NCBI GenBank assembly: GCA_015488535.1
Contig: WFNP01000013.1
Coordinates: forward strand, 1-37,993
Reading direction: 5' to 3'
Length of the DNA stretch: 37,993 bases
From: Nitratifractor sp.
GTDB taxonomy: Bacteria > Campylobacterota > Campylobacteria > Campylobacterales > Sulfurovaceae
Part shown: positions 1 through 37,993 of the stretch, in pieces
Numbering within the stretch: the stretch's first letter is position 1
Layout: each line of letters begins with the position of its first letter
The notes under the pieces: model-generated
The model's database searches: none
What the model was told of the DNA's origin: nothing
What the model saw: the letters and a program-made list of their open reading frames with translations, nothing else
Made by a program: the position numbers and the translations under genes

Positions 1-165
1 ATCACTTGCTTTATCATTTGCTTTATCAAATGATACCAGTGATATTTTAGTAACCTTTAATGAAGGAGATGTAATTTTTTTAAATGAGTGTGTCAAATAG
101 AGTATAGAAGATATTAAAAGTGCATATACGGCAGTTGCCAAAAGTAGTGCTACGGTTTTTCTCAT
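1..165 (-). CDS. TonB-like energy transducer, N-terminal part (cut by window edge)
   Basis: Only the first 55 codons are in the window. The start ATG overlaps the exbD stop in an ATGA arrangement. The product begins MRKTVALLLATAVYALLISS, a short basic N-terminus followed by one hydrophobic segment (about residues 5-24), then a polar, lysine-rich stretch. That matches the inner-membrane anchor and start of the periplasmic spacer of TonB proteins, which pass proton-motive-force energy from ExbB/ExbD to outer-membrane receptors. The assignment rests on position after exbB-exbD and this topology. The C-terminal TonB domain, which would decide it, lies beyond base 1. A TolA-type partner is the main alternative. 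Confidence 0.65.
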   Translation of the reverse strand, partial: MRKTVALLLATAVYALLISSILYLTHSFKKITSPSLKVTKISLVSFDKANDKASD

Positions 166-539
166 TTGCTTGTAACGATATTGATTTTATTAAAGCCTGT
201 CTGCTTTAGGCTATCTAACACCTCAACAAAAGAGTTATATTTTGCTCCTTTATCGCAAGATATAAATATAGAGCTGTTTTTATCTCTATCTTTGAGTATA
301 TCTCTTATTTCAGATATAGAACTCTTCTTTTTGTCAATATATACTTCACCATTTTGTGAAATTGATATATCTATTGTTTTACTTTTTTGTAAAGATGTTG
401 CACTTTCTGCTTTTGGAAGTCTAAGAGGTATAACCCCTTTGGCTATAAATGTAGCAGTAGTAAGGACAATTACAAGAAGCACCAACATAATATCAATCAT
501 TGGCACTACATTTATGGAATCAAACTTTTTTAGTTTCAT
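162..539 (-). CDS. exbD: ExbD/TolR family biopolymer transport protein
   Basis: A 125-residue inner-membrane protein of usual ExbD length. A short cytoplasmic N-terminus is followed by one transmembrane helix (about residues 11-31) carrying the conserved aspartate of the family (Asp16 in VVPMIDIMLVLL), thought to lie on the proton path through the ExbB pore. The rest is a periplasmic domain with the typical ExbD ending (DSLKQTGFNKINIVT). It works with ExbB to energise TonB. Its ATG overlaps the exbB stop by 4 bases and its stop overlaps the next start, so translation is probably coupled. TolR is possible, but no tolB or pal is nearby. Confidence 0.92.
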   Translation of the reverse strand: MKLKKFDSINVVPMIDIMLVLLVIVLTTATFIAKGVIPLRLPKAESATSLQKSKTIDISISQNGEVYIDKKKSSISEIRDILKDRDKNSSIFISCDKGAKYNSFVEVLDSLKQTGFNKINIVTSK

Positions 540-970
540 TGTTTTTGAATAATTTTCCAGCGATTTACAAGCACCTCTACACGGCGACTCAAATGGTTAT
601 AAAACATCATTGAAGGGATAGCTACTACCAATCCAAGTGCTGTGGCTTTGAGTGCCAAAGATAGTGATTTCATAATACTACTGGCATCCATTTGCCCACT
701 CTCTCCCAATAGATAGAATGTGATGATAATACCAAGCACTGTCCCAAGCAATCCTACATACGGAGCATTTGAAGCAATAGAGGATATCAGAGTCAAATTG
801 TGGCTCAAATCATTTTCCAACTCCTCTTGAAATTTATACTTTTTTAAATCTATTTTTCTAAAAAAAAGAAGTCTCTCAAAATATGCCCACAAAGATATAA
901 ATCCCATTAGAGCCAATCCACCCAATACACCATAATCTACAAACTCTTTAATTAACTCTATATTTAACAC
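536..970 (-). CDS. exbB: ExbB/TolQ/MotA family proton channel protein
   Basis: A 144-residue protein with three predicted membrane segments (about 13-30, 62-88 and 102-125). This is the short ExbB form common in Campylobacterota; the E. coli protein is about 240 residues. The segment NAPYVGLLGTVLGIIITF and the later ALGLVVAIPSMMFYN are the hallmark MotA_TolQ_ExbB motifs. It forms the pentameric proton channel that houses ExbD and drives TonB. The start is GTG at 968-970, overlapping the end of the response-regulator gene by 7 bases, so the regulator and the exb genes are almost surely one transcript. Confidence 0.92.
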   Translation of the reverse strand: MLNIELIKEFVDYGVLGGLALMGFISLWAYFERLLFFRKIDLKKYKFQEELENDLSHNLTLISSIASNAPYVGLLGTVLGIIITFYLLGESGQMDASSIMKSLSLALKATALGLVVAIPSMMFYNHLSRRVEVLVNRWKIIQKQ

Positions 971-1635
971 TCTTTATCTCCATTTATATCAAATCTATAT
1001 CCAATACCTCTGATATTTTCTATTCTATTACCAAATAGTTTTTTGAGTCTGTTTATATATACTCTTAATGCTCCATAACTTGCTTCTTCTGCTGTGTTCC
1101 AGAGGCTTGTGTAAATTTCATCCATAGTTACGGTATCACCTTCGGCTCTAAGTAGCATAAGCAGCAGAGTAAAAACTTTTTTGCCAAGCTCTATCTCTTT
1201 GCCATCTTTATATAGTTTATATCTTGATGTATCTATGAAGTAGCCATCTATTTGATAATTTTTTGATATTTTACTTCGTCTAAATATGGCTTCTATTCTA
1301 AGTCTTAACTCTTCTAAGTCTATAGGCTTACGCATATAATCATCTGCACCAATTTCAAGCCCTTTTAAAAGAGAGTCTCTATCATCTCTTGATGTCATAA
1401 ACAGAGCCGGAGTCTCATCTCCACCATCTCTTAGAGACTTTAATAGAGTCAAACCATTTTCAAAAGGTAGATTGATATCAAGCAGATAGAGGTCATAGTT
1501 TTGAAAGTAGCACTCATCCAAAGCAGTTTTAAAATCCAGCACCCCTTTACACTCATATCCACAATCTTCAAGATAATCTCTTATTGTTTCATTAAAGAGT
1601 ATATCATCTTCGACTACCAGAATTTTTGCTCTCAT
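964..1635 (-). CDS. OmpR/PhoB-family response regulator
   Basis: A 223-residue two-domain protein. The N-terminal receiver (about 1-120) shows the acidic pair (VVEDD, residues 8-10), the likely phospho-acceptor Asp53 in LYLLDINLP, a switch Ser/Thr in FMTSRDD and the conserved lysine in YMRKPID. The C-terminal winged helix (about 130-220) contains the recognition region ALRVYINRLKKLFGNRIENI followed by RGIGYRF, typical of OmpR/PhoB transcription factors. No histidine kinase gene lies beside it: downstream is exbB, and 146 bases upstream is murE. It may therefore control its own operon (exbB-exbD-tonB) and use a kinase encoded beyond the window. Its targets cannot be read from this sequence. 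Confidence 0.9.
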   Translation of the reverse strand: MRAKILVVEDDILFNETIRDYLEDCGYECKGVLDFKTALDECYFQNYDLYLLDINLPFENGLTLLKSLRDGGDETPALFMTSRDDRDSLLKGLEIGADDYMRKPIDLEELRLRIEAIFRRSKISKNYQIDGYFIDTSRYKLYKDGKEIELGKKVFTLLLMLLRAEGDTVTMDEIYTSLWNTAEEASYGALRVYINRLKKLFGNRIENIRGIGYRFDINGDKEC

Positions 1636-1704
1636 ACTGCTCTTTCAAAGGAATATCTAGATTTGATTATATATACAGAAGTGTTACATTTGTGTTAAGT
1701 GATA

Positions 1705-1740
1705 TTAGTTATTGGTGTATTGGTTATTGGTATATTGGTA
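1705..1740. repeat. Degenerate TATTGGT tandem repeat
   Basis: Four or five imperfect copies of a 7-8 base unit (TATTGGT with G or A added) stand in the gap between the response-regulator promoter region and the 3' end of murE. Related tracts occur at 14577-14603 and 35157-35190. The units resemble the short tandem heptamer repeats known from some bacterial intergenic regions. No coding or terminator role is visible. Confidence 0.7.
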
Positions 1741-1770
1741 AGAGGGCAGAGATGGCATAGATATTATATA

Positions 1771-1800
1771 ATGCCCAATGCCTATTGCCTATTGCCCAAA
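1771..1800. repeat. Heptad repeat overlapping the murE stop codon
   Basis: A four-unit heptad tract (GCCCAAT, GCCTATT, GCCTATT, GCCCAAA) runs across the end of murE. On the murE strand it encodes the final residues Gly-Asn-Arg-Gln and the TAG stop. It differs in base composition from the TATTGGT tract 30 bases away, but shares the 7-base period. Confidence 0.7.
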
Positions 1801-3077
1801 TACTCCCTGACTACTTCCCTATCATCAAAGGGTATCTTTTTATCACCTATCTCTTGATACTCTTCATCGCCTTTTCCAAGTATAAGCAAAATTTCTCCAT
1901 CTTTTAGCTCTGATAGAGCCATCCTTATTGCCTCTTTTCTATCTATTATAGCTTTTACTCCCTCTTTGCCTTTGAGTCCTAATAAAATATCATCAATTAT
2001 ATCTTGTGGATTTTCACTTCGGGGATTATCACTGGTTATATATATCTTTTTGGCAAATCTACCGGCAACTGCTCCCATTTTTGGGCGTTTGCCTCTATCT
2101 CTGTCTCCTCCGGCACCAAATACTACTGCCAAATCCCTGTCTTTCAAACTATCAAGAACTCTGTATATGCCATCAGGAGTATGGGCAAAATCGACTATTA
2201 CCATAGGATTTTGGCTTACCACCTCCATCCTGCCACTTACTCCGCCAAAATACTCCAACTCTTGAGATATTTCAGACAGAGGTTTGTTTGTAAGTATCTT
2301 TACAGCTGAAATTGCAGCGGTTATATTATAGAGGTTAAACAGTCCCATCATATTTGAAAAGAATGCCTCTTTTTCATTATAGTATTGAATTACTCCACTT
2401 ATTCCATCACTCAGGGAGTAAGCCATTATTTTAAAAGTTGCCGGCTCTTCCACTCCATAAGTATAAGCATTTGTAGGATTGAATTTAATTGTGGATATCA
2501 TATCTTTATTGAGCAGTTTTGGTGAATTGTCTGCAAAAAAAGCACTCTTTATTTTGCGATACTCTTCGATTGTGCCGTGATAATCAAGATGGTCTCTTGT
2601 AATATTTGTATGAACTTTTAGAGCAAATGGCAAAGACTCTATTCTATTTTGGGCAATAGCATGGGAGCTAACCTCCATTACAAAATATTCAGCTCCCATA
2701 TCTTTGGCTATTTTTATATGTTTTAGCGTTTGCAAAATTGATGGGGTAGTCATACTTTTGGATTCTATTTTAGTATCAGCTACAAATACCCCTCTTGTGC
2801 CTTGCAAAGCTGTGGGGTATCCCAAATCATTTAGAAGTGAATAGATGAGTGCAGCAGTTGTAGTTTTGCCATTAGTGCCACTAATGCCTACTATCTTAAT
2901 AGTATCTAACTCCCATATTTTGAAGAGTTCAGCAGGTGTTATTTTGACTGCTTCATTTGGCAGAGTATCGATATATTTTCTATTTTGAGCAGTCTCCAAA
3001 AAGAGAGTGTTGCTATCCCACTCTTTTGTATTTTCTGTTATTTTGTTCCACTCTCTTGATTTATATAATATATTCAC
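1782..3077 (-). CDS. murE: UDP-N-acetylmuramoyl-L-alanyl-D-glutamate--2,6-diaminopimelate ligase
   Basis: This cytoplasmic peptidoglycan enzyme adds meso-diaminopimelate to UDP-MurNAc-L-Ala-D-Glu using ATP. Visible marks are the Mur-ligase P-loop GTNGKTTT (about 67-74), the KSMTTPS and EVSSHA segments, HTNITRDHLDYHG, and the DNPR motif (350-353) that marks diaminopimelate rather than lysine specificity. At 431 residues it is shorter than most MurE (about 480-500) because the N-terminal domain is reduced, as in other Campylobacterota. Translation starts at GTG, overlapping the stop of the upstream TPR-like gene by 4 bases, so the two are coupled. The C-terminus (GNRQ) is encoded by a heptad repeat, which suggests the repeat expanded into the gene end. 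Confidence 0.95.
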   Translation of the reverse strand: MNILYKSREWNKITENTKEWDSNTLFLETAQNRKYIDTLPNEAVKITPAELFKIWELDTIKIVGISGTNGKTTTAALIYSLLNDLGYPTALQGTRGVFVADTKIESKSMTTPSILQTLKHIKIAKDMGAEYFVMEVSSHAIAQNRIESLPFALKVHTNITRDHLDYHGTIEEYRKIKSAFFADNSPKLLNKDMISTIKFNPTNAYTYGVEEPATFKIMAYSLSDGISGVIQYYNEKEAFFSNMMGLFNLYNITAAISAVKILTNKPLSEISQELEYFGGVSGRMEVVSQNPMVIVDFAHTPDGIYRVLDSLKDRDLAVVFGAGGDRDRGKRPKMGAVAGRFAKKIYITSDNPRSENPQDIIDDILLGLKGKEGVKAIIDRKEAIRMALSELKDGEILLILGKGDEEYQEIGDKKIPFDDREVVREYLGNRQ

Positions 3078-3646
3078 TTTTTCTTCTCTTTTGGTATGTC
3101 GTTATAGAGTTTCATAATATTTTGGTCAAATCCGAAGCTCTCTCCCAAATTGTCAAGATAACTCAATGCCATATCATAATATTCATTTTCTATAAGTCTT
3201 GAGATTAAATCTATAAACTCTTTTTTGCTTCTGATGACTATGCGTGTAGAGAACATAGTATCTTCAAACGCCTTTTTGAAACTGCCTTTGTCTTTGACAA
3301 ATTGTAAAAAATCATTATAAAAAATACCATCATCTGCCATCTGCTCTTCAAGAGGCTCAATAAGAGCTTCTTGGATTACTACTCTTGTGGCATAAATACT
3401 CTGCATCAATTCATCTATAAGCACTTCAGCATCATCGCTGGAGTCTTTGATGATTTGATAATATGTATAGAGTGCCTGTGCATCTTCGTCGCTCTCCAAT
3501 CCCATATCACTCAGATATGCTCCGATTTTAGCATCTTTGAGTTGAGGATAGTCACTCAATAAAAGGCTGTAAATTTTTAATGCACTATCATAATTTTTAT
3601 TCAAAAACTGCTGTTCGGCACGCATCAGGAGTCTGTTTTTATCCAT
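3074..3646 (-). CDS. TPR-like hypothetical protein, cotranscribed with murE
   Basis: A 190-residue soluble, acidic protein with no signal peptide or membrane helix. Residues about 5-35 (AEQQFLNKNYDSALKIYSLL) and about 150-170 (IENEYYDMALSYLDNLGESF) look like tetratricopeptide helices; the middle is predicted helical and acidic. I recognise no enzyme motif. The family appears in Campylobacterota as a conserved hypothetical. It precedes murE with a 4-base overlap, so a role linked to murein synthesis or cell shape is possible, but this is only inference from position. A good TATAAT lies 44 bases upstream of its ATG. Confidence 0.8.
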   Translation of the reverse strand: MDKNRLLMRAEQQFLNKNYDSALKIYSLLLSDYPQLKDAKIGAYLSDMGLESDEDAQALYTYYQIIKDSSDDAEVLIDELMQSIYATRVVIQEALIEPLEEQMADDGIFYNDFLQFVKDKGSFKKAFEDTMFSTRIVIRSKKEFIDLISRLIENEYYDMALSYLDNLGESFGFDQNIMKLYNDIPKEKKK

Positions 3647-3689
3647 TTATACCCCTTCTTTTTAAATCTTTTTAATTTAATATTAATAT

Positions 3690-3695
3690 ATTATA
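3690..3695 (-). promoter_or_regulatory. -10 element for the TPR-like gene and murE
   Basis: A perfect TATAAT on the minus strand stands 44 bases upstream of the ATG at 3646, within an A/T-rich tract of the kind common in Campylobacterota promoters, which often lack a clear -35. It belongs to the divergent spacer 3647-3819. Confidence 0.5.
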
Positions 3696-3784
3696 GCATA
3701 TAAGATTGTATATTGATGATTAGTCTATGTGGAATTGTTTTAAAGTTGTATTTGATAGATTTTAAATTACAAAATCTGATATGA

Positions 3785-3790
3785 TATAAT
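3785..3790 (+). promoter_or_regulatory. -10 element for ispG-dnaB-comEC
   Basis: A perfect TATAAT on the plus strand lies about 30 bases before the ispG start codon. This would place the transcription start near 3797 and leave a short leader carrying the AAAGGAA ribosome binding site. Confidence 0.55.
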
Positions 3791-3819
3791 CAAAACAGTT
3801 ACAATTCAAAGGAAACTAT

Positions 3820-4884
3820 TTGACACAGAGATATCCTACAAAGAAGATAAGAGTCGGTGATGTAGAGGTGGGAGGTGATGCTCCAATATCAGTGCAATCT
3901 ATGACATTTAGCAATACCCGCAATGTAAAGGCTACGGTAGAGCAGATACGCAGACTCCATTTTGCCGGATGTGATATTGTGCGTGTAGCAGTCCCTGAGA
4001 TGGAAGATGCTCTTGCACTCAAGCAGATAAAAAAGCAGATATCACTGCCCCTTGTAGCCGATATCCATTTTCACTATAAATTGGCTCTTGAGGCTGCAAA
4101 ATGGGTAGATTGTATCCGTTTTAATCCGGGTAATATCGGTGAAAAGAGCCGTATCAAAGAGATTGTAAAAGCCTGTAAAGATAGAAATCTTCCTATCAGA
4201 ATAGGAGTAAATGCAGGTTCTTTGGAAAAAGAGTTTGAAAACAGATATGGTGCAACTGCTGAGGGTATGGTAGCAAGTGCAGAGTATAATATCAAATTTT
4301 TGGAGGATTTGGATTTTACTGATATAAAGGTATCTTTAAAAGCCAGTGATGTAAACAGGACAGTAGAGGCTTACAGGATGCTACGCCCAAAGAATAATTA
4401 TCCGTTTCATTTGGGAGTTACAGAGGCTGGGACACTCTTTCATGCTACGGTTAAATCTTCTATTGGTATAGGTTCTTTACTGCTTGATGGAATAGGAGAT
4501 ACCATCAGGGTATCAATTACCGGTGAGCTTGAAAAAGAGATAGAAGTCGGCAAAGCGATTATCAAAGATAGTGGCAGGGCAAAAGATGGAGTAAATATTG
4601 TATCTTGTCCAACTTGTGGCAGGATAGAGGCTGATTTGGTAAGTGCAGTTGCTGAGGTAGAAAGACGCACCGCACACATAAAAGTGCCTTTGAATCTATC
4701 TGTAATGGGGTGTGTTGTCAATGCAATAGGAGAAGCCAAACACGCTGATGTTGCCATAGCTTTTGGCAAAGGCAACGGACTTATTATGGTAAAGGGTGAA
4801 GTAGTAGCCAAATTACCGGAGAATCAATTAGTAGATAGATTTGTCCAAGAGGTTGAATCGTTTGCCAATATGAGTGAGGGGTGA
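3820..4884 (+). CDS. ispG: 4-hydroxy-3-methylbut-2-en-1-yl diphosphate synthase (IspG/GcpE)
   Basis: The enzyme converts methylerythritol cyclodiphosphate to HMBPP in the non-mevalonate isoprenoid pathway and carries a [4Fe-4S] cluster. The 354-residue length fits the bacterial form. An N-terminal TIM barrel ([33 protein letters not shown]) is followed by a C-terminal cluster domain. The iron-sulfur ligands are visible: Cys263 and Cys266 (CPTCGR), Cys298 (GCVVN) and Glu305 (GEAKHAD), in the spacing of E. coli IspG. The start is TTG at 3820, with AAAGGAA at 3808-3814 giving good spacing; no better ATG is near. The stop sits inside the GTG preceding dnaB, so the genes are coupled. Confidence 0.96.
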
Positions 4885-4886
4885 AG

Positions 4887-6329
4887 ATGCAGGGAGAAAA
4901 TCTATATAATATCAATATTGAAAGAGCAGTTCTTTCTTCTATCATCTTTGACCCTATGATATATGAGGAGATAGCTGCCAAACTCAAACCGCAAGATTTT
5001 TATCTACCGTTTCATCAGCATCTCTTTATTGCGATGGAGAGACTTACTACTCAAGATAAACCCATAGATGAAGAGTTTTTGGTCAAAGAGCTAAAAAGAG
5101 AAAACAAGTTTGATGAAGTGGCTATGGTGGATGTCTTATCGGCAAATCCAATTAGTGATACAAATGCCTATGTAGCAGAGATTAAAGCCCTCTCATCCAA
5201 ACGCTCACTCGTTACTTTAGCTACTGAAATAAAAAAGCTTACTATTGAAGAGGATTTGGATGCTACCGAAGTGATGGACAGAGTAGAAAAGAAGCTCTAT
5301 CAAATTACTCAAGAGAGTATCAGTGATGATTTTAGAGATTCTCCGGATATCACCAAATCAATGTTGGCTGAGATTGAGAGACTCAAAGCTATGGGCAACT
5401 CCAAACTAATTGGTGTAGATACCGGCTTTCGCAATCTCAATGAAAGAACCAGCGGATTTGGAAAAGGAGACCTTATTATTATAGCAGCAAGGCCGGCGAT
5501 GGGGAAAACGGCTTTGGTTTTAAATATGGCACTCAAAACTATAGAAAGAGGTGAAGGAGTGGCATTTTTCTCTCTGGAGATGCCTGCTGAGCAGTTGATG
5601 CTAAGGATGTTATCTGCAAAAACTTCTATACCTTTGCAATCTCTAAGAGTAGGGGATTTAAGAGATGATGAGTGGACAAGACTTGCCCAGGCTGTTGATG
5701 ATATATCAAAACGCAAACTCTTTGTAGATGATGGAGGGTATGCTACTATCCATCATGTCCGCTCCAAACTTCGCAAACTAAAAGCACAACATCCAGAAAT
5801 CTCTATGGCAATAATTGATTATCTTCAGCTAATGAGTGGAGAGGGTAGTAGAGAAGGCAGACAACAAGAGATTAGTGAGATTTCAAGAGGTCTCAAACAA
5901 CTTGCCAGAGAGCTGGAGATGCCGATTATTGCACTTTCTCAGCTTAACCGCTCACTTGAATCAAGAGAAAACAAAAGACCGATGCTAAGCGACCTTAGAG
6001 AGTCTGGGGCAATTGAGCAGGATGCAGATATTATTTTATTTGTTTATCGTGATGATGTTTACAGAGAAGCTAAAGAGAAAGAAAAAGAGATGAAAGCCAA
6101 GGCCGAGGGCAAAGAGTATAAGAGTAACTACCGTAAAAAGCCAGAAGAGGATACTGAGCTGATTATCGGAAAACAGAGAAATGGACCAACTGGAACAGTT
6201 GATTTGATATTCCAAAAGAGATTTACCCGATTTGTCGATAAAGAGAAGGGTGATGCCCCTTATGAAGTGATATACGAAGAGGGGAATATCGATACCAGAG
6301 AGGGTAAGGTGGAATTGCCTCCTATTTAA
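4887..6329 (+). CDS. dnaB: Replicative DNA helicase DnaB
   Basis: The hexameric 5'-3' helicase at the chromosomal replication fork. The N-terminal domain (NIERAVLSSIIFDP) is followed by a linker and a RecA-like motor with Walker A ARPAMGKTAL (about 201-210), the segment FSLEMPAEQLMLRML, Walker B MAIIDYLQLM, and LSQLNRSLE...RPMLSDLRESGAIEQDAD. No intein is present. I chose ATG 4887 because GAGGGG at 4875-4880 is well spaced for it and the product then begins MQGENLYNINIERAVL. A GTG at 4881 in frame, overlapping the ispG stop, would add two residues. Length 480, normal for the family. Confidence 0.96.
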   Translation: MQGENLYNINIERAVLSSIIFDPMIYEEIAAKLKPQDFYLPFHQHLFIAMERLTTQDKPIDEEFLVKELKRENKFDEVAMVDVLSANPISDTNAYVAEIKALSSKRSLVTLATEIKKLTIEEDLDATEVMDRVEKKLYQITQESISDDFRDSPDITKSMLAEIERLKAMGNSKLIGVDTGFRNLNERTSGFGKGDLIIIAARPAMGKTALVLNMALKTIERGEGVAFFSLEMPAEQLMLRMLSAKTSIPLQSLRVGDLRDDEWTRLAQAVDDISKRKLFVDDGGYATIHHVRSKLRKLKAQHPEISMAIIDYLQLMSGEGSREGRQQEISEISRGLKQLARELEMPIIALSQLNRSLESRENKRPMLSDLRESGAIEQDADIILFVYRDDVYREAKEKEKEMKAKAEGKEYKSNYRKKPEEDTELIIGKQRNGPTGTVDLIFQKRFTRFVDKEKGDAPYEVIYEEGNIDTREGKVELPPI

Positions 6330-6333
6330 AAGT

Positions 6334-7605
6334 ATGGAGAGTTTTAAGATACCTCTGATTTCAGAGAGGAGAGAAGCTTATCTGATGATTTTGATAGCAT
6401 CTCTTCTAATATCTCTTCATTTGGGGTATATATATAAAAAATATCTTTTTTTTAAAAATGCTCCTTTTGTTTTGAGCAGTGCCAAAGTATTGTCAGTATA
6501 TCCAGACAGAGAGGGTGATTATGTTAGAGTAAAACTGTATAGTGACAAGACAGGAGTATTTTATAGCAGAATTTACGGTATTGATAGAATATATTCAGGT
6601 GATGGTTTACGACTCTTTGTATATCCTCCAAAGAGATTAAATTTTTTTAAATTTTTGAGAGGCTCTTTATACCGCGTAAAAGTGGCTTCACACTCCAAAC
6701 ACAAAACAAGCCTTGTTGATACTATTGCCCAATGGATAGCAAAAGAGCATAAATCCCAAGAGATAACGAATTTTTATCAGGCGATATATTTGGCACTTCC
6801 ACTGGACAAAAGGCTTAGAAGAGAAGTTTCAGCCTTTGGTATCAGCCATTTGATTGCTTTGAGCGGATTTCATTTGGGTATTATCTCTAGTGTTATATTA
6901 CTGTTTCTTACTCTTGTGTATAGTTTTTTTCAGTCAAGATACTTCCCCTATAGAAGCAGATTTATAGATATGGGCGCGATAGTTTTGCTTTTACTGTTTT
7001 TTTATATCTATATTACCGGCTATCCACCATCTCTGCTTAGGGCTTACAGTATGATGATTATAGGATGGTTGGCTATTTTAGGTGGTATTGAGATATTTAA
7101 TTTTGCTACATTGATATGCACAGTTTTTATATTATTGATACTTTTGCCGGAGTTTATTGTATCCAAAGCCTTTTGGCTCTCTGTAGCAGGAGTATTTTAT
7201 ATATTTATTCTATTGAAATCATTTGTCAATTTCTCTTCTTTGATTGTAAAATTGATATCTCTTCCTGTGGGAATATTTATATTGATGTCTCCACTTATAC
7301 ACTCGATATTTCCTGAAACTACAATCTATCAGCTTCTCTCTCCACTGCTCTCTGTATTGTTTGTACTGTTTTATCCATTGTCTATAATTTTGCATCTTGT
7401 TGGTCTGGGATGGTTATTTGATACTCTTTTACTAAAACTATTTTCATTGAATATAGATTTATACAGTGTTAGTGTCCCTTTATGGTTTACAATTATATAT
7501 ACTCTTCTATCTATTTTGGCTATATATAGAAAATATGCTGTGATACTCTTATATTTTACAGCACTTTTAAGTGTTATTTATATCTATACATCTATTAGTT
7601 ATTGA
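6334..7605 (+). CDS. comEC: ComEC/Rec2-family DNA uptake channel protein, short form
   Basis: A polytopic membrane protein of 423 residues. The Competence domain signature is clear at about 168-185 (FGISHLIALSGFHLGII), followed by many hydrophobic helices and the YPPSLLRAYSMM segment. In natural transformation ComEC carries single-stranded DNA across the inner membrane. Longer homologues (700-800 residues) have a C-terminal metallo-beta-lactamase-like domain, which is absent here: the protein ends soon after the last helices. C. jejuni ComEC is, as I recall, similarly short, so this is probably not a truncation. It starts 4 bases after the dnaB stop with a weak ribosome binding site. Confidence 0.88.
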   Translation: MESFKIPLISERREAYLMILIASLLISLHLGYIYKKYLFFKNAPFVLSSAKVLSVYPDREGDYVRVKLYSDKTGVFYSRIYGIDRIYSGDGLRLFVYPPKRLNFFKFLRGSLYRVKVASHSKHKTSLVDTIAQWIAKEHKSQEITNFYQAIYLALPLDKRLRREVSAFGISHLIALSGFHLGIISSVILLFLTLVYSFFQSRYFPYRSRFIDMGAIVLLLLFFYIYITGYPPSLLRAYSMMIIGWLAILGGIEIFNFATLICTVFILLILLPEFIVSKAFWLSVAGVFYIFILLKSFVNFSSLIVKLISLPVGIFILMSPLIHSIFPETTIYQLLSPLLSVLFVLFYPLSIILHLVGLGWLFDTLLLKLFSLNIDLYSVSVPLWFTIIYTLLSILAIYRKYAVILLYFTALLSVIYIYTSISY

Positions 7606-7795
7606 TGTTACGCATATAACTTGAAACAACTCTAAGAAGATTGGGCTTAAATGAGACTCGCATTAGTTAATAATTTTGTTATAAGGTGGGTTTTAATATA
7701 TCTCTTGAGAATAATATAGATTCTAAAGTAAATTATATACTATCAATTCTTCAAATGAAAATAATAAAAAAGAGATAAGATAAATTTTTATAGAT

Positions 7796-7816
7796 AAGCA
7801 GGGAGAAACCCTGCTT
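7796..7816 (-). terminator. Hairpin terminator after the porin gene
   Basis: An 8-base perfect stem (AAGCAGGG / CCCTGCTT) with a 5-base loop stands 13 bases after the porin stop, read on the minus strand. The following run is A/T rich (ATCTATAAAAATTTATC) but not a clean T tract. It may also stop comEC transcripts arriving from the left. The rest of 7606-7795 shows no gene. Confidence 0.6.
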
Positions 7817-7828
7817 GAGAGTTGCTAA

Positions 7829-9073
7829 TTAGAACTTGTAGTAAGCTTCTACACGAACTCTTTGCTTAGTCAAATCAGGTACACCAGCTTGACCACTGTA
7901 ATCAGCATATCTGTACTCAACATTTGCATTTACACCGGCAACTGTAAATTTATAACCGATTCTACCACCGAATCCATTATCAAATGCAAATGTATCACCA
8001 TAATCAACATATCCAAGACCACCAAATAGTTTGCCACCAAATACATTGTAAGCCATATCTACACGAACGATAGTCTGATCATCACCTACAGTATCACCAT
8101 TTGTGAAGAATCCACCAAAGCTGTTACCCCAGAAGCCGCTTGTACCTGCACCAGTACCAGCTGTTTTAAGGCTGTAATCACCATCGTTGATATATGCTAC
8201 TACACCTTCAGCACTGAAATCACCCCAGCTAGAACCGATTTTACCAGCGATACCGTAAGTAGTGTCCATACCATTAAAGTCACCATCTACATAAGCACCC
8301 TGAAGACCGAAATGGAAAGTATCATAGTTTGTCTCAGCTGCTGCCCATACAGACCAAATATCTTCAGGACCTGTAGTTGAAGGGATCAAGTTGTCTTTTG
8401 GAAAATAATAAGCACTCATACTCAATGTAGTATTTTCAAGAGACTTGTTGATCAAAGCCAACATAAAGATACCGTTGTTATCATCACCTAGATGGATTGT
8501 ATCATCGATATTTGCAGCATTTGCAACCCAAGCACCTACAAGTGTAGTGTTGGCAATATCAGTATTTACAGCTACGATTGCATCATAAGAGATATCAATT
8601 ACGCCAACACTTCTATCAGACCATGCCCATGGAGATACAGCTTTTGGAAGAGCCTGGCGACCCATTTTGAATGCTGTGTTACCGAAAGAATAAGTCAAGT
8701 AAGCCTGAGATACTTCTGCACTTGTTTGATCACCAGCAATTGCTGCAAGCTCATTATCAACTGCTACTCTGTCTGCGATATCAAGACCGAAATCTGTCCA
8801 ACCAGCTACTTCAGCACCAAATCCAAATCCAGCACCAAGTTGCTTCTCTACACCTAATACGATTGCAGTTGAGAAACCATTGTTTTCTTCATCACCAAAA
8901 TCACTGTTAGCTGGTGTAAGACTACCGAAATCTACATCATTAGCGTCATATCTTACGCCAATCTGTCCCCAAAAATCTGATGTTGCAGGTGCTGCAGGCT
9001 CAACTGGTACTATATCACCACCTGCGAACATTACTGCTGTTGCTGCTACTGAGAGCAAAAGTCCTTTTTTCAT
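7829..9073 (-). CDS. Outer-membrane porin (Opr/major outer-membrane protein type)
   Basis: A 414-residue exported beta-barrel. A Sec signal peptide is evident (MKKGLLLSVAATAVMFAGG, cleavage probably in or after AGG), followed by a short Pro/Ala-rich linker. The mature part has alternating hydrophobic strands rich in Gly, Tyr, Asn and Asp (FWGQIGVRYDAND, AYLTYSFGNTAFKMGRQALP) and ends in a terminal Phe (RVEAYYKF), the signal for outer-membrane insertion. It probably forms a general diffusion channel like the major porins of Campylobacterota; substrate cannot be inferred. It is monocistronic, with a strong ribosome binding site (AAGGAG) and its own terminator. The codons are even and frequent, as in a highly expressed gene. 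Confidence 0.9.
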   Translation of the reverse strand: MKKGLLLSVAATAVMFAGGDIVPVEPAAPATSDFWGQIGVRYDANDVDFGSLTPANSDFGDEENNGFSTAIVLGVEKQLGAGFGFGAEVAGWTDFGLDIADRVAVDNELAAIAGDQTSAEVSQAYLTYSFGNTAFKMGRQALPKAVSPWAWSDRSVGVIDISYDAIVAVNTDIANTTLVGAWVANAANIDDTIHLGDDNNGIFMLALINKSLENTTLSMSAYYFPKDNLIPSTTGPEDIWSVWAAAETNYDTFHFGLQGAYVDGDFNGMDTTYGIAGKIGSSWGDFSAEGVVAYINDGDYSLKTAGTGAGTSGFWGNSFGGFFTNGDTVGDDQTIVRVDMAYNVFGGKLFGGLGYVDYGDTFAFDNGFGGRIGYKFTVAGVNANVEYRYADYSGQAGVPDLTKQRVRVEAYYKF

Positions 9074-9091
9074 TTGAAACTCCTTGTTAGT

Positions 9092-9097
9092 TTTATA
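9092..9097 (-). promoter_or_regulatory. A/T-rich upstream region and ribosome binding site of the porin
   Basis: Upstream of the porin ATG, on the minus strand, lie AAGGAG about 7 bases before the ATG, a short TATAAA tract here, and a likelier -10 (TAAAAT) a little further out near 9104-9109, preceded by a long T/A-rich tract. The exact promoter is uncertain. Confidence 0.3.
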
Positions 9098-9193
9098 TTC
9101 GGATTTTAACGCTTATTTTCTTAAAATAGCATTAAAATTAACCCAAAATCAATAAAAAATTAATAAAAAATTAATGATTTCTCATCAAATGGT

Positions 9194-9652
9194 TTACTTA
9201 TCTCTACTCTTTTTAATTATTTTCTCATTTTCCGGATTATTTAGAAATACTCCCATGGAGTGTTCTATTTCACTTTCGGATATCTCTTTATCATCTTTGT
9301 ATGTAGCCATATTTACAGCAATTACAAGTTCATCTATCAATATATGTCTAACAGCCAAAAGAGGTATAGTAACAAAAGAGCCTATATTCTCACTGCCAAA
9401 ACCTGCTTCAAATGTAATATAGTCTTTTTCTAGTATCAAACTCTCATAAGTGTATCCTGCAAGTACAAACAGTGATATGGGTGCCAGTTTTTCAAAAATA
9501 TCTTCGGGTAATTCAGGAGAAAAAGATATATGCTCTATCTCAGCAGCTACTGAAAACTCTATGCCATCTTTCAGTAGCAACTCTATCGTTTCATATATAT
9601 GCTTTTTCATCAAAGTTCCAAAATCATTTGAATCAAGTAATCTATTTATCAC
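9194..9652 (-). CDS. Conserved hypothetical protein, 152 residues
   Basis: I do not recognise a named family. The product is acidic and soluble, with no signal peptide. A likely helical first third (SNDFGTLMKKHIYETIELLLKD) is followed by a beta-rich middle with two hydrophobic stretches (KLAPISLFVLAGYTYESLIL and GSFVTIPLLAVRHILIDELVIAVN) and a charged tail (NPENEKIIKKSRDK). The pattern could be a small alpha/beta fold. A strong ribosome binding site (AAAGGAGAGG) precedes the ATG, which supports it being a real gene. It is separated by 69 bases from the class IV aminotransferase upstream and may be the last gene of that transcript. Confidence 0.7.
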   Translation of the reverse strand: MINRLLDSNDFGTLMKKHIYETIELLLKDGIEFSVAAEIEHISFSPELPEDIFEKLAPISLFVLAGYTYESLILEKDYITFEAGFGSENIGSFVTIPLLAVRHILIDELVIAVNMATYKDDKEISESEIEHSMGVFLNNPENEKIIKKSRDK

Positions 9653-9721
9653 ATCCTCTCCTTTAATCTATGTATAAACTCCTGTGGGTGTTTAAAATTG
9701 TATCTGATTATAGCTGTGGAT

Positions 9722-10315
9722 TTAAAAATTACTTAATGTAAATTGGGGTGAGTCTATTATTCTAAATCCGCTCAAGGCATTCATTACAGCAAATTTTTCA
9801 GCACAAAATATATCATTATATGTAATATTGCACTCTTTTAAGATATCTTCTGCTAATAGTTTCTCTCTCATAGTTCCTCTAAGCAGAGGATTTTTTGGAG
9901 TCAGCCATTGATTATCTGTATATATGGCTATATTGGCTATTGTGGTATCAGTAACAAGTTCATTTTTTATAAATATCAAATCATCAAAATCAGGAAAACT
10001 CTGTTTATAATACTCTATAGGGCTTCTGTCAAGGTATTTATATTGGTAGTCAAAATCTGCATCTATCAGCAAAAAGCTTTTTTTTTCTATATATCTATAG
10101 GGTTTTATCTCTATATTATATATTTTATCCGAATAGCAGACTTTGCATCTATACTCTCCGTTTGAGGGTATATGGCATATAGATTGTCTCAAATCTATAT
10201 GCTCATTCAGATTAAACAGGGCTTTTCTGCTTCTTTTCATCCTCAATTCGTGATATTTTATATTTTGTAGAGAACCTTTTCTTATCAGTATAGTTTCAAA
10301 GAGCAGAGGTTCCAC
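9722..10315 (-). CDS. Class IV aminotransferase, 4-amino-4-deoxychorismate lyase-like
   Basis: A 197-residue PLP enzyme of fold type IV. The opening LLFETILIRKGSLQNIKYHELRMKRS matches the N-terminal strand and helix of PabC-like proteins. The segment YQYKYLDRSPIEYY probably carries the PLP lysine (compare LKHLNR in PabC). LVTDTTIANIAIY and NPLLRGTMREKLL match the cofactor-phosphate and substrate regions. PabC releases 4-aminobenzoate for folate synthesis; branched-chain or D-amino-acid transaminases share the fold, so the substrate is inferred. It is shorter than E. coli PabC (269) but typical for the Campylobacterota form. The start is GTG directly after the stop of the preceding gene, with a GGGTGGG-type binding site. 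Confidence 0.78.
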   Translation of the reverse strand: MEPLLFETILIRKGSLQNIKYHELRMKRSRKALFNLNEHIDLRQSICHIPSNGEYRCKVCYSDKIYNIEIKPYRYIEKKSFLLIDADFDYQYKYLDRSPIEYYKQSFPDFDDLIFIKNELVTDTTIANIAIYTDNQWLTPKNPLLRGTMREKLLAEDILKECNITYNDIFCAEKFAVMNALSGFRIIDSPQFTLSNF

Positions 10316-10699
10316 CTATTCCCACCCCTCTGTAGTGCTTTTATGGGCATATTTCTCTTTCTTGTATCGACTTTTGTTTTTCATCTTTTGTAATCTGTTT
10401 AATACTCCTAGTTGTTTGTCTCTGATATTGTTCATCTCATTATTATCAAAATTGTCACTCATAATATACTGATATATCTCCTGGATATATTTTTCACTTT
10501 CACGCATATATTCAGTATCAAGACGAATCTTTTCCAGTTTTTCAAATCCCTGCATCAATTCTGATATCTTTGTCTTTAACTTCTCTGCATCCATTGATGG
10601 GTTGCGAAATGCAGAGAATAGATTTTTTTTGATTTTTTCAATATATGAAATATATTTTTGTCTGTTGTATTTCTCTATCTGTTTGGGTGTATATGCCAT
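10316..10699 (-). CDS. Small lysine-rich coiled-coil hypothetical protein
   Basis: A 127-residue basic protein with very high Lys, Glu and Gln content and almost no Gly, predicted to be mainly helical with coiled-coil character (about 20-105, for example KLKTKISELMQGFEKLEKI). There is no signal peptide, membrane segment or known motif. It sits tightly between the L,D-transpeptidase gene (9 bases away) and the aminotransferase gene (no spacing), so it is translated from the same message. The operon position supports a real gene; the function is unknown. Confidence 0.72.
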   Translation of the reverse strand: MAYTPKQIEKYNRQKYISYIEKIKKNLFSAFRNPSMDAEKLKTKISELMQGFEKLEKIRLDTEYMRESEKYIQEIYQYIMSDNFDNNEMNNIRDKQLGVLNRLQKMKNKSRYKKEKYAHKSTTEGWE

Positions 10700-10708
10700 A
10701 TTTTACTG

Positions 10709-11284
10709 TCAATCCTGAATCTCTATAGGTGTGCCTACCGGGACATGTGACCATAAATAATCCAAATCTCTGTTTGTTACGGCTATACATCCGTTAGTCC
10801 AATCATGGCTGAGTGTATAACTGTCACCATGACCATCTCTATTCCAGTATGGTTGACCATGTATAGTGATATAATTTCCGGGTTTTACACCCAGTTTTTT
10901 AGCTCTTTGTATATCTTGTTTATTAGGATATGACAGATATAATGCTCTGTATTTGACAGGGTGACATCTTTTGCCCACTATTGTATATTTTCCGGTAGGT
11001 GTTCTGTAGTCGCCCTGCTTTATTTTGGGACCTTTTGACGCATTTTTACCCAATGATACAGGCATTGTCTCTATCACTTTGTTATTATGATAGAGATACA
11101 TTTTGTGTCCCGATTTTCTTACCAGGATTTTGTCTATTCTTGTGCCTTTTAACTCTTTTCCTCCACTTACACAGTTTTTTAGAGGATATCTGCCTACCAC
11201 TCTCTTTTCATGAGGTGCAAAGAGTGAGCATCCAGATAGTAGTAAAGATGCAATCAATCCTGTATATACTGCCTTGAGTTTCAT
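10709..11284 (-). CDS. L,D-transpeptidase (YkuD/ErfK family) lipoprotein
   Basis: A 191-residue exported protein. The signal peptide ends in a lipobox (LLSGC, Cys19), so it should be lipidated and anchored. The YkuD domain (about 50-190) shows VRKSGHKMYLYHNNKV, TPTGKYTIVGK, IHGQPYW (His142) and the active-site segment DWTNGCIAVTN with catalytic Cys166. Such enzymes make 3-3 crosslinks or attach proteins to peptidoglycan; in H. pylori and C. jejuni related proteins trim or shape murein. The ATG overlaps the clpA stop by 4 bases and is served by AAGGAA. Cotranscription with clpS-clpA is unexpected for an envelope enzyme. Confidence 0.9.
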   Translation of the reverse strand: MKLKAVYTGLIASLLLSGCSLFAPHEKRVVGRYPLKNCVSGGKELKGTRIDKILVRKSGHKMYLYHNNKVIETMPVSLGKNASKGPKIKQGDYRTPTGKYTIVGKRCHPVKYRALYLSYPNKQDIQRAKKLGVKPGNYITIHGQPYWNRDGHGDSYTLSHDWTNGCIAVTNRDLDYLWSHVPVGTPIEIQD

Positions 11285-13530
11285 TTAGTTTCCTTATCAT
11301 AATCTTTTAGTATAGCTTCAGATATCTTTTCACTTGCTCTTTCTACAGATATTGCTATATCGCCATTATTTAGGCTTACTATGGCTTTTCCACCCTTTTT
11401 GAGTCTGCCAAAGAGTATCTCATCAGTGAGTCTCTCTTTTATCTCTTCATCTATAATTCGTCCTATCTCTCTGGCTCCAAATTCATCTGAATTGCATTTG
11501 GATGCTATATACTCAAGTGCTTTGTTATCAATTTCTATAGTTATATTTTTCTTGCTCATTTGAATATTTAATTTGTCTATCTCTATAGATACTATTTTCA
11601 TGATAGACTCTTTGTTTAGAGGGGCAAATTGAATTACGGCACTTAATCTGTTTCTAAACTCCGGAGAGAAAAAATCTTTCATCGCTCTGTCTGTTTTATT
11701 GTCCAAAGATTTGGCAAACCCCATTACATTGGGTTCTTTTGTGCCTATATTGGATGTCATTATAAGTATTACATTCTTAAAATCGCTTACTACTCCGTTA
11801 TTGTCTGTCAATTTTGCACTGTCCATTACCTGAAGCAGAATATTGAGCATATCAGGGTGAGCTTTTTCAATCTCATCAAGTAACAAAACTGTATGAGGAT
11901 GCTTTTTGATTGTCTCAGTCAGCAATCCTCCCTGCTCATACCCTACATATCCCGGAGGAGCTCCAATTAATCTGCTGACAGCATGTTTTTCCATAAATTC
12001 ACTCATATCAAATCGCTCGAAGTGTATTCCCATCTCTTCAGAGATTGCTCTAGCAAGAGCAGTTTTTCCCACACCTGTAGGACCTGCAAAAAGAAAACTG
12101 CCTATAGGCATATCTTCTCTGTTGAGTCCGGCATATGAGCGTTTGATTGCTTTTACTACAGCTTCTACAGCTTTATCTTGTCCGATAATTCTCTTTTTGA
12201 TATTGTGTGCCAGTGTTGCTAGTTTGGCTGTATCATCATGATTGAGTGTCGAATCAGGCAGTTTTAACATAGAAGATATTGCCGTAGCTATATCTTCAGA
12301 TGTAACTTTTATATCTTTTTTGCCTTTGAGCATAAATCCTGCTCCCACCTCATCTATGATATCCATAGCCTTATCAGGCAAAAATCTGTCATGAATATAT
12401 TTGATACTCAAATCTATTGCAGCCTCTAGTGCTTCATCAGTGAATTTTATATGGTGATAATCTTCATATTTATGTTGCACCCCTTTTAGTATCAGCATAG
12501 TATCTTTTTTGCTTGGCTCATCTATATCTACTTTGGCAAATCGTCTAGAGAGAGCTTTATCTTTGTCAAAAAAGTTTCTAAACTCCTGATGAGTAGTGGC
12601 TCCTATACATTTGACAGTGCCTCTTGCAAGTGCAGGTTTTAGAATATTAGATGCATCCATACTGCCACCACCGGTGCTTCCTGCACCTACGATAGTGTGT
12701 ATCTCATCTATGAAGAGTATTGCATTTTTGTCCTTTTTGACCTCTTCTATTACGCTTTTGAGTCTCTTTTCAAAATCTCCTCTGTATTTGGTTCCTGCTA
12801 GTAATGCCCCCATATCCAGAGCATATATTTTACTATCAGATAAGATTTGAGGCACATCTGCTTCAGCAATTTTCAGTGCCAACCCTTCTGCTATGGCAGT
12901 TTTACCAACCCCAGGCTCTCCTACAAGCAGAGGATTGTTCTTTTTTCTTCTACAGAGTGTCTGCATTACTCTGTTGATTTCGCTTTCTCTACCTATTACA
13001 GGGTCTATTCTCCCTGATTTTGCGAGTGATACCAACTCTATTGTATATTCTGAGAGAGTAGGTTTTTCATCTTCGTTTTTCTCTTTGTTGCTATTGTCTT
13101 TTTTGTTGCTCTGCTGTGGATGTGAGATCGCTTCGAGGATATCGACTTTCATGATGCCCTCTTTCTCCATCAGATATGCTGCATAACTCTCTTTTTGCTC
13201 CCTGATTGTAGCTATCATATTGCCTATTGTAGCCTCTTTCTTGCCTGAGGCATGTATCTGACTTATCATACTGTTAATTGCTCTAGAGAGTGCTACTGTC
13301 TCTACAGGCTCTATATCATTTGCATTGACAGGCACATTTGATTTGATATAGAGTGTCAAATCTTTTTTCATCTTTTCTACATCTGCACCAAGAAGTCTCA
13401 TAAGCATATCTCCGGCTTTGGAGCCAAGAATTGCCAAAAATACATGCTCTAAGGTCAAATATTCGTGTTTATGTTTTTTGGCATAATCTACTGCTTTCAT
13501 AAATACTTTGTTGAGTTCCAAACTAATCAT
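11281..13530 (-). CDS. clpA: ATP-dependent Clp protease ATP-binding subunit ClpA
   Basis: A class I Clp/Hsp100 unfoldase that feeds substrates to ClpP. An N-terminal Clp repeat domain (about 1-140, with EYLTLEHVFLAIL) is followed by a charged linker, AAA domain 1 (Walker A GEPGVGKTAIAE, Walker B AILFIDEIHTIVGAG) and AAA domain 2 (GPTGVGKTALARA, VLLLDEIEKAHPDM), ending with the D2 small domain. No ClpB-type middle coiled coil is present, which with clpS upstream identifies ClpA. I chose the ATG at 13528-13530, giving MISLELNKVF and 749 residues, because GGAAGAGG is well spaced for it. The ATG at 13539 lies too close to that site and would overlap clpS. clpP is elsewhere in the window. Confidence 0.95.
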   Translation of the reverse strand: MISLELNKVFMKAVDYAKKHKHEYLTLEHVFLAILGSKAGDMLMRLLGADVEKMKKDLTLYIKSNVPVNANDIEPVETVALSRAINSMISQIHASGKKEATIGNMIATIREQKESYAAYLMEKEGIMKVDILEAISHPQQSNKKDNSNKEKNEDEKPTLSEYTIELVSLAKSGRIDPVIGRESEINRVMQTLCRRKKNNPLLVGEPGVGKTAIAEGLALKIAEADVPQILSDSKIYALDMGALLAGTKYRGDFEKRLKSVIEEVKKDKNAILFIDEIHTIVGAGSTGGGSMDASNILKPALARGTVKCIGATTHQEFRNFFDKDKALSRRFAKVDIDEPSKKDTMLILKGVQHKYEDYHHIKFTDEALEAAIDLSIKYIHDRFLPDKAMDIIDEVGAGFMLKGKKDIKVTSEDIATAISSMLKLPDSTLNHDDTAKLATLAHNIKKRIIGQDKAVEAVVKAIKRSYAGLNREDMPIGSFLFAGPTGVGKTALARAISEEMGIHFERFDMSEFMEKHAVSRLIGAPPGYVGYEQGGLLTETIKKHPHTVLLLDEIEKAHPDMLNILLQVMDSAKLTDNNGVVSDFKNVILIMTSNIGTKEPNVMGFAKSLDNKTDRAMKDFFSPEFRNRLSAVIQFAPLNKESIMKIVSIEIDKLNIQMSKKNITIEIDNKALEYIASKCNSDEFGAREIGRIIDEEIKERLTDEILFGRLKKGGKAIVSLNNGDIAISVERASEKISEAILKDYDKETK

Positions 13531-13531
13531 C

Positions 13532-13858
13532 TCAAACATCCTCTTCCATAGTCGCCAACAGGGGATATCCCATCTCTCTGGCTCTCATCTTTACGAGTTC
13601 TACTTTTGTCTCTGCGATTTCAAATGTATATATACCGCAGATGGCACTCCCTTTTTCATGAACTCTCCACATAATTGTTTCTGCCTCTTCATAACTCTTG
13701 TGAAACATAGACATAAGTATATCTACTACGAAATCCATAGGTGTATAGTCATCATTATGTAAAATTACTCTATACATAGATGGCTCTTTCAGCTCTGTAT
13801 CTACACTGGATTCCTCTTCTATTTTGGGCAAGTCTGCTCCTTTATATAATTTTGACAA
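13532..13858 (-). CDS. clpS: ATP-dependent Clp protease adaptor ClpS
   Basis: A 108-residue adaptor that delivers N-end-rule substrates to ClpA-ClpP. The N-terminal 25 residues are acidic and flexible; the core has the family signature MYRVILHNDDYTPMDFVVDIL, with the Asn-Asp-Asp pocket residues that bind the substrate N-terminus, then HEKGSAICGIYTFEIAETKV. It lies immediately upstream of clpA, as in most proteobacteria. There is no clear ribosome binding site before the ATG, and a TATAAT lies only about 20 bases upstream, so the leader may be very short. Confidence 0.96.
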   Translation of the reverse strand: MSKLYKGADLPKIEEESSVDTELKEPSMYRVILHNDDYTPMDFVVDILMSMFHKSYEEAETIMWRVHEKGSAICGIYTFEIAETKVELVKMRAREMGYPLLATMEEDV

Positions 13859-13905
13859 TTCTGTTAATATATACTTTATTATACATATTTTTTAAGGAAT
13901 TTCAA
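13859..13905. promoter_or_regulatory. Divergent promoter region between clpS and bioD
   Basis: The 47-base spacer is almost pure A/T. On the minus strand a TATAAT near 13877-13882 can serve clpSA. On the plus strand TATACT at 13870-13875 can serve bioD, followed by TAAGGAA before the GTG. The two -10 sites nearly abut, so the promoters may compete. Confidence 0.45.
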
Positions 13906-14553
13906 GTGAATAATACTATTTTTATTACAGCCACAGGCACAGGAGTAGGTAAAACATATACTCTAAACAGACTGATTGAGTATTTTTCAGAGCGAGGAAT
14001 CAAAGCAGGTGTATTCAAACCGATAGAGAGCGGTGTATCAGATATCCCTGCTGATGCAAAGAGTATTTTAAATAATTGTCAAAAATACAACAAAAATTTC
14101 AAAGAATTATCTGTTGATGATATATGTCTATATACATTCTCTCTACCTGCGGCTCCTTTTTGTGCTGACACAGACAAGATTATAAAAACAGAGTCTATTA
14201 TAAAAAAAGCCCAAGAGTTGCAAAAAAGATGTGATATTCTTTTGGTAGAGGGTGCCGGAGGATTGATGGTGCCAATCAAAGAGAATTATTTTATGATAGA
14301 TTTGGCAAAAGAGTTAAATGCTTTTACTCTACTTGTGACACATTCGGGTCTGGGTTGTATAAATGAGACACTGTGTTCACTTAAACTCCTCAACTCATCC
14401 GGATTGGAGTATGACTGGTGTGTCAATATATACAGAGACAAAGAGAGCTTTCCTGTAGTGACAAAACCGTTTTATGATGCAGTGATGCCTGATTGGTGGA
14501 GTGTAGAAGATGACATGAAAAGCTTTATTTCAAGATTTAAAAATATACTTTAG
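13906..14553 (+). CDS. bioD: ATP-dependent dethiobiotin synthetase BioD
   Basis: It closes the ureido ring of biotin, turning 7,8-diaminopelargonate, CO2 and ATP into dethiobiotin. The product begins NNTIFITATGTGVGKTYTLNRL with the P-loop GTGVGKT, then FKPIESGV, a DDICLYTF-PAAPF segment that contacts the substrate, and LLVEGAGGLMVPI. Length is 215 residues, normal for the family. The start is GTG at 13906, well placed after TAAGGAA at 13892-13898; an upstream in-frame ATG would run into clpS and lacks a binding site. No other biotin gene is in the window. H. pylori also has, as I recall, bioD near clpS-clpA. Confidence 0.93.
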   Translation: MNNTIFITATGTGVGKTYTLNRLIEYFSERGIKAGVFKPIESGVSDIPADAKSILNNCQKYNKNFKELSVDDICLYTFSLPAAPFCADTDKIIKTESIIKKAQELQKRCDILLVEGAGGLMVPIKENYFMIDLAKELNAFTLLVTHSGLGCINETLCSLKLLNSSGLEYDWCVNIYRDKESFPVVTKPFYDAVMPDWWSVEDDMKSFISRFKNIL

Positions 14554-14576
14554 CACAGGATATTCAAACTGATATT

Positions 14577-14603
14577 CCAATAACTAATATACCAATAACT
14601 AAT
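14577..14603. repeat. Tandem CCAATAACTAAT repeat before ribA
   Basis: Two exact 12-base copies (14577-14588 and 14592-14603), 15 bases apart, lie in the 69-base spacer between bioD and ribA. Their complement (ATTAGTTATTGG) belongs to the same TATTGGT-type family as the tracts at 1705-1740 and 35157-35190. Confidence 0.65.
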
Positions 14604-14610
14604 TACCGAG

Positions 14611-14616
14611 TATAAT
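14611..14616 (+). promoter_or_regulatory. -10 element at leaderless distance from ribA
   Basis: A perfect TATAAT ends 6 bases before the ribA ATG, so transcription would begin at or beside the start codon. No purine-rich ribosome binding site is present in the spacer. Confidence 0.45.
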
Positions 14617-14622
14617 ACAGCT

Positions 14623-15189
14623 ATGAAAAAAGTAAAAATATCAAATGAAGCAAATCTCCCTACTACGCACGGGACATTCAAAGTACAGGCATTTGCCGAG
14701 GGGTGCAAAGAGCATTTGGCTATATACAGCGACCCTTTGCCGGATATTCCGATAGTCAGAATCCATTCAGAGTGTCTGACCGGTGATGCTCTTGGCTCAA
14801 TCAAGTGTGACTGTGGAGAGCAACTCTCTACAGCTTTGGATATCATCGCAAAAGATGGCGGTATGGTGATATATCACCGTCAGGAAGGCAGAAATATCGG
14901 ATTGCTAAATAAAATAAATGCTTATGCTTTGCAGGATAAAGGGTATGATACAGTAGAAGCCAATCATCAGCTGGGATTTGCCGCTGATGAGAGGACATAT
15001 GATATTGTAGAGACTATATTAGAGCATTTTGGTATCAAAAAGATTAGACTGCTTACTAACAATCCCAAAAAGATAGAGTCTTTGAAAAATATAGATATAG
15101 TAGAGAGAATACCTCTGATTATAGAGTCTAATCCCCACAATGAAAAGTATCTAAAGACAAAAAAAGAGCAGATGGGGCATCTGTTGTGA
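14623..15189 (+). CDS. ribA: GTP cyclohydrolase II
   Basis: The first committed step of riboflavin synthesis: it opens GTP to 2,5-diamino-6-ribosylamino-pyrimidinone phosphate, releasing formate and pyrophosphate. The zinc ligands are visible in the spacing typical of RibA ([20 protein letters not shown]: Cys, then Cys-Asp-Cys), followed by the catalytic region [15 protein letters not shown] and the GTP-binding LLTNNPKKI. Length is 188 residues; there is no RibB-type DHBP synthase domain, so it is monofunctional. The N-terminus [19 protein letters not shown] aligns in sense with RibA starts. It overlaps rsmG by 4 bases, the same pair as in C. jejuni. Confidence 0.95.
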
Positions 15190-15797
15190 ATTTTGATGAC
15201 AAACTCAAATATGCATGTGAAAAAGATAAGATATCTGTAGATAGTGAAGCCCTTAAACGCCTTGATATATATGCTAAGCACTTTTTTGAGTGGAACAATA
15301 TACACAATTTGAGTGGAGCAAAAACCAAAGAGGCTCTTATTGATAATATAATAGACTCTTTATACCCTCTCAAATTTCTACAAAAGCCAGGCAATATGAT
15401 AGATGTAGGCACAGGGGCGGGATTTCCCGGTTTGATTTTGGCTGCTGTTATGCCTGATACTGATACTGTTTTATGTGAGCCTCTAAACAAAAGGAGTTCG
15501 TTTCTGAGATTTGTATCATTTCAGATGGGACTTGAGAGAGTAACAGTAGAGAAGAAGAGAGTAGAGCAGTTGATAAGCAAACAACCGTTTGAATTGATTA
15601 CATCTCGTGCTGTTACTGATACTGCCTTGTTGTTTGATTTGACAAAAAACATCAGTAGTCAAGATACTCAATATCTATTTTACAAAGGCTCTAGAGTAGA
15701 AGATGAGATGAGCAAAGCAGGAATAAAAGAGTGCGGTGAAGTTATCACAAGAGCCAACAGAAAATATCTGTATATCAAAAAGTGCAACGAGGATTGA
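15186..15797 (+). CDS. rsmG: 16S rRNA (guanine527-N7)-methyltransferase RsmG
   Basis: A 203-residue S-adenosylmethionine enzyme that methylates G527 (E. coli numbering) of 16S rRNA near the decoding site. The Rossmann-fold signature is clear: the glycine-rich loop [16 protein letters not shown] (about 71-86), [22 protein letters not shown] and [15 protein letters not shown]. The preceding [10 protein letters not shown] is the usual GidB opening. It starts with GTG overlapping the ribA stop by 4 bases, so it is translationally coupled. Confidence 0.95.
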
Positions 15798-15859
15798 AAA
15801 GCATATTCAACAAATCTCTTTTTTTGAGTTGTAATTTGATATGTAAGATTAGGGTATCA

Positions 15860-15865
15860 TATACT
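15860..15865 (+). promoter_or_regulatory. -10 element for the GspF-like gene
   Basis: TATACT in an A/T-rich spacer, 28 bases before the ATG at 15894, with AGAGGAT as ribosome binding site further on. This suggests the gspF-like gene is not only transcribed from ribA-rsmG. Confidence 0.4.
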
Positions 15866-15893
15866 AAAAATATCTCTATACAAGAGGATATAA

Positions 15894-17111
15894 ATGCTTT
15901 ATAAATACAAAGGAATGGACAGAAGTGGCAAGAGACTAAAAGGGACTATATCTGCCACTTCAGAAGATGAAGCAAAACAGAAGCTGAAATCCCAGGGAAT
16001 ATTTTATGAGTCTTTGAAAGAATCCAGAGATTTTTCACTGGGTTTTACGATGAAAAAAGATATGAGTGGCACTCTGTTGAGTAATTTTTCCAGAGAGTTA
16101 TCCAGTTATATCGGCTCCGGTATGACAATAGCCACTGCACTGAAACTGATGGAAAATCAGCATAAAGATGAAAAAAGTTATCTCTCTTTTTTGAATGATA
16201 TTCGCACATCTGTAGAGGAGGGTCAGCAGTTATATTCAGCTATTGAGTCTCAAAATGTCTATAGACTGCCCGATTTTTTCCTGCATAGTCTCAAAGTTGC
16301 AGGTGAGAGTGGCAAGATGGCTGATGTTCTTGCCAATATGGGACATTTTTTCTCTATGCAAAACAGAGTGCGTAAACAGGTAGTCAATGCCATGGCATAT
16401 CCTCTGTTTATATTTGTTGTAGCTATGGGAATGACCGGTTTTTTGATATCTTTTGTTGTGCCAAAAATCACGGGTATCTTTCAGGATACAGGTCAGGAGT
16501 TGCCAAAAGTTACGCAGTTTGTATTGGGATTGAGTGACTTTTTGTCTCACTACTGGATGGCTCTTTTGATAGGATTTATTATATTTATTGTTCTATTTAA
16601 AGTGGCATACTCCAGGCTGGATTCTTTCAGGCTCTTTATAGATACTATGATTTTGAGGGTTCCTGTATTGGGTGATTTGATTCAAAATCACGAATTGGGA
16701 CGCTTTAGCTATATACTCTCTTTGATGTTGGATTCTGGCGTATCATATGCACAGGCAGTGCAACTGGCATCAACTACATTCAGTAATGAAGCACTACAAA
16801 AAATATTTACTCAAGCCGCTTCACGGGTAGTAGAGGGTAATAAACTATCCAATGCCCTCAATGCTTCAAAAGGTTTGAAACCAAAAAGGAATTTTTTGCA
16901 ATCTTTGGCACTGGGTGAAGAGTCCAGTGAAGTGGCTTCTGTTTTGTTTAATCTGTCCAGATTGTATGCAGAAGAAAATGAAGACAGAATGAAGATGCTG
17001 TTGAGTATGCTTGAGCCTGTAATGATGTTACTTATAGGTGCGATTGTCGGCACTATAGTTACAGCTATGCTATTACCTATATTCAGTATGAATCTAGGAG
17101 CCAAGATATAA
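15894..17111 (+). CDS. Type II secretion / type IV pilus inner-membrane platform protein (GspF/PilC family)
   Basis: A 405-residue inner-membrane protein. It has two cytoplasmic T2SSF domains (about 60-185 and 260-390) with the repeated signature FSRELSSYIGSGMTIATALKLM and FSYILSLMLDSGVSYAQAVQLA, and three hydrophobic helices (about 165-190, 215-240, 370-395), the last rich in Gly and Met. The N-terminal KYKGMDRSGKRLKGTI is typical of GspF/PilC. In assembly systems this protein is the platform linking the ATPase to pseudopilin extraction. No ATPase, prepilin or secretin gene is adjacent, so it must work with parts encoded elsewhere. It could serve pili, DNA uptake (with the ComEC in this window) or secretion. 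Confidence 0.88.
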   Translation: MLYKYKGMDRSGKRLKGTISATSEDEAKQKLKSQGIFYESLKESRDFSLGFTMKKDMSGTLLSNFSRELSSYIGSGMTIATALKLMENQHKDEKSYLSFLNDIRTSVEEGQQLYSAIESQNVYRLPDFFLHSLKVAGESGKMADVLANMGHFFSMQNRVRKQVVNAMAYPLFIFVVAMGMTGFLISFVVPKITGIFQDTGQELPKVTQFVLGLSDFLSHYWMALLIGFIIFIVLFKVAYSRLDSFRLFIDTMILRVPVLGDLIQNHELGRFSYILSLMLDSGVSYAQAVQLASTTFSNEALQKIFTQAASRVVEGNKLSNALNASKGLKPKRNFLQSLALGEESSEVASVLFNLSRLYAEENEDRMKMLLSMLEPVMMLLIGAIVGTIVTAMLLPIFSMNLGAKI

Positions 17112-17172
17112 AAGTAAAATATGCCGATTATAAATACTCATCGTGATATAATCCGCTCAAAAAAGGTTGTTT

Positions 17173-17817
17173 ATGCTGATAGCTCCAAGTATTTTGTCGG
17201 CGGATTTTGGTAATTTGGCAAATGATGTCAAAGCTATATGTGATGCAGGTTGTGATTTTGTGCATGTAGATGTGATGGATGGACACTTCGTCCCCAATAT
17301 GACAATAGGACCGGTAGTCGTAGAGGCTGTGGCAAAAGCAGCTACAAAGCCTTTGGATATACATTTGATGGTAGAAGACAACAACTTTTTTGTTGATTTG
17401 TATGCTGGTATGAAGCCTGAATTTATATCATTTCATATAGAGTCTGAAAGGCATCCCAACCGTTTGGCTCAAAAGATTCGCTCTTTGGGTATAAAACCCT
17501 CTGTGGTACTCAATCCTCATACTCCTGCTGAGAGTATAGAGTATCTTTTAGAGTATCTGGATATGGTATTACTAATGAGTGTCAATCCTGGCTTTGGAGG
17601 GCAGAAATTTATACCAAATGTGCTGGATAAGGCAAAGAGATTGAAAGATTTGATACTAAAAAGAAACCCTGATTGTCTGATAGAGATAGATGGTGGAGTA
17701 AGTGATAAAAATATCGCCCAAATCAAAGAAGCAGGTATAGATGTGGCAGTAGCAGGTAGCTATGTATTTAAACACCCTCAGGGGTATAAAGATGCGATAG
17801 AGTCATTGAGGGTATGA
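17173..17817 (+). CDS. rpe: Ribulose-phosphate 3-epimerase
   Basis: It interconverts ribulose-5-phosphate and xylulose-5-phosphate. The TIM-barrel motifs are all present: IAPSILSADFGNL, FVHVDVMDGHFVPNMTIG, LDIHLMV, VLLMSVNPGFGGQKF and IDGGV...VAGSYVF, with the metal-binding His and Asp residues in place. I chose ATG 17173 (214 residues), with AAAAAGG about 7 bases upstream; a TTG six bases earlier in frame is less likely. Its stop overlaps the trpF start by 4 bases. In this lineage it may serve the reductive or oxidative pentose shuffle. Confidence 0.96.
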   Translation: MLIAPSILSADFGNLANDVKAICDAGCDFVHVDVMDGHFVPNMTIGPVVVEAVAKAATKPLDIHLMVEDNNFFVDLYAGMKPEFISFHIESERHPNRLAQKIRSLGIKPSVVLNPHTPAESIEYLLEYLDMVLLMSVNPGFGGQKFIPNVLDKAKRLKDLILKRNPDCLIEIDGGVSDKNIAQIKEAGIDVAVAGSYVFKHPQGYKDAIESLRV

Positions 17818-18404
17818 GAGTAAAAATTTGCGGTATTACAAACTATGAAGATGCCAAATGGGCAATTGATTGCGGTGCTGATGCCTTGGGATTTGTATTT
17901 TATGATAAATCTCCCAGATATATATCACCCTCTGATGCAAGAGCCATTATCGACAGATTGCCTCCATTTGTGGAGAAGGTAGGATTGTTTGTAAATGAGA
18001 CTCCGGAGTATATATCCCATACAGCAAGAGTATCTCATATTACATTGTCTCAGATACATTTTGATGTAGATGATGAGTTTCTTTCCAAAATAGATACTCC
18101 TGTGCTTCCTGTAGTCAGGGCAATGAAGTCTGAGGATATATCCAAATTTTCAGACAGATATCGCCTGATAGATGCATATTGTCAGAGTTACGGAGGCAGT
18201 GGCAAGAGATTAAATCTTGAGTGGTTTACAGACAGGGATAACAGCGATATTATCATTGCCGGAGGTTTGGAGGCGGATAATCTTTTTGAATTGAAAGATT
18301 ATGGCTTTTATGGGGTAGATGTCAGTAGTGGAGTAGAGAGAAGTAAAGGTTTAAAAGACCCTCAAAAGGTAAGGAGATTTATAGAGAATGCGAAATCTCT
18401 TTGA
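17814..18404 (+). CDS. trpF: Phosphoribosylanthranilate isomerase
   Basis: The third step of tryptophan synthesis, an Amadori rearrangement of N-(5'-phosphoribosyl)anthranilate. The TrpF signatures are VKICGITNYEDAKWAIDCGADALGFVFYDKSPRYI (catalytic Cys in KICG), the QIH segment, and IIAGGLEADNL plus GVDVSSGVE for phosphate binding and the catalytic Asp. Length 196, usual for the family. It is not next to other trp genes; it is wedged between rpe and the dnaQ-type gene with overlaps of 4 and 17 bases, so it is expressed in a mixed operon. The fold is shared with Rpe but the motifs are TrpF. Confidence 0.94.
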   Translation: MRVKICGITNYEDAKWAIDCGADALGFVFYDKSPRYISPSDARAIIDRLPPFVEKVGLFVNETPEYISHTARVSHITLSQIHFDVDDEFLSKIDTPVLPVVRAMKSEDISKFSDRYRLIDAYCQSYGGSGKRLNLEWFTDRDNSDIIIAGGLEADNLFELKDYGFYGVDVSSGVERSKGLKDPQKVRRFIENAKSL

Positions 18405-19182
18405 AAAACTTACAAGCACATTTAGTAAGAGAAATGGTGAAATAACTTATGAAATATTTGACAGTATATGCTCACGATATGCTCCTGTGCCTGAAGATAG
18501 TGAATCTATGTATCTCTACCTGCAATCATGCGGATATCCGATAGAGGAGTGGATAGGTGGGTATCGTCTCAGGACTATGTTTACCCCTTACAGTGATGAG
18601 CGATACTGCATAATTGATATTGAGACAAACGGCTCAAAACCGGGGCGTTCACAGGTGATAGAGATAGGGGCGGTTATGGTATGCAAGGGTGAGATCATAG
18701 ACCGATTTGAGACATTTGTAGCATGTGCATATTTACCAAAACATATATCATCAATTACCGGTATAGAGCCTATTGACCTAAAAGATGCACCCACCCGCAA
18801 AGAGGCATTGACAAAACTTAGAGAGTTTTTATCCGATGCTGTATTTGTGGCACACAATGCCAATTTTGATTATACATTTTTGGATTCATCATTCAATCGC
18901 TTTGGATTGGGACATATAGGCAATCCTGTAATATGCACAATAGATTTGGCTAGACGGACATTTGAGAGTGAAAAGTATGGTTTGGCTTATCTAAATGAAA
19001 AGCTTGATTTGGGTATGGAGGCTCACCACAGAGCATATAATGATGCTTTGGCAGCTTCCAAGGTATTGATGAAGAGTTTTGAGACGATTCCAAATTATGT
19101 AAAGAGTACAGATGATTTGGTTCAATTTGCCAAATCAGGATGCAAAGAGAGAAAACGCAAGAGAAAGAGCGAAAGAAAATAA
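18388..19182 (+). CDS. DnaQ-family 3'-5' exonuclease (DEDDh), epsilon-subunit-like
   Basis: A 264-residue protein. The exonuclease domain (about 73-230) has Asp77-x-Glu79 (CIIDIETNG), HNANFD with Asp161, and HRAYNDA with His214 and Asp219, the full DEDDh set, so it should be active. An N-terminal 70-residue extension (EKLTSTFSKRNG...) and a very basic tail (KERKRKRKSERK) flank the domain. It may be the proofreading subunit of DNA polymerase III (dnaQ) or a related exonuclease; H. pylori and C. jejuni have, as I recall, a dnaQ gene beside rpe, which fits. It overlaps trpF by 17 bases. Confidence 0.88.
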   Translation: MRNLFEKLTSTFSKRNGEITYEIFDSICSRYAPVPEDSESMYLYLQSCGYPIEEWIGGYRLRTMFTPYSDERYCIIDIETNGSKPGRSQVIEIGAVMVCKGEIIDRFETFVACAYLPKHISSITGIEPIDLKDAPTRKEALTKLREFLSDAVFVAHNANFDYTFLDSSFNRFGLGHIGNPVICTIDLARRTFESEKYGLAYLNEKLDLGMEAHHRAYNDALAASKVLMKSFETIPNYVKSTDDLVQFAKSGCKERKRKRKSERK

Positions 19183-19203
19183 TACCCTTTCTCTTCTTGT
19201 CAT

Positions 19204-20943
19204 TTATATATGGAACTTTTCTGCGAAGTATTTATCTACATCAAAGTAGATTTCACCCGTGCTGTTTTTAAATGTCAGATTTTTTCTGTCCAGCTCTTTG
19301 AGGCTTTTTTTATTCATAACCGCAAGTAGTGTTCTGACACCTTTTACCAAATTTTTATGATAGTTTGCTATCTCATATCCCTTTCTTTGTATGAGGTATG
19401 AAGCTCTCAATTTGGGGTCTTGTGTTGCCATACCCACAGGGCATTGGTGAGAGCCAAAACCAGAACACATTCTGGCTCTGATACACCCTCCACTCATCAT
19501 AAATCCTCTGGCTATACCCACGGCATCTGCACCCAGTGAGAGAGTAATTACCACATCATCAGGTGTCAAAATCTTACCACTTGCTATGATGCGTATATCA
19601 TCTCTCATTCCGTGTTTTCTTAGTGCATTGTCTATGACATATAGTGCATTATGAAGTGTCAATCCTACAGATTCCATCATCTCCAGTGGGGCTGTTGCAC
19701 TGCCTCCGTCACCACTGTCTATTGTGATAAAATCAGGTAATGCTTTACCCTCTTTTTTTCTGATAGTGGCAGCAGCTACTATTTCATCTACAGATGATGC
19801 ATCACTGACTACAATTTTGATACCTACAGGTTTATTTGACAACTTTTGAAGCTCTCCTATAAAATCAAACAGATGCTCCATTGTGTCAGCATAAGGGAAT
19901 CTGTTTGGACTGAAGAGGTCTTTACCCTCTTCTACACCTCTATAGTATGCGATATCTGCTGTCACTTTGCTACCTGCCAGTTTACCGCCTGTCTGCTTGG
20001 CACCCTGGGCAAGTTTGATTTCTGTCATTCGGCAAAATCTCATAACTTTTTGATATCTTACAGGGTCAAATTTACCATCTTTGTCTCTGACACCATACAA
20101 ACCGGAACTCATCTGGAATATATAGTTTGGAATACTCTCAGGCACCTCTTGAGGAAAACTCTCCAAAGGAGCATCCCAATTGACTCTGAACAGACATCTG
20201 TTTTTGTCATCGTATATATAAGTATTGGCAGTTGGGTTTTCTTTGAGCAGAATTTTTCTAAATATCTTTATAGCATTTGCTTTATTGGATACTTTTTCTA
20301 CAAAATCAAACATTTTATTTGCAAAATCGGTGCCGTGTATAATCTCTAAAAACTCTGCATTATTTAAATTTGGTCTGTATGTATAGAGATGGTTTGATGT
20401 CAATCCCCCCTCTCCTGTATTGTATGTAAATCCTGATATTGTCGCACCAAGCGTAAAGGCTCTTGTAGCTTCCGGACTCAATGCACCGTCACTCATGGCA
20501 GAGCGTATTACAGGGCTTTTTGCCGTAAACGGAATTTTTCTCTTCTCTCCAAATGTGACTGTCAAATTCTTATCCACTTCATCATCATTTAAAACAGTGG
20601 CAGAGTGTTTTAGAATAAATCTTGATTCAGGCAGAGGTTGAGAGACTGAAAAAGATATATAGTTTGGTTTGTCTTTTGCAGCTTTATATACCCAATCTAC
20701 CTTGTCTCTGGATTCAAAAAAGGTCTCTTCTGCAAAATACTGCCTCAGAGGCTCTCTTAAAAGTTCAAAAAGATAACGAAATCGACCAATTACCGGATAG
20801 TTTATCAGTAACTGATGCTCTCTCTGAATATACTTGTCATATATAAACAGCATTATCAGCAGTATAGTTATACCTATTCCTGCATATGCCAATATAGTCC
20901 AAAATAGTTCACCTGTTTCTGTATCTATATTTTGTTGAGTCAC
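19204..20943 (-). CDS. Membrane-anchored glutamate synthase-like FMN-binding protein
   Basis: A 579-residue protein. An N-terminal helix (about 12-31, TILAYAGIGITILLIMLFIY) should anchor it in the inner membrane. The body matches the FMN/iron-sulfur domain of glutamate synthase: SDGALSPEATRAF, EIKLAQGAKQTGGKL, ITIDSGDGGSATAPLEM, IIASGKI, LGADAVGIARGFMMSGGC, and a 3Fe-4S cysteine set Cys-x5-Cys-x7-Cys (GCIRARMCSGFGSHQCPVG). It lacks the N-terminal amidotransferase and C-terminal domains of GltB, so it cannot use glutamine on its own; the actual substrate is unknown. It stands 11 bases after folE and may share its transcript. Confidence 0.85.
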   Translation of the reverse strand: MTQQNIDTETGELFWTILAYAGIGITILLIMLFIYDKYIQREHQLLINYPVIGRFRYLFELLREPLRQYFAEETFFESRDKVDWVYKAAKDKPNYISFSVSQPLPESRFILKHSATVLNDDEVDKNLTVTFGEKRKIPFTAKSPVIRSAMSDGALSPEATRAFTLGATISGFTYNTGEGGLTSNHLYTYRPNLNNAEFLEIIHGTDFANKMFDFVEKVSNKANAIKIFRKILLKENPTANTYIYDDKNRCLFRVNWDAPLESFPQEVPESIPNYIFQMSSGLYGVRDKDGKFDPVRYQKVMRFCRMTEIKLAQGAKQTGGKLAGSKVTADIAYYRGVEEGKDLFSPNRFPYADTMEHLFDFIGELQKLSNKPVGIKIVVSDASSVDEIVAAATIRKKEGKALPDFITIDSGDGGSATAPLEMMESVGLTLHNALYVIDNALRKHGMRDDIRIIASGKILTPDDVVITLSLGADAVGIARGFMMSGGCIRARMCSGFGSHQCPVGMATQDPKLRASYLIQRKGYEIANYHKNLVKGVRTLLAVMNKKSLKELDRKNLTFKNSTGEIYFDVDKYFAEKFHI

Positions 20944-20954
20944 TATGAGTCCTT

Positions 20955-21542
20955 TTAAAAATTTGATGTTGTGTGAGCATTTATCAAATCATAAAACTCA
21001 TTTCTTGTGCGGATATCTTTTTTGAAGAGTCCTCTAAGAGCTGAAGTTACAGTTGTAGAGTTGATTTTTTCTACTCCTCTCATCTCCATACACATATGTC
21101 TTGCCTGTATCACCACTGCTACGCCCTTTGGCTCAATTGCATTACTGATGGCATCGGCTATCTGCTCAGTCATCTGCTCTTGTATCTGAAGTCTTCTGGC
21201 AAATACATTGACTACTCTTGGTATCTTTGAGAGACCTACCACTTTGCCGTTGGGGATATAGGCTACATGGGCTCTGCCGATAATTGGTAGCATATGATGC
21301 TCACACATTGAGTAAAATTCTATATCTCGCACCAATACCATCTCATCATTACTTGTAGTAAACAGGGCAGAGTTTAATATCTCTGAGGGGTCTTGCCTAT
21401 AACCTTCGGTCAAAAAGTTTAATGCTTTTGCTACTCTTGCAGGAGTCTTAATCAAGCCTTCTCTGTTTGGGTCTTCACCGATATTTTCCAATATCTGTCT
21501 TACTGCTTCTTCCAATTTTTGCTGTTGCATATCATAATCCAT
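20955..21542 (-). CDS. folE: GTP cyclohydrolase I
   Basis: It converts GTP to 7,8-dihydroneopterin triphosphate for folate or queuosine-type pathways. The type I (FolE) signatures are visible: [41 protein letters not shown] with the Zn cysteine and His-His, GLSKIPRVV, and [12 protein letters not shown] with the second zinc cysteine, then SALRGLF. Length 195, normal. The ATG at 21542 has no clear ribosome binding site; a second ATG at 21530 (MQQQKLEE) would lie after GGATTATGAT and is possible. A TATAAT lies about 18 bases upstream, implying a very short leader. Confidence 0.95.
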
Positions 21543-21559
21543 ATTATTAAAGTATCAAT

Positions 21560-21565
21560 ATTATA
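21560..21565 (-). promoter_or_regulatory. -10 element for folE
   Basis: TATAAT on the minus strand in the divergent folE/tig spacer. The predicted start lies about 10 bases before the first folE ATG, leaving almost no 5' leader. Confidence 0.45.
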
Positions 21566-21614
21566 TATGACAAGCTATTAATTTTCAGCATTTTTGGGTA
21601 AAATCATCGCCATT

Positions 21615-21620
21615 TATAAT
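21615..21620 (+). promoter_or_regulatory. -10 element for tig
   Basis: TATAAT on the plus strand, 25 bases before the tig GTG, with AAAGGAAAGAG between as ribosome binding site. Together with the folE -10 it shows the 103-base spacer is a divergent promoter. Confidence 0.55.
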
Positions 21621-21645
21621 TAATATACCATAAAGGAAAGAGCAA

Positions 21646-22947
21646 GTGAATGTAACTGCAAACAGAAAAGATAGTGCAAATGTGGAAATAAGTGCTGAAT
21701 TGTCAAATGCTGATATTGAGCAAAGAGTTGACAAGATAGCCAAAGAGACAGGTAAAAAAATCAAAGTTGATGGTTTTAGAAAAGGTAAAGTGCCACCGGC
21801 AGTAGTGAAAAAACTTTACGGTGAGCAACTAAGACAAGATGCAGAAGCAGAAGTAGTAGGTGAAGTTTTGAAAAAAGCTTATGAAGATGCAGGTATCGAC
21901 CCTGCTACTGTGCTTGGAGACCCTTTTTTCAAAAAGTATGACAAAGATGGCGATACAATCTCTGTAGAGCTTCTTGTATGCACAAAACCAGAGATTGATT
22001 TGGAAGGTTATGAAGAGATTATCCCTAGCTATGATGTGCCAGAAGTTACAGATGAAGAGATTGAAAACAGACTCAAAACACTTGCTGAGCAGAGTGCAAA
22101 ACCTCTACCTATCAAAGAGGACAGAGAGCTTAGAGAGGGTGATGTAGCAGTCTTTGATTTTACCGGTTATCTTGACGGTGAAGAGTTTGAAGGTGGCAAA
22201 GCCGAAAATTATGAGCTTGAGATTGGCTCAAATCAATTCATACCGGGCTTTGAAGAGCAGATGACAGGTATGAAAAAGGGTGAAACAAAAAGAATTAAAG
22301 TAACTTTCCCTGAAGATTATCAAGCTGAGCAACTTGCAGGCAAAGAGGTAGAGTTTGAGATTACTCTACATGATATCAAAGAGAAACAAATCCCTGAGAT
22401 AGATGATGAGTTGGCAAAGAAAATCACTCATAAAGATGATGCTACATTAGATAGTTTAAAAGAGGATGTTAAAAAGCAAATCAGAACAGAGAAGGTAAAC
22501 AAACTTTATAATGAAGAGTTAAAGCCAAAACTTCTTGAAGCTCTTGTAGAGAAATTCGAGATAGATTTACCTGAAACAATCGTAGAGCAAGAGATTGATA
22601 ATCTTGCAAACCAAAAAGCAAGAACAATGACAGAGCAAGAGATAGAAGAGATTAAAAATAGTGAAGAGAAGTTAAATGAGCTTAGAGAGTCTGTCAGAGA
22701 TGAAGCTCAAAGAAGTGTAAAAGCTACATTTATTGTAGATGCTTTGGCAAATAAAGAGGATATCAAAGTAGATGATTCAGAGATTAGCCAAGTACTTTAT
22801 TATGAAGCATTAATGAGTGGTCAAGATCCGGAAGCATTGCTAAAATATTACAAAGAGAACAATCTCTTCCCGGCTATTAAAATGGGTATGATAGAAGATA
22901 GATTATTCTCTAAACTTCTTGAGCTTGACAAGGCAAGTAATATATAG
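21646..22947 (+). CDS. tig: Trigger factor (ribosome-bound chaperone, peptidyl-prolyl isomerase)
   Basis: It meets nascent chains at the ribosome exit tunnel. An N-terminal ribosome-binding domain carries the signature GFRKGKVPPAVV (about 44-55). An FKBP domain (about 150-240) with GDVAVFDFTGYLDGEEFEGG and FIPGFEEQMTGMKKGE follows, and then a long helical C-terminal chaperone domain. Length 433, normal. The start is GTG at 21646, with AAAGGAAAGAG upstream. It leads the order tig-clpP-def-yifB that, as I recall, H. pylori also has, linking folding, proteolysis and N-terminal processing of new proteins. Confidence 0.97.
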   Translation: MNVTANRKDSANVEISAELSNADIEQRVDKIAKETGKKIKVDGFRKGKVPPAVVKKLYGEQLRQDAEAEVVGEVLKKAYEDAGIDPATVLGDPFFKKYDKDGDTISVELLVCTKPEIDLEGYEEIIPSYDVPEVTDEEIENRLKTLAEQSAKPLPIKEDRELREGDVAVFDFTGYLDGEEFEGGKAENYELEIGSNQFIPGFEEQMTGMKKGETKRIKVTFPEDYQAEQLAGKEVEFEITLHDIKEKQIPEIDDELAKKITHKDDATLDSLKEDVKKQIRTEKVNKLYNEELKPKLLEALVEKFEIDLPETIVEQEIDNLANQKARTMTEQEIEEIKNSEEKLNELRESVRDEAQRSVKATFIVDALANKEDIKVDDSEISQVLYYEALMSGQDPEALLKYYKENNLFPAIKMGMIEDRLFSKLLELDKASNI

Positions 22948-23007
22948 TATTCTCTTATTTAAATAGGATATATTCAAAACAGGTGTGATTTTTTCATACA
23001 AAAAGAG

Positions 23008-23039
23008 TATCAGAGGTGATTAAAATTTCACCCCTGATA
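23008..23039. repeat. Imperfect hairpin between tig and clpP
   Basis: Arms TATCAGAGGTGA and TCACCCCTGATA can pair over 12 positions with one mismatch around an 8-base loop. There is no following T run, so it is not a standard terminator. It may slow transcription, protect the tig 3' end, or be an operator-like palindrome before clpP. Confidence 0.5.
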
Positions 23040-23118
23040 TCTCATTTGACTCACAATAGATATGGATATATCCTCTTTCACAAATTTCTTATAAATAACT
23101 TTTCAAAGGTTTTAAAAA

Positions 23119-23703
23119 ATGAGTTATATTCCTTATGTAATAGAACAGACCGGTAGAGGCGAGAGAAGCTACGATATATATTCAAGATTGCTAAAAGACA
23201 GAATTATTATGCTAAGTGGTGAAATTAATGATGCAGTGGCTTCTACAATCGTAGCTCAAATGCTCTTCCTTGAAGCACAAGACCCTGAAAAAGATATATA
23301 TTTTTATATAAATTCTCCCGGTGGAGTAGTAACAAGCGGATTTTCCATATTTGATACAATGAATTATATCAAGCCTGATGTTATTACTATATGTATAGGT
23401 CAAGCAGCTTCTATGGGTGCATTTTTACTTGCTTGTGGAGCCAAAGGCAAAAGATATGCTCTGCCAAGCTCAAGAATTATGATACATCAACCTCTTGGTG
23501 GTGCGCAGGGACAAGCTAGTGATATAGCTATTCAGGCAGAAGAGATACTCAGATTAAAGAGTTATCTCAATAAGATTTTGGCAGAAAGAACTGGTAAAAC
23601 TGTCAAAAGAATAGAAAAAGATACAGAAAGAGACTTTTTTATGTCTGCCAAAGATGCTATGGAGTATGGTTTGATAGATGAAGTATTGTATAAAAGTCTG
23701 TAA
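23119..23703 (+). CDS. clpP: ATP-dependent Clp protease proteolytic subunit ClpP
   Basis: The serine protease barrel that works with ClpA (also encoded here) and ClpX. The 194-residue product shows the catalytic triad Ser98 ([11 protein letters not shown]), His123 ([10 protein letters not shown]) and Asp172 ([11 protein letters not shown]). [25 protein letters not shown] is the canonical start, where the IxxL-binding pocket and axial pore begin. AAAGG stands 9 bases before the ATG. It is separated from clpSA by about 9 kb, as is usual in Campylobacterota. Confidence 0.98.
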
Positions 23704-23715
23704 GGAAAAATTACA

Positions 23716-24246
23716 ATGATTAGAGATATTGTAGTATATCCAGATAAGAGACTCAAAGAGGTATCAAAGAGCGTTGAAAATTTTGATAAAGATTTACACA
23801 CTCTATTAGATGATATGTATGATACTATGGTAGCCAAAAACGGTGTCGGACTTGCTGCTATTCAGATAGGGGTGCCTTTGAGAGTGCTTATTATCAACAG
23901 ACCTCTTGATATAGAATCTGATGACCCAAGAGTCCAACAGCCCAAAGAGAATACATTGGAAGTAATCAATCCGGTGATTTTGGAGGCTGAGGGCTCTACC
24001 AAATTTCAGGAGGGTTGTCTATCAGTTCCAGGATATTATGAGGATGTAAACAGATTTAAAAAGATTAAAATAGAGTATCAAAACAGAGATGGCGAAAAAA
24101 TTATTATAGAAGATGATGATTTTTTGGCTATTGCACTCCAGCATGAGATGGATCATCTTAATGGTAAGCTGTTTATAGAAAAATTATCTATCATAAAACG
24201 AAAAAAGTTTGAAAAAGAGTGGAAAAAGAGACTAAAGAAAAAGTAA
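23716..24246 (+). CDS. def: Peptide deformylase
   Basis: A metalloenzyme that removes the formyl group from nascent N-terminal methionine. All three motifs are intact: GVGLAAIQIG (43-52), EGCLSVPG with metal ligand Cys101, and QHEMDHLNG with His143, Glu144 and His147. At 176 residues it is close to the usual length. It follows clpP by 12 bases and overlaps the next gene by 28 bases. The basic tail (KRKKFEKEWKKRLKKK) is typical of the family in this lineage. Confidence 0.97.
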   Translation: MIRDIVVYPDKRLKEVSKSVENFDKDLHTLLDDMYDTMVAKNGVGLAAIQIGVPLRVLIINRPLDIESDDPRVQQPKENTLEVINPVILEAEGSTKFQEGCLSVPGYYEDVNRFKKIKIEYQNRDGEKIIIEDDDFLAIALQHEMDHLNGKLFIEKLSIIKRKKFEKEWKKRLKKK

Positions 24247-25793
24247 ATCAAAATATTTTTGATATACAGGCTGAGAGCAATACGCTAAACAGGCTTCTTT
24301 GTGCAGTATTGGAAGGAGCAGAAGCCAGAGTAGTAGAGGTAGAAGCCTCTTTTACCAAAGGTTTACCAGGTTTTAGCGTAGTGGGACTTGCAAGTAGTGA
24401 TATACAAGAGTCCAAAGAGAGAGTAAAATCTGCCCTGCTAAATAATGGTTTTAAATTTCCTCCACTTAAAATAACAATAAATCTATCTCCAAGTGATTTA
24501 AAAAAGAGTGGCACACACCTTGATTTGTCCATAGCCCTTCTTATAGCATTGAGTGAAGAGAGTATTATCAAAGATGATATATTTGTCTTTGGAGAGCTTG
24601 GGCTTGATGGCAAAATCAAAAGTAGCTCATTTTTATTTCCTATAATCTTGTCTCTCAAAGAGCAGGGTAAAATCTCAAAAGCTATTGTTCCAAAAGATGC
24701 CATAGAGTTTTTGGAGCATATCCCTGATGTTGAGTTTATTCCGGTTGAGAAGTTATCAGAGGCTATAGAAGCTTTGATGAATCCAAATCAAAAAAACAGT
24801 GCAAGAATATATGATTATGACTCTACTGTTATAGAAATAAATGGTAAAAGATACCACTACAAACAGGAGTATTTGGAGGATTTTGCAGATATCAAAGGTC
24901 AAGAGGTAGCCAAAAGAGCGGCATTAATCTCTGCTGCTGGTATGCACAACTTTTTTATGGAAGGCTCACCGGGATGTGGCAAGAGTATGATAGCAAAGAG
25001 ATTGGTTTATATCTTGCCTCCAATGAGTGAAAAAGAGATACTCTCAGTAGCCAAACACAAATTTCTTGATGCTCAAAAGCCAAATTTCAAACCCATACGC
25101 CCATTTCGCTCACCTCACCACACTGCTACAACCGCTTCAATATTTGGAGGAGGCTCCGGAGTTGCCAAAATTGGAGAGGTAGCCTTGGCTCATTGCGGGA
25201 TACTCTTTTTTGATGAGTTGCCACACTTTAACAAAAACATATTGGAAGCTCTCAGAGAGCCTATGCAGGATAGAAGAGTAAATATAGCCAGAGTAAACAG
25301 TAAAATATCATATGATGCCGATTTTATGTTTGTGGCAGCTATGAATCCATGTCCTTGTGGCAATATGCTATCTAAAAAAAGGGTATGCAGATGCACAGAA
25401 GCAGAGATAAAAAGATATCGCAATAGATTATCTGACCCATTTTTGGATAGAATGGATATCTTTGTAGTTATGCAAGATGTAAAAGTAGAGGATAAAAAGG
25501 GGGAAGATTCAGCCTCTATGCACAAAAAGGTTATTGATGCTTTTATATTTCGCCACAACAGAGGGCAAAATATACCCAATGGCAAAATAAAAGAGAGTGA
25601 TATAGATAAGTTTATCACCTTGTCCAATGAAGCCCAAAATATTTTGGATAATGCCATAGAGAAATTTGCACTCTCTCACCGCTCAATAGTGAGTATCAAA
25701 AAGGTAGCCAGAACAATAGCTGATTTGGATAGTAGTCAAAATATCCAAAAAAAGCATATTTTAGAGGCATTAAGTTACAGACGAAGAAAATAG
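24219..25793 (+). CDS. YifB/ComM-family AAA+ protein (Mg-chelatase-like)
   Basis: A 524-residue AAA+ ATPase. The N-terminal domain (LLCAVLEGAEARVVEVEASFTKGLPGFSVVGLA...) is the ChlI-like ATPase-associated fold, followed by Walker A EGSPGCGKSMIAKRL, FRSPHHTATTASIFGGG, Walker B GILFFDELPHF, and a cysteine-rich CPCGN...RVCRC segment. ComM, the best studied member, is a helicase for branch migration during natural transformation, so it may work with the ComEC here. The start used is GTG at 24219, overlapping def by 28 bases; no ATG lies before the conserved region, so the exact start is uncertain. H. pylori has, as I recall, the same neighbour order. Confidence 0.9.
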   Translation: MEKETKEKVNQNIFDIQAESNTLNRLLCAVLEGAEARVVEVEASFTKGLPGFSVVGLASSDIQESKERVKSALLNNGFKFPPLKITINLSPSDLKKSGTHLDLSIALLIALSEESIIKDDIFVFGELGLDGKIKSSSFLFPIILSLKEQGKISKAIVPKDAIEFLEHIPDVEFIPVEKLSEAIEALMNPNQKNSARIYDYDSTVIEINGKRYHYKQEYLEDFADIKGQEVAKRAALISAAGMHNFFMEGSPGCGKSMIAKRLVYILPPMSEKEILSVAKHKFLDAQKPNFKPIRPFRSPHHTATTASIFGGGSGVAKIGEVALAHCGILFFDELPHFNKNILEALREPMQDRRVNIARVNSKISYDADFMFVAAMNPCPCGNMLSKKRVCRCTEAEIKRYRNRLSDPFLDRMDIFVVMQDVKVEDKKGEDSASMHKKVIDAFIFRHNRGQNIPNGKIKESDIDKFITLSNEAQNILDNAIEKFALSHRSIVSIKKVARTIADLDSSQNIQKKHILEALSYRRRK

Positions 25794-25803
25794 GAGTCTT
25801 TTT

Positions 25804-26376
25804 ATGTCATATTTTCCTGCATATATCAATTTGAAAGATAAAAAGATACTGCTTGTAGGTGGCGGTAATATAGCTACCGAAAAGCTTGAAAAACTGCTTG
25901 ATTTTACTACTGATATCACTGTGTTATCGATAGATTTTACTCCAACAATAGCAGAAATTATAAACAGTAATAATCTTTCTATACTAAAAAAAGAGTATCA
26001 AGAAGGTGATATCAAAGGGTATGATATAGTGGTAGTGGCAACTGATACTATACATTTGCATAAAGAGATATTTCAAGAAAGCAGAGATACCCGCATACTT
26101 GTAAATAGTGTAGATGATACACAATATTGTGATTTTATATTCCCTTCATATATCAAAAGAGGGGATTTGACAATATCATTTTCTACATCTGGAGCATCTC
26201 CTGCATTTGCCAAACATATACGAAGATATTTTGAAGATTTAATTCCTGATAACACCTCTGAATTTTTGAAAAAGATGAAAGATTTGAGAACTGTTTTGCC
26301 AAAAGGAAAAGAGAGAATGAAAAAATTTGATGAGATGGCAAAAAAGTTTATAGAAACCAACTTCAAAAAGAATTGA
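25804..26376 (+). CDS. Siroheme synthase N-terminal-like precorrin-2 dehydrogenase
   Basis: A 190-residue protein matching the Met8p/CysG N-terminal module that oxidises precorrin-2 to sirohydrochlorin with NAD and may insert iron. The Rossmann motif is near the N-terminus (KKILLVGGGNIATEKLEKLL, about 13-32), then VVVATDT, NSVDDTQYCDFIFPSYIKRGDLTISFSTSGASPAFAKHIRRYFE, which includes the catalytic Asp region. The C-terminal uroporphyrinogen methyltransferase of CysG is absent, so a separate CobA/HemD-type partner is needed. It ends 64 bases before the FNR-box operon; siroheme or heme d1 supply would suit nitrite or sulfite reduction. Confidence 0.9.
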   Translation: MSYFPAYINLKDKKILLVGGGNIATEKLEKLLDFTTDITVLSIDFTPTIAEIINSNNLSILKKEYQEGDIKGYDIVVVATDTIHLHKEIFQESRDTRILVNSVDDTQYCDFIFPSYIKRGDLTISFSTSGASPAFAKHIRRYFEDLIPDNTSEFLKKMKDLRTVLPKGKERMKKFDEMAKKFIETNFKKN

Positions 26377-26386
26377 TTTATATCAA
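26373..26386. promoter_or_regulatory. FNR/CRP-type operator, perfect palindrome
   Basis: TTGATTTATATCAA is an exact match to the FNR consensus TTGAT-N4-ATCAA. It lies just after the end of the precorrin-2 dehydrogenase gene. Its centre (26379.5) is 41.5 bases upstream of the transcription start predicted from the -10 at 26409-26414 (about 26421), the standard class II activator position. This is known geometry for FNR/CRP proteins; which regulator binds is inference. Confidence 0.65.
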
Positions 26387-26408
26387 GATAATTTCAGCTT
26401 ATAAGCTC

Positions 26409-26414
26409 TATAAT
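26409..26414 (+). promoter_or_regulatory. -10 element of the 26441-28347 operon
   Basis: Perfect TATAAT, 27 bases before the ATG, downstream of the FNR-type palindrome. AGGAG stands 5 bases before the ATG. Confidence 0.6.
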
Positions 26415-26440
26415 GCACAAAATTTTAAATAGGAGTAAAT

Positions 26441-26782
26441 ATGTCTGATTTACAAAAAGAGAAAATTGAGGTAGCAGGAGCAACAGTTGATTTTTATAAA
26501 TACAATGAAGGTGATGTAGAAGTTTATGAGTTTGATACATCAAGATGTGGTCCGCCAGAACCAATGGTAAATGCTATGGCAGGTCTTAAAATGATAGATG
26601 GAGCAAATAAAAAGCTGGTTATGATAAACCATAAAAAACCTATGGGATTACTCAATAAAATAGGTGAAAATTATAATATCAGTGATGAAACTCTGGAAGA
26701 TGGAAGAGTCAAATTAATCTTTACATACAAAGAGGGTGCGAGTGAAAAAGCCAATCTAAATGATTCAGCCTGTCACGGATAA
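26441..26782 (+). CDS. DUF2249/TusA-fold-like small protein
   Basis: A 113-residue soluble protein. The core (about 26-100) resembles DUF2249 and TusA-type proteins: FDTSRCGPPEPMVNAMAGLK followed by ANKKLVMINHKKPMGLLNKI. TusA carries a sulfur on the cysteine of a Cys-Pro-x-Pro motif, and the present Cys36-Gly-Pro-Pro-Glu-Pro is reminiscent of it, though not identical. The protein ends in Asp-Ser-Ala-Cys-His-Gly, a second Cys/His site. DUF2249 proteins often neighbour denitrification and NO-related genes. It leads an operon with a polytopic membrane protein and a DUF59 protein. A role as sulfur or metal carrier is inference. Confidence 0.75.
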   Translation: MSDLQKEKIEVAGATVDFYKYNEGDVEVYEFDTSRCGPPEPMVNAMAGLKMIDGANKKLVMINHKKPMGLLNKIGENYNISDETLEDGRVKLIFTYKEGASEKANLNDSACHG

Positions 26783-26788
26783 GAGGCT

Positions 26789-28027
26789 ATGTTTTCAGTT
26801 TCAAGGGATTATGCACCTCCATTTACAATGATTGCCCCGTTTTTCATAATCGGGTCAATTTTTTTCTTTGTTGGTAGTATATTTCTACTCTTCTTACACC
26901 CTCAAAATGGTCATTTTGATCCAATGATTGCCGGGTGGATACATTGGTATCTGCTTGGTTTTGTGATGATGATAATATTTGGAGCAATGGCTCAACTTAT
27001 ACCGGTAGTTGTAGAGGTAGGGCATCACTCAGTAGATTTATACTATGTGATATGGCCAATGCTTACAGTAGGGACTCTGCTTATGGTATTGGGATTTTGG
27101 CACTATTCTGCGGTATTACCTTACGGTGGCTTGTTGGTGCTTACTACTATGCTTATATATCTGTATGATACATTGATGACTCTTAAAAAGGCAGAAAATA
27201 TCACTATGACAGTCAAAACTGCCGTAGCTGCCAATCTGTTTTTGACTCTTGGTATCATAGTGGGATTTATTATGACACTGGCAATTGGTGCGGGTGTGAA
27301 TATAGATATATCATGGTGGCTTGATACTCATGCCATGCTTGTATTGATTGGATATGTAACATTGACTATAATGGGATTATCACTTATTCTTTTGCCAATG
27401 TTTGGACTTGCTCACGGATTTGATGAAAAGCCTATAAAAAGAGCTTTTAATTTGACAGTAGCAGGTGTGATACTACATCTATTATCTACTATTACAGGAT
27501 TTGGTTTTGGTAGAGAATTGGCAGTTTTAATGGTAGTAGTGGCTATTGGATATTATCTGTATCAGATATATCTCATTTATAGTGTAAGAGCTAGAAAAGA
27601 GAATGATATATGGGCTAAATCTATGTTTTTTGCCTATACTTCACTTGTGATAGCTTCAATACTCGGTATAGTTTCCATTTTTATAAAAAATGAGCATATA
27701 GTGTTGGCATCAGCATGGTTTATGATAGCCGGATTTATAACATTTTTAATTACCGGACATCTTTATAAAATTATTCCGTTTTTGGTATGGTTTGAGAGAT
27801 ACAGTCCGCTTGTAGGTAAGCAAAGGGTTCCTATGCTTCATGAAATGTATCCCAAAAAGATGGCTGATTGGGAGTTTTATTTTACATCTTTTGGTGTAGT
27901 GATAGCCGGAGTTGGGATACTTTTTGGAATTGATGATTTATATCACGGTGGAGTAGCACTCTTTATAGCCGGTGCAGGTTTTATGCTGTTTAGTGTCAAA
28001 TGGATGCTAAGTTTTGGGAAAAAGTGA
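26789..28027 (+). CDS. Polytopic heme-copper oxidase subunit I-like / NnrS-like membrane protein
   Basis: A 412-residue protein with about 11-12 hydrophobic helices and short loops. Histidines lie in or beside helices: His52 (GWIHWYLLGF), His79-His80, His105, His181 (WWLDTHAMLVLIGY), His209, and His324 (ITGHLYKIIPFLVWFERY). This pattern resembles subunit I of cytochrome oxidases and NnrS proteins, which bind heme, but the full set of copper ligands of oxidases is not evident to me. Annotations for such proteins vary. It begins 6 bases after the DUF2249 gene, with AAGAGG as binding site. It could be a heme-copper protein protecting from NO or acting in respiration. Its function is not established by sequence alone. 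Confidence 0.65.
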   Translation: MFSVSRDYAPPFTMIAPFFIIGSIFFFVGSIFLLFLHPQNGHFDPMIAGWIHWYLLGFVMMIIFGAMAQLIPVVVEVGHHSVDLYYVIWPMLTVGTLLMVLGFWHYSAVLPYGGLLVLTTMLIYLYDTLMTLKKAENITMTVKTAVAANLFLTLGIIVGFIMTLAIGAGVNIDISWWLDTHAMLVLIGYVTLTIMGLSLILLPMFGLAHGFDEKPIKRAFNLTVAGVILHLLSTITGFGFGRELAVLMVVVAIGYYLYQIYLIYSVRARKENDIWAKSMFFAYTSLVIASILGIVSIFIKNEHIVLASAWFMIAGFITFLITGHLYKIIPFLVWFERYSPLVGKQRVPMLHEMYPKKMADWEFYFTSFGVVIAGVGILFGIDDLYHGGVALFIAGAGFMLFSVKWMLSFGKK

Positions 28028-28035
28028 GGTAAAAG

Positions 28036-28347
28036 ATGTGTAATATAACAAAAGAGCAAGTATATGATGCAATCAGTAATGTAATAGATCCGGAAGTTGG
28101 CTTCAATCTTGTAGAGATGGGGTTGATATATGATGCAATTATAGATGATGATTGTAATGTAAAAGTGGTAATGACTCTATCAACCAGAGGTTGCCCACTA
28201 CACCAAATGCTAACTCAATGGGTAAAAGATGCTGTTGAGATGAGAGTAGATGGTGTAAAGAGTGTAGATATAGAAGTGGTTTGGGAGCCGGAGTGGAATA
28301 TCTCAATGGCTGATGATAATGTTAAAAAGGCTCTTGGAGCTTTATAA
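28036..28347 (+). CDS. DUF59/MIP18-type metal-sulfur cluster assembly factor (SufT/PaaD-like)
   Basis: A 103-residue protein of the DUF59 family. The signature DPEVGFNLVEMGLIYDAIID (about 18-37) and the cysteine in TLSTRGCPLHQML (Cys53) are in place, as is VVWEPEWNISM at the C-terminus. Family members help mature iron-sulfur proteins (SufT, human CIAO2) or oxygenases (PaaD). Here it closes the FNR-box operon, 8 bases after the membrane-protein gene, so it may mature a metal cofactor needed by its neighbour. That link is inference. It is smaller than Suf/NifU-type scaffolds and there is no sufBCD nearby. Confidence 0.86.
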   Translation: MCNITKEQVYDAISNVIDPEVGFNLVEMGLIYDAIIDDDCNVKVVMTLSTRGCPLHQMLTQWVKDAVEMRVDGVKSVDIEVVWEPEWNISMADDNVKKALGAL

Positions 28348-28355
28348 AATCTATT

Positions 28356-28379
28356 GGATATTGTCACTTGGCAATATCC
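28356..28379. terminator. Bidirectional hairpin between the DUF59 gene and lgt
   Basis: An 8-base perfect stem (GGATATTG / CAATATCC) with an 8-base loop lies between two convergent genes and includes the lgt stop codon. On the minus strand it is followed by AATAGATTTTAT, a moderate T-rich tract; on the plus strand there is none. Confidence 0.4.
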
Positions 28380-29149
28380 CTTGTGTAACCATATATTGTC
28401 ATAGCAATACCGGCTATGATAAACGGAATACTCAAAAGCTGACCGACATTTAATCCCAATCCTGTAGTATAATCTGCCTGAGGCAGTTTTAAATACTCCA
28501 AAACAAATCTGACACTAAATACCATGGTAAAAAACATACCTGTTAGAAACCATGGATTTTTTGTTTGAGCATATCGTTTATAGAGTATCCACATTATGAG
28601 TAGAATTATCAGGTATGATACGGCTTCGTATAGTTGCACAGGATGTCTTGGGAGCATATCATATCTCTCAAAGATTACAGCCCATGGCAAAGATGAAGTT
28701 TTACCCAATATCTCAGAGTTGAAAAAGTTTCCTATTCTAACTGATGCAGCAAACAATCCACCCACGACACTCAATCTAGACAGTAGCCATGATAGTGAGA
28801 GGTGTTGTTTTTTTGCAAAAATATATGAAGCTATTATAGCTCCTATCAAACCACCATGACTTGCCAGTCCACCTTTCCAGATATATAGTATCTCCATAGG
28901 GTGAGAGAGATAATAATCAGGTTCATATATCAGACAGTGAGCCAATCTTGCTCCTGTTACTATACCTATTGCCAAATACAATAATAATTCATCAGCTATA
29001 TCTGGATTTTTTCCTTCTTGTTTCAGAATATATTTAAACAGATACAATCCCCCCAACAGCCCACCTGCAAAAAACAGACCATACCAGTGTATGCTGATAT
29101 ATCCAGCCGAAAACATTAAAGGATTGGCATTCCATATGATATGACTCAT
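28364..29149 (-). CDS. lgt: Prolipoprotein diacylglyceryl transferase
   Basis: It transfers diacylglycerol from phosphatidylglycerol to the lipobox cysteine of prolipoproteins, such as the L,D-transpeptidase lipoprotein in this window. A 261-residue protein with about seven membrane helices; the signatures GGLASHGGLIGA (catalytic His region) and RIGNFFNSEILGKTSSLPWAVIF are intact, and RHPVQLYEAVSY is present. AAAGG stands 7 bases before the ATG. It is monocistronic and diverges from mobA. Confidence 0.95.
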   Translation of the reverse strand: MSHIIWNANPLMFSAGYISIHWYGLFFAGGLLGGLYLFKYILKQEGKNPDIADELLLYLAIGIVTGARLAHCLIYEPDYYLSHPMEILYIWKGGLASHGGLIGAIIASYIFAKKQHLSLSWLLSRLSVVGGLFAASVRIGNFFNSEILGKTSSLPWAVIFERYDMLPRHPVQLYEAVSYLIILLIMWILYKRYAQTKNPWFLTGMFFTMVFSVRFVLEYLKLPQADYTTGLGLNVGQLLSIPFIIAGIAMTIYGYTRDIAK

Positions 29150-29301
29150 TTTATACCTTTTTTATCTATTTTAGCGTGAGATTGTAACTGATATTACTCC
29201 CAAAAGAACTTTAGATTTATATATACTTTTTCTTAGAGTAGTAAATGATGCTTTTATCTGTTAGAATAAGCCTATAAATAATACAATATGGGAGAGAGTA
29301 T

Positions 29302-29868
29302 ATGGTAAAAAGTGCTGTTATTTTAGCTGGAGGAAAAAGCAGCAGAATGGGAGAAGACAAAGCACTTTTGCCATTTGGAGTCGAACAGAGTCTGGCACTT
29401 TACCAATACAAACGATTATCAAAATATTTCGATAGAGTTTATATCAGCTCAAAAAATAACAAATTCAATACCGATGTGAATATTATAGAAGACAGGATAT
29501 CGGATATCTCATCTCCTATGGTGGCACTACAAGCCATACTGTCATATATTGAGGGAGAATCGGTATTTATACTGGGTGTGGATATGCCTTTTGTATCAAA
29601 AGAGGTTATAGACAGACTCATTCAACAATATACAATTAACAGTAATAAAATCATAGCGGCAAAATCTCCCAATGGATTGGAGCCTCTGTCTGCCATATAC
29701 CCAAAATCCATACTTCCGATTGTAGAAGATTTATTAAACAGACAAGAGCATAGATTACATACTCTGCTTAGCCTTGCAGATACAGAGTATGTCTATTTTG
29801 AAGATAGAGATGCCTTTCTCAATCTAAACAGACCCTCTGATTATGAGAAAGCCAAGATGATGATGTAG
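29302..29868 (+). CDS. mobA: Molybdenum cofactor guanylyltransferase
   Basis: It attaches GMP to molybdopterin to form the bis-MGD used by nitrate, formate and similar reductases. The 188-residue protein has the nucleotide-binding start AVILAGGKSSRMGEDKALLPF, then VDMPFVSKEVIDRL and SPNGLEPLSAIYP, as in MobA; a lysine and DMPF Asp bind GTP and metal. GGGAGAGAG precedes the ATG. The two moeA-type genes lie only 3 kb away, separated by miaB and nusA. Confidence 0.93.
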   Translation: MVKSAVILAGGKSSRMGEDKALLPFGVEQSLALYQYKRLSKYFDRVYISSKNNKFNTDVNIIEDRISDISSPMVALQAILSYIEGESVFILGVDMPFVSKEVIDRLIQQYTINSNKIIAAKSPNGLEPLSAIYPKSILPIVEDLLNRQEHRLHTLLSLADTEYVYFEDRDAFLNLNRPSDYEKAKMMM

Positions 29869-29889
29869 TATTAAAGCTCTGACTTCTTT

Positions 29890-31197
29890 TTAAGATTTGA
29901 TTATTTTTCCAAACAGTGTAGTCAAAGAAGCTTTTTCTATCTTGACATCTTTTATTTGACCGAGTAGCTCTTCACTGCCATCTACCATAGTAAGTCTGCC
30001 TGTGGCTGTTCTGCCGGCTACTTTGCCTCCACTTTTGAGTTCTTCAAAATAGACCTCTTCTGTCTCTCCTATTCTGGATTGCATAATCTCATCTTGTATC
30101 TCTCTGTGTCTAGCTTGTAGCCTGGTAAGTCTCTCAGATGCTATCTCATCAGGCACCTGATCTTCATACTCTGCTGCTGCGGTATGTGGGCGTGGAGAGT
30201 ATTTGAATGAAAACAGCTGGTCAAATCGCACCTTTTCCAATACATCCATCGTATCTGCAAAGTCTTCATCACTCTCACCAGGAAAACCTACGATGATATC
30301 GGTAGAGATAGCTACATTTGGCACCATTTGGCGGATTTTGTGACATCTGTCTAAAAACCACTCTTTGCTGTATCCTCTCTTCATACGCTTGAGCAGTTGT
30401 GTAGAGCCACTTTGCAAAGGGACATGTATTTGAGGGCATACTTTTGGATTGTCGGCAAACTCTTGTAAAAACTCATCATCCATATGTAGAGGATGTGGAG
30501 ATGTAAATCTGATTCTCTCAAGTCCATCTACTTGGGAAACTTCTCTTAAAAGCTCAGTGAAATTTTTGGCTCCACTCTCTCCTGAGCCAAATCTTCTGCC
30601 ATAGTTATTGACATTTTGTCCTAGCAGTACCACCTCTTTTACACCGCTTGATACAGCTCTTTCAACCTCTTTTACTATGATAGAAGAGGGGATGGAGAGT
30701 TCTTCTCCTCTGGTAGCCGGGACTATACAGAATGTACACTGTTTGTCACACCCTATGGAGATATTTACAAGAGCTTTGTATCTGTTGCTTCTGTAGTCGC
30801 TGAAGTCATATGTAGTCTCATCATGCTCTGTTGATATCTCTACGGCATGATGAGTATCTACTACCTGAGTGATTTTAGATACATTTCTGGCACCCAAAAC
30901 GAAATCGACTTCAGGAACTCTTTTGATAATCTCTTCTCCGAGATGACTGGCTGTGCATCCGGTTACACCGATTTTGGCACCATCTTTCCTCTTCTTTTTG
31001 AATACTCCGATTTCAGAGAAGAGTTTGGCTACAGGCTTTTCACGCACAGAGCAAGTATTTATCAAAATAAGGTCTGCATCCTCCATTTTGTCTGTAAGCT
31101 CGTAATCTTTCTTCTCTCCAAGCTCGGCTATAATATGCTCACTGTCTCGGACATTCATAGCACATCCGAGAGTCTCTATATATAATTTTTTACTCAC
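29890..31197 (-). CDS. miaB: tRNA-2-methylthio-N6-dimethylallyladenosine synthase MiaB
   Basis: A radical SAM methylthiotransferase acting on A37 of tRNAs. Three cysteines of the N-terminal UPF0004 domain ([33 protein letters not shown]) hold one iron-sulfur cluster; the radical SAM motif is Cys-x3-Cys-x2-Cys (CDKQCTFC, about 150-157); a C-terminal TRAM domain (about 370-434) ends the 435 residues. The family is divided into MiaB and MtaB/RimO; the SVREKP segment and length fit MiaB. Its start overlaps the upstream HP0268-family stop by 4 bases, so the two are coupled, as in H. pylori. Confidence 0.95.
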
Positions 31198-31433
31198 TGG
31201 ACTATATGCACCTCATAGATATACTCATCTTCATTGAGTCCGTATTTGACCTCTCTCATATATACATTAAAATCTTTCTCTTCAAAGTATTTTATAAGCT
31301 CCATAATCTCTTTGTGGCTGTTGTCTTTGTCAAAATAGAATATCGATTTCTTTGGAAGCATCTCTTCTATTTTTGCCAACTCTATTGTCTTTGGCTTTGA
31401 TTTCAGTGTTGTTCTGGCTAATTTGAGTTTCAT
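31194..31433 (-). CDS. HP0268-family small protein (Smr-like nuclease)
   Basis: A 79-residue protein that I recognise as the H. pylori HP0268 family: [26 protein letters not shown]... and [50 protein letters not shown] align in pattern with HP0268. HP0268 has been described as a nicking endonuclease and purine-specific ribonuclease with a small alpha/beta fold. Conservation of this gene upstream of miaB, with a 4-base overlap, suggests a link to tRNA or RNA handling, which is inference. Ribosome binding site GAAAGGAT. Confidence 0.8.
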
Positions 31434-31666
31434 TTATATATATCCTTTCATTGATGAGAAACGGATATAACCGCCTCCGCATATCTGATACTCTTCTATC
31501 CGAATAACCATAATCCGGTAGTATTGTGTAAAATTATACTTAATTTACCGTAAAGCTACAATAAGATAAAATAATATTCTCCAAAAAGAGTAAAATCCTG
31601 CACAAATCGTAATCATTTTGAATGTAATAGCTGTATGTTGTGTAAAAATATAGAAGGAATAATGAA
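31434..31666. promoter_or_regulatory. Divergent spacer HP0268-family gene / nusA
   Basis: A 233-base region without a gene. On the minus strand TATAAT at 31533-31538 could start the HP0268-miaB transcript with a 90-base leader. Arms CGGATA (31462-31467) and TATCCG (31497-31502) could pair in it. For nusA, a -10 is not clear, but GAAGGAAT precedes its ATG by about 8 bases. No tRNA or other RNA gene is evident. Confidence 0.4.
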
Positions 31667-32803
31667 ATGGAAAAAATATTAAATATTATTGAAGCTATGG
31701 CACATGAGAAGAATTTATCCATAGACAGTGTAATAGAGGCATTTAAAGAAGCAGTAATCAGAACAGTCAAAAGACTTGCCGGAGAAGAGGGTAACTATGA
31801 AGTGGTAGTAGATAGAGATACCCAAAAATACAATATATACAGAGTAGTTACCGTAGTGGCGGATGATGATTCCAGATTGGAAAATGAGCCTGATAACTAT
31901 ATGAGTGTATCTGAAGCTCAAAAGTATGATGAGGATATTGAAGAGGGTGACCAGATTCGCACCGAATTTCACCTCGAAGATTACGGCAGAACAGCAGCAT
32001 CCAATCTCTTCAGAGAGTTGGAGTATCATATCCAACGCCGTATAGAGCAGGATCTGTTTGAAAAATACAGATCAAAAGTTGGCTCTATCGTCATCGGAAC
32101 TGTGAGTCGAATAGATGATGATGAGAATACTTATATAGAGATAGGTGAAATAAAAGGTATTCTCTCCAAAAGAAACAGAATAAAAGGCGAATCTTTCAAA
32201 ATAGGAGATACGGTAAAAGCATTGCTTAGATTTGTATCTATAGATCCAAAATACGGAATGCATCTTGAACTCACCCGAACAGCACCCAAATTTTTGGAAG
32301 AGTTGATGAGAAGAGAGGTCCCAGAAATTCAGGATAGAACTGTAGAAATCGTCGGCAGTGCCAGAATACCGGGAGAGAGAGCAAAAATAGCACTCAAAAC
32401 TGACAGGGCAGATGTAGATCCAATAGGTGCTGCCGTTGGTCAAAGAGGTGTCAGAATAAATGCAGTAAGCGAAGAGCTAAACGGTGAGAATATCGACTGT
32501 ATAGAGTATTCTGCAATCCCTGAAATATATATTACAAGAGCATTATCTCCTGCGGTAGTGCAGAATGTTCAGATTGAAAATAAAAATACATCTCAACAAA
32601 AAGCAATAGTGAAAATCACCAAAGACCAGAAAGCCAAAGCTATCGGCAAAAGCGGTATCAATATACGCTTAGCTTCCATGCTGACAAAGTATCAGATAGA
32701 ATTACAAGAGGTAGAAGGCAGTGTCCAGAGTGATGATACTTCACATGGCAGTGAACAGCCAAAAACAAATGACTTGACTGCACTTGCAAATCTATTCAAG
32801 TGA
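31667..32803 (+). CDS. nusA: Transcription termination/antitermination protein NusA
   Basis: It binds RNA polymerase and nascent RNA and tunes pausing and termination. A 378-residue protein with N-terminal polymerase-binding domain (about 1-125), S1 domain (about 130-200, SIVIGTVSRIDDDENTYIEIG), and two KH domains (GAAVGQRGVRINAVSEEL, and AIGKSGINIRLASMLTKY). The acidic C-terminal repeats of E. coli NusA are absent, as in other Campylobacterota. It is not beside infB or rimP, the usual neighbours elsewhere; that separation is common in this phylum. Confidence 0.96.
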   Translation: MEKILNIIEAMAHEKNLSIDSVIEAFKEAVIRTVKRLAGEEGNYEVVVDRDTQKYNIYRVVTVVADDDSRLENEPDNYMSVSEAQKYDEDIEEGDQIRTEFHLEDYGRTAASNLFRELEYHIQRRIEQDLFEKYRSKVGSIVIGTVSRIDDDENTYIEIGEIKGILSKRNRIKGESFKIGDTVKALLRFVSIDPKYGMHLELTRTAPKFLEELMRREVPEIQDRTVEIVGSARIPGERAKIALKTDRADVDPIGAAVGQRGVRINAVSEELNGENIDCIEYSAIPEIYITRALSPAVVQNVQIENKNTSQQKAIVKITKDQKAKAIGKSGINIRLASMLTKYQIELQEVEGSVQSDDTSHGSEQPKTNDLTALANLFK

Positions 32804-32837
32804 TAAGCAAACACTTTAAGATTTGTTATGCTTTCAA

Positions 32838-32870
32838 TGGAGGCGGGGTTTTAACCCCGCAATATGTGGG
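32838..32870. repeat. 33-base repeat with GC hairpin, copy 1
   Basis: Identical over 33 bases to 35194-35226. It holds the palindrome GCGGGGTTTTAACCCCGC (8-base stem, 2-base loop) and an alternative overlapping hairpin (CCCCGC / GTGGGG). It is in the convergent nusA/moeA spacer, where it could end transcription from either side, though no T run follows. Confidence 0.8.
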
Positions 32871-32919
32871 GCTAAAGTTCCCTATATTTGCTAAATTATT
32901 TTATCAATTTGTGTAGAGA

Positions 32920-34110
32920 CTAAAAGCTCAATACTTTTACAATCTCTCCTCTCTTTACGCTTCCTCTGCCTTCATCTATCAGTGCAAGTGCGTCGCACAG
33001 TGCCATAGACAGATAGTTGGAAGTCTGTTGAGAGCCTGCTGACTTGGCATAAATTTTACCATCTTGATATATTAGATTTACTCTGATGAAGTCGTTTCTA
33101 CCCTCTTTGGCTTTAAAATCATTATCAGCTATCGCTTCTATCGTTTTCATTTCATAATTTAGCCCCAGAAGCTTTTTGAGAGCAGGTAGCAGAAATACTA
33201 CGGCATTTACAAGCAGAGCAGATGGATATCCCGGAAGTCCGAAAAAGAGTTTATCTGCTTTGGTCGCAAATATCAGAGGTCTGCCCGGTCTGATATTGGT
33301 AGTGTTGAATTTCACATCCAAGCTTATCTTGGAGGCTATATCGACGGTAAAATCATATTTGCCTTTGGATGCTCCTCCACTGCTGAGCAGTATATCACAC
33401 TCACCCAAAGCTCTTTTGAAAAATGGTGTCATAGCTTCAGCATCATCATCAACTCTACCGTAATAGATAATATCTGCATACTCTTTGAGCAATCCTTTGA
33501 GGATATACAGATTGCTGTTTCTAACCGATGTGCCGTCACCATCCTGCCAAGGCTCTTTTACCTCGTTGCCTGTTACTACTATACCGATTTTGGGTTTGGT
33601 ATATACCTTGATGGTATATCTTCCGATATTAGCTAAAAGTGCTACTTTCCTGTAGTCTAGTCTCTCACCCTTTGAGAGTATCTTCTGCCCTTTTTGTATC
33701 TCTGAGCCAGCAAGATTGATTAGATCACCTTTTTTGGGTGCTTTTGAAATGGTAACACCCTCTTTACTTACTCTTACATCTTCGATTCTGACAGCTGTAT
33801 CAGCACCATTTGGCACTACTGCACCGGTCATTGTAAATACTGCTTCTTTGCTATCTACATCTATACCGCTATCTACTCCGGCTCTGCTTTCTCCTACTAT
33901 TTTGAGAGTCGCAGGGTAGCTGTCTATGGAATCAAATGCAAATGTATAGCCGTCTATTGCACTCTTGGCAAATTTTGGTATATCATACCGGGCATAGATA
34001 TCTTCTGCCAATACCTCTCCTTCAGCTTCATCAAGATTGACTGTCTTTACAAATCTCGTTGTAGCTGATTTTAGTATCTCTTCAATAGCTTCATTCATCT
34101 TCAAAGTCAT
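32920..34110 (-). CDS. moeA: Molybdopterin molybdenumtransferase MoeA
   Basis: It inserts molybdate into adenylylated molybdopterin. 396 residues, usual length. The N-terminal MoeA domains have DIPKFAKSAIDGYTFAF (the SAxDGY motif); the MoCF domain (about 175-320) has GIVVTGNEV, LLSSGGASKGKYDF and the GLPGYPSALLVN motif; the C-terminal domain IV follows. It overlaps the upstream moeA-like gene by 4 bases (ATGA). No moaA-E genes are in the window. The pair lies between two copies of a 33-base repeat. Confidence 0.93.
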   Translation of the reverse strand: MTLKMNEAIEEILKSATTRFVKTVNLDEAEGEVLAEDIYARYDIPKFAKSAIDGYTFAFDSIDSYPATLKIVGESRAGVDSGIDVDSKEAVFTMTGAVVPNGADTAVRIEDVRVSKEGVTISKAPKKGDLINLAGSEIQKGQKILSKGERLDYRKVALLANIGRYTIKVYTKPKIGIVVTGNEVKEPWQDGDGTSVRNSNLYILKGLLKEYADIIYYGRVDDDAEAMTPFFKRALGECDILLSSGGASKGKYDFTVDIASKISLDVKFNTTNIRPGRPLIFATKADKLFFGLPGYPSALLVNAVVFLLPALKKLLGLNYEMKTIEAIADNDFKAKEGRNDFIRVNLIYQDGKIYAKSAGSQQTSNYLSMALCDALALIDEGRGSVKRGEIVKVLSF

Positions 34111-35102
34111 CTGATATCCTTGATTTTTTGAAGCAATCCGCCGTGGGCTCTGGCAATTACTTCCTCTTTGGTGATTTTTTCACCTATAAGAAATCTTGGC
34201 AGCCAGATATCAAATGCCGTCCATTTGAAATATATTGCAGCTGCCGGAATGGCTACTATCGGGATATCACCCTTGTATCCCATTGTCAGCATATTGCCTG
34301 GTTGAATCGGATTGCCTCTGATAAATCCTGTAACTCCTGCATCGTGTATCGCTTTGTATGTAACATCATCAGGATCTACCGATGTGCCTCCGGTGAGTAT
34401 GACGATATCAAACTTTTGGGCAAACTCTTCGATAGCTTCTCTTATCATCTCTCTATCATCTGGTAAAACTCTTTTCTCTTCGATTGTGCATTTAAACTCT
34501 TGGAGTTTGGGCTTGAGTTTGTCATAGAATTTATCTTTGATTCTGCCGTGATATACTTCATTTCCTGTAATGAGCAGTCCTGCTCTTTTGGGAGTAAATG
34601 GAATGACTTTTACTATTCCCTCTTTTGCTATCTCTACGGCATCTTCTACCTCTTTTTTGGGTGCTGTTAGAGATATAATTCTCACTGCTGCTACCGTATC
34701 ACCCTCTTCTACCACACTGTTGTTGTAGATTGTAGGACATGACGGCTCACCTACAGAGTTAAATTGATATAGTCTGTCTGTATCTATTTTACATACCCCA
34801 AAAGCAGTGGATTTGATATCTATTTTACCCTCTTTTGGCTCCTCTCCTGCTACTGTATTTTCTCCTGCGATTGCTTTGGAGAGAATTTTTGCCGCGTCAT
34901 CTTCGTGCATCTCATCACTTGATAACTCAAATACATAGATATTATCTTTTCCCACCTGTTTGAGCTTCTCTATATCTTCAGGGCGTATAATATGTCCCTT
35001 TTTAAATATTCTGCCTTTGAAACCCTTGTCCGGATCAACTGCCGTAATATCGTGTAGGAGTATCTCTCCTATTGCATCTTCTACTTTGACAACTTTTGCC
35101 AT
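34107..35102 (-). CDS. Molybdopterin-binding (MoeA/MoCF-like) protein
   Basis: A 331-residue paralogue-like partner of moeA. The N-terminal part (VEDAIGEILLHDITAVDPDKGFKGRIFKKGHIIRPEDIEKLKQVG) is the usual opening of molybdopterin-binding proteins found beside moeA; the MoCF domain (about 170-310) contains AGLLITGNEVYHG, VILTGGTSVDPDDV and IQPGNMLTMGY. The MoeA GxPGxP loop is replaced here by VAIPAAAI, so substrate handling may differ. There is no SAxDGY segment. It may bind molybdopterin or regulate its use; function is not fixed by the sequence. AGGAGAG precedes the ATG. Confidence 0.82.
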   Translation of the reverse strand: MAKVVKVEDAIGEILLHDITAVDPDKGFKGRIFKKGHIIRPEDIEKLKQVGKDNIYVFELSSDEMHEDDAAKILSKAIAGENTVAGEEPKEGKIDIKSTAFGVCKIDTDRLYQFNSVGEPSCPTIYNNSVVEEGDTVAAVRIISLTAPKKEVEDAVEIAKEGIVKVIPFTPKRAGLLITGNEVYHGRIKDKFYDKLKPKLQEFKCTIEEKRVLPDDREMIREAIEEFAQKFDIVILTGGTSVDPDDVTYKAIHDAGVTGFIRGNPIQPGNMLTMGYKGDIPIVAIPAAAIYFKWTAFDIWLPRFLIGEKITKEEVIARAHGGLLQKIKDIR

Positions 35103-35156
35103 AATCTCTCCTCATAGAAATATTGAAGCAATTCTATCACAATAGGATATAATAGA

Positions 35157-35190
35157 AATTGGTGTATTGGTATATTAGTATATTGGTTAT
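35157..35190. repeat. TATTGGT-type tandem repeat
   Basis: Units ATTGGTGT, ATTGGTAT, ATTAGTAT and ATTGGTTA follow in a row, in the same family as 1705-1740. This tract directly adjoins copy 2 of the 33-base repeat. Confidence 0.7.
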
Positions 35191-35193
35191 TTT

Positions 35194-35226
35194 TGGAGGC
35201 GGGGTTTTAACCCCGCAATATGTGGG
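35194..35226. repeat. 33-base repeat with GC hairpin, copy 2
   Basis: Identical over 33 bases to 32838-32870 and in the same orientation, in the divergent spacer between the moeA-like gene and the small membrane-protein gene. The alternative hairpin is one pair shorter than in copy 1 because the next base differs. Confidence 0.8.
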
Positions 35227-35257
35227 ACTGATATATTTAAAAAAGAGGCATTAGCAA

Positions 35258-35518
35258 ATGAAAAAGACACTGCGTGAGATTTATGGAGCAGGGATACTGT
35301 TTTTCTACTACTTCAAGTGGCCTATGGTGATAGGATATCCGGTACTCATAGAGTTTGTAGGGTATCCCAGACACTGGAGTATGGATATATTGTGGGTATA
35401 TTGTGTGATTTTGATTATCAAAGATTTTGTGTATAAATTTATACTCAAAAAGAGTTATTGCCAGGAGGGCAGTTGTTCAAGAAACAGTAATAAAGATATA
35501 GATTTAAATCACCGATAA
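35258..35518 (+). CDS. Small two-helix membrane protein, unknown
   Basis: An 86-residue protein with two hydrophobic segments (about 9-37, rich in Phe and Tyr; about 44-64) and a polar tail containing a Cys pair (SYCQEGSCSRN). I do not recognise a family. It precedes the aldehyde dehydrogenase gene by 55 bases, in the same direction, and could be cotranscribed. Only a weak ribosome binding site (AAGAGG) is present, 10 bases before the ATG. The reading frame is open with plausible codons, so I judge it probably real. Confidence 0.65.
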   Translation: MKKTLREIYGAGILFFYYFKWPMVIGYPVLIEFVGYPRHWSMDILWVYCVILIIKDFVYKFILKKSYCQEGSCSRNSNKDIDLNHR

Positions 35519-35573
35519 CTAAACACTTTTTCGTTAAAATCAATAAAATTTCATCTGTGGTGGAGGTAGAGTA

Positions 35574-37028
35574 ATGTTCAAGATATTTGGAGGAGGGGAG
35601 AGTGAGAGAGAAGCTCTCATTCTTTTTGGCTCAGAGAGTGAAAACAGAGATGAGAAAATAGAGATAAAAAATCCCTATGACGGCAAAGTAGTCAGCTCTT
35701 ATCCTGTATGCACGGCAGATGATGCTCTCAGAGCATTGGAGATTGCCAAAGTTGCAGCACCTGCTGCAGCGATATCTCCGCTTCATCAGCGAATTGCATG
35801 GCTCAAAGATGTAGCAAACAAACTCAGAGAGCAAAAAGAGGATTTTGCCAAATTGATAGTCAATGAGATAGCCAAGCCTATACATTTTGCCCGTATCGAG
35901 GTAGAAAGATGTGCCGAGACTATCGAGCTGACAGCTTCAGAGTTGATATCTTTTAGCGGAGAGACAATCCCTACTGATGCTACACCAAGCGGTAGAAAAG
36001 CTACTGCTTACTACAGACGCAAACCCGTAGGTGTGGCAGTTTGTATCACACCGTTTAATTTCCCTCTCAATCTGATAGCACACAAAATTGCTCCGGCTCT
36101 TGGTGCCGGTAACGCAGTAGTGCTGAAGCCAACTCCGGAAGCACCTCTTACAGCTTATAAGTTTGCCAGACTCTTTGTGGATTCTGAGTATGCCATAAAA
36201 GATGCTCTTAGTGTGGTATATGGAGATGCAGAGGTTGGCTCTGCTCTTGTAAAGAGTCATATACCAAGAGTTATCAGCTTCACAGGCTCTGTGGGGGTAG
36301 GCAAGATTATCTCATCACAGGCAGGGATTAAAAAGCTCTCTCTTGAGCTTGGCGGAAATGCAGCTACCTATATAGACAAAAGTGCCAATTTGGCTGCTGC
36401 TGCTACAAAGTGTGCATTTGGCTCATTTTATAACAGTGGGCAGGTGTGCATATCGTTGCAAAGAATCTATGTCCATCAAGATATATATGATGAGTTCGCT
36501 CAACTGATGGCAGAAGAGACCAAAAAGCTCAAAGTAGGCTCACCATATGAAGATGATACATTTATGGGTCCACTTATCAATGAAGATGCCATTCACAGAG
36601 CCAAAAGCTGGGTAGCAAGTGCCAAAGATGAGGGAGCCAAAATTTTGACAGGAGGTGAAGAGATAGACGGAATCTTTCCACCTACTGTAGTATCAAATGT
36701 AACTGATGATATGAAAATCGTATGTGAAGAGGTATTTGCTCCTATCGTATCGCTTGTGAGTGTGCCGGATATTGATACAGCACTTGAAAAAATAAATAAT
36801 TCACCTTATGGATTGCAATACTCTATATTTACAGACTCTCTAAAAGAGGCAAAAAAATTCATAGAGGCTTCTGAATCCGGTGGAGTGGTAGTCAATGATA
36901 TACCTACAGTAAGATTTGATGTGCAACCGTATGGAGGTGTCAAACTCTCAGGTATCGGCAGAGAGGGACCAAAATTTGCACTCGAAGAGTTTACAGAGAT
37001 TCAATCGGTTGTGATATTTGATGAGTAG
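35574..37028 (+). CDS. NAD(P)-dependent aldehyde dehydrogenase family protein
   Basis: A 484-residue cytoplasmic oxidoreductase. Motifs in order: N162 in PFNFPLN, the cofactor lysine in VVLKPTPEAP, the Rossmann loop SFTGSVGVGK, the general base Glu258 in LSLELGGN, and the catalytic Cys292 in SGQVCISLQR. An extra 15-residue N-terminus (MFKIFGGGESEREAL) precedes the usual start. Substrate is not evident: succinate-semialdehyde, glyceraldehyde-3-phosphate or lactaldehyde-type enzymes share the motifs. GGTGGAGGTAGAG gives a strong ribosome binding site. It overlaps the DUF523 gene by 8 bases. Confidence 0.9.
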   Translation: MFKIFGGGESEREALILFGSESENRDEKIEIKNPYDGKVVSSYPVCTADDALRALEIAKVAAPAAAISPLHQRIAWLKDVANKLREQKEDFAKLIVNEIAKPIHFARIEVERCAETIELTASELISFSGETIPTDATPSGRKATAYYRRKPVGVAVCITPFNFPLNLIAHKIAPALGAGNAVVLKPTPEAPLTAYKFARLFVDSEYAIKDALSVVYGDAEVGSALVKSHIPRVISFTGSVGVGKIISSQAGIKKLSLELGGNAATYIDKSANLAAAATKCAFGSFYNSGQVCISLQRIYVHQDIYDEFAQLMAEETKKLKVGSPYEDDTFMGPLINEDAIHRAKSWVASAKDEGAKILTGGEEIDGIFPPTVVSNVTDDMKIVCEEVFAPIVSLVSVPDIDTALEKINNSPYGLQYSIFTDSLKEAKKFIEASESGGVVVNDIPTVRFDVQPYGGVKLSGIGREGPKFALEEFTEIQSVVIFDE

Positions 37029-37494
37029 GAAAAAGGTAGCCATATCAGCATGTCTGATGGGGACAAAGTGCCGGTATGACGGCAGTGACAACAGAGATGT
37101 CAAACTGCTTGGCAAATTAGAGGGGTATGAGTTGATACCTTTTTGTCCTGAGAGCTTCTGCTACGGCACACCACGCCCTACAATGGATTTGATAGATACT
37201 GCTCAGGGTATAAAAGCTATATCCAATCTAAGCGGAGCTGATTTGAGCACTCCGATAGAAGCGTATGCAAAATCATTTTTTGAGATATATCCCGATATTG
37301 AGATGTTTATCGGCAAAGACAGAAGTCCCAGCTGTGGAGTATGCAGTGCCAGAGTGTATGACAAAGATAAAAACCTCATCAGCAACCATGAGAGTGGATT
37401 GATGGCAAAAGAGGCAAAAAACAGAGGTATTAAGTGCTATGATGCAGAGAGCTTTATAGAGCAAAATCCCGCACCGCCTATATGCGGTGATTGA
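37021..37494 (+). CDS. DUF523 protein, TudS-like (thiouracil desulfurase family)
   Basis: A 157-residue protein. The family signatures are VAISACLMGTKCRYDGSDN (two cysteines near the N-terminus), PFCPESFCYGTPRPTMDL, and GKDRSPSCGVCSARVYD. TudS, the characterised member, uses a three-cysteine [4Fe-4S] cluster to remove sulfur from 2-thiouracil; the same three cysteine positions are visible here. The physiological substrate is not known for most members. I chose ATG 37021 rather than the TTG three bases earlier. No good binding site is seen; the 8-base overlap with the dehydrogenase gene suggests coupling. Confidence 0.85.
   Translation: MSRKKVAISACLMGTKCRYDGSDNRDVKLLGKLEGYELIPFCPESFCYGTPRPTMDLIDTAQGIKAISNLSGADLSTPIEAYAKSFFEIYPDIEMFIGKDRSPSCGVCSARVYDKDKNLISNHESGLMAKEAKNRGIKCYDAESFIEQNPAPPICGD
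37472..37489 (-). terminator. Hairpin after feoA, inside the end of the DUF523 gene
   Basis: CACCGC and GCGGTG form a 6-base GC-rich stem with a 6-base loop. On the minus strand it stands 10 bases after the feoA stop and is followed by GGGATTTTGC. It lies in coding sequence of the convergent gene, so a terminator role for feoA is only plausible. Confidence 0.35.
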
Positions 37495-37498
37495 TATC

Positions 37499-37729
37499 TC
37501 AATCCGATATCAGCTCTACCTGAATCCTGTCAGCCTCCTCTTTTCTGAGAGCTATGAGGGTGCCGTCTATCTCTATCTCTATTGTCTGTTTTGCCAAAGA
37601 GCAACCTTTGACCTCCAGCTCTTCGCCTCTGCCTATACCAAATGACATCAATCTGTTTTTTAATTCGGTATCAGCAGTAATATCTTTGATAATAGCTCTT
37701 TGACCCTTTTTCATTTCACTTAGTTTCAT
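37499..37729 (-). CDS. feoA: FeoA-like ferrous iron transport accessory protein
   Basis: A 76-residue SH3-like protein: MKLSEMKKGQRAIIKDITADTELKNRLMSFGIGRGEELEVKGCSLAKQTIEIEIDGTLIALRKEEADRIQVEL, matching FeoA (the GxxxRLxxxG pattern and the ALRKEEA end). It is thought to assist the FeoB ferrous iron permease. FeoB is not adjacent: the genes downstream on this strand are convergent. The ribosome binding site AAAGGAGA (37736-37743 on the minus strand) is strong. The upstream 264 bases carry a Fur-like palindrome and complex inverted repeats. Confidence 0.9.
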   Translation of the reverse strand: MKLSEMKKGQRAIIKDITADTELKNRLMSFGIGRGEELEVKGCSLAKQTIEIEIDGTLIALRKEEADRIQVELISD

Positions 37730-37993
37730 TAAATATCTCCTTTATATAATTTACAATAGATTAATATACTAACCACTCCTACTTACTCCATATCTCCTGC
37801 TGTGGATGATAACTATACCGGAAAGGAGTAAGTTACACATCAGGAGAGACTGAGCAAAAACTTCCATTTTTGCAGTCTCATCCACCAATATAACGATAAT
37901 TTTTATCGTCTATTTTAAAATTCTCATTAACTCAAAAAGATAGTGATATTTTCCTCTAAGTTAAGCAACATAAGCTGCTATTTCAGCCTTTAT
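37730..37993 (-). promoter_or_regulatory. Structured upstream region of feoA
   Basis: No long ORF. Read on the minus strand, complementary pairs appear in the order a (GTGGATGA, 37878-37885), a 13-pair hairpin (37846-37879 with an AG bulge), c (37841-37847), b (37825-37833), a' (37802-37809), c' (37793-37799), b' (37781-37789). Segments a, b and c interleave with their partners, so pseudoknots are possible. The tract at 37822-37828 is complementary over 7 bases to the feoA ribosome binding site (37737-37743). This looks like a cis-regulatory RNA, but strand, ligand and transcription are unproven. Confidence 0.45.
37895..37907. promoter_or_regulatory. Fur-like palindrome upstream of feoA
   Basis: GATAATTTTTATC is a near-palindrome resembling the Fur box GATAATNATTATC, extended by AC and GT arms into a 7-base inverted repeat (37893-37909). 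On the minus strand a TATATT (37887-37892) is next to it as a possible -10. Fur control of feoA is known in many bacteria; here it is inference. Confidence 0.4.

Follow-up and report, generated by a model that had tools for sequence, protein, structure and literature searches.

A conserved class II promoter geometry upstream of a probable nitrogen-oxide-respiration module with a predicted oxidase-fold membrane protein in Nitratifractor

Organization of the locus

The window analyzed here is a 38-kb stretch of DNA from Nitratifractor sp. (contig WFNP01000013.1; 37,993 nucleotides). It includes a gene for a precorrin-2 dehydrogenase, followed by an Nss/FNR-type operator and by three genes, referred to below as the trio (Table 1). 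The sequence-only reading of this DNA had described a perfect TTGAT-N4-ATCAA palindrome centred 41.5 bases upstream of the start site predicted from TATAAT, and three tightly spaced genes with gaps of 6 and 8 bases; the coordinates of the box, the hexamer, the start site and the open reading frames all agree with this description. Both the +1 position and the -41.5 distance are predictions from the TATAAT hexamer. The met8/CysG-N-type gene ahead of the trio ends within the operator box, which contains its TGA stop codon.

Table 1. Features of the promoter region and the trio
Feature	Position	Strand	Basis
Precorrin-2 dehydrogenase (Met8/CysG N-terminal), upstream neighbour	25804..26376	+	Profile matches; synteny
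Nss/FNR-type operator TTGATTTATATCAA	26373..26386	+	Centre 26379.5, -41.5 of predicted start; conserved in relatives
-10 hexamer TATAAT	26409..26414	+	First base 22 bases past box end; predicted +1 at 26421
Ribosome-binding site AGGAG	26431..26435	+	Sequence; AGGAG-like motifs also in relatives
Gene 1, 113-aa DUF2249/TusA-like protein, motif CGPPEPMVNA	26441..26782	+	Sub-threshold DUF2249; TusA-like model
Gene 2, 412-aa 12-TM protein with predicted heme-copper-oxidase fold	26789..28027	+	Predicted model; conservation
Gene 3, 103-aa DUF59/Fe-S assembly (SufT/PaaD-like) protein	28036..28347	+	PF01883

Conservation of the box and its spacing

An exact TTGATN4ATCAA sequence occurs once in the whole window, as TTGATTTATATCAA, and 15 times in the 1.87-Mb genome, where the reversed pattern does not occur. 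With up to one mismatch, six boxes are present in the window versus 4.7 expected; this count is near chance within the window alone and would be consistent with a palindrome arisen by chance where the met8-type gene ends. Comparison of 92 non-redundant regions upstream of the DUF2249 gene in Campylobacterota relatives leaves that explanation a negligible probability. TTGAYN4RTCAA is present upstream of the first gene in 80 of these regions (versus 0.23 in dinucleotide shuffles), and the strict form of the box in 51 (versus 0.13). Moreover, in 69 of 77 loci a hexamer with at most one mismatch from TATAAT begins exactly 22 bases past the box, compared with 0-1 loci at neighbouring offsets. The genes upstream of the trio vary, including met8, proA and genes for a small membrane protein, a ferredoxin-like protein and cytochromes; conservation of the box behind these different genes indicates that a shared upstream coding sequence is not the explanation, and the chance palindrome was rejected.

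In the aligned upstream regions of relatives, column information is high in the two half-sites and the -10 only, and no conserved -35 element was found. A box at -41.5 with a fixed -10 and no need for a -35 is the arrangement of class II Crp/Fnr promoters, and this promoter geometry, as read from the aligned sequences, strongly suggests regulation by a Crp/Fnr-type activator. The class II geometry that had been proposed from the single locus thus holds across relatives with differing upstream genes, as does the placement of the palindrome before the trio in Campylobacterota. Diverged trios also occur in genomes that lack the cd1 nitrite reductase NirS; in such Campylobacter-like genomes the trio adjoins ftsZ or purH, and most of the NirS-less diverged trios have a TTGA-N6-TCAA box at the same -41.5 distance or within one base.

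Other boxes in the genome and the candidate regulator

The regulon was surveyed by pattern search only. Sought before respiratory genes, as the sequence-only reading had suggested, the box with the same distance to the -10 is found before napA, a nirDLGH-type gene (contig 77) and an NO-reductase-like operon (contig 34), so that a TTGA-N6-TCAA box is common to nap and nor genes of this genome. The contig 34 operon (L067:5109-7393) encodes a second NO-reductase-like pair of 201 and 560 aa, of the COX1 family, behind its own -41.5 box, and a NorB-like enzyme is encoded besides on contig 56. No box was found in the 12-kb nirS region. On contig 79 (L074:3821-3862), TTGATACTTCTCAA is located 22 bases ahead of a TATAAT upstream of a Rieske/cytochrome bc1 operon, a possible further Nss target. 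A thiol-peroxidase-like gene on contig 81 has an exact TTGATTTAAATCAA box 101.5 bases upstream (L014:3001).

These features resemble the Nss regulon of Wolinella succinogenes (NssA/B/C) and Campylobacter jejuni (NssR), in which a Crp/Fnr regulator with a TTGA-N6-TCAA consensus controls nap and nos genes, although C. jejuni NssR differs in using TTAACnnnnGTTAA. In Nitrosophilus labii, boxes with the Nss consensus TTGA-N6-TCAA start 48-49 bases before the napA, norE and nosB starts (PMC11539149), a placement that agrees with the -41.5 position at the trio. The Nss literature examined does not list the trio among the members of the regulon.

Two Crp/Fnr-type proteins are encoded in the genome. 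One of these is encoded on contig 77, with napA and cobA on either side; its recognition sequence, TPETLSR, matches the E--SR pattern of FNR-like proteins, as in the Nss regulon. The recognition sequence of the other, on contig 20, is without E--SR. Among 30 regulator homolog loci checked, 28 have E--SR (TPETLSR or TPETFSR), the other two having been read in the wrong frame. In some relatives (L165, L170), an Nss-type regulator gene lies directly upstream of the trio. Crp/Fnr family matches are present in 247 of the 298 genomes of the class, and such proteins are so widespread that their co-occurrence with the trio does not discriminate. By its recognition sequence and by analogy with the Nss proteins, the contig 77 protein is likely the activator of the trio.

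The only cysteines of the contig 77 regulator are at positions 84, 94, 221 and 224, and the N-terminal cysteines that hold the [4Fe-4S] cluster of the oxygen sensor FNR are lacking. This makes nitrate, NO or N2O a likelier signal than oxygen, by analogy with Wolinella NssA, NssB and NssC, which respond to nitrate, NO and N2O (PMC6682613). Control by an oxygen-sensing FNR would fit the box, which equals the FNR consensus, and the E--SR recognition helix; against it stand the cysteine positions and a review reporting that FNR orthologs are absent from Campylobacterota (PMC6682613), and it appears very unlikely. Thus, of the oxygen- or NO-responsive, FNR-type control first proposed, the FNR-type recognition stands, whereas the regulator itself is Nss-like and speaks against oxygen. 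Most Nss-type regulators of Sulfurovaceae (L243-L254) differ from the Nss regulon proteins in conserved cysteines of their own, near positions 82, 92 and 218-x2-221, which are absent in other families and may constitute a metal or redox site in the sensor.

The oxidase-fold membrane protein

The structure of the gene 2 protein was predicted by AlphaFold2 with 35 sequences. The resultant model (pLDDT 88.9, pTM 0.89) has 12 helices in the 12-TM subunit I fold of the heme-copper oxidase superfamily. Its best matches among solved structures are all heme-copper oxidase subunits, in agreement with Foldseek; with CcoN (8smr_E), 387 residues are aligned at an rmsd of 3.1 and Z of 35.8, and with NorB, Z is 33.8. 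The likeness to CcoN and NorB extends over nearly the whole chain (Z 32-36). At the sequence level, COX1 profile matches in 4 of 16 gene 2 members stay below threshold (best E 1.2e-4), profile alignment with CcoN and NorB gave nothing significant, and a sequence search against solved structures gave no matches for gene 2 or gene 1. The fold relation thus rests on the predicted structure.

Five His residues are invariant: H52 (TM2), H79 (after TM2), H181 (TM6), H209 (after TM6) and H324 (TM10). When ligand positions were judged by helix and register, only H52 and H181, at the periplasmic ends of TM2 and TM6 as in CcoN and NorB, correspond to the canonical heme-copper set; TM10 has a single His, and the TM7 His pair and the TM10 HxH are missing in 35 of 35 gene 2 sequences and also in the diverged groups. 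Instead, gene 2 has conserved residues of its own (E76, H79, H209 and H324); the conserved His other than H52 and H181, together with a Glu, lie towards the cytoplasmic face, and loop charges place H79 and H209 on that side. Every diverged group keeps H52 and H181, even a paralog on contig 43; this paralog alone lacks H209 and H324, and H79 is restricted to the core gene 2 group. Gene 2 is thus confidently modelled as a heme-copper-oxidase-fold protein without the canonical catalytic metal ligands, and it may hold a metal site of another kind. The 12-helix, His-bearing membrane protein proposed from the sequence is borne out by the model, and so is its heme-copper-like character as regards the fold; the proposal that it contains metal is weakened by the absence of the canonical ligand set.

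NnrS is a 12-TM membrane protein of nitrogen-oxide metabolism that is Crp/Fnr-controlled elsewhere. Gene 2 shares the number of helices but was rejected as an NnrS: none of the 16 members matches PF05940, profile comparison was not significant, and a true NnrS is encoded separately in the genome, on contig 18. It was likewise rejected as a sequence relative of the contig 34 NO-reductase-like enzyme, to which it has no similarity.

The soluble partners

Gene 1 had been assigned to DUF2249. Its own match is sub-threshold (E 0.007), and PF10006 (DUF2249) matches weakly in 7 of 13 members (best E 0.0018) without reaching the gathering score; support for the assignment comes from the predicted model (pLDDT 87.5), whose top three structural matches are all of the TusA family (Z 8.3, 8.0 and 7.2), a modest likeness at Z of about 8. 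Gene 1 has in common with DUF2249 proteins, DrpA and COG4309 (presumably the same family as DUF2249) a PPEP-type motif and a tie to denitrification and NO reductase operons. It differs from them in scoring below the Pfam cut-off, in its greater length, in a C-terminal Cys and in the Cys before the motif; a Cys-Gly precedes the PPEP-like motif in 62 of 76 loci. COG4309 is co-transcribed with norB (PMC1274295).

The assignment of gene 3 to DUF59 is secure (PF01883, FeS_assembly_P; E 7e-16, 58.7 bits versus a gathering score of 23.5). It has this domain in common with SufT and PaaD but is located outside any suf or paa operon and scores below equivalog cut-offs (TIGR02945, E 9.6e-25). Pairing of a membrane protein with a TusA-like soluble protein is also seen in TsuA-TsuB (YeeE-YeeD); unlike the trio, that system has no DUF59 gene, and the likeness is an analogy only, with no claim of a common membrane fold.

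Distribution and association with cd1 nitrite reductase

Gene 2 has full-length relatives throughout the class, and 80 additional named loci also encode one; a Nitratifractor sp. metagenome-assembled genome supplies the nearest (80% identity). When orthologs were defined as full-length matches of at least 280 bits and NirS by its cd1 domain (PF02239), 42 of 298 class genomes have a gene 2 ortholog, and NirS is present in 39 of these 42 versus 7 of the other 256 (Fisher p 5e-38, uncorrected for shared ancestry). A met8-type gene adjoins the trio in many denitrifying relatives, although the box does not need met8, and in relatives the trio often forms part of an island with the order nirC-nirJ-cobA-Nss-nirDLGH-met8-trio-napA. 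In one of the three NirS-less ortholog genomes (G043, L046), gene 2 contains two in-frame stops, which would fit a trio that becomes dispensable once denitrification is lost. The persistence of diverged trios with the box in NirS-less lineages, including Campylobacter-like genomes, indicates that the trio does not work for cd1 nitrite reductase alone.

Proposed role of the trio and alternatives

On balance, a class II Nss-activated promoter probably drives the trio as a conserved module of nitrogen-oxide respiration. By analogy with Wolinella NssA/B/C, the presence of nitrate, NO or N2O would activate an Nss-type Crp/Fnr dimer, which would bind the box at -41.5 and recruit RNA polymerase, switching on the trio together with napA, the nirDLGH-type gene and the NO-reductase-like operon. 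The products would be a TusA/DUF2249-like protein, a 12-helix oxidase-fold membrane protein and a DUF59 Fe-S carrier. The module would most likely sustain nitrogen-oxide respiration during NO production: sulfur, Fe-S or iron centres would be supplied or mended by the soluble carriers, either at gene 2 or by way of it, and gene 2 itself would bind a metal or NO. Maturation, repair or NO handling is favoured because sulfur- and Fe-S-transfer-family proteins are tied to a membrane protein with a normally heme-binding fold, and it is plausible that the trio builds or protects a metal-containing membrane protein, as first proposed. More tentatively, gene 2 may found an oxidase-fold subfamily that has another metal or NO site in place of the heme-copper centre and is fed by the TusA-like and DUF59 carriers, serving nitrogen-oxide-induced maturation, repair or NO handling in Campylobacterota; this fuller proposal is possible but short of probable.

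The association with NirS might also reflect a role of the trio in the metabolism of heme d1 or siroheme that supplies cytochrome cd1, such as transport of heme d1 or a precursor across the membrane. The neighbouring met8, nirDLGH, nirJ and cobA genes and the tetrapyrrole-binding kind of fold in gene 2 are consistent with such a role, and we know of no heme d1 exporter. It is unlikely all the same, as the box-bearing diverged trios of Campylobacter-like genomes occur without NirS, seven NirS genomes have no ortholog, and partners of the DUF59 and TusA-like kinds suggest sulfur or Fe-S chemistry.

Rather less likely is that gene 1 and its partners form a nitrogen-oxide signalling module like Thermus DrpA/DrpB, which would tune the Nss/Dnr regulator: DrpA belongs to DUF2249, depends on the regulator DnrT for its expression and influences nitrate control (PMC6282519), and haloarchaea induce DUF2249 genes during denitrification (PMC11218638), but the trio contains no gene recognisable as DrpB-like, DUF59 proteins are assembly factors elsewhere, and the DUF2249 match of gene 1 is distant. 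That gene 2 is itself a heme-copper-family NO reductase or oxidase, assembled with the help of genes 1 and 3, is improbable: its fold and the sub-threshold COX1 matches would suit such an enzyme, but the TM7 and TM10 ligands are lacking throughout, and of 18 trio genomes checked, 17 encode a NorB-like enzyme of the ordinary type in addition to CcoN, the exception being the fragmented assembly G283; the reductase step is thus already covered.

No published function of the trio was found in a literature search of limited scope, in which only two papers use the name DUF2249. The uncharacterised trio accompanies cd1 nitrite reductase almost constantly in Campylobacterota and is linked here to a specific candidate regulator and to a promoter that can be tested; it is small, is present in culturable relatives and bears on the roles of DUF2249 and DUF59 proteins in denitrification. 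Gene 2 would show reuse of the oxidase fold without its catalytic centre.

Related gene arrangements

In the same genome, contig 43 (L071:5072-7670) carries the gene 2 paralog. Its neighbours encode a hemerythrin, an FmdE-like protein and a second protein of the DUF2249/TusA-like kind, and the group makes up a further module of the oxidase-fold type, one in which the set H79, H209 and H324 is lacking. Downstream of the trio in one family of relatives (L025, L027, L033 and L037) are genes for a small membrane protein and for a protein with DUF1858 plus a weak DUF2249 match; an FmdE-like gene is close by.
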